Below are positions 1 to 64,000 of a stretch of 64,000 nucleotides of DNA, in pieces. The stretch is from Candidatus Nitrosocosmicus franklandus (GTDB lineage: Archaea; Thermoproteota; Nitrososphaeria; Nitrososphaerales; Nitrososphaeraceae): the NCBI RefSeq assembly GCF_900696045.1, contig NZ_LR216287.1:1717854-1781853 (forward strand). Reading direction: 5' to 3'. Position numbers and translations under genes: made by a program. Each line of letters opens with the position of its first letter. Position 1 is the first letter of the stretch. The notes under the pieces are model-generated. The model was not told the origin of the DNA. It ran no database searches and saw only the letters and a program-made list of their open reading frames with translations.

Positions 1-2
1 AA

Positions 3-449
3 GACTTGTATGAGGCGTCTTTAAGCTTGGACAAAAAGAAAATGGTTCAGAAGGCTCAAAGACAGATTAATAGTCTTCTTGCAAAAGCCGGAAAATCAGG
101 ATTGACTATTGCTACTATTGAAGAACAGGTTGATATGGATAGGACGATCATTCAAGAAGCAATTGCTAACTTGAAAAAAATAAAACGAATAGTATTACTA
201 AACAAAAATACGTTAGCTCTGGTCGAATCAACACGGTTTTTACCTGGTAGCAAGTACTCTATATTTATTGAAAAGGTATTATTAGGCAAGGCCGTAGTAA
301 AAGTAAATGATAAATGGTATGCTTCTCTCGAACACTATGACTATTTCGGACCAAGACAGCTACTAAAAAAGGGTAATACACTGGAGGTTATTGGCGAGAT
401 GTACAAAAGAGAAAATGTACTGCATTTGATCATAAAAAAGATATTATGA
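3..449 (+). CDS. C-terminal part of a winged-helix protein (5' end outside window)
   Basis: The reading frame is open from the first bases of the window, so the gene starts upstream. The visible 148 residues fall into two parts. The first (about residues 10-65) is a charged helical segment that looks like a winged helix, with the core GLTIATIEEQVDMDRTII. The second (about 75-147) is beta-rich, contains VKVNDKWYASLEHYDYFGPR, and could be a small barrel or OB-like fold. The helix-turn-helix-like start suggests DNA or RNA binding, but I do not recognise the family. An in-frame TTG at base 6 is probably internal. A 2.5 kb spacer follows. Confidence 0.6.
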   Translation, partial: DLYEASLSLDKKKMVQKAQRQINSLLAKAGKSGLTIATIEEQVDMDRTIIQEAIANLKKIKRIVLLNKNTLALVESTRFLPGSKYSIFIEKVLLGKAVVKVNDKWYASLEHYDYFGPRQLLKKGNTLEVIGEMYKRENVLHLIIKKIL

Positions 450-546
450 TTCAATAGGTTTAATTCAACAATTTATTTACCTAAATAATTATATCAATTT
501 TCAGACTCTAATAAGTTCAGTAAATGCTAATCTTTATCAAAAATAA

Positions 547-660
547 ATGGAAGTTATATATAAACAATTTTGGCGTAAACTAGAACAAGCTGGTAATCAT
601 ATCTTCACCTCTTTTGGATTTACAGGAAGAGAGAACAATAATGATGATTATAATCATTAA
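547..660 (+). CDS. Candidate 37-aa small ORF
   Basis: ATG-to-TAA frame of 37 codons beginning MEVIYKQFWRKLEQAG and ending in an Asn/Asp-rich tail (NNNDDYNH). It is the only short frame in this spacer with protein-like composition. An AT-rich tract lies upstream, but no ribosome-binding site is clear. There is no homology evidence, so this may be chance. Confidence 0.2.
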   Translation: MEVIYKQFWRKLEQAGNHIFTSFGFTGRENNNDDYNH

Positions 661-1138
661 TTGATGCCTGAGACATCTTGAAGCCGTCTCATCATGTTAA
701 TTGTCAGTCCTTTGGAAAACTTTGTGTAAGCAAAAATACATACATACTTTAAGTTAAAAAAAGCGACACCGGTAAAATACATACCCTAGTATCCTACGAT
801 TCTTTCGAGCAAACAAGGATACAAAAACGTCATAATTTTCCTTATAGGGCTCCTAGCTGATGCTTTTGTTCGTATTCTATTTCTTTTGACAATCATATCT
901 ATTCTACTGCCTTTGGGCTGTTAAACTTTGGTTAGATAGACACAAAACGGCTCGCGAATTAAACCCGAGACTATGAAGAATATTTACAGAAATGCTGCAG
1001 TTCAATTTTGCTTGTTCGTATTGATACTCAGTCATTAGAGAATATCGGACTTTGTTTCGAGAATCAACGAAATAGATATTCGATAGTTTCTTTCAGAAAA
1101 ACTACTCTACTATTTTCGAAAGGAAATATAGGTACTCG

Positions 1139-1184
1139 CATCCACTCTGAGGGGTTTCTCCGTTGATCCTTCTCATAGTGGATG
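1139..1184. repeat. Inverted repeat, 13-bp arms with about 20-nt loop
   Basis: Bases 1139-1151 (catccactctgag) and 1172-1184 (ctcatagtggatg) are reverse complements except for one position. A transcript would form a stable hairpin. It lies in a gene-free stretch, so it may be part of an unannotated RNA or a relic. No promoter is identified. Confidence 0.5.
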
Positions 1185-2949
1185 TAACAAGATAATTGAG
1201 CATGTCTCTTTGTTTGCCTATTCTTTTAAACCTCTCATGTAAACAACTTTCAAATTATAACTCTTGTCATTTTAAAATTTGTGGATTTATCCACAAAATA
1301 GTTCATAATCAAATTAACTAGTTCCTCGAATGTCTAAATAGATTTATGATTTATAATGCCCATCAGCAAGTCTTGATACTACTTGGAACCATTATTTAGA
1401 TTCGAGACAACGGAAGAATATATTCAACATAAGGAAATTTGATATCTTTCTGATTGAACTAGACACTGAATTAGTAACACATGATAATTCCTATTTAGAT
1501 CCTAACAAGCAGATCTAAAAATTTTATATTTGTTGTGAAGAGCTTGTCTGTCAGCAGGATTCGAAAACTATCAGGACCATTAAACCGGTATACATCATTA
1601 AATGTGGTGGACGAATATTATACGTTGGTATATTCCTTCTTTTCTCATATTCTTGATAGATAAACTAAGAGAAATCAAATATTCATTACTAATATCTATA
1701 GCAGAGGCAAATTCGGTATTCAAGATTCTGACTCTTTAGAATGAAAATCTTGATCAGAGATATATATTATATTTAGGAATAAATTATAGCCAATGCACAT
1801 ATGGCAAATGAAGTATTCACTAAACATCTGCAATGTAATTGTAGATTGAGAAAGGCTACATTCACGTCATAAGTTTACTTGTTCAGGATATTTCTGATAC
1901 AAGATACAAAAACGTGAGAAAGGTTTAATCATTGCCTGACGTTGATGCCTTTCTTAATCTTGTTACATTGTGATTGTTATTAAAATATATTTGTCTACTT
2001 ATCCCATATCTTACAATTACCATGAATATTCCTTCAAAGAGAAAGGCATCGACAATTGCTGATAATAAATTCAGATCTACAATCACTAATTATCCATTCC
2101 TAAAATAAGAAGAACATCTAAATAATATCGATGATACAACCATATATACCATCGGCCTAAATGCTACTTGGACATTTTTTGACTCCAAGACAATGGGAAG
2201 TATTTAGTAAGTATAAGGAATGGTTATCAACTACCCCATTACCAATCCAAAAGCCCTTTAAAACTTCTCATTGTATTTTACTTGTGGATATTTATTTGTT
2301 TAATTTATAATTGATACCTGTTAAAAGTTGAACTGACGTGTCTTTCACCAATAAGTTTTATTTAAACAACTTGTTCTTGAATTTGGAATTTAAATAACTA
2401 TTATGTTTGAAAAATTTTACTTTACCATGATAGAGAATAATACATACATTCAATTATGTCTGTTTTCCTTTTATCTGTCATTGGAGTTATTTTATGTATT
2501 GGTGTTGTAGATTACATAGTTTATGGAGACACTGAAAATACAAGAATTGTAAAGGCATCTGGAAAGTCATGGAGGATCTGAACAACACCAATACTGAAGG
2601 TGCAAAGAAACATGCTGAGATAACCCAATGTATGATTGCATCGATGAACGATCAAAAAGGTATCGGTATTACACACAATTATGCCACTTCCTACCACATA
2701 CTCGTATTTTATTCCACATAATTGATTGATCAGACTCAGAATCCAGTTTGGCCTTATAATTAGGACTGATACTTTTACCTGTCTTATTACCAAAACATTC
2801 CTTTTTTCATTATTTCCTAAACTTTGATACCATCTTTTCAAATTGCTTTTTTGTGTCCTATGTGCAAATCAATATTCTAGAATAAAAAAGAAAAAAAGTT
2901 GTTTGTAAGGCAGCAGGTTATCAATATGTACCTGCCCACTTATCTAACA

Positions 2950-3825
2950 CTAATCCCAGTTTGGTGTTAAGGTATTTTCTACTGGTTTTTCCTTTATGAT
3001 AAAGGCAGTTGTTCCAAGGATGTTCTTCTGCGCCCATTGGACAAATTCATCCGATCCTATTGGAATGGGTTCTTCTGTTACAGTATATGGAATTCCCCTA
3101 TTGTCTAGTTCCTCTTTGACTGCATCAAATCCAGAACCACTACCCGTTGCAGGAACAAGCACAACACTGTTTGCATTATTTACAGCTAATGATCTTTCTA
3201 TTTGGTCTACTGCGTTAGGTACTGCTACCTCCATCAATTCAGGCCAGTCTTCTCTTGCAGTAATTCCAAATGCATCAGCATAACCCATTTTCTGCTTTAC
3301 ATGTTTAGCTGCATTGGTAAGTTCTTCAACTTGAGCCATGTCATTTAAATTAGATCTCGCTCCGTGTCCTACCATTACAAATACTTCTTTTTCAGGGTTA
3401 CCGTTATTATTTTCAGATCTGGATTCTTGGGCTATTTTAACAAATATTTCTCGCAATGTATTGTCATCTGGACTTGCAGGTCTTGAGAAAATGAGGATAG
3501 CATTGCTTGTTTCACTTGCAGGTTTTGTTAGCATTCCCATGTACAAACAGTTGTTTGGACCCGTTGGAACACCTGGACAGTGTTTGTACTCTTCAATTCC
3601 TCCAAATATTCCTCTTGTAACGTTATGTATGATGGTTGCGTCTGGTCCAAAGAGATCGGTGTATAGGAAGATTACATATTTTACTCCTTGTTCATCTAAC
3701 TTTGCTAATCCTTCGTCCCAGTTATACGGCATATGGGTTATTATTTCAGTTGGGTATCCTAATCTTTCGAGGGCCTGTTTTATGGGTTCTGTCTTTTCTG
3801 GTTCATGGCTTCCTGGTGTGCCCAT
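2950..3825 (-). CDS. CbiX/SirB-like chelatase domain protein, main part of a split gene
   Basis: The 291-residue product resembles the CbiX/sirohydrochlorin cobaltochelatase superfamily. The C-terminal half has a chelatase-type motif, MVGHGARSNLND, and the N-terminal half has the matching THG just upstream of the first Met. Those histidines sit where the metal-inserting histidine lies in CbiX. The codons before the annotated Met read VGVLVYTHG in the same frame, with no start codon before the upstream stop. So the true protein must begin earlier, and the export-signal frame at 3849-4133 supplies a matching N-terminus in another frame. An exported location would argue against cobalamin or siroheme synthesis in the cytoplasm, so the substrate is unknown. 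Confidence 0.7.
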   Translation of the reverse strand: MGTPGSHEPEKTEPIKQALERLGYPTEIITHMPYNWDEGLAKLDEQGVKYVIFLYTDLFGPDATIIHNVTRGIFGGIEEYKHCPGVPTGPNNCLYMGMLTKPASETSNAILIFSRPASPDDNTLREIFVKIAQESRSENNNGNPEKEVFVMVGHGARSNLNDMAQVEELTNAAKHVKQKMGYADAFGITAREDWPELMEVAVPNAVDQIERSLAVNNANSVVLVPATGSGSGFDAVKEELDNRGIPYTVTEEPIPIGSDEFVQWAQKNILGTTAFIIKEKPVENTLTPNWD

Positions 3826-3848
3826 ACCATGTGTATAGACTAAAACAC

Positions 3849-4133
3849 CTACTGACCAGTGATTCCTCCACCTGGAAATGGAATGATATCATTGAACCAT
3901 TCAAGGATTTCTGTTATATCTAGATTCATAAAACCTTGGATATCGTCCATTTCGGCTATCTTCTGCTGTGCATAATCTAGACTTTGACCCATCCTTTCTT
4001 GGGCTTCTTCTATTCTTGAGTTAATTGAATTTGAGTCTGGGTTTTGGGCAAATACCAATGATTGAAACCCTGCTAATAACAGGGTAATCATGATAATTGT
4101 GCTAAAAGTAACGTTATTTCTCACAATAACCAT
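3849..4133 (-). CDS. Export-signal N-terminal fragment of the split CbiX-like protein
   Basis: Starting at MVIVRNNV, the 94 residues open with a hydrophobic signal segment ending in LVFAQ, then a helical segment (EEAQERMGQSLDYAQQKIAEM) and a Pro/Gly stretch, IIPFPGGGITGQ, followed by TAG. Immediately after, the next frame reads SVGVLVYTHGMGTPG and runs on as the CbiX-like protein. The junction is so smooth that one gene broken by a small indel near 3849 is the simplest reading. A longer start at 4238 is possible, but the Met at 4133 gives a normal signal peptide. An AT-rich TATA-like run lies just upstream. Confidence 0.6.
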   Translation of the reverse strand: MVIVRNNVTFSTIIMITLLLAGFQSLVFAQNPDSNSINSRIEEAQERMGQSLDYAQQKIAEMDDIQGFMNLDITEILEWFNDIIPFPGGGITGQ

Positions 4134-4238
4134 TAGTATAAATAAAATATATAATGATATTACGATTCTAAGCTTGGAAAGTATATTTTTTACAAAAAAT
4201 AAATAGTAAGATAATCGGCTTATTTGTTTAAGGAACAC

Positions 4239-5447
4239 TTATAAGTGAAAGTACTTTATCCTAACAACAGTAATGATTCTAATGGTAAAGTTATAATATA
4301 TGACGACATACTTCATTAGTATCAAATTTTACGGTCGTCTTAGTTAACTTGATATTTCTAATACTTTCGGCAATTGTCCGATCTATTTTCTTCGACTTCA
4401 TGTGGTACTTTTGAAATTTGATTGTTACTACCTATTAATGATCTAAATATTTTTGTGATATCATGATAGCTACAGTTTCAAAATAAACGGTATTTGCTAA
4501 TAATATCTATATTATTTGAATTTAATTCCCAAACCTGTTATAAGATATAATAAATAATATGATTCAATTGTCTGGAATCACGATTTTTTGTAGATAAAAA
4601 AGTTAAATTATTTGATTTATCCATCACTCATACAGTTGATCGGGTCATTAAGTAGTGGCTTCCTTTTATAATGGAATTTAAGATAGAAAAAAAGAAAATT
4701 AGCTATTTGGAGCTGGTATGATTCAAAATACTTCACATCTAAGGTATCACCCCTTGAAGTCTTTGAACACATGACAGCACCCATAAATAATCCGCCATAA
4801 AAATTCTCTAACTTGGTGGTAACAATACAGATGGTCAAAAATAACGATTGCTATTGTTTAACCATTTTTTTTGTATATCAAGGATTCTTCAATATTTTGA
4901 ACTTTTATCTAAAATCCCAATAAATGAATCAATCTTTTTTCGAATTGTAATTAAAGTTACATCTCCAAATTGAGAACAAAAATGGAAAATCTTGATCAAA
5001 AATAAATAAGTTGGCTGGGTATCAAAGATTCTTGACTGTAATATATTATTTAACCCACAGAGGATATATTTACGTCATTAGTCTGGAATTAGGTGATTAG
5101 AGCCGAAGTGAGGTTAAAAGAAGAAGTAACGGAATTAGAAAATTAACCATCGTACTAGGATTACTACGTGATTTGTCTATAGGTCTATCTTAAGAGGATA
5201 ATTTATTATTTTTTGATTGCCCATGCGTCAAGTGTTTCTTGTTTATCGATTTGAAGATACTTTAATTCAAATTCTAATTTTTATAAATTATGTAATTATG
5301 GTAGATAATTGCATTGTTGGCATAGTTGACAGACATCTAAAAGACCAATTTGAGTTATTCTAGTTTGTGAGATTGGAATCAGAATTTAAATATTTGCATA
5401 ATTTATTTATGGACGGAAATATGTCTGAATCAAATAAAATCTAAGCT
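4239..5447. other. 1.2 kb spacer
   Basis: AT-rich, with no supported gene. A 73-codon minus-strand frame at 4617-4838 has no protein-like features. TTTAAATA near 5384 may be part of the promoter for the gene at 5448. Confidence 0.5.
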
Positions 5448-5993
5448 ATGACAAATCCTACATCTAAAAGTGATACAACAAATGAGAAAAAAGAAGTTAA
5501 AAATAATAATGATATGCTGACCAAATCTAAAGAACAACAGTTTCAGGAATTAGTTAGCTGGTTAAAGAAGTGGGGATATGAAACTAAAGACACCACAAAG
5601 GACAACAACATCGAAGGAATAGAATATCAAGCGCAGATCACACCTCAAATTCCATATGAGTTTGGCTTATCTACACCTTTGTTTTTGGAGTACCAAAAGG
5701 ACTTGGATGATGGTTTTATAATAAGAACTACTTTTAAACTTGACAATCAAATGCAAAATCAATTAAATGAAGAAAATTTTGATACTACATATAGCGAACT
5801 AGAGGGCATTATTTATCCAATGAATGTATCGATGATCAAGTCATATCCAGCAATTAACATATACAAAGTAATGTTTCATGAAGACTTGACAAGGAGGCTT
5901 TTTTTGGAAGGTTTAATGGGAGTTATTCATTCGATGTCACTCGTAATATCTAAAATGAATCAAAGGTCACGCAAAGTTGTGCAACAAGTATAG
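5448..5993 (+). CDS. Uncharacterised soluble archaeal protein (181 aa)
   Basis: Begins with a charged, disordered-looking Ser/Thr/Lys/Asn tail of about 25 residues, then a compact alpha/beta domain. It starts with QFQELVSWLKKWGYE, continues with beta-rich segments containing the FGLSTPLFLEYQKDLDDG stretch, and ends in a helix with FHEDLTRRLFLEGLMGVIHS. There is no signal peptide or membrane segment. The order (short helix, sheet, long C-terminal helices) is reminiscent of small archaeal chaperone-like DUF proteins, but I cannot name the family. It is monocistronic, with long spacers on both sides. Confidence 0.7.
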   Translation: MTNPTSKSDTTNEKKEVKNNNDMLTKSKEQQFQELVSWLKKWGYETKDTTKDNNIEGIEYQAQITPQIPYEFGLSTPLFLEYQKDLDDGFIIRTTFKLDNQMQNQLNEENFDTTYSELEGIIYPMNVSMIKSYPAINIYKVMFHEDLTRRLFLEGLMGVIHSMSLVISKMNQRSRKVVQQV

Positions 5994-6267
5994 TGTTACT
6001 TTAACTCTTTGTAACTAATATGTACTTGTAATTTTTTTAGTATTTGGATCCTAATTCAATCCCCACAATTGTGATCTCAATTAACATGAAAACTTGAATA
6101 GAGATAACTGACTTTAATTAATGTGTCTATTTTTGGAATCGTTTTTATGATATTACAATCCGAGCTATAAAATTTCTAGTAGGATCCAAGCCATCATTTC
6201 CAAAAAAATACAGCTTATATAACGAATTGTATTCTGTTCGATGAATATCATATTAAATGAAGTAGTG

Positions 6268-6522
6268 TCATAAAAGATATCCTATTACAATTTTCTCTTT
6301 TTTATTTGATCGTATTTCTTTATATTTTGTTTTTAGTTTTTTATGTCTGGGTTTGGTTCGTAATTTACTCCCACAACATGGACACCTCGAATCACTATTC
6401 CAAATCAAATATATTTCACAAGTTTGACATCGTTTTTGACCCTCTGCATACCTAGTGTTATATACAAGTCCTAATATGGTGGCTTTATATTTCACACAAA
6501 TCCCTTTGCAGGCAGAACCCAT
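6268..6522 (-). CDS. Small zinc-ribbon protein (84 aa)
   Basis: Two Cys pairs of the CxxC type, RCQTCE and RCPCCG (about residues 31-34 and 47-51), form a likely zinc ribbon. A further CKGIC lies near the N-terminus, and a strongly basic tail (KPRHKKLKTKYKEIRSNKKEK) follows. The start MGSACKGICVKYKA and the YAEGQKRCQ segment are typical of a small protein widespread in Thaumarchaeota, of unknown role and presumably nucleic-acid associated. It is isolated. Confidence 0.75.
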   Translation of the reverse strand: MGSACKGICVKYKATILGLVYNTRYAEGQKRCQTCEIYLIWNSDSRCPCCGSKLRTKPRHKKLKTKYKEIRSNKKEKIVIGYLL

Positions 6523-6695
6523 ATGTCTTTGCTATTGTGTCAGTCGGTATTAAAAAGCGAAGCTGATTTTATGTCGTGAGAATCTTATCATAATCAATTG
6601 CTGAAATGACCACGTAAATTATGAAGAGTTAGTGTATATGAAACAAAATTAGAGTTGTTGATTTGTGAAAATGTCAAACAAAAAAATTATTGTGG

Positions 6696-7136
6696 TTATT
6701 GTTGTTGCTGGAACAATGCTTCTGCTTTACCCAAGTTGTAATTTATTACAGTCACCATGGCTTGGATCAATTCCACAGGCTCTCTATCTTCCATGGCTGT
6801 AGTCAAATCCTCCCTAATCAATAGTTCAGTAGATTCCATCAACTGGGGATTCAAAGCTGCTAACGGACCCTCCAAATACTCATAATGATCTAGGTACGCA
6901 GTCCTCACTGTTTGTACAGCTCCGTCAAAATTTTGAGCTGCATATTGATCACTTGCTTGAATCAAAAACGTCCTGATTTGATTTATTAGAGTAATTGGAT
7001 CCACACTTGTTTCCTCGCTTGATGCTGCCTCACTTTCAATTAAACCTTGGCCCATTACTTTACCTAGATCTAGTAATGATAATGAGGCAATTAATAACAA
7101 AGGCAAGGCAATGAGGCCACTAAACTTTCTAATCAT
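6696..7136 (-). CDS. Exported helical protein, paralogue of the gene at 19604 (iron-permease-associated-domain-like)
   Basis: The N-terminus is a signal segment ending near VMGQGLIESEA, followed by an all-helical domain with AYLDHYEYLEGPLAALNPQL and a C-terminal YNLGKAEALFQQQQ. The YLDHYE-LEGPL pattern and the helical repeat resemble the extracytoplasmic domain found in some FTR1-type iron permeases. That is recollection of a family pattern, not a search result. It shares most of these residues with the 150-residue protein at 19604-20056. Located outside the membrane if the signal is cleaved. Transcribed away from the IS element at 7385. Confidence 0.7.
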   Translation of the reverse strand: MIRKFSGLIALPLLLIASLSLLDLGKVMGQGLIESEAASSEETSVDPITLINQIRTFLIQASDQYAAQNFDGAVQTVRTAYLDHYEYLEGPLAALNPQLMESTELLIREDLTTAMEDREPVELIQAMVTVINYNLGKAEALFQQQQ

Positions 7137-7384
7137 TTATCCGTAATGGATGAATATTAAATATATTGCAATTGTTAATTCTTGAAAATGAGAATTATAG
7201 TAATTGATAATGTTATTTTCTATTTTATTAACATCCCTATAATATCATATATGTAACGATCACAGACAAACTTATCTTGATATATACAGGTTATGTTATC
7301 CTTTTAATTCATCAACCAAAATTCCCTTGAAGTATTTAATAATATAAAATATTTTTACATATGAATGTACCATAACGATTTTTG

Positions 7385-8051
7385 GGCTCTGTTCATTTAG
7401 CGTCAAGTCTATAGCTTGAAGATGTCCTATCTCTTTTATGAATACTAGAAACAGAACACCTTCAAAATATGTGTATTATGGCTTACATTTGTACTTTTCA
7501 GGTCTTTCTCTTAGGAAAACATCTGAAAGATTATCATACTGTATCAAACGAAATCATGTCACTATCTGGAACTGGATTCAAAAGTACCAACCTAAGATTA
7601 TCAAGACAAAACAAAGAAGGATATGTGAATTCATTGTAGATGAAACATTGCTTAAGGTTGGTTCAGAATACACGTGGTTATGGGTTGCAATAGATGCGAA
7701 AAGTAAGGAAATTCTCTCACTATCCATTTCTAAGGAGAGAAACATGTTTGTTGCGGAACGGTTTCTGTCAAACATAGTCAGAGACTATGGAAAGCATCCA
7801 GTTTCAACAGATGGTGGTACTTGGTATCCCATGGCTTGTCAATTCCTTAAATTAGAACACCATCTCCATTCCTCCTATGAAAAAAACTTGATTGAAAGAA
7901 CAATGCAGTATATCAAGGACAGAACTGAAAGTTTCGATGATTACTTTCCCTGCAGGCTAAAGAACTGCAAACTAAAACACGTAAAAAACTGGTTGAACCT
8001 GTTTGTCGACTATCACAACAAGGAATTAAAACCTGTTAACTGAACAGAGCC
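7385..8051 (+). mobile_element. IS6-like insertion sequence, copy 1 (667 bp)
   Basis: Bounded by perfect 11-bp terminal inverted repeats, GGCTCTGTTCA at 7385-7395 and TGAACAGAGCC at 8041-8051, and extended inward with few mismatches. It holds a single DDE transposase. The ends resemble those of the IS6/IS26 group, and the length is right for that family. The flanking 8 bp (gatttttg and gtttaccg) are not repeats, so there is no target duplication. The same element recurs in opposite orientation at 36015-36681, and a diverged copy begins at 63434. Confidence 0.9.
7438..8043 (+). CDS. IS6-like family DDE transposase (copy 1)
   Basis: The 201-residue protein has an N-terminal helix-turn-helix region (FSGLSLRKTSERLS and HVTIWNWIQKY). 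The catalytic core follows, with the first Asp in VDETLLKVG, the second in VSTDGGTWYP and the Glu in NLIERTMQYIKDR. This D-D-E spacing and the short size fit the IS6 group. The ATG at 7438 lies 53 bp inside the left terminal repeat. It differs from copy 2 at residue 10 (Lys for Arg) and in the last residues, ending KELKPVN instead of NEIKHIK. It looks intact and possibly active. Confidence 0.9.
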   Translation: MNTRNRTPSKYVYYGLHLYFSGLSLRKTSERLSYCIKRNHVTIWNWIQKYQPKIIKTKQRRICEFIVDETLLKVGSEYTWLWVAIDAKSKEILSLSISKERNMFVAERFLSNIVRDYGKHPVSTDGGTWYPMACQFLKLEHHLHSSYEKNLIERTMQYIKDRTESFDDYFPCRLKNCKLKHVKNWLNLFVDYHNKELKPVN

Positions 8052-8061
8052 GTTTACCGAA

Positions 8062-8360
8062 ATGAAAAGTATTGACAAAAAACAAGTATCGATTTTAACT
8101 GCGATTGTGACTTTAGCCGTTGCAATGACTTTGTCGCCTTTAGGAATGAACTATAATATCCAAATGGCAGTTGCGGGGGGGGGGACGATCATGATGGCGA
8201 TGATGATAATGGAAACAGTGCATCTCAGACAATTGCTCAATTCCAATCTTCAGAACAAAATAGTCAAGTAGTATCAGGCGATGACTCTGAAGGCTCTGGC
8301 AATAACTTTAACTTCCAAAACCAAGAAAATGGCGGAAATAATGCATTAGCTCAACAATAA
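8062..8360 (+). pseudogene. Exported acidic/Gln-Asn-rich protein, frameshifted at a G10 tract
   Basis: The start MKSIDKKQVSILTAIVTLAVAMTL is a clear signal segment. The frame reaches a run of ten G (8175-8184) and then drifts out of frame to a stop at 8271. With 8 or 11 G the frame continues into an Asp-rich stretch (DDHDGDDDNG) and a Gln/Asn/Ser/Gly tail (SSEQNSQVVSGDD, NNFNFQNQEN), ending NALAQQ at 8360. So the intact gene would be 8062-8360. Copy 1 of the IS lies only 10 bp upstream of the start codon, between it and a TATA-like tract at 7339-7352, which probably removes normal expression. The G10 run could also be a read error or a phase-variable switch. Confidence 0.7.
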
Positions 8361-8495
8361 ATTTATAACCTTCTTATTTATTTTTACATTCTTTCGTGCA
8401 AATGTTCATACATATTTCTAAAACCTCTCTAATGCAACGTGCACATAAAAAGTTGTTATTTCACATCTAAAAAATAATAATCGAATCGATATTGT

Positions 8496-8800
8496 TTATT
8501 GGACATAAATTGCATCATACAAAATAGTATTATTACCTGATGTCTCTACTAAAGTCAATGTGTAATCTGTGTTGATTGTCCGGTTTGGAGATTGACAAGC
8601 GGACACGCAGTTGCCTTCTACAAAGTTATGTGCTATTGTATTTTCGAGTTGTTTGTTTGTGGATGTGTTTGTATCAATATGTCATAACGGGTTGAATTAT
8701 CTCGAAACGACATCATTGATGGTAGATTTACCATAGGGATTTGTATTGTTTAACGACATCTTTTCTACGTGTCTTGATGTCTTGTACGTAAAATCTCTTT
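8496..8800 (-). pseudogene. Decayed gene for a secreted-type protein
   Basis: On the minus strand, protein-like segments line up across at least two frame changes: FQRDFTYKTSRHVEKMSL and NNTNPYGKSTINDVVSR, then DNSTRYDILI, then TNKQLENTIAHNFVEGNCV, and finally NTDYTLTLVETSGNNTIL with a stop at 8496-8498. A possible signal segment decays further upstream (to about 8940), near a run of nine C at 8844-8852. The product family is not recognised. The two Cys in NCVSAC suggest an extracellular disulphide. Confidence 0.5.
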
Positions 8801-8987
8801 GAAAGCCTTATGCATAATAATACTCTAGAAAGAATCAACAATTCCCCCCCCCGAAGGCAGCTGCCGATACTAAAAACAAGATGATAACTTTTTAATACGC
8901 GTTTCTTTGATCGAGTAAATCGATTATTTTTCTGGATATTCACTTGAAATCCTATGCTTAAAAATAAAATTTTGGTATCTAATTTTA

Positions 8988-9665
8988 TTAAATTAATCTT
9001 TTGAATCTGTTATATATTCTACAATAAATGGCATAAATAGACTCTGTATAAAATGATACAGTCAGGACAACAAACGAACCTAATAACGCTCCTCCAACTA
9101 CATCGGATACATAATGAGATCCCAGAAAAATTCTAGAGATACACACAAAAAATGCTTCTATTATTAATAATACAGAAACTGTCTTTTTTTTCCAGGTATT
9201 ATTGAAATACAAGGCAGAACCCAGAACACCAGCCGTAACAATACTCGCATGTCCTGAAGGATATGCCTCACTCGATTCATTGACCGCTAAAACAGGTCTA
9301 TCTTTATCAATTACATCTTTCAAAACCGTATTTACAGGAATGATGATAATTATAGAAACGAAAATAAGTAATGCGGACAACTTTCCTTCTCTTTTACCAC
9401 ACAAAAATAAAATCGCAATGGTAAATGTCCAAAAATACTCTCGTCCATAATCTGAGAGAAATTCCATAAACGGCTTCACAGGAGATGCTTGGAGTTCCTT
9501 GCTAGGAAGGTATGATCCAAAAACGTTATCTATCCTTTCAATCAAATCCATTGTACTGGAATTCTCAGCGCTATATACCATAATTGTCCAGATAACAAAA
9601 GAAAAGAAAATGACAGTAGTTGTTATTTTTCTTATATTCATCTTGTTTCTAAATCGCGATTGCAA
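8988..9665 (-). CDS. PAP2-family membrane phosphatase
   Basis: All three PAP2/acid-phosphatase motifs are present: KDVIDKDRP (KxxxxxxRP), PSGHAS, and SRIFLGSHYVSD (SRx5Hx3D). Several hydrophobic segments place the active site at the membrane face. Family members dephosphorylate lipid phosphates, including undecaprenyl- or dolichyl-pyrophosphate, which would recycle the lipid carrier used by the GT-C enzymes nearby (inference). An alternative start (MNIRKI) lies eight codons in. A partial, degenerate duplicate of the C-terminal part lies at 21276-21450. Confidence 0.85.
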   Translation of the reverse strand: MQSRFRNKMNIRKITTTVIFFSFVIWTIMVYSAENSSTMDLIERIDNVFGSYLPSKELQASPVKPFMEFLSDYGREYFWTFTIAILFLCGKREGKLSALLIFVSIIIIIPVNTVLKDVIDKDRPVLAVNESSEAYPSGHASIVTAGVLGSALYFNNTWKKKTVSVLLIIEAFFVCISRIFLGSHYVSDVVGGALLGSFVVLTVSFYTESIYAIYCRIYNRFKRLI

Positions 9666-9924
9666 AATAGTAGATAGTTCAAATTAATCATTTCGTTTCA
9701 TCTCTATATTCATTTTCTTTATCTTTCTTAGAAACTTTTTCAATTAAGATAACCAAATCATAGAACTTGGCAAAGCGGGCGTCAATGTGCGAAAAATCAA
9801 TGAAAAGTAAGAAAGCAAGCAAATGGAAATGTTGAACTTGTATTCTCAAGATATTTGCTTGCACCTCATTGTATACTGCATATAATGGTATGTGAACTTT
9901 TATGGTGAATTGTTGCTGTGTGTA

Positions 9925-10098
9925 TTAATCATTATTAGCATTATCATCAACAATCTCATCATCTTTATTGACTTGGTGCCTTGGTATCAAATTATTAAAC
10001 CACGCTTGTTGATACATACGACTCTCCAGAACACTGGACAAGAAATGGGTCATGGTCGCATTAATTAAGAAAGTTTTCAAAACAAAATTATCATCCAT
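9925..10098 (-). CDS. Candidate 57-aa small protein
   Basis: An uninterrupted minus-strand frame starting MDDNFVLKTFLINATMTHFL, continuing with QQAWFNNLIPRHQ, and ending in an acidic tail (DDEIVDDNANND). Composition is protein-like: amphipathic helix, then acidic tail. It is the only coherent frame in this spacer, which otherwise (9666-10355) contains nothing I can name. No homology claim. Confidence 0.4.
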   Translation of the reverse strand: MDDNFVLKTFLINATMTHFLSSVLESRMYQQAWFNNLIPRHQVNKDDEIVDDNANND

Positions 10099-10355
10099 AT
10101 CTTTCTCTTATTCTCAATCACGCTCAAAAATCACTCATGCTTAAGTGCCAAGTGATCATGCTTATCGTTTGGTATATGGGGTTACAGTGTGTATTTCTAA
10201 CAAATTTTGTCATAGAACTGCTCTTAGAAGTTTAAACATTAGGTAGTTTTTTTTGAAAAGTTTTGGATATGAGATCCAATGCCTTATCTATTGGATTACG
10301 GAAAAATAATGTAATAGTCAATTACAACAACAAAATCCATTCTGTGCTATTTATC

Positions 10356-11279
10356 CTATCCGTACATGAATCGATGATTTGAAATATTGCCTTCTTCTTG
10401 TCCGCCGCTTCCAGCTGTGCGTTGTTCTTGTTCGGCCTTAATAATTTGTTCTAATTGTCTTTTTAGTTTTTGGCCCTGTTCTTTTAACTGTGTGGTTTCG
10501 ATTTTCAGATCGTCATCGCTGATGAAATTGTTAAAGGTTTCTATTAATAGAGAGGCGCCTTCTGGATCAGGTATGCCACTTGAAGATGGAATAAGTATTG
10601 CAGCACATGGAATTTGGTTTGATAAACATGCTGATAACAAACCGCCTGCAATTCCTCCAATGAAGGTTGTGTACTTTTTGCTTGAATCTTCTATCGCACT
10701 TCTATTAAAATTACTTTGAGAATTAGTCTCCTTATCAGATGATTGCATTTCATCATTTTCTTTCTGCTGATCTGATACAATAATTTCCTTTCTGTTGTTT
10801 TTCTCCATATTTTCGCTAGCCAGAATCACTGGCTTTCTATCCGAATCAGGAATACCTTGAACAGGAATACCATCTAAGACCATTACTTCTTCTATCGAGT
10901 TTTTAATTGCCCAGTCCATTACCGCATCTAGAACAAAATGTGTGCCATCCAACATTATCGGTGCTTCACAAACTAACACACATACATTTCCTTGTTTATT
11001 TGCATAGAGTCTAAATGGATGTCTGAGCTTTCCATCAATAAATATTACACCCGGAGAAATATAATGAGACTCAACAAATGCTATTTGATACATTTCCAGT
11101 TTGTCGATTATATAACTAGTGCTAATAGAACCAACAAGACCGGGACCTGGAAAACCAGCAATTAGTATTGTCTTGTCTTTTTTTAAATTATTTAAATCAG
11201 CAATCGTGATGATTTTTGTAGAAGTTGGGCTGCTAGATGTAGTGGTATTACGGGAAAATTTAGTACGCAAGCGACTCAT
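10356..11279 (-). CDS. PAC2-family protein (proteasome assembly chaperone-like)
   Basis: The PAC2 fold is recognisable by ILIAGFPGPGLVGSISTSY near residue 40, MYQIAFVES with the following HYISPGV, and GIPVQGIPDSDR; the second half contains FIGGIAGGLLSACL with IPCAAILIPSS. Archaeal PAC2 proteins resemble eukaryotic proteasome-assembly chaperones, and some have ATP-grasp-related partners, but their archaeal function is not settled. A polar insert of about 40 residues (175-215) splits the domain, and a coiled-coil-like Gln/Glu-rich tail (ETTQLKEQGQKLKRQLEQI) follows. Proteasome subunits lie at 33-35 kb, not adjacent. Cytoplasmic. Confidence 0.8.
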   Translation of the reverse strand: MSRLRTKFSRNTTTSSSPTSTKIITIADLNNLKKDKTILIAGFPGPGLVGSISTSYIIDKLEMYQIAFVESHYISPGVIFIDGKLRHPFRLYANKQGNVCVLVCEAPIMLDGTHFVLDAVMDWAIKNSIEEVMVLDGIPVQGIPDSDRKPVILASENMEKNNRKEIIVSDQQKENDEMQSSDKETNSQSNFNRSAIEDSSKKYTTFIGGIAGGLLSACLSNQIPCAAILIPSSSGIPDPEGASLLIETFNNFISDDDLKIETTQLKEQGQKLKRQLEQIIKAEQEQRTAGSGGQEEGNISNHRFMYG

Positions 11280-12048
11280 CTATCCAACTATACCTCTCAT
11301 ATCCTCTTATTAATAATATTGTTAATAATAACCACAATTAATTAACTTACTCGATGCTACGTAGGCAGTAAAAAGGGTTATACCATATCAATATTTGTCA
11401 TCAATTCTTTTCTCTCACTACCAATTTGTTTTCATATAGTATATGTACAACTATTCTTAGATTGATAATTTGTTTAACAGATATTGTGTAAGATTGTATT
11501 ATGGTAAGTTAATTGTATACTTGCCCCGATCTAGTATTTCTCATACTACATGCTAAATTGATATTTATTACCAAAATTAATTGAAATTTTATATTTCTTG
11601 GCTAACCATCACACATATCTCTTGATTAGTGTACTACAGTAGCACGCATTTTGATATAGTCTTATAAACCCTGTTTCTCATAACATGACATTATTGCGTA
11701 AGTTAAAAAACGACCCGCTGGACGCAAGTTTTGACACGGGCAAAAATTATAAAATTGGAATCAAACCGATTTATTACTTATATTAAGCTTTCATGTAACG
11801 GTAGTTGCATATGAAAGATTAAATATAAGTAACAACACCCATACCTTTCAGTTTTGAAATGGCTAGAGTAAGACAAGTGTTTTTTGATTAATCACAAGCC
11901 TATAAATTTAATTTAGAATTTATAAAAAGATGTAGTTTATCAAACAATAAAATAATAATTTGACAGATATAATTAGAGCCCAATATCTATTCATTATCTT
12001 GATTAAACAAAAACCTGGGGAGGGGATAAGTAGTCAAGGTAAATGAGA
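11280..12048. other. 0.77 kb spacer between divergent-neighbour genes
   Basis: AT-rich, with no supported gene. One very short frame after a TATA-like box near 11820 encodes only ten residues. Nothing else seen. Confidence 0.5.
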
Positions 12049-13305
12049 CTAATCCCACATCTTTTCTTTAAAGGTTAATTTCTTGTTAAACAGAAAATTA
12101 CTAACAGAAGCTATGCTAACTCCTAGCAATAGGGAAATATCATAAGACATTCCAGATTCGCTTAGGAGGTATATAGACAAGAATTGTATTAGTATCCCAA
12201 GCGAGCTACATCCTATAAACATTCCATATTGCTTTAAAAATCTAGTTGCTTCAATATTTCTGTCCTCAAATGTCCAGAATTTGTTTAACAAGAAATTTGT
12301 AGTAACGGAAAATGCAATACCTGCGGATGTCGCCTGCAAATATCCAAAGTTTCCAAGGACTCCGTTTGACAAAAGCATTGACACCATATAGTTTAAAATA
12401 AATCCGCTAGCTCCTACTGTGTAAAATCTGGCTGCCTTGGAAATAAACCTGACAGACTGTCTCTTCTCGGGTTGAGATTTTTGCCTCTTTGACTTTCTTC
12501 CGTATCTATATAGCTTCCATATAGCTTTCAAATAATCAAGAATTGTTGCAAGATCAAGTTTGCTTTGGCCGTGTTTTCTATCTTTAAAAGTGTAAGGAAT
12601 CTCTTTTACACAAACTTCTCCCTTCTTTTTTATCAGTATTTCAAGTAGTATTTTAAAACCATTTGTATTAAATTCTACACCTTCTAAAGCGTGTTTCGGA
12701 AAAGCAAAAAAACCAGACATTGGATCATAAACATTCTTTAAGGATAGACTATGTCTTGCTATGAAATTTGCACCTGTGCTAAGCAATAGCCTCCTAAAGG
12801 ACATTCCTTTTACTGCCCCTCCTCGGACATATCTAGAACCTATTATAATACAATTGGGCTGATTTTTTATCTCACTTATCATCCTATTTACTACTTCGGG
12901 GGGGTGCGAAAAATCAGCATCCATAATTAAAACATTCTTTCCTTTTGATGAACGAATTCCGTTCACCACCGCAGCTATTAATCCTGCTTTTTTCTTTCTA
13001 TGTATTACCCTTATCGATATGTTCTTTTTCAAGCTGTTTAGAGATCGTGATTCTGTGTTGATGTCATAACTATGAAGATTCTTTTTTTCCTCTATGTATT
13101 TTTCAACAATATGTCCAGTCCCATCGGGGGAACTGTCGTCAACTATGATGATTTCTACATTAGTTTCTGTGGGAATATGCACTTGGATTTGATTTAACAA
13201 ATCCTTAATATTCATAGATTCATTGAATGTAGGGATAACAATGGAGATGAATTTTTGATCATCTGTGGTTTGCTGCATTGTTTCATTAACATTTAGCATA
13301 GTCAC
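12049..13305 (-). CDS. GT2 dolichyl-phosphate-sugar synthase fused to a GtrA membrane domain
   Basis: Residues 20-260 form a GT-A glycosyltransferase of the DPM1 type: IVIPTFNES at the nucleotide pocket, VDDSSPDGTG, the DxD-type DADFSHPPE, and GSRYVRGGA. Residues 290-415 are a GtrA-type four-helix membrane domain (SAGIAFSVTTNFLLNKFWTF and ASVSNFLFNKKLTF). The protein should transfer a sugar (mannose or glucose) from a nucleotide sugar to a polyprenyl phosphate on the cytoplasmic face, and the GtrA part may help flip the product. This would feed the GT-C enzymes at 13658 and 17768, which use such lipid-linked sugars. Same strand as the 13658 gene, with a 350 bp gap. Confidence 0.9.
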   Translation of the reverse strand: MTMLNVNETMQQTTDDQKFISIVIPTFNESMNIKDLLNQIQVHIPTETNVEIIIVDDSSPDGTGHIVEKYIEEKKNLHSYDINTESRSLNSLKKNISIRVIHRKKKAGLIAAVVNGIRSSKGKNVLIMDADFSHPPEVVNRMISEIKNQPNCIIIGSRYVRGGAVKGMSFRRLLLSTGANFIARHSLSLKNVYDPMSGFFAFPKHALEGVEFNTNGFKILLEILIKKKGEVCVKEIPYTFKDRKHGQSKLDLATILDYLKAIWKLYRYGRKSKRQKSQPEKRQSVRFISKAARFYTVGASGFILNYMVSMLLSNGVLGNFGYLQATSAGIAFSVTTNFLLNKFWTFEDRNIEATRFLKQYGMFIGCSSLGILIQFLSIYLLSESGMSYDISLLLGVSIASVSNFLFNKKLTFKEKMWD

Positions 13306-13657
13306 TGAAATTCCCTCATCTTACGGTAACTAATTTATTAAAATAATATATAATATATGCGATTGTTTTCTAATTTAAGAATATGTTTATAAATTCAAGA
13401 TCTCGTCGATGTTTAAAGTTTTGACTTTAATTTTATTTTTCTACATATAATGTGTTTAGTGGTAATATCATTAGTGGAGTTTGAACATATCCGTTATTGT
13501 CTTGATTATCATCACTGGATTGATTAAATCATTTCTGATAATAATAATGATGATCGATCAACAAAGAATCCTTTACTCAAAAAATGTATTTGAAGAGTTT
13601 TCTAATTCTTTTTCACCTGATAGTTTTCCGTACATCTTTTCTTCCAACTATCTTGAC
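13306..13657. other. 350-bp spacer
   Basis: Separates the GT2-GtrA gene from the GT-C fusion gene. It holds AT-rich promoter-like sequence. A short plus-strand frame here overlaps the fusion gene and looks like chance. Confidence 0.5.
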
Positions 13658-16654
13658 CTAATTTCCATCTTGGTTTGGAACTATTCTATAGAGATTTCCG
13701 TACAAGTGCGAAAGAACGTAGAGATATCCGTCAGGTCCTTCTCTAATGTCCGTAGCTACTCCGAATCCTTGTCCAAAGACTAGATCATCTAATTCTTTGT
13801 TATTGTTAGCTACCTTATCTAATAACGGCCCATCAAGGTCCAACCTAGTTCTGTCCTCGGTAAGGTCAAAATTATACAGATAGTTGTTATTGTAGTCTGC
13901 AGCAAAGAGATCGTATTGATACTGACTTCCCAAAGTGTCGTTCTTAAGAAACTCTAAAGCCGTTACTCCTACAGACATGTTCCAGGCAAATTCTGGACTA
14001 CTATAATGTCCCTTGTCAGCAAAGGTTTCCAAATTGTTTGGAATTGTTACCATTTCTTTTCCAAAGTATCCTCTCTCTGGTGGTAGTGGTTGCGCATTCT
14101 CTACAGGCCACCATCCCATTACTCTTAACCATCCGCTATTAAATCCTGGTTCTACGATGTTTATCTCATCACCATACCCAGGACCATTCTCTGAATCCCA
14201 TAGCTTGTTGGTGAGTGGATCAAAAGCAAGCCCAAATCCATTTCTTATTCCGTATGCAAAATATTTGTTTAATGGACTGTGATCTGCTAATAGGCCTGTA
14301 GTTTTATTTTCTCCAGTTAGAATTGGATCTCCAAACGGGGTAACGCGCAATATACCACCTCTACCATCAGGCGGATGACCCGTGGGAACATTCGATGATT
14401 CAGCGTTTACAACGCTATCTTCAAAAGTGCCGGTACAGAATTCATCTTCCCAACAGCTATCGCCGTCTCCAACAAGTACGTAAATGTTGTCATCCGGACC
14501 TACCTTTATAACCCCACCGTTATGGTCCGCTCCCGGACCAACAGGGATATCTAATATGAGATTTGGATTGATTAACTCATTACCTGTCCATTCATACCTG
14601 TAAACTCTATTACCCAGAGGATTCGTTTTTTCATCACATACAGTAGCTCCTGAACATACATCGTTTCCATCTTTTAGAGCTTGGGTGTAGAAAATATAAA
14701 CATAGGTTCTTTCGCCAGTCGAATTGTCTAATATTTGCTTGGCAACGTCAATTCCAAGCAATCCTCTTTCTATTTTGTTTGCAACATTGAGGTCCAAAAC
14801 GGGTTCGTCCAAAAGACTTCCATTAACTATTCTCTTAATTGTACCGTTCATTTTCTCCAAAACTAAAATATCATTCTTTCCTACAAAGGCCATGGTCGTA
14901 GGATAGCTCAGCCCACTTGCTACCAACTCTACTCTCAGATTCGGATCGGTAACTGTGGGCATAGGAATCTCAGGTGTAGTCAAACTCGAGTTTGTTTTCT
15001 CCGATGATTCATTTGAAGGGGATTGCGCAAAAGCCAATTGACTGTTTGTGTAATTAGATCTAACTTCAATTAGCCCTAGTTGTCTGCTTTCCTTCATATT
15101 GGTAAACGGATATTGGTTTGTATCATAGGTTCTGGTAGGTATATCGACGAATAGGCCAGTCTTGTCAGAATCATGGTAGATTTTTCTAATTTCATCCAAA
15201 TGTTTACCTTGAACAGAATAATCGAATATATCATGTTTTAATTGACTGTCTACGATCATCAAAACATTGTCAGTTTTTAGAGGTCCTTTTAAATATCGTT
15301 CTGGAAATACGTCCTTTACATAATTTTCCTTATCATGAACATACATGGGAATCCATGAGAAACTTCGAATCCAATGTTGACCCATTAATGTAATATTTTC
15401 CTCGAGATCTGGGTTAGTGGTGATATAATTCGAGATAAATGCAGATAATTCAAAAAAAACTTCATTGGTGTTGACACTGATTAACATCCAAGTGCTAATT
15501 AATCCAAATAATCCTATTATCCCTACTACTATAGTTATCGGTATTGTAGTTTGAGATATTGTATTACCGCCAATTTTTTTATTTTTCAAAGATATCTTAC
15601 TACTGACTGTTACTATTATAAACCCTGCTGCTATTGCCATTATGGGTAACAATTCTATAAAATGAAAGTACTTTACAATTCCACCGATAAAATATATAAA
15701 TAGAAAATAAGGTATGGTCCAGAGAATAAAGATAATATCCCTTTTTACCAAAACGAGTGCTATTCCTCCACCTAATCCTAAAATGGTCAAGACAGGGTCG
15801 GATAAAAACAAGAAGGTAATTGTGTCGTTAAAGTTCCTCTCTCCTCTCTCCACTTGATATAAAATTCCTTTTATTCCATTCTCTAATTCTCCAATATGCG
15901 TTACATAGGCAGGCCAAATTAGTGGGATTAGAAATACCGGAACTAGCCAAATACCTAATTTTTTCAGACTCTTATTATTTTTATAAATTAAATATCCAAT
16001 TAATGGAATAAATGTAATTGTGGGTATCTTTGTAAATATGGATAGTCCTAGTGTAACCCCTGAAATTATTAGCCACATCAAGGCTACCGAGTTGTTATCT
16101 GTTCTTTTTTTGTATACTTTTCCTGAATAAAGTGCCAAGAGTATGGATGACAGAAGGAATGGGAGTAATATTGTGTCTAACAAAATCATTTTTAGCATCC
16201 AGGTGAGTGGCATTACCCCAAATAGAATTGCTGCAACGAATCCTACCCTTCGTCCTAGCCAAATTTCTCCAATCTTATATACCAAGAGAGTATCAATTAC
16301 CGCAAGAATTCCCATCAATATTCTGGGAGTGGTATACAATTGTTCAATTGATTCGGGAGTTTCGGTAGATTGATGGGATTCGTATTTGTAGTCTGATATC
16401 TTTAATATTGCAGCTAGAAATATTTGTCCAAAATAAGGATGATCATAGGGATGATCGTAAATTGCGCTTGATTCTTGTGGACCAAACCCTTCCATAACCT
16501 GAAGAGCTCGTCTCATATAATGATCCTCGTCGATATATATAGTGGGAAATCCTGTTGGATTCCACAGATGAGTAAATGAAGATAATGCAATAGGTATTAG
16601 GAGGATCACAATGTATTTGATCCTGCTTTTTTGACGATCCGTTAATTTAACCAA
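13658..16654 (-). CDS. GT-C membrane glycosyltransferase fused to a secreted glucose/sorbosone-dehydrogenase-type propeller
   Basis: This 998-residue protein has two parts. Residues 1-530 are a PMT_2/GT39-like GT-C enzyme with many membrane helices and the acidic first-loop motif IYIDEDHYMRRA, then DHPYFGQIF. Residues 560-998 form a PQQ-type glucose/sorbosone-dehydrogenase propeller with ADHNGGVIKVGPDDNIYVL, YGIRNGFGLAFDP and GYGDEINIVEPGFNSGW. The linker (residues 530-555) keeps LAFAQSPSNESS, which looks like an old signal-peptide cleavage site. That hints that two genes merged. The GT half shares its end (IEVRSN) with the shorter GT-C at 17768. The predicted topology puts the propeller outside. 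Confidence 0.85.
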   Translation of the reverse strand: MVKLTDRQKSRIKYIVILLIPIALSSFTHLWNPTGFPTIYIDEDHYMRRALQVMEGFGPQESSAIYDHPYDHPYFGQIFLAAILKISDYKYESHQSTETPESIEQLYTTPRILMGILAVIDTLLVYKIGEIWLGRRVGFVAAILFGVMPLTWMLKMILLDTILLPFLLSSILLALYSGKVYKKRTDNNSVALMWLIISGVTLGLSIFTKIPTITFIPLIGYLIYKNNKSLKKLGIWLVPVFLIPLIWPAYVTHIGELENGIKGILYQVERGERNFNDTITFLFLSDPVLTILGLGGGIALVLVKRDIIFILWTIPYFLFIYFIGGIVKYFHFIELLPIMAIAAGFIIVTVSSKISLKNKKIGGNTISQTTIPITIVVGIIGLFGLISTWMLISVNTNEVFFELSAFISNYITTNPDLEENITLMGQHWIRSFSWIPMYVHDKENYVKDVFPERYLKGPLKTDNVLMIVDSQLKHDIFDYSVQGKHLDEIRKIYHDSDKTGLFVDIPTRTYDTNQYPFTNMKESRQLGLIEVRSNYTNSQLAFAQSPSNESSEKTNSSLTTPEIPMPTVTDPNLRVELVASGLSYPTTMAFVGKNDILVLEKMNGTIKRIVNGSLLDEPVLDLNVANKIERGLLGIDVAKQILDNSTGERTYVYIFYTQALKDGNDVCSGATVCDEKTNPLGNRVYRYEWTGNELINPNLILDIPVGPGADHNGGVIKVGPDDNIYVLVGDGDSCWEDEFCTGTFEDSVVNAESSNVPTGHPPDGRGGILRVTPFGDPILTGENKTTGLLADHSPLNKYFAYGIRNGFGLAFDPLTNKLWDSENGPGYGDEINIVEPGFNSGWLRVMGWWPVENAQPLPPERGYFGKEMVTIPNNLETFADKGHYSSPEFAWNMSVGVTALEFLKNDTLGSQYQYDLFAADYNNNYLYNFDLTEDRTRLDLDGPLLDKVANNNKELDDLVFGQGFGVATDIREGPDGYLYVLSHLYGNLYRIVPNQDGN

Positions 16655-16888
16655 TTATCAATCATCTTCCGTTCGTTAATGTGAAAAAGATGGCACCTTT
16701 AATCGTGATTCAACTTCCAAATAAATATATAATTGAAATTATCATTTTTGAGATTGTTACTATGATTTATATATTATAATAATTCGATTAGTATACTTTT
16801 CAAACTAATTTTTGATCTCGAAACTATTGTTCTTTAAACAGAAAATGATGTGTAGATATAAATATAACATCTATCTGGGTACCAAAAC

Positions 16889-17656
16889 ATGTCGGATTTT
16901 ATACCTGATAAAAAGAAATGCTACTTATTAGTATTGTTAAATTTTCTTATGATTGTTATCATCTTTGTTAATTTAGATTGTGTCTTTTCCCAGGATGTAT
17001 TAGGTGGCAGTAGTGGCAATATCAGTGCCAACTTGGACTTTGCCGATAATAAGTCAACACTATCTAATCTAGACACCTTAGAGCCTATTTCGTCTAATAT
17101 ATCAGTTCATGTCGAACCAAAGGATACTGGAACTCTATACTTGTCTGCAATTATTTCCGATGGAAAAGTAGTATATACTCGTGACCTTGACGATGAATTA
17201 TTCCCTTTTCAGACCACAAATTGGTACCAACTAGTTACCCTCACTCCAAATTATACGGGGACGTTGGAAAATTCTGGTTTAAATTTCGATAATCTGATTG
17301 TTGGTCAACTACAAGATTTCGATAACTTTGATGAACTGTTGGAACAGGCTCGGATATACTCAGATGTTCCTATCAACGAAACTTTTATTCTTGATCTTCC
17401 TAATAAGGATGTTAGTTTTATGCAGCTTCAGGCATCCTTTTTGGATGGAATTACTGGAATATATTATGGTCTATTTGATGGAAATCAGCAAAGAGATAAA
17501 TCTGAGATCAATCTTCGCCTTAATCCTGAATCATCTCTGAAAATCTTGGAATCTGATTCAGCAATAGTTATAAAAACAAATCCACAACTGTATAATGTTA
17601 CAAATACTCTGGTTTGCCACGATGTCTATAAACTAGGATATGAAAAATGCCAATAA
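16889..17656 (+). CDS. Exported uncharacterised protein (255 aa)
   Basis: A hydrophobic N-terminal segment (residues 11-34, ending VFSQD) is followed by a beta-rich exterior domain with many NxS/T sites such as GNISAN, SNISVH and NETF, and a C-terminal Cys pair (LVCHDVYKLGYEKCQ). An alternating sheet pattern, e.g. GTLYLSAIISDGKVVYTRD, suggests an immunoglobulin-like or sandwich fold. Family not recognised. It stands head-to-head with the GT-C fusion gene and may share its promoter region (16655-16888). It may be a substrate or partner of the glycosyltransferases around it. Confidence 0.65.
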   Translation: MSDFIPDKKKCYLLVLLNFLMIVIIFVNLDCVFSQDVLGGSSGNISANLDFADNKSTLSNLDTLEPISSNISVHVEPKDTGTLYLSAIISDGKVVYTRDLDDELFPFQTTNWYQLVTLTPNYTGTLENSGLNFDNLIVGQLQDFDNFDELLEQARIYSDVPINETFILDLPNKDVSFMQLQASFLDGITGIYYGLFDGNQQRDKSEINLRLNPESSLKILESDSAIVIKTNPQLYNVTNTLVCHDVYKLGYEKCQ

Positions 17657-17767
17657 TATAGAAGGAAGGGTATTTTGTTCGTGTACTGTTAATTAGCATG
17701 TTTAGATCGATTATAGGGTAATCATTACATTATTTTGGATTTAAAACGTTACATTTTAAACTTCCAT

Positions 17768-19417
17768 CTAGTTTGATCTTATCTCTATAGGGCCCCCTCC
17801 TAAATTAAATCTCATGCTTGTATAAGGATATTGAAACCTGTCATAATCATTGCCATTTCCAGTAAAGTACTTTGAGGTATTTAATCCATCAAATGCTTTG
17901 TATAGTTCATCGGCAGTTGCTAGATTTTGATTCCAAGATTTGTTTCTTGACTCCAAGTTATTTGTTAGATAATCTCTAAAATACCTGTCTAATACCAAAA
18001 TCACGTCACTTCCATTCTCGATATTGTTATTTTCACTATAGCTGTAGAATGTATTTTCATAAAGATAAATGAATTTATAGATCCATGAATAGATAGGACT
18101 AGCAATAATTATGGTAGACTTGTTATCTTCTCTCATTCCTTTATCATAACCTGATTTTTTCTGAAGACCATTATATTGTAGTGAATTATCCGATATAGTC
18201 ATATCTGAATAAGACTTGTTTTTCAACGTGGCATTATCTTTGATCAATATTGTATTAATGTAAGACATGGCTTCATATTGAAATGAAGCTACGTTAGTTG
18301 AGATCAAAGCAAATGTGGAAAAAAACCCAAAAACTATTATCAACGAAGGTATCATAATGGTTATGGCTTTATATTTCGTAACCAGTTTGATTATCCTTTC
18401 AATCAATACTCCTGCCGTTATGCAAAGAAATCCAAATATTGGGATAAAATAAAACCAATTGACGTAGGAAACAAAGAAGGTAAAAAAGGCAATAAATGGC
18501 ACTATTCCTAATATTAGAAATGAATCTCTTTTGATAATCGCCAAAGCAATTCCAAAAATACCAAGAGTTAGAATTATAGGATCTATCAAAAAAATATCAT
18601 AGATGGAGTCAACAATAGAACCATAGTGCCTTTCTATTTGTGAAGTTAATCCTGTTATCCATTGTTGATATTCGCCTTTGGATATAGCGTCAAGTGGCCA
18701 AACTAATGGGATAATTATGACCGGTGTTAGGAATAAAACTACATCGGATATTTTTTTATTATTTTTATAGGTGTAAAAAGTCAGAAAAGGCATCATGGTT
18801 ACTAATGGAGCTTTTGTAAATATCGCTAATCCTAGTAATACTCCGGCTATGAAGATTAAGCCTTGTGAAATTTTTGGCTTTTGGTGATTCATAGAATTCA
18901 CATACACAACTATTAAAACTGAACTTAACAGAAGGGGATACAGGAGAGATTCTAAATAAATCCTCCGTAATGCCCAGGTAAAAGGCATAACTGAAAATAG
19001 TAAGGCTGAAATAATTGCAGCATTGCGACCGTAGCGAAGCTTAGTTATAGCATAAATAAGAAGGGTATCTAAAACTGCAAAAATCCCAATCATGATTCGC
19101 GGTATTGCATACGAAGAATAAACTGATGATTGATTCTGTATCTCCGGATCTATTATAGCAGGATAATTTATTACATACAGCATACTAGCCAAGAAAATGG
19201 GGCCAAAGTACGGATGGTCATAAAAAGAAGTAGACCAAGCGGTATTTCCCATAGTTAAAAAATGGAGGGACCTAAACAAGTAGGTCCCCTCATCAACATG
19301 AATACTTGGAAAGCCTAGTGGATTCCATAAATGAACAAATGATGTTATCAAGAGTATTAAAATGATTATAAAAAACTTATTTTCGTAGACTAATGTTATC
19401 TTGCCTAACAAGGACAT
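17768..19417 (-). CDS. GT-C (PMT_2/GT39-like) membrane glycosyltransferase
   Basis: The 549-residue membrane protein shares the plan of the fusion protein at 13658: HLWNPLGFPSIHVDEGTYLF (acidic catalytic-type loop after the first helix), DHPYFGPIFLAS, then about ten hydrophobic helices and a C-terminal exterior domain ending GPIEIRSN. GT-C enzymes of this group move a sugar from a polyprenyl-phosphate carrier to a protein, lipid or glycan outside the membrane. Here there is no sugar-dehydrogenase half, so this is the unfused paralogue. The start MSLLGKITLVYENKF fits a cytoplasmic N-terminus. Confidence 0.85.
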   Translation of the reverse strand: MSLLGKITLVYENKFFIIILILLITSFVHLWNPLGFPSIHVDEGTYLFRSLHFLTMGNTAWSTSFYDHPYFGPIFLASMLYVINYPAIIDPEIQNQSSVYSSYAIPRIMIGIFAVLDTLLIYAITKLRYGRNAAIISALLFSVMPFTWALRRIYLESLLYPLLLSSVLIVVYVNSMNHQKPKISQGLIFIAGVLLGLAIFTKAPLVTMMPFLTFYTYKNNKKISDVVLFLTPVIIIPLVWPLDAISKGEYQQWITGLTSQIERHYGSIVDSIYDIFLIDPIILTLGIFGIALAIIKRDSFLILGIVPFIAFFTFFVSYVNWFYFIPIFGFLCITAGVLIERIIKLVTKYKAITIMIPSLIIVFGFFSTFALISTNVASFQYEAMSYINTILIKDNATLKNKSYSDMTISDNSLQYNGLQKKSGYDKGMREDNKSTIIIASPIYSWIYKFIYLYENTFYSYSENNNIENGSDVILVLDRYFRDYLTNNLESRNKSWNQNLATADELYKAFDGLNTSKYFTGNGNDYDRFQYPYTSMRFNLGGGPIEIRSN

Positions 19418-19603
19418 TCGGTTTCTAATTTGCTCCTCTTTTTTTAACCATCATGAATAGTTTGATATAAACCTAAACCTATGATAATAGATCTTAATTA
19501 ATATGCAATTTAGACTGAAATCACAAAGTATCACCAAGGATGTATTCTATAAATCGAGAATTACCACATCTATTATATTGTTTTAGATCTTCTCCTACCC
19601 TAG

Positions 19604-20056
19604 ATGAAAAATAAGAATGCGATTTCGAAAAATAAGATAGGTATTCTATCTATGATGATGATTACAGCTGTCACATTATTATTCATGGCTTCACCTACCT
19701 CAATATATGCACAAGAAAGTGAAGCAGCATCAGCTGAATCAACAAGTAGAGAACCAATTGCAATCATTAACGAAATTAGGACACTACTGACTCAGGCAAA
19801 TAATCAATATGCAGGTCAAGACTTTGTAGGAGCAGAAGCATCAGTGCAGACAGCCTATTTAGATCATTATGAATATTTGGAAGGTCCATTGGCCGCACTT
19901 GATCCAGAATTAATGGAAGCAACTGAAATCTTGATAAGAGAGACATTGATTGGTGCAATTCAAGATAGAGCTCCATTAACCGAGGTTCAGAGTCTTATCA
20001 ATAACGTAAATACCAACTTGGACCAAGCTGAAGTTTTATTCCAACAACAACCTTAA
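19604..20056 (+). CDS. Exported helical protein, paralogue of the gene at 6696
   Basis: A signal segment (ITAVTLLFMASPTSIYAQ, residues about 20-37) is followed by a helical domain with NQYAGQDFVGAEASVQTAYL, DHYEYLEGPLAALDPEL and AEVLFQQQP. It is strongly similar to the protein at 6696-7136 and carries the same iron-permease-associated-like pattern; no metal ligand is obvious. The ATG at 19604 is preceded by an AT-rich box. A run of nine T directly after the stop codon (20057-20065) could terminate transcription. Confidence 0.75.
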   Translation: MKNKNAISKNKIGILSMMMITAVTLLFMASPTSIYAQESEAASAESTSREPIAIINEIRTLLTQANNQYAGQDFVGAEASVQTAYLDHYEYLEGPLAALDPELMEATEILIRETLIGAIQDRAPLTEVQSLINNVNTNLDQAEVLFQQQP

Positions 20057-20065
20057 TTTTTTTTT
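20057..20065 (+). terminator. T9 tract after the exported paralogue
   Basis: An uninterrupted oligo-T run immediately follows the TAA stop of the upstream gene; such runs act as intrinsic terminators in archaea. It is the clearest example in the window. Confidence 0.4.
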
Positions 20066-20185
20066 GTAGAGAAATATCTGAACTTTAAAGTAACTGTTTT
20101 TTATAGTAACGATAATTTCTACCTGCCTGTAGAAATGTTTGCTGTTATGTAGTAATTGATTTCAAATCGGAGGATCAGCAGTTCC

Positions 20186-20197
20186 TTTATATTAAAT
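20186..20197 (+). promoter_or_regulatory. TATA-like box for the kelch gene at 20216
   Basis: The TTTATATTAAATA tract centres about 25 nt upstream of the ATG at 20216. This spacing predicts a leaderless transcript and favours that ATG over the earlier TTG at 20156. Confidence 0.45.
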
Positions 20198-20215
20198 AAC
20201 AAAAAATTTGTACCT

Positions 20216-21220
20216 ATGAACTATATTTCAAATGTATATTTGACTGTTCTTTTATGTTTTTTTACGATATCAATAGTTTGCATTCTAAATCCATTTCAAT
20301 TTTCGTTTTCACAAATAAATTCAGACACTTACTGGACTAGGGGAGCTGACATGCCTGTTGTGACGACTGAAGCAACAGCTGCAAGAATTGGTGACGGAAT
20401 TTATGTAATAGGGGGATATGATGAAGAGGGCGAAGGAGTTGGAATGGTTGAAATGTATAATGCAACAACTGATACATGGGCCGAAGATATATCTCAACTA
20501 CCCCTTCCTCTTCATCATGTTTCTGCAGCTTCATTTGATGGCAAGTTATATGTTGCAGGTGGTTATACTGATGATTGGACTGCTAGTGATAGACTTTTCA
20601 TATATGACCCTACAACGAATCAATGGACTCAAGCAAATCCTATGCCCACACCAAGGGGGTATCCTAGTGCAGAATTTGTCAATGGAACCTTATACGTAAT
20701 AGGTGGCGATGGTGGCGAAGGGTATGAAAGAGCTTTGACTGCCAACGAGGCATATGACCCGACAACAAATCAGTGGACGGTCAAATCACCAATGCCAACA
20801 GCTAGACACCATGCAGCCTCTGCGGTTGTTGATGGCGAAATTTATGTGATAGGTGGTAGAATAGGTGAAGAATTAAACAATGTAGATCTTATAGAGAAAT
20901 ATAACCCAGTTTCTGATAGCTGGACTATTGATCTTGAACCGATGCCCTCAAAACGAAGCGGAAATGCTGCTACCTCATTGAATGGATATATTTATGTACT
21001 TGGAGGCGAACAAAATCAAGGCACATTCAATGACAATGAACGTTATGATCCAAAAACTGATACTTGGTCAAAGGAGCTGCCTATGATGAACGCTAGACAT
21101 GGATTGGGTGTGGTCTCTTTTGATAATAAGATTTATGCTATTGGTGGTGGACCTGAGCGCGGATTCTTTACTTCTGGGATAAATGAGATATATCATATGT
21201 CTAACGATACTGTTTCTTAA
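20216..21220 (+). CDS. Secreted kelch-repeat beta-propeller protein 1
   Basis: Start at MNYISNVYLT gives a signal segment (ending FSFSQ). About six kelch blades follow, recognised by repeats such as IGDGIYVIGGYDE, DGKLYVAGGYTD, NGTLYVIGGDGG and DGEIYVIGGRIG with MPTARHHAASAV. Kelch propellers bind ligands or act as sugar oxidases in some families; no copper or flavin-binding domain is fused here, so a binding role is more likely. It is closely related in sequence to the kelch gene at 25369. Extracellular. An upstream TTG at 20156 would add 20 residues and spoil the signal. Confidence 0.85.
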   Translation: MNYISNVYLTVLLCFFTISIVCILNPFQFSFSQINSDTYWTRGADMPVVTTEATAARIGDGIYVIGGYDEEGEGVGMVEMYNATTDTWAEDISQLPLPLHHVSAASFDGKLYVAGGYTDDWTASDRLFIYDPTTNQWTQANPMPTPRGYPSAEFVNGTLYVIGGDGGEGYERALTANEAYDPTTNQWTVKSPMPTARHHAASAVVDGEIYVIGGRIGEELNNVDLIEKYNPVSDSWTIDLEPMPSKRSGNAATSLNGYIYVLGGEQNQGTFNDNERYDPKTDTWSKELPMMNARHGLGVVSFDNKIYAIGGGPERGFFTSGINEIYHMSNDTVS

Positions 21221-21275
21221 TAAAGTTGTCATTCTGTCTACTACTATCTCGCATCTTTTTTTATTTTTTATATGC

Positions 21276-21450
21276 CATAAAATAAATAGCATAAATAGAC
21301 TCTATAAAATGATACAGACAGGACAATAAACGAACCCGACAACTCTCCTCCAATTACATCGAATATATGATAAAGTCCCAGATAAATTCTAGAGATACAC
21401 ACAAGAAATGCTTCTATTATTAGTAATACAGAAACTGTATATGGGCACTT
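21276..21450 (-). pseudogene. Degenerate C-terminal fragment of a PAP2 phosphatase gene
   Basis: On the minus strand, SVLLIIEAFLVCISRIYLG and the following FDVIGGELSGSFIVLSVSFY match the C-terminal part of the PAP2 protein at 8988-9665, and the DNA is also close to that gene (roughly 9015-9180). The catalytic His of SRx5H has become Tyr (SRIYLGLY), the frame breaks after VSFY, and the N-terminal two thirds are absent. It is a partial, inactive duplicate. The surrounding sequence (21221-21275 and 21451-21803) has no gene. Confidence 0.75.
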
Positions 21451-21803
21451 GATTGTAAATAATTTCCTTGTATTCAAAAAAGAGAATCTATGCTATATGT
21501 CTATCTAACTAATTTTTAATTCTAATTCAAACAACTGATCAAACTTGTGTATAAATCTGGATTACATGCTTGAATTTTCTTTATGTTGTTAAAAATAATT
21601 TTATCAGTTATTAATTTAGTCTGGTTCACTAATTATTATGAACTTAAAGGATGGACGGTCCAGAGTTAATGAGCATTTGGATATGAAAAGTCTTTAACTC
21701 CATTCCCGAATTTACCTAGAAAAAGATTACCAACAAAACGTGTAGAAGAATATGGATTCCCTGAGATCTTTAAAATAGATTTGGGTTGAAATACTCTGTT
21801 ATA
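21451..21803. other. 350-bp spacer
   Basis: Nothing recognised except AT-rich sequence and the end of the PAP2 fragment. Confidence 0.5.
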
Positions 21804-22829
21804 TCAGGTTCCTGCCGTATTTTTATCGTTACCAGGAATTAGTATTTCATTTATACTTAAAGCTTGAAGGCCTTTGTGTTGACCTCCAAATACATATATT
21901 TTATCGTTATATGCAGCTACTGCTAAACCGGATCTATCAACTTTCATATCTGGTTCTACCGACCATTTATTGGTAATCGGATCGTATCTTTCAACGTTAA
22001 TATTGGCACCATCTGCCATCTGACCTCCAAATACATATATTTCCCCATTTAAAGATTCTGCTGCAAATCCGCTCCTTCTTATGGGCATAGGATCCATTGA
22101 AGTCCATTTGTCTGTTTTTGGATCATACATCATGTTATCATCAAGATTTGTCAGAGCGTCGTTTATTTCATTGGGAACCCCGTTACCAAATAATCTCCCA
22201 CCCAAAACGTAGATCTTGTCATCTACAACTGCAGAGGAGGCATGATGTTTGGGACCATTTTTCTCTGGCATTGGACTCTTTTCCACCCAAGTATCGTTTT
22301 CTATATGATATGCAAAATTGGTTGCTACAGGATTGTGATCAAAATCTAAACCTGAGATTGCATAAATAGTTCCGTTGATAACTTCTGCAACATGGCAGCA
22401 TCGCGGATCTGGTAACGGTGTTCCTTCAGTCCATTCGTTAGTTGCAGGATCATAGATTAACACCTTGTCTGTTGTGATCTTGTCTTGCAAAAATCCTCCT
22501 ATTACGTAGATTTTGTCATTGTAAACGACCGAAGGTGCGTGATCCAAACTATAAGGCAATGGAGCACCACTAGTCCATTTGTCTGTATTTGGATCGTAGA
22601 TTTCTACAATATTCACTGCTCCATCGGCTCTATAGTCTGCTCCACCTATCACGTATATTTTATCATCAACCACTGCTGCAGTTATTTCAGTTCTATTTGT
22701 AGGCATTTCTTTTCCTATTGTCCAGGTTGAGTTTTCAACTCCCTCTGTATTCCCTGGTGGTGATAATAATAATGACACAAACCCAATAGTAACTATTAGT
22801 GGAAAAATTAGTCTGATCCCTAACCTCAT
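21804..22829 (-). CDS. Secreted kelch-repeat beta-propeller protein 2
   Basis: Signal segment MRLGIRLIFPLIVTIGFVSL, then about six kelch blades: DDKIYVIGGADY, NDKIYVIGGFLQ, NGTIYAISGLDFD, DDKIYVLGGRLFG, NGEIYVFGGQMADG and NDKIYVFGGQHKG. It is more distant from kelch genes 1 and 3 than they are from each other. The alternating strand order of the three genes suggests separate transcription. Likely an extracellular ligand- or glycan-binding protein. Confidence 0.85.
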   Translation of the reverse strand: MRLGIRLIFPLIVTIGFVSLLLSPPGNTEGVENSTWTIGKEMPTNRTEITAAVVDDKIYVIGGADYRADGAVNIVEIYDPNTDKWTSGAPLPYSLDHAPSVVYNDKIYVIGGFLQDKITTDKVLIYDPATNEWTEGTPLPDPRCCHVAEVINGTIYAISGLDFDHNPVATNFAYHIENDTWVEKSPMPEKNGPKHHASSAVVDDKIYVLGGRLFGNGVPNEINDALTNLDDNMMYDPKTDKWTSMDPMPIRRSGFAAESLNGEIYVFGGQMADGANINVERYDPITNKWSVEPDMKVDRSGLAVAAYNDKIYVFGGQHKGLQALSINEILIPGNDKNTAGT

Positions 22830-22943
22830 AATTGAGGCAATCTACTTTAGAAATGTCTTATATCTTTTTGTCAGATTATCGAGAATGATATATACCGTGT
22901 ACACAGTACGTACAAATGAATATGAAGTAAATAATATCTCTCA

Positions 22944-23471
22944 CTAGGATCCATTTACTATTACTTCCGGAGTGATATTCTTTAGTTCAAGTGTTTCAGG
23001 TGACAATGCTCTTATCGATGAGATCTGATCATTGAGCCACCCGAGAGTTTGAACATTGTGTTTTCCTGGTCCTAGTATCATACAATTGCCTGCATAGCTT
23101 TCATGCTCACACACCTCTACCATATGTCCGCTCGTATTGTTTTCGTCTATTGATATTATTAGACTACTTATGGAATCGTGAAACTGACCACCTATGAACG
23201 GAGTGTTTTGATCTATAACGGTGCTATTTCCAGTAAAATTCTTGTGAATAAAGACTTGAGCTGCAAAATGACTGGTTGTATTTGCAACTGCTGTATTATT
23301 TGCAACTGCTGTATTATTTGCAACGAACTCATACAAACTATTATCCTCTGGGTTTATCTCAGATTGACTAGCAATACTCGCTTGTGCCTTTTCTATATGA
23401 GGTATAGTTAAGCCGGTTAATAAGGTTCCAATCATGAAAATCAAAATAACAAGACCACATCTATTTTGCAT
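22944..23471 (-). CDS. Secreted beta/gamma-crystallin-domain protein
   Basis: From the Met at 23471 the protein opens with a signal segment. It has an Ala/Val/Asn repeat (an 18-bp unit at 23281-23316), then two crystallin Greek-key halves: AAQVFIHKNFTGNSTVI followed by FHDSISSLII, and EVCEHESYAGNCMIL followed by LNDQISSIRAL. The paired HDSISS/NDQISS segments correspond to the Ca2+-binding (N/D)(N/D)xx(S/T)S motif of microbial beta/gamma-crystallins; the first half has His in place of the first Asn/Asp. Such domains often stabilise extracellular matrix or cell surface and bind calcium. An earlier TTG at 23498 is less likely. Confidence 0.8.
   Translation of the reverse strand: MQNRCGLVILIFMIGTLLTGLTIPHIEKAQASIASQSEINPEDNSLYEFVANNTAVANNTAVANTTSHFAAQVFIHKNFTGNSTVIDQNTPFIGGQFHDSISSLIISIDENNTSGHMVEVCEHESYAGNCMILGPGKHNVQTLGWLNDQISSIRALSPETLELKNITPEVIVNGS
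23281..23324. repeat. 18-bp in-frame tandem repeat
   Basis: Two identical 18-bp units plus a partial third encode VANNTAVANNTA-type residues in the crystallin-domain gene. Copy number could vary without breaking the frame. Confidence 0.7.
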
Positions 23472-23619
23472 ATCAAAGAAAATTTTAGGGGGAGGCAATA
23501 AAAACTTGTATCAGATTCTATGTTTTGAGATGATACTACCTAAGTAAATTCTGAAAATTGAATAAAGGGTTTACATATGATACCGTGTTTTACTCTATCA
23601 AAAAATAATATGCTTTTCT

Positions 23620-24843
23620 TTATATTTCACTCGCATTGAACTGGTGTAATAATTTAGGACTGTCTATTACTAATTCGTTAAATTTATCCATGGAAATTGT
23701 TTTAATGGGATCCATTAGGTGATTATTGGAAATTGCACCGGTTCTTGAGCTTGTTTGATTAGTTTTTTGTTCCAAAACAAGTAAGTGATTTTTGATATCT
23801 CTGGTTATATCTGTGTTACAAATTTTACTATTATTTATTGCACTGAGAGATTCTTGAAGCATGCCTATGATGTGATCATTCCCCTTATCTTCGTGAAAAT
23901 GAGGATTTCTAGTTTCTATTTGAAATATTTCTACACTATCTTTATGAAGTCTTGAAGATTCTTTAATTATTCCTCCAAAATTTTCTAATATGTTAATTAG
24001 TTCATAAGGTTCCACTGAATATCCGCTTGCAAATTGCATGTTCTCAGCAAGGCTCATGGATAGTGCATGTTCTCCGGCGTTTCCTGTAGTAATTATATCT
24101 GTCTCATAACCTGTAATATAAGAAATTAAATCATTAAGATATTTGTTGCTATGTTCAGATACACGTCCCCATCTAGGAAAATAAACTTTGTTATTCGCTA
24201 CTTTTGGTTTCGATCGCCAACATATTCGTATGTTACTCATGCGTGATTGCGACATTGCAAACCCTGATGCAAATATTTTTACATACTCATTGACTGCACC
24301 AGGAAAATAATTATCACTATCAATAAATCCAACATACTCTTTTTCTTGCATCTTTGCTAATAAGATCCCAATTACCATTCCTTCTGCTTTGCCACGCCTA
24401 ACTTGGCTGTGTTGATCTAGAATTGAAGTATAATTTAGTTTGTGAAATATTCGACTAAGATTAGGATCTCGTTGATGTATAATGGAAATTCTTTTATTAG
24501 AAAACTGAGAAAATTGCTTTACCATTTCTACTTCCATCGCATATCGGTCAACGGGTGTTCTTTGACTATTAGACACGATAATAATTAGACATTCATTAGG
24601 AATGCCGCTCAAAACCCCTTCCAATAAACTTAATTTTTCGTTCTTTACCGGAATAACTACTGCCATCTTAGTACATTTTTTTGAGAGCTTTCTATTGTCA
24701 AATGCTATTGTAGACGTATTATTATTACGCTGATTATTAGAATTCACTACGTTTCCTGAATCTATTTCATAAATTTTTTGAAGTGAGTGGATTTTTATTG
24801 AGCCTATAGTTTCAGTATATTTGGGTGGAAAGTCTAATCTCAT
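23620..24843 (-). CDS. mpgS: Mannosyl-3-phosphoglycerate synthase (GT55)
   Basis: Recognisable GT55 features: MAVVIPVKNEKLSLLEGVL at the GDP-mannose site, IIIVSNSQRTPVDRYA, IIHQRDPNLSRIF, RRGKAEGMVIGILLAKM, the metal-binding YVGFIDSDNYFPGAV, and ITTGNAGEHALSMSLAENM. The enzyme joins GDP-mannose to 3-phosphoglycerate, and the product is dephosphorylated to the compatible solute mannosylglycerate. I see no dedicated phosphatase nearby. The first 60 residues and a Ser/Asn-rich segment at 30-50 extend the core. Cytoplasmic. Low-salt or desiccation-related regulation is possible but not visible. Confidence 0.9.
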   Translation of the reverse strand: MRLDFPPKYTETIGSIKIHSLQKIYEIDSGNVVNSNNQRNNNTSTIAFDNRKLSKKCTKMAVVIPVKNEKLSLLEGVLSGIPNECLIIIVSNSQRTPVDRYAMEVEMVKQFSQFSNKRISIIHQRDPNLSRIFHKLNYTSILDQHSQVRRGKAEGMVIGILLAKMQEKEYVGFIDSDNYFPGAVNEYVKIFASGFAMSQSRMSNIRICWRSKPKVANNKVYFPRWGRVSEHSNKYLNDLISYITGYETDIITTGNAGEHALSMSLAENMQFASGYSVEPYELINILENFGGIIKESSRLHKDSVEIFQIETRNPHFHEDKGNDHIIGMLQESLSAINNSKICNTDITRDIKNHLLVLEQKTNQTSSRTGAISNNHLMDPIKTISMDKFNELVIDSPKLLHQFNASEI

Positions 24844-25368
24844 CTGTCTTACATCCTATATACATGATAATTTAATAACGGTATACAATATTTCTAATTT
24901 TGGTTACTTCAGATATTTAACTTTTACTAATGCGACAACCAGTCAAAAATCAATGTTGTTCTTTTATACGTCATTTTTTGACCGTCAGGATAACTTGTGG
25001 TAACATTAACAAACTGAGACTAATAATTCATTTGAGCCCTCACTGGTAACACTAATTTATTGCGACATAAAGTTGGTTTTGTATATAGTACCTAATATCA
25101 AAATATATAAATTTTTTCTTGATTCAAAACAATATTCTATCTATAATGTACTAATTATTGGTAAAAAGGAATTCTTGTTCCGTGGAATCAAATTATAGAT
25201 CCATCTAGATGTTTTATTGATACTGTATTTGGTTTGAGAAATAGCATAATTCTATGACTGATTTCTCATCTTGATAGTATCTGACGAATTTGGACTCGTT
25301 ATATACTTGTTATCATTTGTGAGGATTGTCGTGTCTTTTATATTATTAGTTCATAATTGATTGTATTT
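24844..25368. other. 525-bp spacer
   Basis: Promoter region for divergent genes (GT55 on one side, kelch on the other), with AT-rich tracts and no supported gene. Confidence 0.5.
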
Positions 25369-26361
25369 ATGAATAACAAATACTTTGTTTATGCACTTTC
25401 TTGTGGATTTGTCTTTTTCTGGATATTTTTATTGTTGATCATACAAAATCCGGGTATTGTATTGGCTCAGAATTCCAGTACCAATGGAACGTGGATAATT
25501 GGATCTTCTATGCCTAATCCTAGAACCGAAGTTACTGCAGTATCTTTGAACGATACTTTGTATGTAATTGGCGGCTTTACAAGAGATGGTATAAATACGA
25601 ACCTGGTTGAGAGATATAATTTTACTAGTAACAGTTGGGATGATGGTATCAAACCTTTGCCTATTCCATTACATCATGCTTCGGCAACTGCAAACGGTGG
25701 AAAGATTTTCGTAATAGGTGGGTATTACGGAGATTGGGTCCCAAGTAATAAGCTATTTGTCTATGATCCAATTACTAATAATTGGACTACTGGTCCTTCC
25801 ATGCCAACTAGTAGAGGCTCACCTGTATCCAATTTTGTAGATGGTAAGCTGTACGTTATCGGCGGAGATAGTAACGATAATTCTCTTTCGAACGTTGAAG
25901 TTTATGATCCAACAACGAAGAATTGGACTATTCTTTCTCCAATGCCAACAGCTAGACACCATGCAGCTTCTGCTGTTGTCGACGGCGAAATTTATGTCAT
26001 CGGAGGACGAATTACCAATTCTTTGGTAAACGTCGATATCGTGGAAAAATATGATCCCAAATTAGACAAATGGATTTCGGATTTAAGTCCTATGCCATCA
26101 AAAAGAAGCGGTATTGCAGCTACGTCCATAGATGGTTTTATCTATGTCTTGGGTGGAGAACAAAATCAAGACACATTCAATGATAATGAACGTTATGATC
26201 CTTATTCTGACCTGTGGTCTATAGAGCAACCAATGCCTACTGCTAGACATGGACTGGGTGTTACTTCTATTGATGATAAGATTTTTGCAATTGGTGGAGG
26301 TCCACATCCTGGTTTGACGGTGACCGGTCAGAATGAGATATATTTTTTGAGTGACAAGTAG
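25369..26361 (+). CDS. Secreted kelch-repeat beta-propeller protein 3
   Basis: Starts at MNNKYFVYALS with a signal segment ending VLAQNSS. The blades are seen in NDTLYVIGGFTR, GGKIFVIGGYYGD, DGKLYVIGGDSN, DGEIYVIGGRITN, DGFIYVLGGEQNQ and DDKIFAIGGGPHPG. The stretch MPTARHHAASAVVDGEIYVI is identical in kelch protein 1, and the DNA around it is also close, so the pair arose by duplication. A TTG four codons upstream is the alternative start. Extracellular; ligand unknown. Confidence 0.85.
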   Translation: MNNKYFVYALSCGFVFFWIFLLLIIQNPGIVLAQNSSTNGTWIIGSSMPNPRTEVTAVSLNDTLYVIGGFTRDGINTNLVERYNFTSNSWDDGIKPLPIPLHHASATANGGKIFVIGGYYGDWVPSNKLFVYDPITNNWTTGPSMPTSRGSPVSNFVDGKLYVIGGDSNDNSLSNVEVYDPTTKNWTILSPMPTARHHAASAVVDGEIYVIGGRITNSLVNVDIVEKYDPKLDKWISDLSPMPSKRSGIAATSIDGFIYVLGGEQNQDTFNDNERYDPYSDLWSIEQPMPTARHGLGVTSIDDKIFAIGGGPHPGLTVTGQNEIYFLSDK

Positions 26362-26751
26362 TTTATCATTTCTTTATTTCTTTTTTCTTTGCATGAATTT
26401 TTTGTCCTATCAATCACCTGTTTTTCATCAAAACAGGTTCATTGCAATTTCTGGATACTACATTGGTTTAATGGTATTAATCTACAAGATATTATGTTAA
26501 CTTGTGTGGTTTTCTTAGATATTGTGGCTAATCTTGTAAAAAAAACCTTGGCTTTAATACATGTTGAATATGATACTTGTTGTTTTATGTCCCATCTATA
26601 TGAGGTAAAAGCTTTCCCTTTTTAATCAGCATCCCAGTGAGTCTTGTTGTAATCTAAATTTATCGTCATCTTTCCTATAGTCTTTTTATTTGCTTACCTT
26701 TTTTATGGTTCTGGCCAGTTTATACTTGGTAGTGGCTATGAAAAAATAAGG

Positions 26752-26789
26752 TTATCTAAATAAAAGGAAATTATCTAAATAAAAGGAAA
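26752..26789. repeat. Perfect 19-bp tandem repeat (two units)
   Basis: Two adjacent identical AT-rich 19-bp units lie about 100 bp upstream of the secreted sugar-dehydrogenase gene. They may be slippage or a regulatory element. Confidence 0.7.
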
Positions 26790-26856
26790 AATAGTTGACT
26801 ATTCATTTAAATCGAGGTTCATTTCGCATTTGTCGTTAGAAACCTTAATTAAATTA

Positions 26857-26864
26857 AAATATTT
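26857..26864 (+). promoter_or_regulatory. TATA-like box for the gene at 26887
   Basis: AAAATATT centres about 26 nt before the ATG at 26887, predicting a leaderless transcript and supporting that start rather than the TTG at 26830. Confidence 0.4.
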
Positions 26865-26886
26865 CATACTATTGTTAGACTACTCC

Positions 26887-28701
26887 ATGTTTGTTAGACT
26901 TAAGCCGTTAATAGCCTTTTTCGCTATATCTTTGATTCTCCTTTCTTCTATTTCCTCCTCTTATGTTCAAATTTCCTTTGGTGCATATGCAAAAGCACCA
27001 TTGTCCCCCTATGGCCCGACAGTAAACGATGATAGTCTTACTGTTGAAAAACTAGTTGATGGCTTAGCATTTCCAACTAGCATGGCATTTCTGGGCCCTA
27101 ACGATATTCTTGTGACTGAAAAAAATACAGGCCAGGTAAAAAGAATTACCAATGGATATTTGGCTCCACAACCAGTGCTTGACGTACCTGTAGCAAATGC
27201 CATAGAAAGAGGGTTGTTAGGAATTGCTATATCAAAACATCCCGATGGAAAAACATACGTTTTTCTTTCATACACAGAATCTGGTGATGGTGTCGATGGT
27301 AGCGATGTTGAACGATTTGTGGACCCATTAGGTAATCGACTATATAGATACGAGTTTGTCGATGGCAGGTTGATTAATCCTGTATTATTATTAGATTTAA
27401 CTGCAACTCCTCCAAATGGTAGAGCAGAACACAATGGAGGTAAGGTCCTAATCGGTCCTGACAATAATGTTTACTTTATGGTCGGAGAAGTTGGCGGACA
27501 TAGAACTCAGGCTCAGAATATTCTTTTTGGTCCACCACCTAATGGTTTGGGAGGGGTATTGAGAGTTACCCAGGATGGTGAGATTGTTGATCCTAATGAA
27601 CCTATTTTCGGCGAAGGCTTACCGCTGAATGTATATTATGCAATGGGTATTCGAAATAGCTTTGGAATGGACTTTGATCCATTGACTGGAAACCTTTGGG
27701 ATACTGAAAATGGGCCAGATACTGGTGATGAAATTAATCTAGTGTTTCCAGGATTTAACAGTGGATGGGTTCAAGTTCAAGGCTATATAGAGGATGATCT
27801 TCTTGAAAATGAGGTTTTTGATGAATCTGCTCTGGTATCTTTTGGAGAAAGCCAATATGCGGATCCAAAATTTGTATGGGAATGGCCCGCGGGTTTGACT
27901 GCTTTGAAATTCCTGAATTCTCACAGATTAGGCGATGAATATGCGAATAACATGTTTGTAGGCGATATTAATAACGGGTTATTATATAGATTTACACTCA
28001 ATGAAGCCAGGGATGCAATTTTCATAAACGATACATATGTGGGTGATATAGAAGCACTTCAAGATAACAAGATCGAAGATCCGAAAGAAAATCAACCTCT
28101 AATATTTGGTCAAGGTTTTGGTGGTATAACCGATCTTCAAGTTGGGCCAGACGGTTATCTGTATGTATTGAGCTATACCGGATCCCTCTTTAGAATATTG
28201 CCAATATCTGATAGTGTTATACCTCGATCTCCGGCTGTAGTAGCTGTTGAACAAGAAGCAGTACGTAACCAGTCTGTTCCTGCGGTAATATTGGGAATAG
28301 ATGGTGACGACTCTTATTCACCAAATCCAATAGAGATCGAAGTAGGTCAAACAATAACTTGGTATAATGGAGATACCATATCTCATACCGTAACTTCTGG
28401 ACGAGATGGTGATGCTGATGAGGGTAGCTTATTTGATTCGGATGCTATAATACCTAATCATTCTTATTCCCTTACCTTTATCACTCCTGGAGAATACCCA
28501 TATTACTGTATATATCATCCTACCATGGTAGGTGATGTCGTCGTTGACGAAGTTGGATCGGGTTCATCTACATCTGATGATGAAGACTCCTCAAGCGATG
28601 ATGAAGACTCCTCAAGCGATGATGAAGACTCCTCAAGCGATGATGAAGACTCCTCAAGCGATGATGAAGACTCCTCAAGCGATGATGAAGACGAAGCATA
28701 A
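26887..28701 (+). CDS. Secreted glucose/sorbosone-dehydrogenase propeller with C-terminal cupredoxin and acidic repeat tail
   Basis: Signal segment MFVRLKPLIAFFAISLILL; residues about 35-450 form a PQQ-type sugar-dehydrogenase propeller (EHNGGKVLIGPDNNVYFMV, YAMGIRNSFGMDFDP, TGDEINLVFPGFNSGW). Residues 470-560 are a plastocyanin-like cupredoxin with type-1 copper ligands visible as SHTV, YYCIYHP and TMVG (His, Cys, His, Met). The tail is five perfect repeats of SDDEDSS. A single polypeptide thus joins a sugar oxidase fold to a copper electron carrier, so electrons could pass to the membrane chain (inference). An upstream TTG at 26830 would add an atypical extension. Confidence 0.85.
   Translation: MFVRLKPLIAFFAISLILLSSISSSYVQISFGAYAKAPLSPYGPTVNDDSLTVEKLVDGLAFPTSMAFLGPNDILVTEKNTGQVKRITNGYLAPQPVLDVPVANAIERGLLGIAISKHPDGKTYVFLSYTESGDGVDGSDVERFVDPLGNRLYRYEFVDGRLINPVLLLDLTATPPNGRAEHNGGKVLIGPDNNVYFMVGEVGGHRTQAQNILFGPPPNGLGGVLRVTQDGEIVDPNEPIFGEGLPLNVYYAMGIRNSFGMDFDPLTGNLWDTENGPDTGDEINLVFPGFNSGWVQVQGYIEDDLLENEVFDESALVSFGESQYADPKFVWEWPAGLTALKFLNSHRLGDEYANNMFVGDINNGLLYRFTLNEARDAIFINDTYVGDIEALQDNKIEDPKENQPLIFGQGFGGITDLQVGPDGYLYVLSYTGSLFRILPISDSVIPRSPAVVAVEQEAVRNQSVPAVILGIDGDDSYSPNPIEIEVGQTITWYNGDTISHTVTSGRDGDADEGSLFDSDAIIPNHSYSLTFITPGEYPYYCIYHPTMVGDVVVDEVGSGSSTSDDEDSSSDDEDSSSDDEDSSSDDEDSSSDDEDSSSDDEDEA
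28576..28680 (+). repeat. Five tandem 21-bp repeats encoding an acidic SDDEDSS tail
   Basis: Five identical 21-bp units run in frame at the end of the sugar-dehydrogenase/cupredoxin gene, then a partial unit leads to the stop. Perfect identity implies recent expansion or homogenisation. The antisense strand carries an open frame only because of the repeat. Confidence 0.9.
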
Positions 28702-29943
28702 GTAATATAGCCTGAACGATAAGCAAGTGTCAGTACACGACAATAGTATATGGATAGACTGACCATCTTCCTTATCTTTGAAATTGAGAGCCACTTCTAA
28801 TTTTAGGAATACCGAATATATCCTCTATTAACTGGATATACCTTTTACTTTTAAGTGCCGCTTTATTGGAGTTTTATGATATTCCATTTTGGAACATAAT
28901 GTAAGTAACCAAAATTTGGTACTTGTCATAAAATTTCATGAAAAAAATGTTCAATGATATTGATTAGTTATATGATATTAAGAGGTTAGTAAAATGAAAA
29001 TGATTTGTGGATGTCTAGTTTAATCTCGCAATAATATCGTCATTCATTTTTTTGTATTTGTGTTCTCAACACTGATTGATTCTTTAATTGATTATCTGAT
29101 CCTTCTGGATTAATGTGATCATTAATAGATCTATTTGAGATGCTATAATGACATTTGACAAGAAACAGGGCTATAATTAGTGATGTCTGTCGAAGTACTG
29201 TTTACTTATATAGTTGCAGTACGTTTATGGTAGGTTTAGTAGTATCGATTGAAATTGCTAACTTCAAATAAGTTCATTGACTACCCTCTGTTTTCTTTTT
29301 GACATTTCTGCTATCGCATTAAACCTGGGATCGAATATATCCTAGCAATGATTGCCCGGTCCGAGGGATTTATTTATTTTACATTATATTCACTTTTGTT
29401 GGTAAAGTGATATATACTGGTTGTTTAGAACAAATGTGACTGTCTTGATTGATTCTAATTAAATATGCTGATAAATAAGGCTGGATAATTAGTCCTGATT
29501 ATGTTGAATTAAAAATTACAAATTCGGTGATGGACATCCTAATTAATACCTTCAATTTATGAAATTGCGTTATAGTGTAAAATAAGAAGACGAATATTTA
29601 GGATCGCCTGAAAACCTTGTGTTTCTAGTCAAGTTGTATTCCCATCATCGTCTTTTGTGATCATTGTCGGTTAGGAATTGTCATGGTTATCTTGGCGTTA
29701 GTGACGATTGATGTTATGGTGGATTAAGCCACATGATGTGAAATAAAGGTATACTTTTTATCCCTTAATGATTTTTATATCAAATCTTCATAGTATGATA
29801 ATGGCACTTTCATACTATCCTAGAGGACCTAATGGTGGTACTCTTGATAATTCTTATTTATCTATAAATAATCAAATCCTATATTTCATTAGTAAGTTTG
29901 TTTGTCTTTTGCAAGAGACAAGTCTGATTATAAAGTTGTAAAA
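28702..29943. other. 1.24 kb spacer upstream of the ABC operon
   Basis: Mostly AT-rich. A 48-codon frame at 29795-29941 (MIMALSYYPRGPNGGTL...) ends two bases before the ABC start. It could be a leader peptide or chance. TATA-like sequence lies near 29864. Nothing else seen. Confidence 0.45.
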
Positions 29944-30978
29944 ATGAGTAATAAAAGTAAGAAGAAAGAAAATAGCGATCGATTGTTAGTGGATTCCATG
30001 TCAATCGAAAATGCTGTATCTGTGAGGGGTCTTAAAAAGTCGTTTAAAAATATTACGGTTCTTGATGGTATTGATTTTGATATTCAAAAGGGTACCGTTT
30101 TGGCTCTTTTGGGACCAAATGGTGCAGGAAAAACTACCACGGTTCACATACTCAGTACATTGTTACTACCTGACAGCGGTGTAGTCAAAATAAATAATTT
30201 TGATGTAGTAAAAGATGCTAATAAGGTGAGGAGTTTGATCGGGTTGACTGGGCAGTATGCCGCACTCGATGAATATCTTACAGCAAGAGAAAATCTGCAA
30301 ATGATAGGCAGACTTTATCGACTTAGTCATAAGGACATTGATAAAAGAACTAATGAATTACTCGAGTTGTTCGATTTGGTCCATGCTTCTAATAGAGCAG
30401 TAAAGACTTATTCGGGGGGAATGCGTCGACGTCTGGATCTGGCAGTTAGTTTGATTGCTTCGCCTCCAATTCTCTTTCTAGATGAACCTACAACAGGTCT
30501 TGATCCACATAGCCGTTTAATTATGTGGAACATAATTAAGCAACTTGTGTCAAGTGGAACAACAGTACTTCTCACGACTCAGGATATGGATGAAGCTGAT
30601 CATTTGGCGGACAAGATAATAGTAATGAATGGGGGAAAAATAATCGCAGAAGGAACCTCTGAAGAACTAAAATTGTTAGTGGGTTCCGAAAGATTGGAGA
30701 TAACTGTCTCAAATAATGATGATTTTGATCGTGCTACTACTGTCATTCAAGAAGAAAACCTGCGCATTGATAAAGCGTCCCGCAAACTGAGTTTTGCAAC
30801 CAAAGGGGGTGTGCGTAAGCTCAAGCAGGTGTTAAGTCGATTAGATGAAGCTAAAATCGAAGTTGAAAACATTTCCTTCCGTAGTCCAACTTTAGATGAT
30901 GTTTTTCTTACACTGACTGGTCATATGACAAGTACAGAGGATGAAGACAACAAAGCAAATGGGGCGATGATGCATTGA
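29944..30978 (+). CDS. ABC transporter ATP-binding protein (DrrA-like)
   Basis: The ABC motifs are all present: Walker A GPNGAGKTT, signature YSGGMRRRLD, Walker B LFLDEPTTGLD, and the switch region LLTTQDMDEADHLADKI. A C-terminal extension typical of DrrA-type proteins (about 90 residues, ending LTGHMTSTEDED) follows. It pairs with the permease at 30975 by a 4-base overlap, so the two are translationally coupled. Such pairs export drugs or lipid-like compounds. The ATG at 29944 (MSNKSKK) fits better than the TTG at 29902. Confidence 0.9.
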   Translation: MSNKSKKKENSDRLLVDSMSIENAVSVRGLKKSFKNITVLDGIDFDIQKGTVLALLGPNGAGKTTTVHILSTLLLPDSGVVKINNFDVVKDANKVRSLIGLTGQYAALDEYLTARENLQMIGRLYRLSHKDIDKRTNELLELFDLVHASNRAVKTYSGGMRRRLDLAVSLIASPPILFLDEPTTGLDPHSRLIMWNIIKQLVSSGTTVLLTTQDMDEADHLADKIIVMNGGKIIAEGTSEELKLLVGSERLEITVSNNDDFDRATTVIQEENLRIDKASRKLSFATKGGVRKLKQVLSRLDEAKIEVENISFRSPTLDDVFLTLTGHMTSTEDEDNKANGAMMH

Positions 30979-31808
30979 CTACTACTGCTAATAATAATAA
31001 TCCTTTTATTAATAATGATGTTAAACCAGAATCTCATTCCAAACTGTTCTGGTTATTTAGCGATTCTTGGGTACTGGCAAAACGCAGTATTAGGCATATC
31101 ACAAGAAATCTAGATCAGCTTTTTTCTGTAGCTCTTTTTCCAATTATGTTTTTCTTACTATTTAGATATGTATTTGGTGGAGCTATAGACACAGGAAACA
31201 TAAGCTACGTCGATTTTTTAGTTGCCGGTATTTTCGTTCAGATGCTTGCCTTTGGAGCAAATTATACCACGATGAATTTGGCAATAGATTTGCAGCGGGG
31301 TATTGTTAACAGGTTCAAGTCACTCCCCATCTCTAGATCTGCACTACTGATTGGCCACGTAGGGGCTGATCTTGTTAGAAATATGATGACTGGGGCGATA
31401 GTACTTGGAGTTAGCTTCTTGGTTGGATTTCATCCAGATGCAAATGCAATAGACTGGATTTTGATTTTTGTCTTGGCCGCTCTATTCTCACTAGCCATTT
31501 CATGGATATCTGCTGTCATGGGTTTAATGGTAAAAAGCATTGAAGCAGCTCAATGGACAGGCTTTATTGTAATTTTTCCACTCACATTTGTTAGCAGTGC
31601 TTTCGTTCCCACCGAAACCATGCCTTACGCCCTCCGATTATTTGCCGAAAACCAACCACTTACCCACATAATAGAAGCAATTCGTTCTTGGCTTGTGGGT
31701 ACGCCTGTGGGAGATTCTGGATGGCTTGCATTTGCTTGGTGTATTGGCATAATTATTGTAACAGTTCCCCTCGCATCGTGGCTTTTTAAACGCCAGTCTC
31801 TCAAGTAA
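30975..31808 (+). CDS. ABC-2 type permease (DrrB-like)
   Basis: Six membrane helices with the ABC-2 signature region RGIVNRFKSLPISRSALLIG after the second helix and SSAFVPTETMPYALRLFAENQPLTHIIEAIR near the end. The start is TTG, overlapping the stop of the ATPase gene (TTGA), which indicates coupled translation. It forms a membrane exporter with the preceding ATP-binding protein; substrate unknown. The 400 bp after it contain no gene and lead to the regulator at 32291, which could control this operon (inference). Confidence 0.88.
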   Translation: MTTTANNNNPFINNDVKPESHSKLFWLFSDSWVLAKRSIRHITRNLDQLFSVALFPIMFFLLFRYVFGGAIDTGNISYVDFLVAGIFVQMLAFGANYTTMNLAIDLQRGIVNRFKSLPISRSALLIGHVGADLVRNMMTGAIVLGVSFLVGFHPDANAIDWILIFVLAALFSLAISWISAVMGLMVKSIEAAQWTGFIVIFPLTFVSSAFVPTETMPYALRLFAENQPLTHIIEAIRSWLVGTPVGDSGWLAFAWCIGIIIVTVPLASWLFKRQSLK

Positions 31809-32214
31809 GCATGGCATGATCCTGGAATGTATTAATATCAACTAATCAAGGGTTTTGAGTTTTTAGTTGTTTTTTACATTTCAGGTTCAAACTCTATCTT
31901 CTATTTGAACACAAATTTTTCTATAATTGTTAACTGTTACTGTTCAATAAAAAAAGGAAATTATGATTGAAGAAGCAAGAGTCAACTAATAACATGATCT
32001 AAGCTTTTTTGGAGTTTTGTTTGGTCTTCTTATGATAAAATTAAACTGGGTATTTTTGAATTCTTGGTACTATTGACACTATGGTATCATGGTACATCGC
32101 TGTCTAAATCTAATCTAAGATAGAAGAGTGCCACTTGGTCTTTATGTTTGATCATTAGGCATTTCCAAATTGTTTTTAACTAAGGTTTTTAAACGGACTT
32201 GTCTCTTATATGGT
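31809..32214. other. 405-bp spacer
   Basis: AT-rich. It ends with TTTTTAAA at 32186-32193, a TATA-like box placed about 25 nt before the ATG at 32215. No gene seen. Confidence 0.5.
32186..32193 (+). promoter_or_regulatory. TATA-like box before the winged-helix gene
   Basis: TTTTTAAA centres about 25 nt upstream of the ATG at 32215. That ATG opens a 37-codon frame rather than the main frame, which matters for the start of the regulator. Confidence 0.4.
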
Positions 32215-32290
32215 ATGAAATTGGAGAAAGAACCTCGTAAAAAGGACATCGATATCACTAATAGCGGGTCTCCTAAGTTCACTTTGGAAA

Positions 32291-33241
32291 TTGCTACTCC
32301 GTTTTATGAAACACGGATTGGATTATAGTATGCAAGTTTCCAGTTTACTAATTCCAAAGTCTTTTGATAATATCGATGATCCATATCTAGGTAGATTAAA
32401 GGACTCGTCAGTTTACAGTGAAACATTCAATAAAACTGGCAATTGGATGATTTCAGAAATTACTATTGATGATTTACAAAAACCTAGTTCTCGTCTAAAT
32501 AAGGAAGAGTATTATTACGATAATAACACTCATGATGACTACATTTTATCTATCAAGGACCTTCATAGGATGGATAAGAAAATTCTGTGGTTATTAACAG
32601 AACAACCTTGGTCCACATATTCCTTTAAAGCGCTAGTACGAAAACTGGGGATCCATCAACAAACTCTTTCACGATCCTTGCGTCGACTAGTGGATCTCTC
32701 TATTATCGAGAAATCTCCTGCAGGATATAGGCTTAATAAAATGAATGCCTCGTCAATCCTCTCTTTAATTGAAAATTCAACACTCGATTTATTTGATCAA
32801 GATGAGTCTTTATTAGAAAAACCCAACAGGTTAAAAAAACAGAGAAAGTTCAATCAGATACTACAAATATATCTTCCTGTTAAGGTGGATGTTAACCAGG
32901 TTGTAAACCGGTTAAGTCGAAAATGGTTTGGAAATCTTAGGTGGTTAGGCCTTGTTAAGAAAGATACTGGATATAGACTCGAATGGATTGTCAGTGATAA
33001 GCACACAGATGATGATCTTTTTAGGATTAATGTAACTATCGTATCGGAATACGTTATAGTAGAATCAGATGCTGAAACTGAGGGTGATAAAATTGAAGCA
33101 ATGTCTTACTCAAATAAGCTTGTTGGAGAAATAATAAGAGAATTTAAAAGAGACTTGGCAGAAAATCCTGAGACAAAAAAGACTTATCCTCAAGTATTTG
33201 CAAGAGACATAAAATATAATGTTGATAAAAAGAGACAATAG
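32291..33241 (+). CDS. Winged-helix transcriptional regulator, N-terminus possibly frameshifted
   Basis: A central helix-turn-helix is seen at IKDLHRMDKKILWLL, FKALVRKLGIHQQTLSRSLR and RLVDLSIIEKSPAGYRLNK, with a C-terminal ligand-type domain of about 150 residues (FGNLRWLGLVKKDTGYRLEW). It is likely a regulator, perhaps of the adjacent exporter. The true N-terminus may begin at ATG 32215: a separate frame there encodes MKLEKEPRKKDIDITNSGSP and ends YETRIGL* next to LDYSMQVS of the main frame, with a well placed TATA-like box. A short deletion in the GGATTGGATT repeat would explain both. Without that, the TTG at 32291 or ATG at 32306 starts it. Confidence 0.7.
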   Translation: MLLRFMKHGLDYSMQVSSLLIPKSFDNIDDPYLGRLKDSSVYSETFNKTGNWMISEITIDDLQKPSSRLNKEEYYYDNNTHDDYILSIKDLHRMDKKILWLLTEQPWSTYSFKALVRKLGIHQQTLSRSLRRLVDLSIIEKSPAGYRLNKMNASSILSLIENSTLDLFDQDESLLEKPNRLKKQRKFNQILQIYLPVKVDVNQVVNRLSRKWFGNLRWLGLVKKDTGYRLEWIVSDKHTDDDLFRINVTIVSEYVIVESDAETEGDKIEAMSYSNKLVGEIIREFKRDLAENPETKKTYPQVFARDIKYNVDKKRQ

Positions 33242-33244
33242 TCC

Positions 33245-33272
33245 TTTTTATTTATTTATTTATTTATTTTTT
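33245..33272. repeat. T-rich TTTA microsatellite after the regulator
   Basis: Tandem TTTA units and a T run directly after the stop codon; slippage-prone and possibly a terminator. Confidence 0.5.
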
Positions 33273-33355
33273 GTCTGTTTGTTTATAGATTTTCTCATTT
33301 GAAATTTTAAAAAAGAAAGTGTTTGTTACTTTATTGAGAACACATACAGTAGTTT

Positions 33356-34042
33356 CTAACTCAGCTTGGAAAATCCTTTTTTAGTAACTATTCCTGATTC
33401 CACTCTGGGTTTATCTCCTATTGATTTTTCAATAGCTTTCTTTGCTAGTTCCAATGCATTATCAAATGTAAGATCCTTGCTGTATTCTTTTTGAATAACC
33501 TCTATTGCAGTATCGGATGCATAACCTATTGCAAATCCATTACCTTTCAAATAAGTACCGCTGGGATCTACCTGATATAATTGAATTCCAGTTTCATCGT
33601 TTCCAGCAATTATTATCGAAGCGGCCTGTGGTCTCACTGCATATATTGTGTAGTTGTGAAGATACGTGCTAAGATGCTTGGCTATTGATTTTACGTCTAT
33701 TGGACTTTCATATGACAATCTATGTTTTTGTGCCTGTAATCTTATTTCTTCAATTAATTGTTCAATATCTGCTATGTAACCTGCTCCTGTTGCGCCAATA
33801 TGTTTATCAATAAGAAATATTTTTTCATTTGGATCTACTAATGGTAGTGTAGGTTTGATATGACTTGTAATTAGTGCAAATTCTGGAGTTTTTATTCCAA
33901 TGGTTGTGGAACCTCTATTGACTGCTTCCAAAGCACTATCGACGAGTACTAGTCTTCCTCCTTGTCCATAATAATATGGATATCGACCGCTATTATATCC
34001 CGTGCCATATTGGGAATTTGTTGAGTTATTTTCTTCTGTCAT
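33356..34042 (-). CDS. Divergent proteasome alpha-type subunit
   Basis: Alpha-type hallmarks: GGRLVLVDSALEAVNRGSTTIGIK (helix H0 region then the first strands), EKIFLIDKHIGATGAGYIAD with the pocket Lys retained, RPQAASIIIAGND and VDPSGTYLKGNGFAIGYASDTA. But the canonical gate residues (GYDRA...SPDGR, and Tyr of VEYALE) are replaced: a Tyr/Gly-rich stretch ending YYYGQGGR, and DSALE. It has no N-terminal Thr. It lies 16 bp downstream of the beta gene in one operon. It may be a second alpha-like subunit altering gating; a normal alpha gene should exist elsewhere. Confidence 0.75.
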   Translation of the reverse strand: MTEENNSTNSQYGTGYNSGRYPYYYGQGGRLVLVDSALEAVNRGSTTIGIKTPEFALITSHIKPTLPLVDPNEKIFLIDKHIGATGAGYIADIEQLIEEIRLQAQKHRLSYESPIDVKSIAKHLSTYLHNYTIYAVRPQAASIIIAGNDETGIQLYQVDPSGTYLKGNGFAIGYASDTAIEVIQKEYSKDLTFDNALELAKKAIEKSIGDKPRVESGIVTKKGFSKLS

Positions 34043-34058
34043 GGTTTCACTTTCTCTC

Positions 34059-34646
34059 CTAAGATGTTGGCTGTCCAGCCGTTACGGAAATCAATTTTGG
34101 GATCACTAAGATATCTGTACCATTTCCTGAACCGGGGTCCCGCTCCATTGCCGCAAAAACTGCCTTTCTTGCTATTTCTTTTGCTTCTTCGTTTGTAATG
34201 TTCTTGTTATACAGACTTTCAAGTACTCCATATGCTATTGGAGCTCCAGATCCTGATGCGGCGAAATCTTCTGTAGTTATTGCGCCGCTCATGTCTGCAA
34301 CATTAATGTGCGATCCAGTAGAATCTACTCCTGCTACTAGTAACTCTACATAATATGGTTGATAATTACGAAGTCCTGAATAAGCCAAGTTGGCAATTAA
34401 TCTAGATGATTCTTTAACGCTCAATGGAAATCCTCTCCTCAGCTCTATTAATTTTCTTTCTGCCGCAGTTACTTTAATCAAATGTTCTGCATCAGACAAC
34501 TGACCGGCAATTGCTATTGCAAGGGTGTCGTCTATTTTAGCAATTTTTTGTACTATTTTTGATCCGATAAAAAATCCCTTGCTGGCTCTTTTATCGGATG
34601 CAAGTACAACTCCTTCGGTTGTTTTTATACCAATAATTGTAGTCAT
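34059..34646 (-). CDS. psmB: 20S proteasome beta subunit
   Basis: With the start at 34646 the protein begins M-TTIIGIKTTEGVVLASDKR, so the catalytic Thr1 follows the initiator Met directly, with Asp17 (SDKR) and Lys33 (IVQKI) in place. Later motifs are SGSGAPIAYGVLESLY and DPGSGNGTDILVI. So it should be an active threonine protease subunit without a propeptide. An upstream extension to 34754 would add 36 hydrophobic residues ahead of Thr1 and is not plausible. It forms an operon with the divergent alpha-type gene. Confidence 0.9.
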   Translation of the reverse strand: MTTIIGIKTTEGVVLASDKRASKGFFIGSKIVQKIAKIDDTLAIAIAGQLSDAEHLIKVTAAERKLIELRRGFPLSVKESSRLIANLAYSGLRNYQPYYVELLVAGVDSTGSHINVADMSGAITTEDFAASGSGAPIAYGVLESLYNKNITNEEAKEIARKAVFAAMERDPGSGNGTDILVIPKLISVTAGQPTS

Positions 34647-34838
34647 TTTGTTAATTATATAATAGAACTGCTCAAATTTATTGACCAACTTTTGAGATAC
34701 TTGGTCACATGTTATAAGATAAAGATAATCTAGATTAAAAAAAGTGATTGTCAAAATTCGTTGGTAAAATGTTATTAAAGTGTATAATCAATAGATCTAA
34801 AGTTTAATGAAAATAAAAAATTTGTTTACTCAGGATTG

Positions 34839-35279
34839 TTAACACATTAATCCTGGTTTACAGTTGCTAGGATCGTATATATGGTGTTTATCAAACCAGC
34901 TTTCATGGTGACTGTGATGGTCAGCATGATGTGGATGAGTGTGGGTTACGGTATGTGCATGTCCATTATGGTTAGTGAAATGTGTATGGGTATCAAGATA
35001 TTTTCCATTGTTATCTGTAGTAATCTTTCCTAACAAATCAGATAATTCTCCAATAATTGAGGTCAACTGGGTTGTAGTCAATTCTGTATTATTGGATGAA
35101 ACAGTGTTCTGTGCTTGAGTTAAGTTTGTTATCAATTGATCTAATATTCGCGTGTTCTCTTCATTGTTGCTGTCAGATTGAGCTGATGCTTCAAAGCTCT
35201 TCAAATTTTCAAATGATGTTCCGACTCCTGCAAACAACATAGATACTAATACAAAACCTGTGAAAATGATTGATTTCAT
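34839..35279 (-). CDS. Secreted His-rich protein
   Basis: Start at MKSIIFTGFVLVSMLFAGVG gives a signal peptide cleaved near ASAQS. A helical Asn/Thr/Gln-rich middle (LTTTQLTSIIGELSDLL) leads to a histidine-dense tail: HTHFTNHNGHAHTVTHTH, PHHADHHSHHES, then KHHIYDPSNCKPGLMC. The His clusters suggest extracellular binding of Zn, Cu or Ni (inference). Two cysteines close the C-terminus. A longer frame to 35327 adds residues before the signal. Monocistronic. Confidence 0.75.
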   Translation of the reverse strand: MKSIIFTGFVLVSMLFAGVGTSFENLKSFEASAQSDSNNEENTRILDQLITNLTQAQNTVSSNNTELTTTQLTSIIGELSDLLGKITTDNNGKYLDTHTHFTNHNGHAHTVTHTHPHHADHHSHHESWFDKHHIYDPSNCKPGLMC

Positions 35280-35537
35280 TCCACATTTACTATTATACAG
35301 GTGATATTTAAAGAAAGTTAAGATCACTAGATTTAATATTTGAGTCTATACACTTTGATTTTTATTCTCTCGTTTAAATTGATATGATATAATATTAAGC
35401 AAATTTTGAGGCAATTTATACACCATCGGGATTGTTTTATAATGAAATGATATTTTCAGTTCAATTCGTATGCACACAAAATTCTTTTGATTGGGTGAGA
35501 TATGGCGTTTATATATAATGTTAAATACCTACGAAAA

Positions 35538-35927
35538 ATGAACAAAAATAATATAGTATCTATCAGTTTTGTGATCGCAATAGCATCTATCCTTGCATTC
35601 TCTTCGCCCAGTTTAGCAAATCTATCCATATATGCTCAATCAAATGGTGAAGGAGAGGATAATACTTCAGGAGGTTCTAGTGATTATGAGGAATTTGTAA
35701 ATTGTCTGACTCAATCAGAAGGAGATAAGGGCTTTGCCACCGAGGATGAGATTAGGGACTGCTTTAGACCAATTTATGATCCACAGGCAGATACCACTTC
35801 AGTTACATCGGATGATGGCAACGATGATAGCGGTAGCAGTGGCGACAGCAATGACAGTGACAATGATAGTTCCAATAGTAACGATGACAATTTAGCTCCA
35901 AATGCAAATGAGGATTCGGGTAACTAA
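35538..35927 (+). CDS. Secreted acidic low-complexity protein
   Basis: Signal segment MNKNNIVSISFVIAIASILA ending near SIYAQS, a short Cys-containing domain (FVNCLTQSEGDKG, DEIRDCFRPIYDP), and a Ser/Asp/Asn tail (DDGNDDSGSSGDSNDSDND). Two Cys may pair outside the cell. No family recognised. The ATG at 35538 gives a normal signal; the ATG at 35502 adds a basic prefix. A hairpin overlaps the stop codon. Confidence 0.7.
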   Translation: MNKNNIVSISFVIAIASILAFSSPSLANLSIYAQSNGEGEDNTSGGSSDYEEFVNCLTQSEGDKGFATEDEIRDCFRPIYDPQADTTSVTSDDGNDDSGSSGDSNDSDNDSSNSNDDNLAPNANEDSGN

Positions 35928-35957
35928 TACTAAAAAAATTATCTTCTTGTTACCCGA
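35916..35957. terminator. Hairpin overlapping the stop codon of the acidic protein gene
   Basis: Perfect 9-bp stem between 35916-35924 (tcgggtaac) and 35949-35957 (gttacccga) with a 24-nt loop; partly flanked by further complementary bases (ggat/atcc). It may terminate or stabilise the transcript. Confidence 0.4.
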
Positions 35958-36014
35958 TCCGAATTTGAATATAATCTAACTTTTTTATCGTCTTGTTGAT
36001 ATAACTAACCAAGT

Positions 36015-36681
36015 GGCTCTGTTCACTTAATATGTTTTATTTCATTGTTATGATAGTCGACAAACAGGTTCAACCAGTTTTTTACGTGTTTTAGTTTGCA
36101 GTTCTTTAGCCTGCAGGGAAAGTAATCATCGAAACTTTCAGTTCTGTCCTTGATATACTGCATTGTTCTTTCAATCAAGTTTTTTTCATAGGAGGAATGG
36201 AGATGGTGTTCTAATTTAAGGAATTGACAAGCCATGGGATACCAAGTACCACCATCTGTTGAAACTGGATGCTTTCCATAGTCTCTGACTATGTTTGACA
36301 GAAACCGTTCCGCAACAAACATGTTTCTCTCCTTAGAAATGGATAGTGAGAGAATTTCCTTACTTTTCGCATCTATTGCAACCCATAACCACGTGTATTC
36401 TGAACCAACCTTAAGCAATGTTTCATCTACAATGAATTCACATATCCTTCTTTGTTTTGTCTTGATAATCTTAGGTTGGTACTTTTGAATCCAGTTCCAG
36501 ATAGTGACATGATTTCGTTTGATACAGTATGATAATCTTTCAGATGTTTTCCTAAGAGAAAGACCTGAAAAGTACAAATGTAAGCCATAATACACATACC
36601 TTGAAGGTGTTCTGTTTCTAGTATTCATAAAAGAGATAGGACATCTTCAAGCTATAGACTTGACGCTAAATGAACAGAGCC
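36015..36681 (-). mobile_element. IS6-like insertion sequence, copy 2 (667 bp)
   Basis: Same 667-bp length and 11-bp terminal repeats (GGCTCTGTTCA at 36015-36025 and its complement at 36671-36681) as copy 1, but inverted. The flanks (aaccaagt and caggatgg) carry no target duplication. The two copies differ mainly near the transposase ends, which suggests exchange among family members. It ends about 150 bp from the next gene (36830). Confidence 0.9.
36023..36628 (-). CDS. IS6-like family DDE transposase (copy 2)
   Basis: The 201-residue protein matches copy 1 in all catalytic parts (VDETLLKVG, VSTDGGTWYP, LIERTMQYIKDRTES). It differs at residue 10 (Arg for Lys) and in the last residues NEIKHIK, where the DNA differs at several positions in a 44-bp stretch. 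The frame is intact and probably functional. The terminal repeats are 8 bp beyond the stop codon. Confidence 0.9.
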   Translation of the reverse strand: MNTRNRTPSRYVYYGLHLYFSGLSLRKTSERLSYCIKRNHVTIWNWIQKYQPKIIKTKQRRICEFIVDETLLKVGSEYTWLWVAIDAKSKEILSLSISKERNMFVAERFLSNIVRDYGKHPVSTDGGTWYPMACQFLKLEHHLHSSYEKNLIERTMQYIKDRTESFDDYFPCRLKNCKLKHVKNWLNLFVDYHNNEIKHIK

Positions 36682-36829
36682 CAGGATGGTAAATATGATC
36701 TATTGTATATTCACTTTTTTGTGATTCGTTTTCCGGTTGGGAATCATTTGATTATTCTGATCGTCGTTGTGATTAGAAATGTTCTTGCTGGTTAATTCGC
36801 CTATCTAAATTCATAGATAAAAGGGAAAG

Positions 36830-37867
36830 TCAGGAGGTGGATAATATTTGCAAGTCAAATGCTTCTGCAAGATTTGGATGAATTTGTGCATGAGCTATAG
36901 TCATAACCTCTATAGGTGTATCTCTGTGTTCAATCGAATTAATGAGGCTTATAATCGCATTTTCAAGATTGGTGCTAAGGGTAGAGGGTTCACCTTTAGA
37001 TGCCAATATGGGTTTTAGTTCATTATTGAATATCTCAAGTAATTTATTGGCATAACCTAGTGAGCTTTGATAGTTCACCAGATTTATTATAGAATCAGTT
37101 TTCTCTTCATGCAGGGCGTGACCATCAGACATATTCATGCTACTATGATCCATCATACTAGAATTTCCATTATCATTCATTGCCATATTTGTCATATCTG
37201 TCATATCAAATTTTACACCGTAAGCGTCTCCATAATTTCTTAGGACATTGTCTAAAAGCTCGGCAAATCTTATTGGGTGGATAGATCCATCGTTACTATT
37301 ATTCTCACCTTCTCCACCACCGCCAATTAAGTTAGAAAAAAATCCAGTCACTGTACTTAGAAAGTCTGAATTTTCTGATTGTTGTAAAACTTCTGTATTG
37401 TCAATGATTTTTTCAATATTGGTGTTAATGTTTTCAATTATTTGATCCGTCCTTTGAATTACCTGTTGTTTTTCCATAGATAACATGCTAGTGGTATTTG
37501 ATAACGAAGAAGTGATGTTTCGCAAATCTTCTATTGCAAGCTTTAGCTCATCACCTATCTGTTTATCTTGTCTTGTGATTTCTACTAACAATTCCCAATA
37601 AAAGATACTATTTGCTTCATTTGCATGCTTTTGTGCCATTATTGTATCGTTATTGATCAGATTTTCTTTGACCAGGTTTGATTCTGTTTGAAATTGATCC
37701 ATAAAAGCCATTGCTCTTGCATAATTATTTGGTGGAAAGCTGTGAGCATGGACAATTTGATAAACGGAATTTTCAACATTAATACTAATATTACTAGTGA
37801 TTACTACTGCACTCAATAATACAAATAGAAATAGAAAAGAAGGTGTGGTCTTTTTCTTCTTCTTCAC
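36830..37867 (-). CDS. Secreted helical protein with a Met/His-rich segment
   Basis: Signal segment after a KKKKK start. The mature protein opens HAHSFPPNNYARAMAF, with long helices containing LVKENLINNDTIMAQKHANEANS and repeated coiled-coil-like heptads. A Met/His/Asn segment, MTNMAMNDNGNSSMMDHSSM, lies in the second half, with a second HPIRFAELLDN-type repeat. I recognise the HSFPPN/HAHS opening as common in thaumarchaeal exported proteins of unknown role. The Met/His stretch may bind copper (inference). Two-fold internal similarity suggests domain duplication. Extracellular, possibly lipid-free. Confidence 0.75.
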   Translation of the reverse strand: MKKKKKTTPSFLFLFVLLSAVVITSNISINVENSVYQIVHAHSFPPNNYARAMAFMDQFQTESNLVKENLINNDTIMAQKHANEANSIFYWELLVEITRQDKQIGDELKLAIEDLRNITSSLSNTTSMLSMEKQQVIQRTDQIIENINTNIEKIIDNTEVLQQSENSDFLSTVTGFFSNLIGGGGEGENNSNDGSIHPIRFAELLDNVLRNYGDAYGVKFDMTDMTNMAMNDNGNSSMMDHSSMNMSDGHALHEEKTDSIINLVNYQSSLGYANKLLEIFNNELKPILASKGEPSTLSTNLENAIISLINSIEHRDTPIEVMTIAHAQIHPNLAEAFDLQILSTS

Positions 37868-38087
37868 ATAATTAAATATAGGTTGAATCTTATAATAATA
37901 CTTCGATCATTGCTAAATAACTCGCGGGTAGAAAGACAACAATAATCTTGAATCCTTACATATTGTGTAGGTAATTGTAAATCGCTAACCGATTCGAAAT
38001 GAAGTGGTTTTCTTTTATGGTTGTTATTATTATTGCTAAATTCTAATGTGTGACCAAAAAATTGTGGTCTTTTGATGTAATTATTCT
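37864..38087 (-). other. Spacer or doubtful small frame
   Basis: An 86-codon minus-strand frame (37864-38124) overlaps the 54-aa candidate gene and the start of the exported gene. It has a basic N-terminus and no family, so I leave it uncalled. Confidence 0.3.
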
Positions 38088-38089
38088 TT

Positions 38090-38254
38090 CTATTTCTTGA
38101 GTTTGATATTGTTATCTTTTTCAAATAATTTGATATATTTATTTACGACAACAAATTGATCCTGGTTTAATAATCCTGATTTAATCGATGCTGGCTCTTT
38201 GTTATGTAATCGTTCGTCAATTAGTGTTGCAATCTCTTTAATTGTTTCATTCAT
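38090..38254 (-). CDS. Candidate 54-aa small protein
   Basis: Uninterrupted frame beginning MNETIKEIATLIDERLHNKE, helical, Lys-rich at the end (KDNNIKLKK). TATAAATA-like sequence lies about 30 nt upstream (near 38280), giving a good promoter spacing. It is shorter than most gene callers accept. The coding-like helix and promoter support it modestly. Confidence 0.45.
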   Translation of the reverse strand: MNETIKEIATLIDERLHNKEPASIKSGLLNQDQFVVVNKYIKLFEKDNNIKLKK

Positions 38255-38662
38255 GCATATAAATACCATAAATGATATTTATAGTTATTGGTAATTAAAC
38301 CCAATATTACGGTATATCACTATGTCTATGCTCATTATCTCTGCACAAGTTAATCCGTTGACCCTAATGCAACAAATCTTTTAACCATGCTTGTCTTTGT
38401 TGTGTGTTTGTATACGTATACATATTGATAAATTGATTATGCTCAAGGAAATTATTCAAAATTATCGGTTCTATTTTCAGTTGATCAACTTACTGTAAAC
38501 TGTAACTATGCTGAGTTAAAGTCTAATCTCAAGTATAATTGTCATTGAAATTGTTGTATGGATTGTTGCTTTTATGTCTATTCGATGACGAATAGCAATG
38601 ACTGATATAACACTATCTTGTATTTATGGTAAGGCAATCAAAGGTATTTAATTAATTAATTA
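38255..38662. other. 408-bp spacer
   Basis: AT-rich promoter and intergenic sequence between the two minus-strand genes; no gene seen. Confidence 0.5.
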
Positions 38663-39010
38663 TTATACTTGATTTATTGTATCGTTGTTATTATTGTTAT
38701 TGATTTGTGATTCTTTGAGTCCAAATAGTGAGCCATCAACATAATCAGCTTCTAATTCGTGACACTGTGCAATCACAGAATTTAGGGTTTGGAGTTCTTT
38801 TTGAGCTTCGCTTGACAAGTTCTGTTGTTTCAATGACCCGGGAAATTCATCCCTTCCTCCTTCAATTGCATACAGTTGATCTGCTATTTCGTCGGCTTTT
38901 TGCTTACACAAATTTAGATATGCTGAAGGTGCAAGAAGTCCAATTATCACTGCACTTGCGATTACTATGAATATGGACAGCAATACTACCTTTTTCCTAC
39001 TCCAAATCAT
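38663..39010 (-). CDS. Membrane-anchored small protein (115 aa)
   Basis: The N-terminal helix (KKVVLLSIFIVIASAVIIGLL, residues 6-26) would anchor the protein. The exterior part is helical with two Cys (LCKQKADEIADQLY and IAQCHELEADY) and a polar Asn-rich tail (NNNNNNDT). A disulphide outside the cell is possible. Family not recognised. Monocistronic. Confidence 0.65.
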   Translation of the reverse strand: MIWSRKKVVLLSIFIVIASAVIIGLLAPSAYLNLCKQKADEIADQLYAIEGGRDEFPGSLKQQNLSSEAQKELQTLNSVIAQCHELEADYVDGSLFGLKESQINNNNNNDTINQV

Positions 39011-39437
39011 GTAAATATAGATACATACATGATTCGATTGTTAAATAATATATCTATTCAAGAAATTGTTACCACTATTCGTTATTATTAATTTCTATGG
39101 CATCTAAGATCATATGCTTGATAATATCTAATCCCAAGAATAGATGTTGATGATTGTGGGTGTTAAGTTACCTCGATATCACCCGAGTATTTTTGGTTTC
39201 TTGTAAAGCAATAATCGCTAGTATGCGAGAAAATCACCAGGTTAGTTTCTTGTCAACATCATCATATCTAAACTTGTCAAGTATTAATTTTGTAATTCGA
39301 ATTGAGGCTCTGTGTATAGATTCTATTTGTTTTAATTAAGATATTTATGTCCAAAACTGGGAAAATAATTTAGAAAATGTCTGGAGCTTATAAATAAGTT
39401 AGGTTCCTTGTATTTTAAGCTTCATTTTGCTAAAACA
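39011..39437. other. 426-bp spacer
   Basis: AT-rich. A 61-codon plus-strand frame at 39154-39339 has no supporting features. Confidence 0.5.
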
Positions 39438-39782
39438 TTAACGAGGTACCGATGTTAGTGTTTCGTCCCCATTCCCTACATACGGCGAATTTTGACTACT
39501 GGGTGTCATGTCGCAGTATTCACAAGTATTATCTACAACTACTCCTGCCAGTCTAATTGTTAATAGATGGGTAAACAACTCTCCAGTCAATTTTGCAAAT
39601 TCATCAGGGTCCTCTTCTCTTGTCCTATTTCGAAATTCAAGCCATTTCTCAATTTTATCTACGTATTCTACAGGTTTCTTTTCTCCTTTCAAGTCAATGT
39701 CCTCATATTGGAGAGACAAATTTCCGTCTAGTAGATTTGTAATGTATTCGTCTACGTATCTGAACTTGTAATCTGATTCCAT
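39438..39782 (-). CDS. Uncharacterised acidic protein (114 aa)
   Basis: Charged, soluble protein beginning MESDYKFRYVDEYITNLLDG, with helical segments (EKWLEFRNRTREEDPDEFAK, LFTHLLTIRLAGVV) and a Cys pair, CEYC, before a disordered tail (SSQNSPYVGNGDET). No signal peptide. The Cys pair may bind metal. Function unknown. AT-rich promoter sequence upstream. Confidence 0.65.
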   Translation of the reverse strand: MESDYKFRYVDEYITNLLDGNLSLQYEDIDLKGEKKPVEYVDKIEKWLEFRNRTREEDPDEFAKLTGELFTHLLTIRLAGVVVDNTCEYCDMTPSSQNSPYVGNGDETLTSVPR

Positions 39783-40982
39783 TATGATATCTTTTGTATA
39801 AATAACTATATTACCATGATGCTTTTTGCCACATCTTACAAAAAGTATCCTACTATATTAATTAAGAAATTTGGAGCAATTTGAAACGCTATGCAAACAA
39901 TTGACCTTATAAAACAATAATTCAACACAAACAGGATATCTATGGATTATTGCTGTACTGCTTTTCAGCAATATATGCAGATCAACGAACACAATCAACC
40001 GAATCTTTTTCTAATATTTTGATTTTTAAAGCAAACATGCAATCAACCAAAATCAATCCAACTCTGTTACATAAAGGCCCTGTTGTAATAAAAGAGAAAG
40101 GGAGTATTTGGAAAATGGCGTACATTTAATCTTGATAAATCTGGTTCTAATCAACGAAAAATCGGATTTAATAGTGTTCTTAATAGAGGGTTTGAAATAT
40201 TTTTTGAATCAGGATATCCCTTAATAACTATTATTGCATACAGATAACGATACAGTAGAATAGATGGAGAAAATTGACACAAATAAGAGGAGACAGTTAA
40301 TATGTTTCAAATCAGGCTTTTAATATTGCTAACTATCTGTTGTGGTTTCTGACTTTAACAACTCTATCGACTTTGAGATCGAAGATAATGGTGTCAATAA
40401 TGATAAAATAATTGAGATGAGGTTGAAAAGTAGTAAACGGAACTGAGAAAAGGATAAAGGCGTCAATAGGCGTCTCGTTAACCCTTCATGCTTTTGTTTG
40501 ATCAACGTGTCATCGATAGTGATATTGGTTGAAAATACTTATCACATGAATGTAGCCTTTATCCATTTCCTCTTTGGGGGATATTCATCATGTTTGATGA
40601 TTTATCCAATGTGGTGGTAGGAATAGTTATACGGCAGAGGGGATATTTAATTATTTCCAATTATTTCCATTTTTATTACGAGCATTCCATTTTATAACAT
40701 TAATCATATTGTGTAACTCTATTTGTTGGTAGGTCTAGTTAATACAAGCTAAAAGCAGAATATTTGTATCGTCCAGAAAAAAGTTTGTTTATCGATTTAA
40801 TTCATCATCATTGTCATCATTTTCCTCTTCACATGTCTTTTAATTAAATTCACTAGAGATCTGGATTTAGCATCTATTTCGAAAATAATGTATCGAATTT
40901 GCATACCATACCCGACATCTTTGGTTAGTAGATTTAATTTTGTTTATAGCCATTGAAATTCTTATTACACTCCTTCATGTTG
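39783..40982. other. 1.2 kb spacer
   Basis: Weak short frames only: a 31-codon frame near 40035 (MQSTKINPTLLHKGPVVIKE) and coding-like residues at about 40090-40250 on the plus strand (FNLDKSGSNQRKIGFNSVLN) that start without an initiator codon and may be a remnant. Otherwise AT-rich. Confidence 0.45.
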
Positions 40983-42776
40983 TTATGTACTTTTGATTAT
41001 CCAAATTTTCCTTATTGAAATTATCCACATTACAGCTAAGATGGTAATTAAAATAATTGGTATAGAAACAGTCACTGTGGCGCTGGTGCTGGTGCTGGGA
41101 TTGCGGATCCGTTCATCTACAAAAGATGTTGTTTTTGAGTTATTTTGTTCTTCGATACTATACGGCTTGCCAGAAATGGGATTGAGCAAATTTTCTACTG
41201 GTGCATACTGATCTGTTAGTATAGGAACGTCATTCTTGCTTATCTCATTACCTTCAAGAACATAGTCTTGGTAATTTATTTCGTTTATTACTTTGGTGTT
41301 TGATTCTTGCATATTAGCTATCTCTAATTTGTCTGGCATGCTGTATCCATCATATTGTCCTGTTTTAACTGCTGCAATTATGATGTTCTGCAGGGATTTA
41401 TAATGATCAGTTAAAAAGACAAATACCTTAGGGAAAACTTCTAAAAATGTCTTTAGGTTTGCTCGATATAAATCAGATGTTGCTTGAGTTTCATCTGTTG
41501 AACCGATATGATTCGATATAATCACACCGCTATTTGTCAGTTTGTCCGACAATAGCTTGTAAAATTCTAACGTCATCAAATGAAAGGGAACATAACTCTT
41601 TGAGAATGCATCCAGAATTATAACATCATAACTTCCTGAATGTTTATTTAAAAATTCTCGAGCATCTTGGATATAGATATTTAACTTGGGATTAAATTCG
41701 TCCAAAAAGAAATAATCTTTGGCAACCTCTACTATCTTTGGATCTATTTCTACGACATCTACTGAAATTTCGGGATAATTTTGAAGAAAGTATTTTGGAC
41801 CTGAAAATCCTCCTCCTCCTATGAATAATACCTTGGTGGCATTTTCGTTCATTAATAGCCCTAAAGGAAAAAATTTTGTATACTTGCTTTCAAGGGTATA
41901 GGGATCCGATTTATCCATTATACTATGAAGATACCCGTTCAAAAACAGTGCTCTATTATTTATTCCATTGTAATTGTCAATTACATCTAAATGACTATAC
42001 AGGGTTTCTGTTTCATATACAAGAACACCTGGGTGAAGATGTAAGTTTCCAAAGTCTAATGATATGGTATTTATATCTTCATATAATATCGACAAACATA
42101 CTATCAGCAAAAGTATTGCAGCCATTATTTTAACAAAGAATTTTAATTTAACTATGGATGTTACCAACAACACGATGCCTAAACTATACAACACGTAATT
42201 GATTGGTATTAGCGGAATTAGAACAAAAACTGTAAGAAACGTACCAACTATGCTTCCGATTGTTGAAACCGAATATAGATTTCCAGAAATATTTCCCAGC
42301 TTATCGAGAGATTTAGTGGCAAGCTTTATTGCATAAGGCGAGATCATACCAAGCAAGAGAGTTGGGATTATAACGAGAATAAATGTAGCAAACAACGAAT
42401 TGAGATTGTTTGCATAGTTATCGAGATCATGATTGGTCAGGATATCGATTGCTCCTGTAGTAAATTCAATAACTGGAGAAGAAATTAATGGAATGAAGAG
42501 AATATACAACCCGGACGAGAAAATAATTGAGCAAAATTTTTCAAAATTTGGATTATTGTCTGCAAGCCTTCCTCCAATGTGGTACCCGCCGCTAAGTCCA
42601 AGCAAAACTACTCCGATTAAGCTGCCCCAAGTGTATATTGTGCTTCCAAAAGTGGGAATTAATAGCCTGCTAACGGAAAACTCCAAAGACATTGTTGCAA
42701 GCCCACCTATAAATACAAGTATCAAAAGTATTGTAAATGCAGATGATCGAATCTTTAATATCAATACTGGGTACAT
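40983..42776 (-). CDS. Membrane spermidine-synthase-like protein
   Basis: The N-terminal 250 residues contain about eight membrane helices (SLEFSVSRLLIPTFGST, GLSGGYHIGGRLADN). The C-terminal part is a class I methyltransferase/spermidine-synthase fold with FIGGGGFSGPKYFLQNYPEI, VDVVEIDPKIVEVAK, DAREFLNKHSGSYDVIILD and the end motif VPILTDQYAPVENLL. A further membrane helix closes the chain (SIPIILITILAVMWIISI). This fusion of a transporter-like module with an SpeE-like domain is known in many prokaryotes, with substrate unknown. So polyamine synthesis is possible but not assured, as active-site residues of true SpeE are not verified. Confidence 0.85.
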   Translation of the reverse strand: MYPVLILKIRSSAFTILLILVFIGGLATMSLEFSVSRLLIPTFGSTIYTWGSLIGVVLLGLSGGYHIGGRLADNNPNFEKFCSIIFSSGLYILFIPLISSPVIEFTTGAIDILTNHDLDNYANNLNSLFATFILVIIPTLLLGMISPYAIKLATKSLDKLGNISGNLYSVSTIGSIVGTFLTVFVLIPLIPINYVLYSLGIVLLVTSIVKLKFFVKIMAAILLLIVCLSILYEDINTISLDFGNLHLHPGVLVYETETLYSHLDVIDNYNGINNRALFLNGYLHSIMDKSDPYTLESKYTKFFPLGLLMNENATKVLFIGGGGFSGPKYFLQNYPEISVDVVEIDPKIVEVAKDYFFLDEFNPKLNIYIQDAREFLNKHSGSYDVIILDAFSKSYVPFHLMTLEFYKLLSDKLTNSGVIISNHIGSTDETQATSDLYRANLKTFLEVFPKVFVFLTDHYKSLQNIIIAAVKTGQYDGYSMPDKLEIANMQESNTKVINEINYQDYVLEGNEISKNDVPILTDQYAPVENLLNPISGKPYSIEEQNNSKTTSFVDERIRNPSTSTSATVTVSIPIILITILAVMWIISIRKIWIIKST

Positions 42777-43081
42777 TATTTTCTACCGGAACTCTATTTA
42801 TCTTGTATCATATCTTTGACCTTAAACCTCAATTGGTTCTCCTTGTATCAAATCCTTCACCTTGCTAAAATAATCTCCACATGATTAACGGCAGAATGAG
42901 GTTGATAATAATATGATTGTTAGATTTACGTGTTCTAATATTGTTGTCAATAGTGTATATGTATGCTGTATAAATAATTCTTCTACAAAACAATGAACAA
43001 TATGGTGTTCAAGAAATTCATCATATTATTATTGTCGATTTAAACTAAATCAATGTTGAAATTGATAAATTTGACTACTTT
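42777..43081. other. 305-bp spacer
   Basis: AT-rich with no gene; promoter for the membrane protein gene. Confidence 0.5.
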
Positions 43082-44599
43082 TTAATTTTCCGCAGCAGAT
43101 ATTCTATATATTCTGCCATCAAAGTATGTCAGTATATATAGATTTCCATCCGGTCCCGTTTCTATGTCCGTAATTCTTCCTTCAAAATTCTTTGCAAAAA
43201 TGATTTTTTCTCGTTCTTTCTGATTATCTGCTACTAAATCCTGTAGTCCCTTTTCATTTTCTTTTTCACCTGCTAACAAGCCTTTATGTATGTCAATACC
43301 CGATCTGGTTGAATTTACTTTAAATAGATACAAATTTCCATTATTAATGTCTCCTGCAAATATATCATTCTCCAAATCTTTGCCAAGCTTTGAGGATTCT
43401 AAAAACTCAATGTCGGTCACACCGACTGGAATACGCCAACTAAATTCGGGATCTGAATAATGTGAACCATTCAACATGATCAAATCAGCGATTAGAGTAT
43501 TGTTGTTTCTGCTTATTGGACCCATTATCTTGTACCACCCACTGTTTAATCCTGGTTCAACAAGGTTAATTTCATCATAGTTGTTCTCACCATTTTCAGT
43601 ATTCCATAATTTCCCTGTTACCGGATCAGTGTCCAAACCGAAACCATTTCTAATTCCATATGAATAATAGAATTTTGCCGAATCTAGAATGGTGTCATTA
43701 TGAAAATATGAGTAAAACGGATTGTCTGTAGGGATCAATGATTCGCCTAAAGGATTAATTCGGAATATAACAGATGAATTATTAGGAACGGTAATTGATT
43801 TATTTTTTCCACTTGGATAATTTTGTAATGTATTGTTTATGGTGGCTAGGTCTCCAATAACTATATACAGATATCCTTGTCTATCAAAATGCATTTTTCC
43901 ACCATTATGATATGGGGTAGGTCCACTTGGTAATTCTAACAAAAGCTTGGGATTAGATAAATTGCCTTGACCTGGACCAAGCCAATCATATTCATAAACT
44001 CTATTCTGGATGGTATAGGTATTATCCTGATCAGTGTTGGTGGTTTTATCATTCTTGAATTGTGAAACTGTTTTTTCTGTGACATATAAATATACTTTAT
44101 AGAGAATTTCATTGGTGGAATTAGTTACCAATGATGTAGAGGCGTTTATGAAAGTATTCTGCGATCTATTGATGTGAACGTTCGTGTTCCCAAATGGAAT
44201 CCTGTCATTGGGCACAGACTTGTCCATGGCAGCTGCAATTCCTAGCAGTCCCCTTTCTTCTTCAATTGATATGTTGTTTATAGTATAAATGGGCTCTTTC
44301 TGTAATGTGCCATTTGATATTAGACGAACATTTCCACTATCTTTTTCTGTTACTAATAAAGTGTTATTATCTACAAAAGTCATACTTGTAGGATGTGATA
44401 AACCTTCTGCAATCAGTTTTACCTCAATCCTATTTTCGTAATTGGGATTTATTTCTATAGAATCATTGCTCTGTAAAGGTATCATAAATAATTTAATAAT
44501 ACTCGAATAATTGAAATTAGTTAAAACATCAACAACAGCAGCAACAACAAAAAGTATGGTGAATATGGTTACAGATATGATCGCGACAAATCTCTTCAT
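43082..44599 (-). CDS. Secreted or anchored glucose/sorbosone-dehydrogenase propeller
   Basis: Hydrophobic N-terminus (MKRFVAIISVTIFTILFVVAA) then the propeller: GLSHPTSMTFVDNNTLLVTE, YHNGGKMHFDRQGYLYIVIG, YGIRNGFGLDTDPVTGKLW, NYDEINLVEPGLNSGWYKI and ITDIETGPDGNLYIL. Compared with the protein at 26887 it has no cupredoxin domain and no acidic tail, and it carries an Asn/Ser/Thr-rich insert near residues 120-190 with glycosylation-type sites. PQQ-dependent sugar oxidation outside the cell is the family role; cofactor use here is not proven. Third member of the family in the window. Confidence 0.85.
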   Translation of the reverse strand: MKRFVAIISVTIFTILFVVAAVVDVLTNFNYSSIIKLFMIPLQSNDSIEINPNYENRIEVKLIAEGLSHPTSMTFVDNNTLLVTEKDSGNVRLISNGTLQKEPIYTINNISIEEERGLLGIAAAMDKSVPNDRIPFGNTNVHINRSQNTFINASTSLVTNSTNEILYKVYLYVTEKTVSQFKNDKTTNTDQDNTYTIQNRVYEYDWLGPGQGNLSNPKLLLELPSGPTPYHNGGKMHFDRQGYLYIVIGDLATINNTLQNYPSGKNKSITVPNNSSVIFRINPLGESLIPTDNPFYSYFHNDTILDSAKFYYSYGIRNGFGLDTDPVTGKLWNTENGENNYDEINLVEPGLNSGWYKIMGPISRNNNTLIADLIMLNGSHYSDPEFSWRIPVGVTDIEFLESSKLGKDLENDIFAGDINNGNLYLFKVNSTRSGIDIHKGLLAGEKENEKGLQDLVADNQKEREKIIFAKNFEGRITDIETGPDGNLYILTYFDGRIYRISAAEN

Positions 44600-45206
44600 C
44601 TAGTCCCACTTGATTACTGGTTAATTTAATGTTCTTGTTTTTGTTTTTATTTGTTCCGAATCGATTATATCACATCTATTTGCTCATTAGTTTGGAATGC
44701 TTATGTGAATCCCGTACATAGTCACAATATTTGAATAGTCTCTCATCTGTATTTTCCGGTCTGTCTATCAATAAATTTGGATCTGTAAAGTTATCTTCTA
44801 AATGTCTGATTGTATAATGATTTGGTTACAAGATTACATACATGCACAAGAAATCTGGTAAGCGGGCGTTATCAGGATGCGATTTTTGTTATCAGGGTAC
44901 GTGTAACGAATAACATATTGTATGATATTGGGGATAATTTTATAGACGTTATGGGTAGGTATTCATTCATTTGTATGGTTTAGTATTAATCTCAGTGTAA
45001 AATGTATGGTCGTCATTTAATATTGCTGGCTCCAAGTGCTGTTAACATCAGAGGTTTGCGTCAGCGGCTTTAAATGAATGATCGTAAATTTTGTTGTATT
45101 TGGTCTGATAAAACCTACTACCCTAACTATACGAAATGAAAAGGATTACGTTATGTTTTGGAAAGGTATAGGAAGAACTGTTAACAGAATATAGAGATGA
45201 TTAGAT
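44600..45206. other. 0.6 kb spacer
   Basis: AT-rich with an imperfect direct repeat (GTTATCAGG) near 44870-44900. No gene. Confidence 0.5.
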
Positions 45207-45863
45207 ATGACCGAAATTGACGTTGCTAAGATGACTTCTTCTAGCCGATATGCTGTCCTTACTTCTTTAGTGGTCCCTCGACCTATCGCATTCGTGACCA
45301 CTATTAATGAGGATGGTGTAGTAAATGCGGCCCCATTTTCATACTTTAACTTGATGGGAAATGATCCTCCTGTAGTAGCTATCGGAATTGGAAAAGATGA
45401 ATCGCGCAAATATGGATTAAAAGATACTGGATATAATATCCAAAAAACAAGAGAATTCGTAATAAATATGGTAAATGAAGATATAATAGAAAAGGTAAAT
45501 CTTACTGCTATTGACTTTCCTCCAGAGGTAGATGAATCTGAGATTGCCGGATTGACGAAGTTGCCGTCTGCAAAGGTCAAGCCACCAAGAATTAAAGAAT
45601 CAGCTTCAAATTTTGAATGTCGTCATTTAAGTACGATAGAAATAGGGAATGTTAGAGTAGTGATAGGGGAAATAATCTATTTACATCTTGATGAACAATA
45701 TGTGACCTTTCAAGATGGTGATCACCATATTCTTACTGAGCTTATTCTGCCGGTGGGAAGGATGCATGGTAAAGACTTTTACACGCGTTCTGCAGCCAGT
45801 CTTTTTAGAATTGCTAGACAAAGTTACAACGAATGGAAAAATAATCTGGGTAAGAAAATTTAG
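45207..45863 (+). CDS. Flavin-reductase-like (FMN-binding split barrel) protein
   Basis: Split-barrel features: YAVLTSLVVPRPIAFVTTIN, GVVNAAPFSYFNLMGNDPPV, ESRKYGLKDTGYNIQKTREF and FVINMVNEDIIEKVN. The family binds FMN and reduces flavins or acts in other FMN-linked reactions; members with PRPIAFVTT and NAAPFS are commonly annotated as flavin reductase-like. The tail HGKDFYTRSAASLFRIAR looks normal. No obvious operon partner: the Rieske-flavodoxin gene begins 373 bp on, on the same strand, and both may handle flavin (inference). Cytoplasmic. Confidence 0.85.
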   Translation: MTEIDVAKMTSSSRYAVLTSLVVPRPIAFVTTINEDGVVNAAPFSYFNLMGNDPPVVAIGIGKDESRKYGLKDTGYNIQKTREFVINMVNEDIIEKVNLTAIDFPPEVDESEIAGLTKLPSAKVKPPRIKESASNFECRHLSTIEIGNVRVVIGEIIYLHLDEQYVTFQDGDHHILTELILPVGRMHGKDFYTRSAASLFRIARQSYNEWKNNLGKKI

Positions 45864-46236
45864 GAATTGGAAAAATATTTGAAGGTATTCTAATCGATAA
45901 CATGTGATTCGTACTTTTTGATAATTAAAGAAACAAGCAATCAAAAAGAGAAAAGGGATCTACGAAGACTCAAATTACGCAATTAGACCACATCATAATT
46001 ACCTGATAATAATAATTTAACACAAAAGTATTACAATAAACAAATAATGAGCGTCAACAACATATACTACTAGCGATACTAAAAGCAATTCAATAATTCT
46101 TGGATTGGCCTATACAACAAGCTTACTTCCCTTGCGGCAAAATCATTTGTCTAGAGATATGGTATATATGATTTATTGCGGATTTTATGTATCTAATTCT
46201 TAAATAAAATCTAAATTTAGATAATATAGTGTAAAC
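45864..46236. other. 373-bp spacer with a promoter palindrome
   Basis: AT-rich. Holds a TATA-like tract at about 46198-46206 and the palindrome at 46209-46222. Confidence 0.5.
46209..46222. promoter_or_regulatory. 14-bp perfect palindrome, candidate operator
   Basis: ATCTAAATTTAGAT lies between a TATA-like tract (46198-46206) and the ATG at 46237. A dimeric regulator bound here would block or aid the transcription start. A search for further copies genome-wide is needed. Confidence 0.45.
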
Positions 46237-47358
46237 ATGGCTACTACTGGTGAGAATTGGTATGAACTTGGATTTGTTGATGATTATAAAGGTGTTAATC
46301 TCAGAGAAATAAAGATAGATAACAAACTAACTATTGCCCTATCATACCATAATGGAAAATTCGGAGCTATTTCTAATACTTGCAATCACGTAGGGGGTCC
46401 CCTTGGAAAAGGTAGCTTGGATGATGATGGCGATTATATCATTTGTCCTTGGCATAACTGGAAATTCCATCGGGTTACGGGTTTGGGAGAACCCGGATTT
46501 GAGGACGATCGAGTTCCTCAATATCGTCTCAAAATAGAGAACAATAAATTGTATATTGATCTTAACCCCGTTACTACAAGGCATAAAAAACCACATCCGC
46601 CTCATCTACTTTCTAGAGATAATACCCGTAAAGATGGTCCCATACGGATTGTCGGAATTTCTACCACGGTCATGGATAAAGCCTATCCTAGATATTCTAC
46701 ATCTGAGAAACTACTTAAAATTGCCTTAGATCATGCAAAGACTGAATTAAAATGTGAGACTATGTTAATTAAGTTGAATGAATTGCATTTTAGAAGTTGC
46801 GAGGGGTATTATTCTAAAAGCGCCAAAGCATGTACTTGGCCCTGCTCTATAACTCAAATGGATTCAAGCGATCAACTGGATAAGGTCTATGAAGCATTAG
46901 TACACTGGGCAGATGTCATATTAGTGTCCACCCCTATCAGATGGGGAGCAGCCAGCTCCCTGTATTACAAAATGGCAGAACGACTTAACTGTATTCAAAA
47001 CCAGATTACGATTAGAAATAAAATCCTTATCAAAAATAAGGTGGCGTCGTTTATCATAACCGGAGGACAGGATAATGTTCAAGATGTTGCTGGGCATATG
47101 CTAGGATTTTTTGCAGAACTTGGGTTTTTGTTTCCCCCTTTTCCTTATATTGCGCACTCTAGGGGCTGGTCAGCTGAAGATATGGAAAACAATATGACAG
47201 ACGTTGAAAATAGCAGTGACCTAAAGGATGCTGCCAAGGATTTAGTTAGAAGATGTAAAGAGATGGCTGAAATTCTTGTTGTGACTGATCTTTTCAAACG
47301 AAAAGTTGTTCTATCAGGAAGAAAGGCAAGAAAAATAGAACTGGGCAAGAAAAAATAG
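46237..47358 (+). CDS. Rieske ferredoxin domain fused to an NADPH-dependent FMN reductase/flavodoxin-like domain
   Basis: Residues 10-110 are a Rieske domain with both cluster motifs, TCNHVGGPLGKG and CPWHNWKFHRVTG (Cys-x-His and Cys-x-x-His). Residues 130-350 are a flavodoxin-like reductase: RIVGISTTVMDKAYPRYSTS at the phosphate loop, GYYSKSAKACTWPC, ADVILVSTPIRWGAASSLYY and SFIITGGQDNVQDVAGHMLG. Joining a 2Fe-2S centre to a flavin domain in one chain gives a short electron wire. The target oxygenase or acceptor is unknown. Cytoplasmic. The fusion boundary lies after about residue 115 (a Lys/Pro/His-rich linker). Confidence 0.85.
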   Translation: MATTGENWYELGFVDDYKGVNLREIKIDNKLTIALSYHNGKFGAISNTCNHVGGPLGKGSLDDDGDYIICPWHNWKFHRVTGLGEPGFEDDRVPQYRLKIENNKLYIDLNPVTTRHKKPHPPHLLSRDNTRKDGPIRIVGISTTVMDKAYPRYSTSEKLLKIALDHAKTELKCETMLIKLNELHFRSCEGYYSKSAKACTWPCSITQMDSSDQLDKVYEALVHWADVILVSTPIRWGAASSLYYKMAERLNCIQNQITIRNKILIKNKVASFIITGGQDNVQDVAGHMLGFFAELGFLFPPFPYIAHSRGWSAEDMENNMTDVENSSDLKDAAKDLVRRCKEMAEILVVTDLFKRKVVLSGRKARKIELGKKK

Positions 47359-48131
47359 GTTAAACCCTTTTTATATTGCAACATCAAAAGTTAGAACGCA
47401 TAAGAGATACCTTTTACGATATTCTGAAATCCGAGTCTATATGTAAAATTTGATTGGTCTATATCATCAAATACGATGGCCTTAGTCAGGCTGTTGTGCT
47501 ATCGGCATTAAAGGTCCATAGACTTTTCAGTTCATCCGGAGGTTAATTTCACAATCAAAGAATTATCAACTTGATCTCGATAAGAGTCTATTGAGCCGAT
47601 CGATAATAAATGGAAACAAAAAAATTGAAAAAATAATAATGATGATTTATGAAATGTGATCTAATGTGCTGTTATCTTAGTTTTCCTGATTCCAGAATTC
47701 CAGACATCAAGTGTGTTACCGTGGTCTATCTAATCTTTTTCAGATTCTACTTGATTGTTCTGGATAAAAGGACTCTAGCTATTTTTTTTATGGTGCAGAA
47801 TTTCTATCATCAAATAAAATATTCTTATGATCGTTCTTGCAGAAGAGATCTACATTGGTATTGTAGAGGGATACTAATGCAGGCAAAGCCATTATGATAT
47901 CTAACTATGAATAACCGATAAGGAGATATTCTTTTTATTGATATCGATCAATATAACATTTGTTTTCGACAAATAATAAACAAAACTACTAGTATCAAAA
48001 TCTTTAATTGCAAAATCAAGAGAAAACAATACTATAACAATTTCTTATTTTGCTTATCGGTATATGGGATGCATGTTTGCACATGTATTTTATCTCTAGT
48101 TATCGATACGAAGAAAGGCGACTATCTTTAT
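47359..48131. other. 0.77 kb spacer
   Basis: AT-rich. An 82-codon plus-strand frame at 47649-47897 is Cys/Phe-rich with no coherent domain, so it is not called. Confidence 0.5.
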
Positions 48132-49097
48132 CTAGATGTAGTCGGTCAGTGCAAGTTGATTTTTATCGACATTTTTGAATTTAGTTCTCTTGTCATAACT
48201 AATACCTTCAAGACCAGGAAAACCAATCGACATTCCGTTTTCGCGAACCTTTTTATCAACTATGCGTAAAAACCTGGCCTCATAATTTTTGTCTATATTT
48301 AAGTTATAATTATACCGTATCGGTTCTGTAAAGTTATACAGTTTTTTGTAATGCTGAATCAACAAATCTGATTCTTTGCTTAGCAATTTGAAAATGCTTT
48401 TCATTCTTTGCCATATATCAAATCTGATTCTTAAAAAGGCCCCATACACATTTTTGACACCTGCTGTCTTACAACTAGTTATAATCATGTCAATATTTTC
48501 TAAAGAGTCTGTAATTAAAGGAATAATTGGATCAATATTTACCGCAGTTCGTATGCCTCTATTTCCAAAGTTCTTTATTGTTTTAAACATGGCAGAGGCT
48601 GGCGGAGTTCCAGGTTCTATGCATCTTCGTATGCTTTCATCATGAGTTGTGATTGACCAAACAATAAAACAATTACTTTTGTACCTTTCATGAAGTTCCA
48701 AATCCCTGGAAATCAATGTCGATTTTGTAAATACATAATAGGGTATGTTGTATTTTTGCAATACTTTAATACATTTTCTGGTCAGCTCATACTTTAATTC
48801 TGCTGGCTGATATGCATCTGTAGCTGACGATATCATGACAGGGTCGATAGTTCCTGATCTCCAGTTTTTAATTTCATTTTCCAACAATTCTGGAGCATTG
48901 TTTTTTGCGTAAATTTTGTCATAAAACTCTGGAGACCATTCATACGTAGCATAACAATATCCACATCGATGCTGACATCCTTGATAAACATTCAGAGTGT
49001 GGCCTTTATAATTTCCAAAAATAAAATGGTGGAGAATGCTCTTGCTGGTCTTTATATCAAATGTTGGTGCAGAGTTTTTGTTATACCATAGCTCCAT
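48132..49097 (-). CDS. Radical SAM protein (SplB-like/Rv2578c-type)
   Basis: The radical SAM cluster motif is CQHRCGYC (CxxxCxxC form) with GHTLNVYQG before it and ATYEWSPEFYDKIYAK after. PVMISSATDAYQPAELKYEL and the downstream FTKSTLISRDLELHERY and FIVWSITTHDESIRRCIEPG fit the family related to spore photoproduct lyase. It should make a 5'-deoxyadenosyl radical; the substrate is unknown. The last 60 residues contain a conserved-looking FLRIVDKKVRENGMSIGF. Isolated, with 770 bp and 250 bp spacers on its sides. Confidence 0.88.
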   Translation of the reverse strand: MELWYNKNSAPTFDIKTSKSILHHFIFGNYKGHTLNVYQGCQHRCGYCYATYEWSPEFYDKIYAKNNAPELLENEIKNWRSGTIDPVMISSATDAYQPAELKYELTRKCIKVLQKYNIPYYVFTKSTLISRDLELHERYKSNCFIVWSITTHDESIRRCIEPGTPPASAMFKTIKNFGNRGIRTAVNIDPIIPLITDSLENIDMIITSCKTAGVKNVYGAFLRIRFDIWQRMKSIFKLLSKESDLLIQHYKKLYNFTEPIRYNYNLNIDKNYEARFLRIVDKKVRENGMSIGFPGLEGISYDKRTKFKNVDKNQLALTDYI

Positions 49098-49356
49098 GTC
49101 TTTAAATGAACTGCATAATAGTTAAATCCATCTAAATATTAACACAATGTTTTAACACAGTGGTTGTTAATATAAACAGTAATGATTTACATTTTTTATT
49201 CAAAAGCTGCACCGAATCTAGATTAGTCATCAATTAAAACAACCATGAATTGGTTTCATTTATAATTCCTGAACACATAAGTGTACGTGTTTTTTCAAAT
49301 TCTAACTCATTTTTAAGGCATTAATATATAACTGGATATATGTCTTTAGTTTGTTT

Positions 49357-49560
49357 ATGACCTATCCAGATGACCTGATGAAATCTATTTCAAATACTAT
49401 CAATCATATTGCACCAGATATTGATGATGTTCCTACAAAAGACAGTCAAATCACTGCTCAACGAATTGATAAAACCAATGAACACTTGACTGAAATATCA
49501 AGAAAATTGGATATTATTATCGATATCCTGAGGGAGATAAAAAAGTCAAGTACAAATTAA
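49357..49560 (+). CDS. Small coiled-coil protein (67 aa)
   Basis: Helical, charged protein: PDDLMKSISNTINHIAPDID, then QRIDKTNEHLTEISRKLDII and DILREIKKSS. Heptad spacing suggests a coiled coil. No signal or membrane segment. An in-frame TTG at 49351 is the other start. Function unknown. Confidence 0.55.
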   Translation: MTYPDDLMKSISNTINHIAPDIDDVPTKDSQITAQRIDKTNEHLTEISRKLDIIIDILREIKKSSTN

Positions 49561-49923
49561 AATGCTTATGACGATGATGATCTGTTAAAAATCTATTTGA
49601 CCTTTTATTACCTCAAGAGCAATAGTATTTTCAAGGTATCTTTCTCTTTTTGCCAATCAATATATCATACCTTGGTTTACAACAAATTTCAACACTTCGG
49701 GACAATTTAATCGGTAAATATATCTGTGATATATCCAATAGTCTAAATTCCTTGAAACAGAATTTACCTAACTAAACAATTTTTTCCTTCCAGATGAAAA
49801 AAGGAGTTGTTGCCTCCTGATCGTCATCAAAAAGCATCTAAATTTGGCCTATATTTACTCAGACCAGCCTTTTTCACCCATAAGGTAAAGATAAGAATTT
49901 AAACGCAAAACACATGTAATATC
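49561..49923. other. 363-bp spacer
   Basis: AT-rich. No gene or structure seen. Confidence 0.5.
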
Positions 49924-50211
49924 ATGGATAAAATATCCACCTCTGAGGATGACAACGGAGCCTTACATAATGTTGAGAGTTTTGTGTTGGATAAACTGTT
50001 ATCCTACAATGCTTTAGACGATGGTTCTTCAATTAGTATTGGAAAGCTAATGGATTCTGTAGATCCTGATATGTATCCGTTATTTGATCAAGCAATAGAG
50101 GATTTAGTTTCTCAAAGTCTTATTCACTCTTCTGATGGCGAAAACTTTCAAATTTCTCATAAAGGGATCAATGAACTAGAAAATAGAAGAAAAGAGGCCA
50201 TTGCACTATAG
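49924..50211 (+). CDS. Small winged-helix protein (95 aa)
   Basis: The order of helices (VESFVLDKLLSYNALDDGSS, SIGKLMDSVDPDMYPLFDQA, IEDLVSQSLIHSSDGENFQI) and final short strand-helix (SHKGINELENRR) fits a winged helix of the archaeal small-regulator type. Likely DNA-binding. It is monocistronic. Confidence 0.65.
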   Translation: MDKISTSEDDNGALHNVESFVLDKLLSYNALDDGSSISIGKLMDSVDPDMYPLFDQAIEDLVSQSLIHSSDGENFQISHKGINELENRRKEAIAL

Positions 50212-50361
50212 TTCAATTTTTTGTTTTATTTTTGAAATATAAATTACAATTATTATCCCAAATAATTACAAGTTTATTGTTTATACAGTCAGTAAATAGT
50301 TGTTATCAGGTTAAATTTGGTAAAAATTATTAATGTTGATCTTCTTTGCACCATTGTTGTC

Positions 50362-51129
50362 ATGGTAACGAAAGGGCTTCAATTAATAACTGCTGCAAGC
50401 ATAATTGTTTGCTTTTCATTATCTGTATTTATATCTTATTTTATTACAAACAATAAAAGCCTACAAACTGATATGTTATGTAACATTGAATGCACTATTA
50501 TTAATAGTGATGTTGATGTTGATAGTAGTACTAGTCAAGGTTCTAATTCTCCATTTCTGATAGATCCAGGACAGTTGACAAAAGGCATAGTTGGAAGCAC
50601 TTCAGATCCCAAGCATGATACTCAACTGATTGTTCTTGACAAAATGACTCGAATACCCCAGTTACATGGATTCTACGACATTATCTCCACTCAGATAACA
50701 AAGATGTATAATGACGATTTGGTTTTCACTATTAGTTTGAATGACGATCCAAATAAGAACAGTAGATATGAAACAACATATCTTTGGGTATTGAGTCATA
50801 TTGATCCTTTAAACAATAATAACCAGATATATACCATAATAATTCCTCACTTTGGAATCGACTCAAATTTCAAAATTAAAGGATGGTGTCTAGCAATATA
50901 TGATAATATTAACAAAATATACTCATTACCATTGTCAAGAATACATAACATGACTAACAGTAATGTTGAAATAACCATAGATCCCGATCTCATAGGAAAT
51001 ATCGAGAATTTTAATTACACGACAGCAGTCATGGTTAGAGTAAATGACACGTTTTTAGATAAGCCGCCAGATTATTTGATTGACTCATCCCCAGATGACG
51101 ATGCCTTTTGGTCGTCTTGGTTTGTCTAG
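50362..51129 (+). CDS. Membrane-anchored exterior protein of unknown family
   Basis: From MVTKGLQLITAASIIVCF a single hydrophobic helix (residues 5-28) anchors an exterior domain. It is beta-rich with DLVFTISLNDDPNKNSRYET, YLWVLSHIDPLNNNNQIYTI, IIPHFGIDSNFKIKGWCLAI and many NxS/T sites. The end (DDAFWSSWFV) is intact. Family not recognised. A frame start at 50317 would add 15 hydrophobic residues, less likely. Possible role in surface carbohydrate or protein binding is open. Confidence 0.6.
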   Translation: MVTKGLQLITAASIIVCFSLSVFISYFITNNKSLQTDMLCNIECTIINSDVDVDSSTSQGSNSPFLIDPGQLTKGIVGSTSDPKHDTQLIVLDKMTRIPQLHGFYDIISTQITKMYNDDLVFTISLNDDPNKNSRYETTYLWVLSHIDPLNNNNQIYTIIIPHFGIDSNFKIKGWCLAIYDNINKIYSLPLSRIHNMTNSNVEITIDPDLIGNIENFNYTTAVMVRVNDTFLDKPPDYLIDSSPDDDAFWSSWFV

Positions 51130-51423
51130 TCATCCGACACCAACATCTTTATCCTCCAATAAATTCTGTTTTATTTCACACTTGCTTACAAAAATAGTAG
51201 TCTTTGTCGTTGATTTGCAAGAATTTTGATTTTGGACATATCGTCACTAGTTTTACTATTGGCCCCACTATTGTACCACTAAAGAAAATACAAATAACAA
51301 AACTACTACCTAATTGAAAACTCTGATACTTTACTCATCCATGACTATCTACTTGTAGGATTGTCATTGATACAATTAATTGAATGCTTTTTATAGATTG
51401 ATTTAGAAAATTAATTACATATA

Positions 51424-51750
51424 ATGAAAAATGGTGTAGAGAATGGAGAAAACAATTGGTCTGAATGGTTAGATTTTAATCTCCAAACTATTGAAACTGC
51501 AGTTGTTGCTGACAGTCCTGGAGTATTTAAGGTACATGCAAGTATGAAAATACTATTTATTGGAAGTAGTAAGAACTTGAGACAATCATTGATAGAATCC
51601 CTTTCGGATCCTTGTATAAGCAAAGCTAAACGTTTTAGTTATTTAATTACAGAAAACGCAGAGCAGGTCAAAGATCAGCTTCTGTGTGAATATCGTGAAA
51701 AGCATAACGGCTACTTACCACAGTGCATGGACGAACAGAAAACTATTTGA
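51424..51750 (+). CDS. GIY-YIG-like small protein
   Basis: A weak GIY-YIG pattern is visible: the first motif is PGVFKVHA (GVF for GIY) and the second is ILFIGSSKNLRQSLIES (FIG for YIG, with the SxNLR segment). A helical C-terminus (ENAEQVKDQLLCEYREKHNG) ends in a Pro-Gln-Cys turn. The family includes nicking endonucleases, but the catalytic Arg/Glu set is not clearly complete, so it may be a DNA-binding relic. Cytoplasmic. Confidence 0.5.
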   Translation: MKNGVENGENNWSEWLDFNLQTIETAVVADSPGVFKVHASMKILFIGSSKNLRQSLIESLSDPCISKAKRFSYLITENAEQVKDQLLCEYREKHNGYLPQCMDEQKTI

Positions 51751-52586
51751 CAAATTAATAACCACTATCCTCACCTTACCTACTATATCTAATTTTTAGA
51801 ATTTTTTCGTATGTCGAATATAACCTATCTAGTTATACAATTTTACTTTTGAAATATACACTCTAAGTGCTATTCATTTAGGAATTATTAGACCTAGATA
51901 TTCAAAAATATCGATAATCGTTTTATTAAATAAAGCAGCGTAGAATGAAAGTTAACCCCTGTTATTCTGTCACCATAAACGTTTACATGTAATTATAAAA
52001 CATCTTATTACAAAAATCCTTAAAATCGTTTTTCAAAGGACCCGTTATAATATAAATTTTGAGTTTGCAGTAGCTCTAAATCTACTCGTTGTTATTGTCT
52101 TTAATGACAATCACTGAGGTATTCTCCCTCTCATTCCATTTTCCTTTAGTATGGTATCATTATGTTTTCTATGAACCTTTTGAATGCTACTTACAAAAAA
52201 ATCCTGATGGATGCTGTAGTCCAGGTTTGTGTTTTGAACTTTGTTACTTTTGATGAGTTTTCAATGCAACAAAAGAGGAGACAATTAATTAAACTACATG
52301 AATGTTTGTTTATACATACCGTGTTTTGTTCTAAGAAGGATTATGACGATAGAAATTAGTAAGATTTACCAAAGTGCTGGTAAAGATAGATCAAAAACCA
52401 AATGATTATTTTTAGATATCTTCGATAAGATTGATATAAAGATTGATAAATGGTTAGTAGGTTTAAATAAGAAGAAACAATAACAATCCTCATGAGATGA
52501 ATTCAATTTGTTAACAACTTTAAATCATTTTATGCATATCACTGAATTGTGGAGGATCTTTATATTACATTTCGGCTAGGGCATCT
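51751..52586. other. 0.84 kb spacer before the PPK2 pseudogene
   Basis: AT-rich. A 65-codon frame at 52162-52359 has no family resemblance. Its Cys and Phe content looks like chance. Confidence 0.5.
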
Positions 52587-53369
52587 CATCATGAACATAG
52601 TAAATTAGATTTAGATTCTTGGGATTTAGATGTCTCGGTAACTCCATCCAAACAAACTCTTGAAAAGGATCTGACTGAAATTTCAAATATTTTCTCTGAA
52701 CTCCAGTACAAGTTATGTGCAGAAAATAAAAGATCATTACTAATAGTGCTACAGGGAATTGCTGCTTCTGGAAAGGATGGTACAGTTAGACATGTAATGA
52801 AAACCTTGAATCCACAAAGTTGCTATATAAAGTCATTCAAAATCCCAAATGATGAAGAGTTGTCTCATGATTAACTTTGGAGAATTCATAAAGCAATTCC
52901 TGAAAAAGGACAGATATGTATTTTCAATCGTTCGCATTATGAGGATATTACAAAACCTATTGTACTCGGCATTGTTCATGGAAAGATACTAAGACAAAGA
53001 TATAGACAGATAAATGAATTTGAAAGATACCTAACAGAGAACAACATTAAACTTTTGAAAATATTTTTGTACATTTGTAAAGCCGAGCAGAAAAAGAGAT
53101 TGTTATCAAGAATTCAGGATCCAAATAAACAATGGAAAAGATCTGAAAGTGACTTGATGAGTCACAAGAACTATCAAAAATATATAACTGCCTATGTGAA
53201 TATCTTCAAGGATACAAATGTGAGGTAGGCGCCTTGGTTTATCATTCCTGCAAACATAAAGTATTTTCGTAGTTGGGCTATTTCAAAAATTTTGTTCAAA
53301 ACTCTTGAATCAATGAAACTCCAATACCCTAAAATAAATCTTGATCCGCAAAAATTCAATTTGAATTGA
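52587..53369 (+). pseudogene. ppk2: Polyphosphate kinase 2-like gene with two in-frame stop codons
   Basis: A 261-codon frame keeps phase throughout and matches PPK2: QGIAASGKDGTVRHVMKTLN (Walker A), LWRIHKAIPEKGQICIFNRS followed by HYED (Walker B), INEFERYLTENNIKLLKIFL, DPNKQWKRSESDL, and APWFIIPA with the downstream FRSWAI helix. It is interrupted by TAA at 52872-52874, where HDYLWRIHK is normal in the family, and TAG at 53226-53228, before APW. The usual Asp of the Walker-A region (GMDASGK) is Ala. Two point mutations and no indel mark a recent loss of function, unless a readthrough mechanism acts. PPK2 uses polyphosphate to phosphorylate nucleotides. Confidence 0.85.
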
Positions 53370-53540
53370 TTGATAGATAAATTCAAATGTGACCATTTTT
53401 TTGCCTACTTAATTCTGGATGTCACTATGTACATTGAACAACCTACAAAATAAAATACCTATGACATATGAGCAGTATAGAAAGAGTGGACTGATACATC
53501 ATTTGCTCGATAGTGCTACTGTTACTGAAATTCCCTAAAA

Positions 53541-53566
53541 TATTACTATTACTATTACTATTGTTA
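53541..53566. repeat. ATTACT microsatellite
   Basis: About four 6-bp units of ATTACT; low complexity, in the spacer before the DHFR-like gene. Confidence 0.6.
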
Positions 53567-53623
53567 TTCAGGATGTCAATAAAACCAAGTGAATATATTA
53601 TTTTGTATATTTAAAACTCTCAT

Positions 53624-54169
53624 ATGGTAAAGGTCTCGATTTACATTGGAACGAGCTTGGATGGATTTATTGCAAGAGAAGATGGGGACATAAGTTGGCT
53701 AGACAAAGCCAATCAGAATGTAACACTAGGGGAAGATTTTGGATTTCATGCCTTTTTGGAGACTGTAAATCTGATAGTCATGGGACGGAAAACTTTTGAA
53801 CAGGTTGCTGCTTTTGATACTTGGCCCTATAAGAATAATAAATTGATCGTTTTGACTTCAAAGAGATTTGAAATTCCAGAAAGATTAAAGAAGACTGTAG
53901 CAATTTCTAATACATTAAATCCCATAGACTTGATTAAAGAACTATCTGGCAAGTCTATTGATCATATATATGTGGATGGTGGGGTAGTGATTCGAGAATT
54001 TTTATCGGCAGGATTAGTCGACGAAATTACCGTTACTATAGTCCCAATTATTATAGGGAAAGGAAAATCCTTCAGTGGATTATTGCCAGAGGATCTGCAT
54101 TTACAGCATTTAAAAACAACAGTATATGAATTTGGGTTTGTTCAAAGCAAATACAAGATCAAAAAATAG
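53624..54169 (+). CDS. Dihydrofolate reductase-like (RibD C-terminal family) protein
   Basis: The DHFR/RibD_C fold is seen in VSIYIGTSLDGFIAREDGDI, LIVMGRKTFEQVAAF, KLIVLTSKR and DHIYVDGGVVIREFLSAGLV. These proteins resemble the YwjB/YyaP group; the reductase uses NADPH and its substrate is unclear, as classical DHFR catalytic residues are absent from this group. Free-standing. It begins with ATG at 53624 next to an AT-rich promoter. Confidence 0.8.
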   Translation: MVKVSIYIGTSLDGFIAREDGDISWLDKANQNVTLGEDFGFHAFLETVNLIVMGRKTFEQVAAFDTWPYKNNKLIVLTSKRFEIPERLKKTVAISNTLNPIDLIKELSGKSIDHIYVDGGVVIREFLSAGLVDEITVTIVPIIIGKGKSFSGLLPEDLHLQHLKTTVYEFGFVQSKYKIKK

Positions 54170-54339
54170 AGAAGATTCACTTTCAAAAATCATATTGAGT
54201 TGATTAAAAAAACGAGAAGTCTTTTTATGCTCTTTCTCTCTGACTTTTGCGACCTAATAAAAATATTAGATTCCTCTACACCTTTGATGTTTTATTATAT
54301 ACCTAAATACAATTAAAGACTGGTTTATAGTTTATATGA

Positions 54340-54729
54340 TTACTTGTGAATTATTTTTGGTAATTCCTTTCCATTCGGAATAAAATATATGGATAGCGAA
54401 TTGACGCATTCTCGAGTGTTTTTTTTCGTTAAATGTTCTCCTAAAAATTCGTGTCCTAAATGACCACCACAATTTTTGCATTGAATTTCAGTTCTTATTC
54501 CGTCAGGATCAGGAACGCGCTCTAGTGCATTCGGAAAGCTATCATCAAAGCTAGGCCATCCACAACCTGCATCGAACTTGCTCTTGGATGAAAAAAGGGG
54601 ATTGTTGCATCTTCTACAAACAAATATTCCCTCTTCATAAAAATCGTCATACTTGCCGGTAAAAGGAGGTTCTGTTGCCTTGTAAACAATTATTTTCTCC
54701 TCTTCGGGTGTTAGTTTATTGTAGTCCAT
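54340..54729 (-). CDS. msrB: Peptide-methionine (R)-S-oxide reductase MsrB
   Basis: Zinc-binding CxxC pairs (VCRRCN and CKNC), DAGCGWPSFDDSF, and GHLGHEFLGE define MsrB; the catalytic Cys is in the ECVNSLSIYF strand. It repairs methionine-R-sulfoxide with thioredoxin. 129 residues, a usual length for a single-domain MsrB. The start MDYNKLTPEEEK matches homologues. Cytoplasmic, oxidative-stress related. Confidence 0.93.
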   Translation of the reverse strand: MDYNKLTPEEEKIIVYKATEPPFTGKYDDFYEEGIFVCRRCNNPLFSSKSKFDAGCGWPSFDDSFPNALERVPDPDGIRTEIQCKNCGGHLGHEFLGEHLTKKNTRECVNSLSIYFIPNGKELPKIIHK

Positions 54730-54834
54730 ATATCTATGAACATCTCATTTTGATTTAAAGTCTACTACCTTCGCATAATATTTGACTTCTACTTCTACAA
54801 CTATTACTCCTATTTGTAATTATTATTACGGTAT

Positions 54835-55197
54835 CTAATAATAGTCTGAAAGTATCTTGTTTAGGGTGTTTTCAAATGCTAGTCTTTCTTGATTGTTACG
54901 TTTATCCTGTATAGTTCCTTGGACTTCAGATACTAGGTTGGTAATGGCTTTGTCAGTTTCGGACAATCCTATTAACGATTTGTTTAGCCTATTAGATAAG
55001 AAAAATATCGTGGAAAAAATATAACTAATTCTATCATTATCAAATTCCGATTGTGTAGATGATGGGAGTATTGCATCTATTCTTCTTCTTAAATTATTGC
55101 CACACTGTTATATACACTTGGAATCGCCTTTGCAACTTTGCAGCTCGCGAGTCCAAGATAACAGACACTCTATTATATCAGAATAATAGTTGGTCAT
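54835..55197 (-). pseudogene. Uncharacterised gene with a single in-frame stop
   Basis: A 121-codon minus-strand frame from ATG at 55197 reads MTNYYSDIIECLLSWTRELQ, meets TAA at 55108-55110, and continues in the same frame with NNLRRRIDAILPSSTQSEFD, YIFSTIFFLSNRLNKSLIGL and QERLAFENTLNKILSDYY to a TAG. Coding-like sequence on both sides of the TAA, with no frame change, shows a single nonsense event (for example from a Tyr codon). Helical soluble protein, family unknown. Confidence 0.65.
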
Positions 55198-55398
55198 GTT
55201 GTTACTGAGCGTTTATAGTTTTTATAGTGTGATTATTTGTAGATCATGCAAAATTAAAATGAATTGTGCTAAAAAATGCTTAAAACTGTGGTTATACAAA
55301 CAAAAGAAATGTCTATAGTTTAATATTGTTTTATCCTCTTCACATTTGTAAAGGAAAGGAGGAACAATTTAATAGAAATATCAGTTTTCCTATCTTAT

Positions 55399-55896
55399 CT
55401 AAGTTGCTTTAAATCTTTTCATAAATTTGTTTAATGCTTCCTCCCCTGCAATTGCAAATCTTAACGTTTTTCCGTCATAACTTTCAACCTTATACTGTGG
55501 AATGCTGAAAATTTCCTTGTTTCCTACTCCTCTCTGAGTCAGGATTAGCCCATTTGAAACCTCTTGCACTTCTCCGAGATCAAAATCATTATTTCCTTTT
55601 GCCTCCTTTTTTACCACGTCCTTCCAATCGATTTCTTCTCTTGTTAGTTTTTGAGATGAGTTTGCATCAAATCTTTTCATAAATTTGTTTAATGCTTCCT
55701 CCCCTGCAATTGCAAATCTTAACGTTTTTCCGTCATAACTTTCAACCTTATACTGTGGAATGCTGAAAATTTCCTTGTTTCCTACTCCTCTCTGAGTCAG
55801 GATTAGCCCATTTGAAACCTCTTGCACTTCTCCGAGATCAAAATCATTATTTCCTTTTGCCTCCTTTTTTACCACGTCCTTCCAATCTATATTTAT
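55399..55896 (-). CDS. Tandem DUF2171/PRC-barrel-like protein, recently duplicated domain
   Basis: From MSINIDWKDVVKKEAKGNND the protein consists of two copies of one domain: IDWKDVVKKEAKGNNDFDLG, EVQEVSNGLILTQRGVGNKE, IFSIPQYKVESYDGKTLRF, GEEALNKFMKRF. They are joined by DANSSQKLTREE. The two DNA units (55411-55629 and 55669-55887, spacing 258 bp) look identical throughout. The domain resembles the DUF2171/PRC-barrel type found in stress and RNA-binding contexts. A copy event so recent that no substitution has fixed. A frame extension to 55923 is not needed. Confidence 0.8.
   Translation of the reverse strand: MNIDWKDVVKKEAKGNNDFDLGEVQEVSNGLILTQRGVGNKEIFSIPQYKVESYDGKTLRFAIAGEEALNKFMKRFDANSSQKLTREEIDWKDVVKKEAKGNNDFDLGEVQEVSNGLILTQRGVGNKEIFSIPQYKVESYDGKTLRFAIAGEEALNKFMKRFKAT
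55411..55887. repeat. 219-bp nucleotide-identical tandem duplication
   Basis: Units 55411-55629 and 55669-55887 read the same base for base as far as I can compare, separated by a 39-bp linker; the offset is 258 bp, so frame is kept. Probably very recent or kept equal by gene conversion. Confidence 0.85.
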
Positions 55897-56166
55897 ACTC
55901 ATAATATGAATATTGTATAACATCCTTTAAATAGAATGGAAAATGAGTACTATGATTGGTAATAAGTAGTTTTATTAACGTTTGATTTTCCAAAGTTCCG
56001 ATACTTTACAATTTTTCATAAATCTTTTGAGATCGATACAATTTTCATGATTATTTGGTTCCTTTTAATTCGTAGGGATTTTATAATATAGTGAATCAAA
56101 AAAAGCTCTATTATGATTCGAACAGTATGTATACATGCTTGAGTTCTTTGTTACCCTCTTTTTAAA

Positions 56167-56710
56167 ATGTCTGGTCAAAATGAACATAAGAATCCTATTC
56201 CAGATGTTGATACTATGATTGATAATGATTCTTTGGTGTTATTTATTGAAAGGTCAATGAACCTTTCACAGGTAAGATGGTACTGTCAGGAGGATTCGTA
56301 AGGATGGGTGAAACAATAAAAGAAGCAGTTATGCGAGAAGTAAAGGAAGAAACATATTTGGATGTATCTACTTGGATAATATATTGGGTGTTTATTCCAA
56401 TCCTAATACCCAAGAGGTCACATTGTGTCCACAATATTTATTGGAAAAGTATCACCTAAAAGTATCAACAGGGATCCAAAAACAGGTGATGGCAATATTA
56501 CGGCATGACGGTAGGTAGATTTAAAAGCGATTAAACAGGAAGATTTGGGATTTGATCATAACCAAATTTTGAGAGATTATAAAGTGTGGAAAGGGTCTAG
56601 ACAAACCTTTTAGTCCTCAAAACGTCTTTACCAAACGAAGGTCAGCATATACTATTGCTACAGATAAAACTATTGACTTTCTATCTTGCTTAAAAAGACA
56701 ATTAAACTAA
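56167..56710 (+). pseudogene. NUDIX hydrolase gene with multiple frameshifts
   Basis: The Nudix box is intact in GGFVRMGETIKEAVMREVKE followed by ETYLDV (G-x5-E-x7-REV-x-EE), preceded by NEPFTGKMVLS. But the frame changes before it (ATG 56167, then IERSMNLSQ against IERxNEPFTG), after it (NPNTQEV, CVSTIFIGKVSPKS), and again toward the C-terminus (VDLKAIKQEDLGFDHNQILR, then SPQNVFTKRRSAYTIA to TAA 56708-56710). At least four indels occur, so decay is older than in the PPK2 gene. Confidence 0.8.
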
Positions 56711-56816
56711 TAACTAATTTAACCTAAATTAATGACTCGTCTGATCATGTCTGAATAGTTGTTAATATTACTATTGTCTATTTCAAAAAGGTTTGATTAT
56801 TTATACTATTATTATT

Positions 56817-57248
56817 ATGTTCCATTATATGGACTGTATCAATAATCTAAAAAACAAATACCGCGAATTTCAAGAAGCCATGGAAGTTTGTTTCCCTAAA
56901 GTTGATAAGAATTTAATCGTTGAGTTATTGGGTGAGCTGAAGGAAGATGAGTTTCCAGGATATAATCTCCAAATTAAATTGAGAGAAGGATTTGATGAAG
57001 ATAGATTCAGAGAATCAATCTTGCGAGACTTTGGTGTTCTGCCAGCCTTCCATAGAGATGAAAAGTATGGGGGTCACGCTGCCCTGGAACATAGGGTTAA
57101 CTTTGATACGCTCAGTTATCTGAGTAATATGGAAGATGTTGATTTCATAAAAGGCTCTAGGGCTGGAGGTGGGCGGGCTTCTATCGGACCCCGGATGGAA
57201 AGAACCGAAGAAGATAAAATCTCTGGTCCGCCAGGAGGCAAGGCGTAA
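56817..57248 (+). CDS. Uncharacterised soluble protein (143 aa)
   Basis: The protein is helical then beta-rich: LKNKYREFQEAMEVCFPKVD, LIVELLGELKEDEFPGYNLQ, FRESILRDFGVLPAFHRDEK and a Gly-rich C-terminal end (GSRAGGGRASIGPRMER, ISGPPGGKA). No membrane segment. Start at ATG 56817 or ATG 56829; an upstream TTG at 56793 adds hydrophobic residues. Family not recognised. The basic Arg/Gly tail could bind nucleic acid. Confidence 0.65.
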   Translation: MFHYMDCINNLKNKYREFQEAMEVCFPKVDKNLIVELLGELKEDEFPGYNLQIKLREGFDEDRFRESILRDFGVLPAFHRDEKYGGHAALEHRVNFDTLSYLSNMEDVDFIKGSRAGGGRASIGPRMERTEEDKISGPPGGKA

Positions 57249-57684
57249 CCTTTTCTTTTAGGTGAATAGCTCTCTCTTTGTCGGTTCAAACTGATCAGGT
57301 GATTTTTCAAAATTAAAATTTTTTATGAAATCATAATACAAACTGAATAAATTTCGGGGTTCGGATAATTCAAAAATGCAAAATATATGTTTCTATGAAT
57401 TTGATTTTTTTGCCTTTGTCTTCTAGGTAAATTTATAAATCAATATAATTAATTGTCACTGACTCAGAATGAATCATCCCTTGCAATGTAGGCTATATTA
57501 TCATTTATTGGCTATCATTTTTCATTTCTATATTTGTGGTATCATCGTAATCATCATAAATGGAATAACAAAAGTAGTTCCGAGGACAACATCTTTGTTC
57601 TAAAACTATTATTTCTTACATAAGGGATTGCAGATATGTTGAAACATATACTCAATAAAAGATAGAATATATACTCTAAATCGA
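57249..57684. other. 436-bp spacer
   Basis: AT-rich with no gene. Confidence 0.5.
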
Positions 57685-57966
57685 ATGAGCGATATACTTA
57701 TTACCTTTATCGGACTTTTGGCAACTGCTTTTACAGTTGCCAGTACACTTCCTCAGATAAGCAAAGCGTTAAAAACAAAGGATACGGAGGATGTTTCAAT
57801 TCGTTTTCTTTTAGTGTTGATAGGGGGACTATTTTTGTGGGTTATGTATGGAATAGGACGATCGGATATTGTCATAGTGATTGGTAACTTAATTGGAATG
57901 TCTTTAAACATATTCATGTTACTCCTAAAAGTAAGATACTCCAGAGAGCCTTTGAAGGAAGAATGA
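57685..57966 (+). CDS. SemiSWEET-type (PQ-loop) sugar transporter-like protein
   Basis: Three membrane helices with the PQ-loop: FTVASTLPQISKALKTKDTE between helices 1 and 2 and the GNLIGMSLNIFML segment in helix 3; 93 residues, the usual half-transporter size. SemiSWEETs dimerise and move small sugars. It may supply or take up sugars for the surface-glycan region (inference). AT-rich promoter upstream. Confidence 0.85.
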   Translation: MSDILITFIGLLATAFTVASTLPQISKALKTKDTEDVSIRFLLVLIGGLFLWVMYGIGRSDIVIVIGNLIGMSLNIFMLLLKVRYSREPLKEE

Positions 57967-58439
57967 GTGAATTATGACAAACTTCAACTCGATTATACCT
58001 CTGGTTTTTTTCATTATTATTATTACTATTCTTCATACCTTGGTGTGAGCCGTCACAGCGATGACTTAATTACATTGTTTCAAGTTATTGCATAACTCAA
58101 TACAGTAGCGATATCTTCAGTGCTCCGATTGTATTATTCGATACGAATATCACTCAGTTCAATCTTCGGTATTCGATAGATATGTTCATTGATTTGGCTT
58201 TGGTATTCATGACAAGTACCATTTTTTATGAATCAATACATGCTTAAAATACTAGTTATAATTGTTAGATCACATGAATCTTTTGATGATGATTATGTTC
58301 ATATATTAAAAAACTAAAGGTTGATCACTCCTTTTTAACTATTGTGTATAAAAATAGGAAAATGAATGGGTGTTTAACGGCCTTTGAATTGCCAAAAGAT
58401 GAGGTTTTCAATGTATTAAGGATAGTAACTGATGACTAG
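57967..58439. other. 473-bp spacer
   Basis: AT-rich with no gene recognised. Confidence 0.5.
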
Positions 58440-59138
58440 ATGAATAAAGATGGAAATCTCGATGCAGAAAAGAAGAATGAAAAAGCAAGAAATGTGGAAA
58501 AGATCATAGCTAATACTCAGTTACCTAAGAAATATCAGGCTAATATTAGGCATAAATTATTACAACAAAATCCGAATGATTTAGTCTCACTACAAGTAGA
58601 TGCTTCTCTAAGAAGGATTGAATTTCATAAATACCTGGAACTTTTTGGGTATAAACCTGAAAGCACCATTATTCAGGTACATATTGCAGGTTTCTTCAAT
58701 AAAAAGCAACCAAATCCAAAGGAGACTGAAAGGAGAATGGAGTATACCAAACGATATGGAGGTACCACCTTTTTGATAGTGGGAAGAACACATGACCCCT
58801 CTATAATGGATAATTTAATCCCTCCCAAAAAACAAGACCCATATCAGAGAAGTCCAGGTTATGTAGGATACTTGTGGAAAAAAAAGGATAAGCAAAACAG
58901 ATCTCCTCATGAGATCTTACCATTAGATTTTACACCCGTTCATATAACATATCCAATCGAATGGAAAAAATTGTTTGCTACAAAAGGTTTCATGATTGCA
59001 CTTCATGTACCGAGTTATCTTGCTAAAAAGAAAAACGAGATGATGAGGATTCTTTATAAAATAGGGAAGAAACGTGACGCTGTAGATGTACGAAAAGAAT
59101 GGTCCTTTCTAAGGGATATAGAAGAATATTTGAAATAG
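58440..59138 (+). CDS. Uncharacterised basic protein (232 aa)
   Basis: Highly charged, Lys-rich and soluble. Segments: AEKKNEKARNVEKIIANTQL, PKKYQANIRHKLLQQNPNDL, FHKYLELFGYKPESTIIQVH, TERRMEYTKRYGGTTFLIVG and HITYPIEWKKLFATKGFMIA. The order suggests an alpha/beta domain, but I do not recognise the family. No signal peptide. The frame starts 38 bases after a stop-rich stretch. Isolated. Confidence 0.65.
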   Translation: MNKDGNLDAEKKNEKARNVEKIIANTQLPKKYQANIRHKLLQQNPNDLVSLQVDASLRRIEFHKYLELFGYKPESTIIQVHIAGFFNKKQPNPKETERRMEYTKRYGGTTFLIVGRTHDPSIMDNLIPPKKQDPYQRSPGYVGYLWKKKDKQNRSPHEILPLDFTPVHITYPIEWKKLFATKGFMIALHVPSYLAKKKNEMMRILYKIGKKRDAVDVRKEWSFLRDIEEYLK

Positions 59139-59458
59139 ATAACACGAAAGTCAAGATAAATCAATGGTAGAACCGAACCTAGAGTGCTATTATATTTGAT
59201 GCTAACAATAGGTGAAGTCCACCAAAATAGTTCGAGTAATTAAGAATACATTGCGACACTAGTCTATAATATGGTTGATATGATAAATTAGTGATCCTTT
59301 TTTTGAAGAAAAAAGGAATAGCGATTGTCTATCTATATCTTCAATGATTCACAAATAGTAGTAGCTACAATAAATTTACTATAATGTTTGAATTCTGATT
59401 AAAAATATGCGGTTACAAAAGATCAATAGTTAGAGCGCCACTAATCCCATAACTAAAC
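59139..59458. other. 320-bp spacer
   Basis: AT-rich convergent spacer between two genes; no gene. Confidence 0.5.
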
Positions 59459-60025
59459 TTATTTACTAACTGCAGAAATAATGGTGGGCAATAATTTATC
59501 CACTGCCATGGGTAAGGAGTTCATACACCAATTCTGCATATCAACCTCTTCATCCAAATTGTGCTTTAATAGAGGAACAATAAAATCCACGTCAATACCC
59601 GGAGTTCTTTGAGCAACTTCTATCAGAGTTTTATAAGTAATTATTTCTGAGCTTTCAATCCCTATATCTTGTTTTATTCGGAGAAGCTCCCATTCTTCTG
59701 GTAATGTATTTGTCTTATTATTATCTTCTGTTAGCGATTTGACAGTATCTTCCACGGTTCTCTTTAACATTGTGGTCATCGAAGGTTTAAGCTCTGGTAA
59801 ATGTGCCTTAGTATCTGTTGGCTCCCCTCCAAGCTTAAATATGATCTGACTTAATCTGTTTTGTTGACTTGTTGTTTCTTGCAAATGTTGTTCTAGTCTT
59901 TGACGTAGTTCTGGAAATGGCGTCTCTTCAATTCTTGAATTTATTCTATCTATAGCGGCATTTTCAGCTGCATATGCTTCATTTACAAACTCTACAAATT
60001 TAAGATCGATATCACTTTGTGCCAT
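59459..60025 (-). CDS. Ferritin-like DUF892 protein (YciE/YciF type)
   Basis: Four-helix bundle pattern of DUF892: FVEFVNEAYAAENAAIDRIN, PELRQRLEQHLQETTSQQNR with LSQIIFKLGGEPTDTK, LLRIKQDIGIESSEIITYKT and VPLLKHNLDEEVDMQNW. Spaced Glu/His residues could bind a di-iron site. Members are stress-linked; the exact role is unknown. 188 residues. Head-to-head with the zinc-ribbon gene at 60222. Confidence 0.8.
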   Translation of the reverse strand: MAQSDIDLKFVEFVNEAYAAENAAIDRINSRIEETPFPELRQRLEQHLQETTSQQNRLSQIIFKLGGEPTDTKAHLPELKPSMTTMLKRTVEDTVKSLTEDNNKTNTLPEEWELLRIKQDIGIESSEIITYKTLIEVAQRTPGIDVDFIVPLLKHNLDEEVDMQNWCMNSLPMAVDKLLPTIISAVSK

Positions 60026-60221
60026 AAAGATACAAGTAATAACATCTAATTTAACTGACAGTAGTTTCTGAAGCTTGTTTAATGATATAAATAATCAGAG
60101 GTTTGATTGTATTGAGATAGAATCAATTGAGTTCATAACTTTTTAATCAAGTTTTTGATAGAATACATATAATCAAATACTATTAATTATTTAATGTTTT
60201 CTACTTTAATTAATTGTTATT

Positions 60222-60404
60222 ATGAATGCAGTTGCAAAGTGTAAAAAGTGTGGAAGAGATTTTCATATACAGGGTAATGCATATGCAGAGGAAGACTATC
60301 TCAAGACTAAACACTCAACTGGTGAGAATACGGAGGAAAAATGTTCTCACTGCGGTTATATTGCCACGTATAGAGTAGAGGAATTATTATGGAATAATAA
60401 ATAG
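60222..60404 (+). CDS. Small zinc-ribbon protein (60 aa)
   Basis: Two CxxC pairs, AKCKKCGRDF near the N-terminus and KCSHCGYIAT near residue 42, bind zinc. The sequence ends YRVEELLWNN. Likely protein- or nucleic-acid binding. Starts at ATG 60222, with AT-rich upstream sequence. Confidence 0.7.
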   Translation: MNAVAKCKKCGRDFHIQGNAYAEEDYLKTKHSTGENTEEKCSHCGYIATYRVEELLWNNK

Positions 60405-60842
60405 ATAGCTTCACTTTCTTTCTAATCACAATAAACTATTTCTGCAATGGATCAATAGTTTTTGATAAAAAAAGAGACATTACAATTGAATTTTATCAAT
60501 TTATCACGATTATTATTAATCGATTGTAATCTATATACTTGTTAAATTTCATCATTTTTTAACATGGGATACTAGGATACAGAATTCGTAAATTTTATCC
60601 CTTATTTATTTGTCGAGAATTTGTGAAAGTATTGAAGTCTTATTATGGTTATACATACTATTTTGATGAACTTGTGTGTGAAAAAATTCAATATATGTAC
60701 TCTAGAATGGGTTTTCATTATTTTGTATCTTTTACCATATCAAAGTACGATGTGGCTAACAAAACAAAGGGATAATAATATAGAGAATTAAACTATAGTA
60801 TGTGATTTGAGGATTATCTACTTGGTGTTAAGGCATTGGTCA
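60405..60842. other. 438-bp spacer
   Basis: AT-rich with no recognisable gene. Confidence 0.5.
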
Positions 60843-61418
60843 TTATCCCCCTCCTATTAACTTGTTAACTGATTCACCAATCTGTTCTAATGGTCCATTT
60901 GTTTGATTTTGCTGCTTTGATTGTGATTGATCTGATGAACCTGTTTGATTGGATCCTTGGGAAGAAGCGGTTTGTTCTGTTTGATTTTGCTGTTGCAATT
61001 GTTGAGGTTGCTGTTGATTTGCTGATTGTGATTGGGAATCAGTAATATTACTAGTGTCAATTGTAGTTTGATTAAATGGGATAGTGGTCTTGTTTGCAAT
61101 TATTGTTGTAGCAGGTCCTGTTGCTTGTATCATGGTCTTATTTTCTATATTGGATAGGTTACCAGTTTGAGAGGTAATTGTCTGATTTTGTAGTGGTTGT
61201 AATTGTGACTGATTTCCAATTGGTTCACTAGTTTGATTAACAGTTACTATAGTTTGTTGTGCTGGAATGGTTGTCTGGTTAGCTATAATAGTTTGTGGTT
61301 TGTCGGTAACAGTTGCCATAGATTGATTCTGTGTCTGATTCTGAGCATGTGCTAGCGCACCATAAGCCGATATGGCAAATACTGCGAAGACACAGACAAT
61401 AATAAAGTTATGTATCAT
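60843..61418 (-). CDS. Secreted Asn/Gln/Thr-rich repeat protein
   Basis: Starting at MIHNFIIVCVFAVFAISAYG the signal ends at LAHAQNQ. The rest is low-complexity: QTTIPAQQTIVTVNQTSEP, NQTITSQTGNLSNIENKTM, ANKTTIPFNQTTIDTSNIT and a Gln-rich QQQPQQLQQQNQTEQ. Many NxS/T motifs (over ten) suggest heavy N-glycosylation by the archaeal pathway. It may be a surface-layer or adhesive protein, with IGESVNKLIGGG at the end. A start at 61466 would add a prefix. A 24-bp palindrome lies about 170 bp upstream. Confidence 0.7.
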   Translation of the reverse strand: MIHNFIIVCVFAVFAISAYGALAHAQNQTQNQSMATVTDKPQTIIANQTTIPAQQTIVTVNQTSEPIGNQSQLQPLQNQTITSQTGNLSNIENKTMIQATGPATTIIANKTTIPFNQTTIDTSNITDSQSQSANQQQPQQLQQQNQTEQTASSQGSNQTGSSDQSQSKQQNQTNGPLEQIGESVNKLIGGG

Positions 61419-62394
61419 TATCGGTTTGTAGGCTTTATTGGTTAAATACGTAATAAACAGAATCAATGATACAAATTAATTATGTAATGATTTTTCTAGG
61501 GTCGATTGATTATAATCTGGATGATCAAAACATAAACCGAATCCATGACCTTACTATACGGTAGTGAATCAAAATATCCAAATCATTACATACACTCGAA
61601 TGTATGTAAACTAAGAAGCTCAGGTTATGTCAAACCCAAACAACACATAGAGAAGAATTTTTTATCGGTTCTATCACCACTGTTTGAACTTTAGTATACC
61701 ATAGTTAAAGTGTGATGAAATAATTGTTTATTATTATGTGTATAAAAGTATCTACTTTAGATAAAAAACATACATGTTGCATTTTTTGGTCCTTATCAAT
61801 TTGTCGGCCAAAATATAGCCATACGCATATTCGAAAACTACAATAGTTTTTAATAAAAAAATGCATGGAATTCAAACTGGAAGAAATCAATTACAGTATA
61901 GGTCGTGAAAAGAAATTACAAACCAAGAAGATGATATGAAATGGCAACGGTTTCAAAAGCAATATTGATAAACAATCTAGTTAATCTAGTTAGTTCGCCC
62001 ACATCTGGAAACTGTCATTTATTTTGAATATTATAACCATGCCAAAATCATACATGGATACTCGGATGTTTCTAGTTTCGAATTAGATTACAAATCAACT
62101 CGTTATGATTCGAATGCGTAACTATTATATGATATCAATATAACTTAAGTTATTGTAGTAATGCAACCCTTCATAAAAAGTTGTTTGTAGAGGTCAAAGG
62201 GATTGATTACAGGATTATCAAAAACTGGTATTGTACCCTATCGACTTAAAAGCATCTTTCTAAATTAATACAAGAAATTTATCTGATACTATTCCTAGGT
62301 TTATTCTCTTACACCACTTGATCTAAAAGCAATAAATTCTAGAAATTATGCAAGAGTACTAGTATAAGAACTATTATGTCTAAACGATCATACT
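61419..62394. other. 0.97 kb spacer
   Basis: AT-rich, with the palindrome at 61586-61609 and no gene otherwise. Confidence 0.5.
61586..61609. promoter_or_regulatory. 24-bp near-perfect palindrome
   Basis: Halves 61586-61597 (ttacatacactc) and 61598-61609 (gaatgtatgtaa) are reverse complements except one position. Size fits a dimeric regulator site. It sits upstream of the secreted Asn/Gln-rich gene. Confidence 0.4.
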
Positions 62395-63433
62395 GTGTTA
62401 GAATATTTTAGCAAAGAATTGGAATTTTTTCCAGTACAAAAACTTATTGTTGTTGGCCTTGGTCAACTTGGTCTTCCAGTTGCAAAATATGTTAAAGAAC
62501 ATGGATTTGATACCTATGGTTACGATATTAATCAAAAAGCCATGCAGTCAGCTGAATCAAAATATGGGATAAAACCTGCTACAAACTTTGGTGACTTTGA
62601 CGTACTTATTATCTGTGTTTCTACACACAGACCAGATGACATGTTCTCACCCCAAGTAGAGGGATTAATGTCAGTTGTAGAAAAGATATCAAGGGAAGCA
62701 AAGACCGGTGCACTCATATCAATTGAAAGTACAATTCCAAAAGGCACATCAAAAAGAGTATTTGAGAAATTAGATCACAGACTTCACGTAGTACATGCAC
62801 CTCACAGGTGGTATGCATTAGAAGAAGACATTCACGGTGTCAATCAGCTGCGAATAATAGGTGGTGTTAGTAGATGTTGTCTGCAACATGGACTCAACTT
62901 TTATGATGGAAGACTACTCGACAAAGAAGATAAAGCAGTAACAATGATGCCAAATGCATCTTCATCACCATCCTCATCACCATCCTCCTCCACAATGGTA
63001 GACAACTCTTTGTCAGTAGCAACAACTTTGGAAGCAAAAAGCAAAACAAAAACTTCAAGCTCTATTACTACTAAATTAAACAAAAAAAGAAGCCTAGGTA
63101 TACCAATGCATCCAGTATCTTCAGTTGAAGTAGCTGAATTAACAAAAATAATTGAAAACGCACATAGATACCTTCAGATAGCATTTGCAGAAGAACTGTA
63201 TCTTTACTGTAAATCAAATGGCATAAGCTTTCCAGAGTTGAGGGAATCTCTTAACACCAAATGGAATGTTGAGATACTAGAACCAAGAGATGGAATAGGA
63301 GGTCACTGCCTACCCAAAGATACAAAGATGTTTATCAATTCATCAAACACAATAAAGAGCAAGATTTTACAAGCAGCAATGGAGATAGATGAAGACTACC
63401 GAGCGTATAGAGCTCAATTAGATGAGAAAAAAC
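62395..63433 (+). pseudogene. Nucleotide-sugar dehydrogenase, 3' end disrupted by an IS
   Basis: The GDP/UDP-sugar dehydrogenase signature is seen: VVGLGQLGLPVAKYVKEHGF (Rossmann), DVLIICVSTHRPDDMFSP, ISIESTIPKGTSKRVFE, VEVAELTKIIENAHRYLQIA and the catalytic-Cys loop GIGGHCLPKD. A Ser/Thr-rich insert of about 55 residues (around residues 185-240, including SSSPSSSPSSS) sits before LGIPMHPVSSVEVAEL. The gene starts with GTG at 62395. At 63434 an IS element begins, so the frame runs into IS sequence (stop at 63468). The loss may be only the last residues; catalytic parts are present, so it may still work. Confidence 0.75.
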
Positions 63434-64000
63434 GGCTCTGTTCATTTAACGATAAACCTATAGCTTGAAGATGTCCTATTTCTTTTATGATTAGCAGAAA
63501 CAGAACACCTTCAAGGTATGTGTATTATGGCTTACATTTGTACTTTTCAGGTTTATCTTTAAGAAAAGCCTCGGAAAGATTGTCTCAGATGTATAAAAGA
63601 AACCATGTCTCCATCTGGAATTGGATTCAAAAATACAGGCCTCAAAAATTGAAAGCATCAAGAAGAAGAATTCTAGAATATATTGTAGACGAGACAATGT
63701 TGAAGGTAGGGTCAGAATACATCTGGCTTTGGGTGGCGATAGAGCCTGCAAACAGACAGATCCTCGCACTTTCTATATCCAAAGAGAGAAACATGTTTGT
63801 TGCAGAAAGATATCTTTCTAATTTGATCAAAGTTCATGGAAAGCACCCAGTTTCTACAGATGGTGGGACTTGGTATCCCATGGCTTGTCAGTTTCTCAAA
63901 CTCGATCACCATATTCATTCCTCTTACGAGAAAAGTGTAATCGAAAGAACGATGCAATATATCAAGGATAGAACCGAAAGTTTCGATGACTATTTTCCTT
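63434..64000 (+). mobile_element. IS6-like insertion sequence, copy 3 (partial, runs off window)
   Basis: Begins with GGCTCTGTTCA at 63434-63444 and matches copies 1 and 2 in plan, but with many substitutions. The right terminus lies beyond the window. It is in the same orientation as the dehydrogenase gene, near its 3' end. Confidence 0.85.
63487..64000 (+). CDS. IS6-like family transposase, diverged copy 3 (3' end missing)
   Basis: The first 171 residues read MISRNRTPSRYVYYGLHLYF, then LRKASERLSQMYKRNHVSIW, VDETMLKVGSEYIWLWVAIE, VSTDGGTWYP and VIERTMQYIKDRTESFDDYF. So the D-D-E residues are kept, while the middle differs from copies 1 and 2 (for example EPANRQILALSI for DAKSKEILSLSI). This is a separate lineage of the same family. 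The stop codon and right end are outside the window. Confidence 0.85.
   Translation, partial: MISRNRTPSRYVYYGLHLYFSGLSLRKASERLSQMYKRNHVSIWNWIQKYRPQKLKASRRRILEYIVDETMLKVGSEYIWLWVAIEPANRQILALSISKERNMFVAERYLSNLIKVHGKHPVSTDGGTWYPMACQFLKLDHHIHSSYEKSVIERTMQYIKDRTESFDDYFP

Follow-up and report, generated by a model that had tools for sequence, protein, structure and literature searches.

A GT-C glycosyltransferase joined to a GSDH-type beta-propeller in one chain in archaea of the genus Nitrosocosmicus

In sGDH, Lys377, Arg406 and Arg408 are the residues that anchor the PQQ carboxylates. Roles are assigned to the PQQ-site residues here by the numbering of sGDH, which PMC6881789 discusses. Fungal enzymes of family AA12 use PQQ although they have no equivalents of the bacterial Lys377 and Arg408; they keep one C-terminal arginine (Arg621) and add His539 and His560 (PMC6881789, PMC4133262). 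Nitrosocosmicus is without an S-layer protein, is rich in glycosyltransferases and has been proposed to carry a glycocalyx (PMC6776761, PMC11559005). Here we describe a protein in which a membrane glycosyltransferase and a GSDH propeller form a single chain; the architecture is new and its parts are known. No description of the fusion was found in the literature searched, which took in few subscription journals.

The window analysed is a stretch of 64,000 nucleotides from the closed genome (2,836,447 bp) of Candidatus Nitrosocosmicus franklandus. Within it, a minus-strand frame of 998 codons (13658-16654) runs uninterrupted from a TTG start, and its product is composed of the following parts.

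15053..16654, minus strand: GT-C (PMT_2-type) glycosyltransferase half, residues 1-534 (Pfam PMT_2/PMT; Foldseek AglB/ArnT/Pmt4; dN/dS)
16526-16531, minus strand: DE motif D42/E43 in the first outer loop of the GT-C half (sequence)
14948..15052, minus strand: variable linker of 35 residues (535-569) with NxS/T sequons (alignment; low pLDDT at 538-562)
15023..15034, minus strand: A-F-A-Q, residues 541-544, resembling the c-region of a signal peptide (LAFAQ is residues 540-544)
13661..14947, minus strand: GSDH six-bladed propeller half, residues 570-998 (Pfam GSDH; YliI residue comparison; Foldseek 2ism/3a9g/1cru)

The fusion of a GT-C to a GSDH propeller, proposed in the initial annotation, is borne out by the open frame, the Pfam domains, the structural model and Foldseek. 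Pfam PMT_2 matches residues 112-248 (E 5.8e-8, 33.5 bits against a cut-off of 26.1), PMT also matches the GT-C half (E 5.9e-8), and GSDH (PF07995) covers residues 582-988 (E 1.9e-29, 103.5 bits against a cut-off of 25). Besides passing the Pfam cut-off, the GT-C half has the multi-TM fold and the claimed DE loop motif of its family, D42/E43 being located in the first outer loop and present in every full-length orthologue. The full-length AlphaFold2 model, built on 24 sequences (pLDDT 72, pTM 0.54) and not fixing the relative orientation of the domains, has membrane helices as far as about residue 392, followed by a small alpha/beta domain that ends near residue 534, a disordered linker and a beta-propeller, and Foldseek relates it to sGDH/Asd structures and to AglB, ArnT and Pmt4. 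Modelled alone, the propeller reached a pTM of 0.84 and matched 2ISM (TMt 0.81), 3A9G and sGDH (1cru). The fusion scored 18.6 bits against the archaeal STT3/AglB family TIGR04154 (cut-off 450), with no WWDYG in the sequence, and 81.3 bits against the sGDH-like subfamily TIGR03606 (below the cut-off of 434.55), and no MIR domain match was found in the protein. In a genome-wide profile search the fusion and a second GT-C (GT-C2, 17768-19417) were the only PMT_2 matches.

The surroundings of the gene include a conserved island, and the features referred to below are these.

12049..13305, minus strand: GT2 plus GtrA/DPMS-TM protein (Pfam GT2 1.4e-28, GtrA 6.2e-19; synteny)
16889..17656, plus strand: 255-aa protein of the conserved island, with an N-terminal hydrophobic stretch and no Pfam match
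17768..19417, minus strand: GT-C2, second and unfused GT-C, 549 aa, ending in IEIRSN-stop (PMT_2 2e-8)
19604-20056, plus strand: 150-aa protein of the conserved island
20156-21220, plus strand: Kelch-like propeller 1 of the conserved island (named from visible repeats)
21804-22829, minus strand: Kelch-like propeller 2 of the conserved island (named from visible repeats)
22944-23498, minus strand: crystallin-like protein of the conserved island
23620-24843, minus strand: mannosyl-3-phosphoglycerate synthase, flanking the island
43082-44599: other propeller of the window

In carriers of the fusion the gene order is Kelch, Kelch, 150-aa protein, GT-C2, 255-aa protein, fusion, GT2-GtrA and PAC2, with a small rearrangement of the island order in genomes G009 and G010. 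The GT2-GtrA gene adjoins the locus throughout the genus, and its product is likely a polyprenyl-phosphate-hexose synthase that supplies the GT-C. The unfused GT-C at 17768 and the further propellers of the window (26830-28701 and 43082-44599) are as first annotated, with the addition that the propeller at 26830-28701 is fused to a plastocyanin/amicyanin-like cupredoxin; the PQQ anchors are absent there too. Comparable exchanges were seen in other genera. A related GT-C (L046 3297-5978, genome G046) has a right-handed beta-helix (PF13229/NosD-like) attached at the corresponding C-terminal point, and two further genera have same-subfamily propellers joined to a metallophosphoesterase (L049 2742-5060 and L050 177-2411). 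By these beta-helix, metallophosphoesterase and cupredoxin fusions, the GT-C and the propeller both take part in repeated swaps of surface domains.

Using a sample of one genome per species, many of them MAGs, we found the fusion in 10 of 15 Nitrosocosmicus species genomes, and the suspicion that it might be limited to this assembly is thus false. Seven copies are intact (G000, G001, G005, G009, G010, G013 and G014), one is cut by a contig end (G006) and two are disrupted, by an in-frame TGA within the GT-C half in G012 and by two 1-bp indels (+1 and -1) in the propeller behind a full GT-C in G003. In the latter genome two nearly identical fusion propellers lie on opposite strands with about 7 kb between them (L048, 6264-9236 plus and 15983-17638 minus). 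The second copy is an intact propeller whose GT-C has shrunk to about one TM segment; the pair may reflect gene conversion or an assembly error, and misassembly of this near-identical repeat may have produced the indels. In G002 and G004 the syntenic site was located and the fusion was not found. Since both genomes nest among carriers in the tree of the neighbouring GT2-GtrA, and G004 still has 60 aa of the propeller at the syntenic position, flanked by GT2-GtrA and mannosyl-3-phosphoglycerate synthase, these absences are losses. G008 and G011 are also without the fusion and have an unfused GT-C adjoining their GT2-GtrA; in G007 none was seen, and as the contig begins inside the neighbouring gene its absence there is unproven.

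Outside Nitrosocosmicus, 55 genomes representing 11 genera of the same family gave separate GT-C and GSDH matches and no fusion (E 1e-60), so a spread of the fusion through the family was rejected; a search of 300 genomes of the class used E 1e-130, a threshold that distant fusions would escape. In another genus, G066 contains a frameshifted and truncated propeller (L045 3473-4494) that is 73% identical to the fusion propeller and adjoins remnants of the 255-aa and 150-aa island proteins, for which transfer and decay of the island, or contamination, are possible explanations. Both halves of the fusion are under purifying selection: in computable pairs, dN/dS spans 0.10-0.17 across the GT-C half and 0.03-0.12 across the propeller half; the linker drifts faster than both (0.29 in the one more divergent computable pair). 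Because synonymous sites are saturated between G000 and G001, the conservation between these two genomes is meaningful. An assembly artefact was rejected, as seven independent assemblies share this junction in intact form and dN/dS is 0.03-0.17 on both halves.

The alignment locates the join precisely. Most unfused GT-Cs of other genera, and GT-C2 of the window, stop exactly at the join position with the pattern RxN(Y)-stop (IEIRSN-stop, EIRKNY-stop, DIRSNY-stop, TIRANY-stop), and the fusions continue from I(or V)EVRSN through a variable stretch with (A/V)(F/Y)A(L/Q), kept in 10 of the 10 fusion-derived copies examined, into the propeller. In free propellers the corresponding A-x-A motif ends the signal peptide, reading INAQ in L047 and GAYAK in the gene at 26830 of the window. 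The gene merger suggested at the outset is thereby well supported and so, given the GT-C stop position at the join and the motif of the free propellers at the same place, is the view that LAFAQ is left over from the cleavage region of a signal peptide. The linker A-x-A (15023-15034) is conserved despite its distance from any membrane helix. In trees, all fusion GT-C halves form one clade (support 100/100), the fusion propellers form a clade that includes the free truncated G066 propeller (44% of columns filled, a weak placement), and both halves have their nearest outside relative in one genome of another genus, G052 (support 94/91 and 91/95). By these trees the fusion arose once; its origin would fall inside the radiation of most Nitrosocosmicus or shortly before it, and the sequence lost would have comprised the stop codon of the GT-C, the spacer and, from the signal peptide of the propeller, the start and the hydrophobic core. 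In G062 the GT-C and propeller genes lie side by side on the same strand, about 135 bp apart, the sole such instance seen, which illustrates the unfused state and is not a shown ancestor. A tandem of the two genes as a common ancestral operon was rejected: in eight well-assembled genomes of other genera one of seven GT-Cs has an adjoining propeller, and the nearest relatives of both halves are from G052, not G062.

The anchor residues of nine fusion-type propellers and 16 free propellers of the archaeal subfamily were compared with E. coli YliI as the reference. Fusion residues H711, R804 and N805 align with YliI H147, R214 and N215, E830 corresponds to the metal-loop Glu240, and all are retained in every fusion. 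YliI K314, R341 and R343 are replaced by Asn (N923), Val/Ile (V966) and Thr (T968) in all nine fusion-type propellers, replacements with which the profile alignment of the fusion to 2G8S agrees, and Gln82 is Glu in every fusion. The initial annotation had considered that the propeller might lack its cofactor residues in all homologues; for the fusions this holds for the bacterial-type PQQ anchors and fails for His147, Arg214, Asn215 and Glu240. In the free propellers both C-terminal arginines are replaced (16/16); the lysine site still has K in three of them and N, H or T in the others. By contrast, own_L003, a further GSDH of this genome (G000:C1:1849215-1849937, minus strand), keeps the full bacterial-type PQQ ligand set and, by its residues, is the best candidate for a true PQQ enzyme among the genome's GSDHs compared. 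As for anchors of the AA12 type, the fusion has, at the sequence level, no Arg at the C-terminal anchor positions and no His in D920-N924, and R630 could be an analogue of AA12 Arg273. The pocket has conserved residues of its own, D920, T968 and Arg630 beside E629, and the D920 and T968 replacements together with R630 suggest a pocket for a different ligand. Judged by these residues, the fusion propeller is not a canonical PQQ dehydrogenase; the replaced anchors make PQQ use less likely, yet AA12 enzymes bind PQQ without Lys377/Arg408 equivalents. PqqB had no match in the genome and the PqqE model gave 70.9 bits (cut-off 381); these searches give no firm absence of PQQ biosynthesis, and scavenging of PQQ is possible.

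The reading that we favour, with roughly an even chance of being right, is that of an extracytoplasmic polyprenyl-phosphate-hexose GT-C fed by GT2-GtrA, with the propeller as an accessory module for binding the acceptor or glycan. The chain would act as a single membrane protein at the outer face of the cell membrane: the adjacent GT2-GtrA would make the polyprenyl-phosphate hexose donor, the GT-C half would move the hexose, probably mannose, to a surface glycan or glycoprotein, and the propeller, formerly a separate exported protein, would now be tethered beside the active site and most likely bind or position the glycan or protein acceptor, a role comparable to that of the MIR domain of protein O-mannosyltransferases. 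In favour of a binding module, the PQQ anchors are replaced in all fusions, while own_L003 of the same genome keeps them; the beta-helix attached at the same point of the related GT-C (L046) argues for an outer accessory module, and HHIP, a GSDH-fold binder and not an enzyme, is a precedent for such a role. On the other side, the retained His147, Arg214, Asn215 and metal-loop residues exceed the needs of a pure binder, AA12 demonstrates PQQ use without Lys377/Arg408 equivalents (PMC6881789, PMC4133262), and the model leaves the relative domain orientation free (pTM 0.54). It is unlikely that the propeller is instead an active oxidoreductase, with a non-canonical, AA12-like PQQ site or another cofactor site and electrons passing to periplasmic carriers, its substrate being either the sugar just added to the surface or a free aldose. 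The invariance or near-invariance of His711, Arg804, Asn805 and the metal loop, the pocket's own conserved residues, the survival of PQQ binding in AA12 and the PQQ dependence assumed for the Nitrosocosmicus GSDH expansion (PMC6657660) are consistent with oxidation; the replacement of all three of the Lys314, Arg341 and Arg343 equivalents, AA12's Arg621 and His539/His560 without visible counterparts at these places, and the PqqB and PqqE results speak against it. That one chain takes a sugar from a lipid donor, attaches it and goes on to oxidise the very sugar attached, via PQQ or another cofactor in a pocket of non-bacterial type, is very improbable, and the original suggestion of transfer and oxidation is unsupported as a canonical PQQ reaction. 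Binding of the acceptor glycan, the other role suggested at the outset, is possible.

Two further explanations concern the joining itself. The fusion might just anchor a surface propeller to the membrane, the halves working independently, and the second G003 copy, with its intact propeller behind about one TM segment beside a copy with a frameshifted propeller, agrees with such tethering, as do the cupredoxin and metallophosphoesterase fusions of same-subfamily propellers. The G003 indels may, however, be assembly errors, purifying selection acts strongly on the GT-C half, whose DE motif is intact, and the fusion has persisted from before the split of G009 and G010, so we regard this as rather unlikely. 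Alternatively, the chain could be a polyprotein-like precursor, cut at A-x-A so that the propeller is released outside and the GT-C stays in the membrane. Although the motif is kept in 10/10 copies despite saturated synonymous sites (in more distant copies) and a drifting linker, and is the cleavage region of free propellers, no hydrophobic core precedes it and the last predicted TM helix is about 150 residues away; A-x-A in the fusion is therefore not a normal signal-peptidase substrate, and cleavage is distinctly improbable.

The fusion bears on the cell cover of these archaea. The S-layer protein of other ammonia oxidisers is absent in Nitrosocosmicus; the GT-C-propeller fusion, which is conserved, under selection and one of two PMT_2 proteins found in the genome, is a concrete candidate for a maker of this cover. 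The residue comparison also questions a published assumption: sugar oxidation with PQQ and a gain in reducing power have been ascribed to the expanded Nitrosocosmicus GSDHs, most of which lack the usual anchors. If, on the contrary, transferred sugar were oxidised, the building of the glycocalyx would be tied to respiratory electron transport in an ammonia oxidiser.

Compared with the sGDH/Asd proteins (A. calcoaceticus sGDH, E. coli YliI, Thermus 2ISM), the fusion shares the six-bladed fold, the catalytic His, the Arg-Asn pair and the GP/DE metal loop; it differs in having other residues in place of the three PQQ anchors (the Lys and the two C-terminal Arg), in its GT-C tether and in a TIGR03606 score below cut-off. 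With PMT_2/ArnT and protein O-mannosyltransferases it has in common the DE motif, the multi-TM fold, an adjacent DPMS-like synthase and a small outer C-terminal domain, whereas it adds a C-terminal beta-propeller and has no MIR match. The propeller of HHIP, a binding protein and not a dehydrogenase, shares the GSDH fold (profile E 2.8e-9 plus fold match), but HHIP is an animal protein of about 16% identity without a GT-C. The Nitrosocosmicus GSDHs described as PQQ-dependent (PMC6657660) belong to the same subfamily and genus as the fusion propeller; the fusion is not described there, and neither C-terminal Arg anchor is present in any of the 16 free subfamily members compared.
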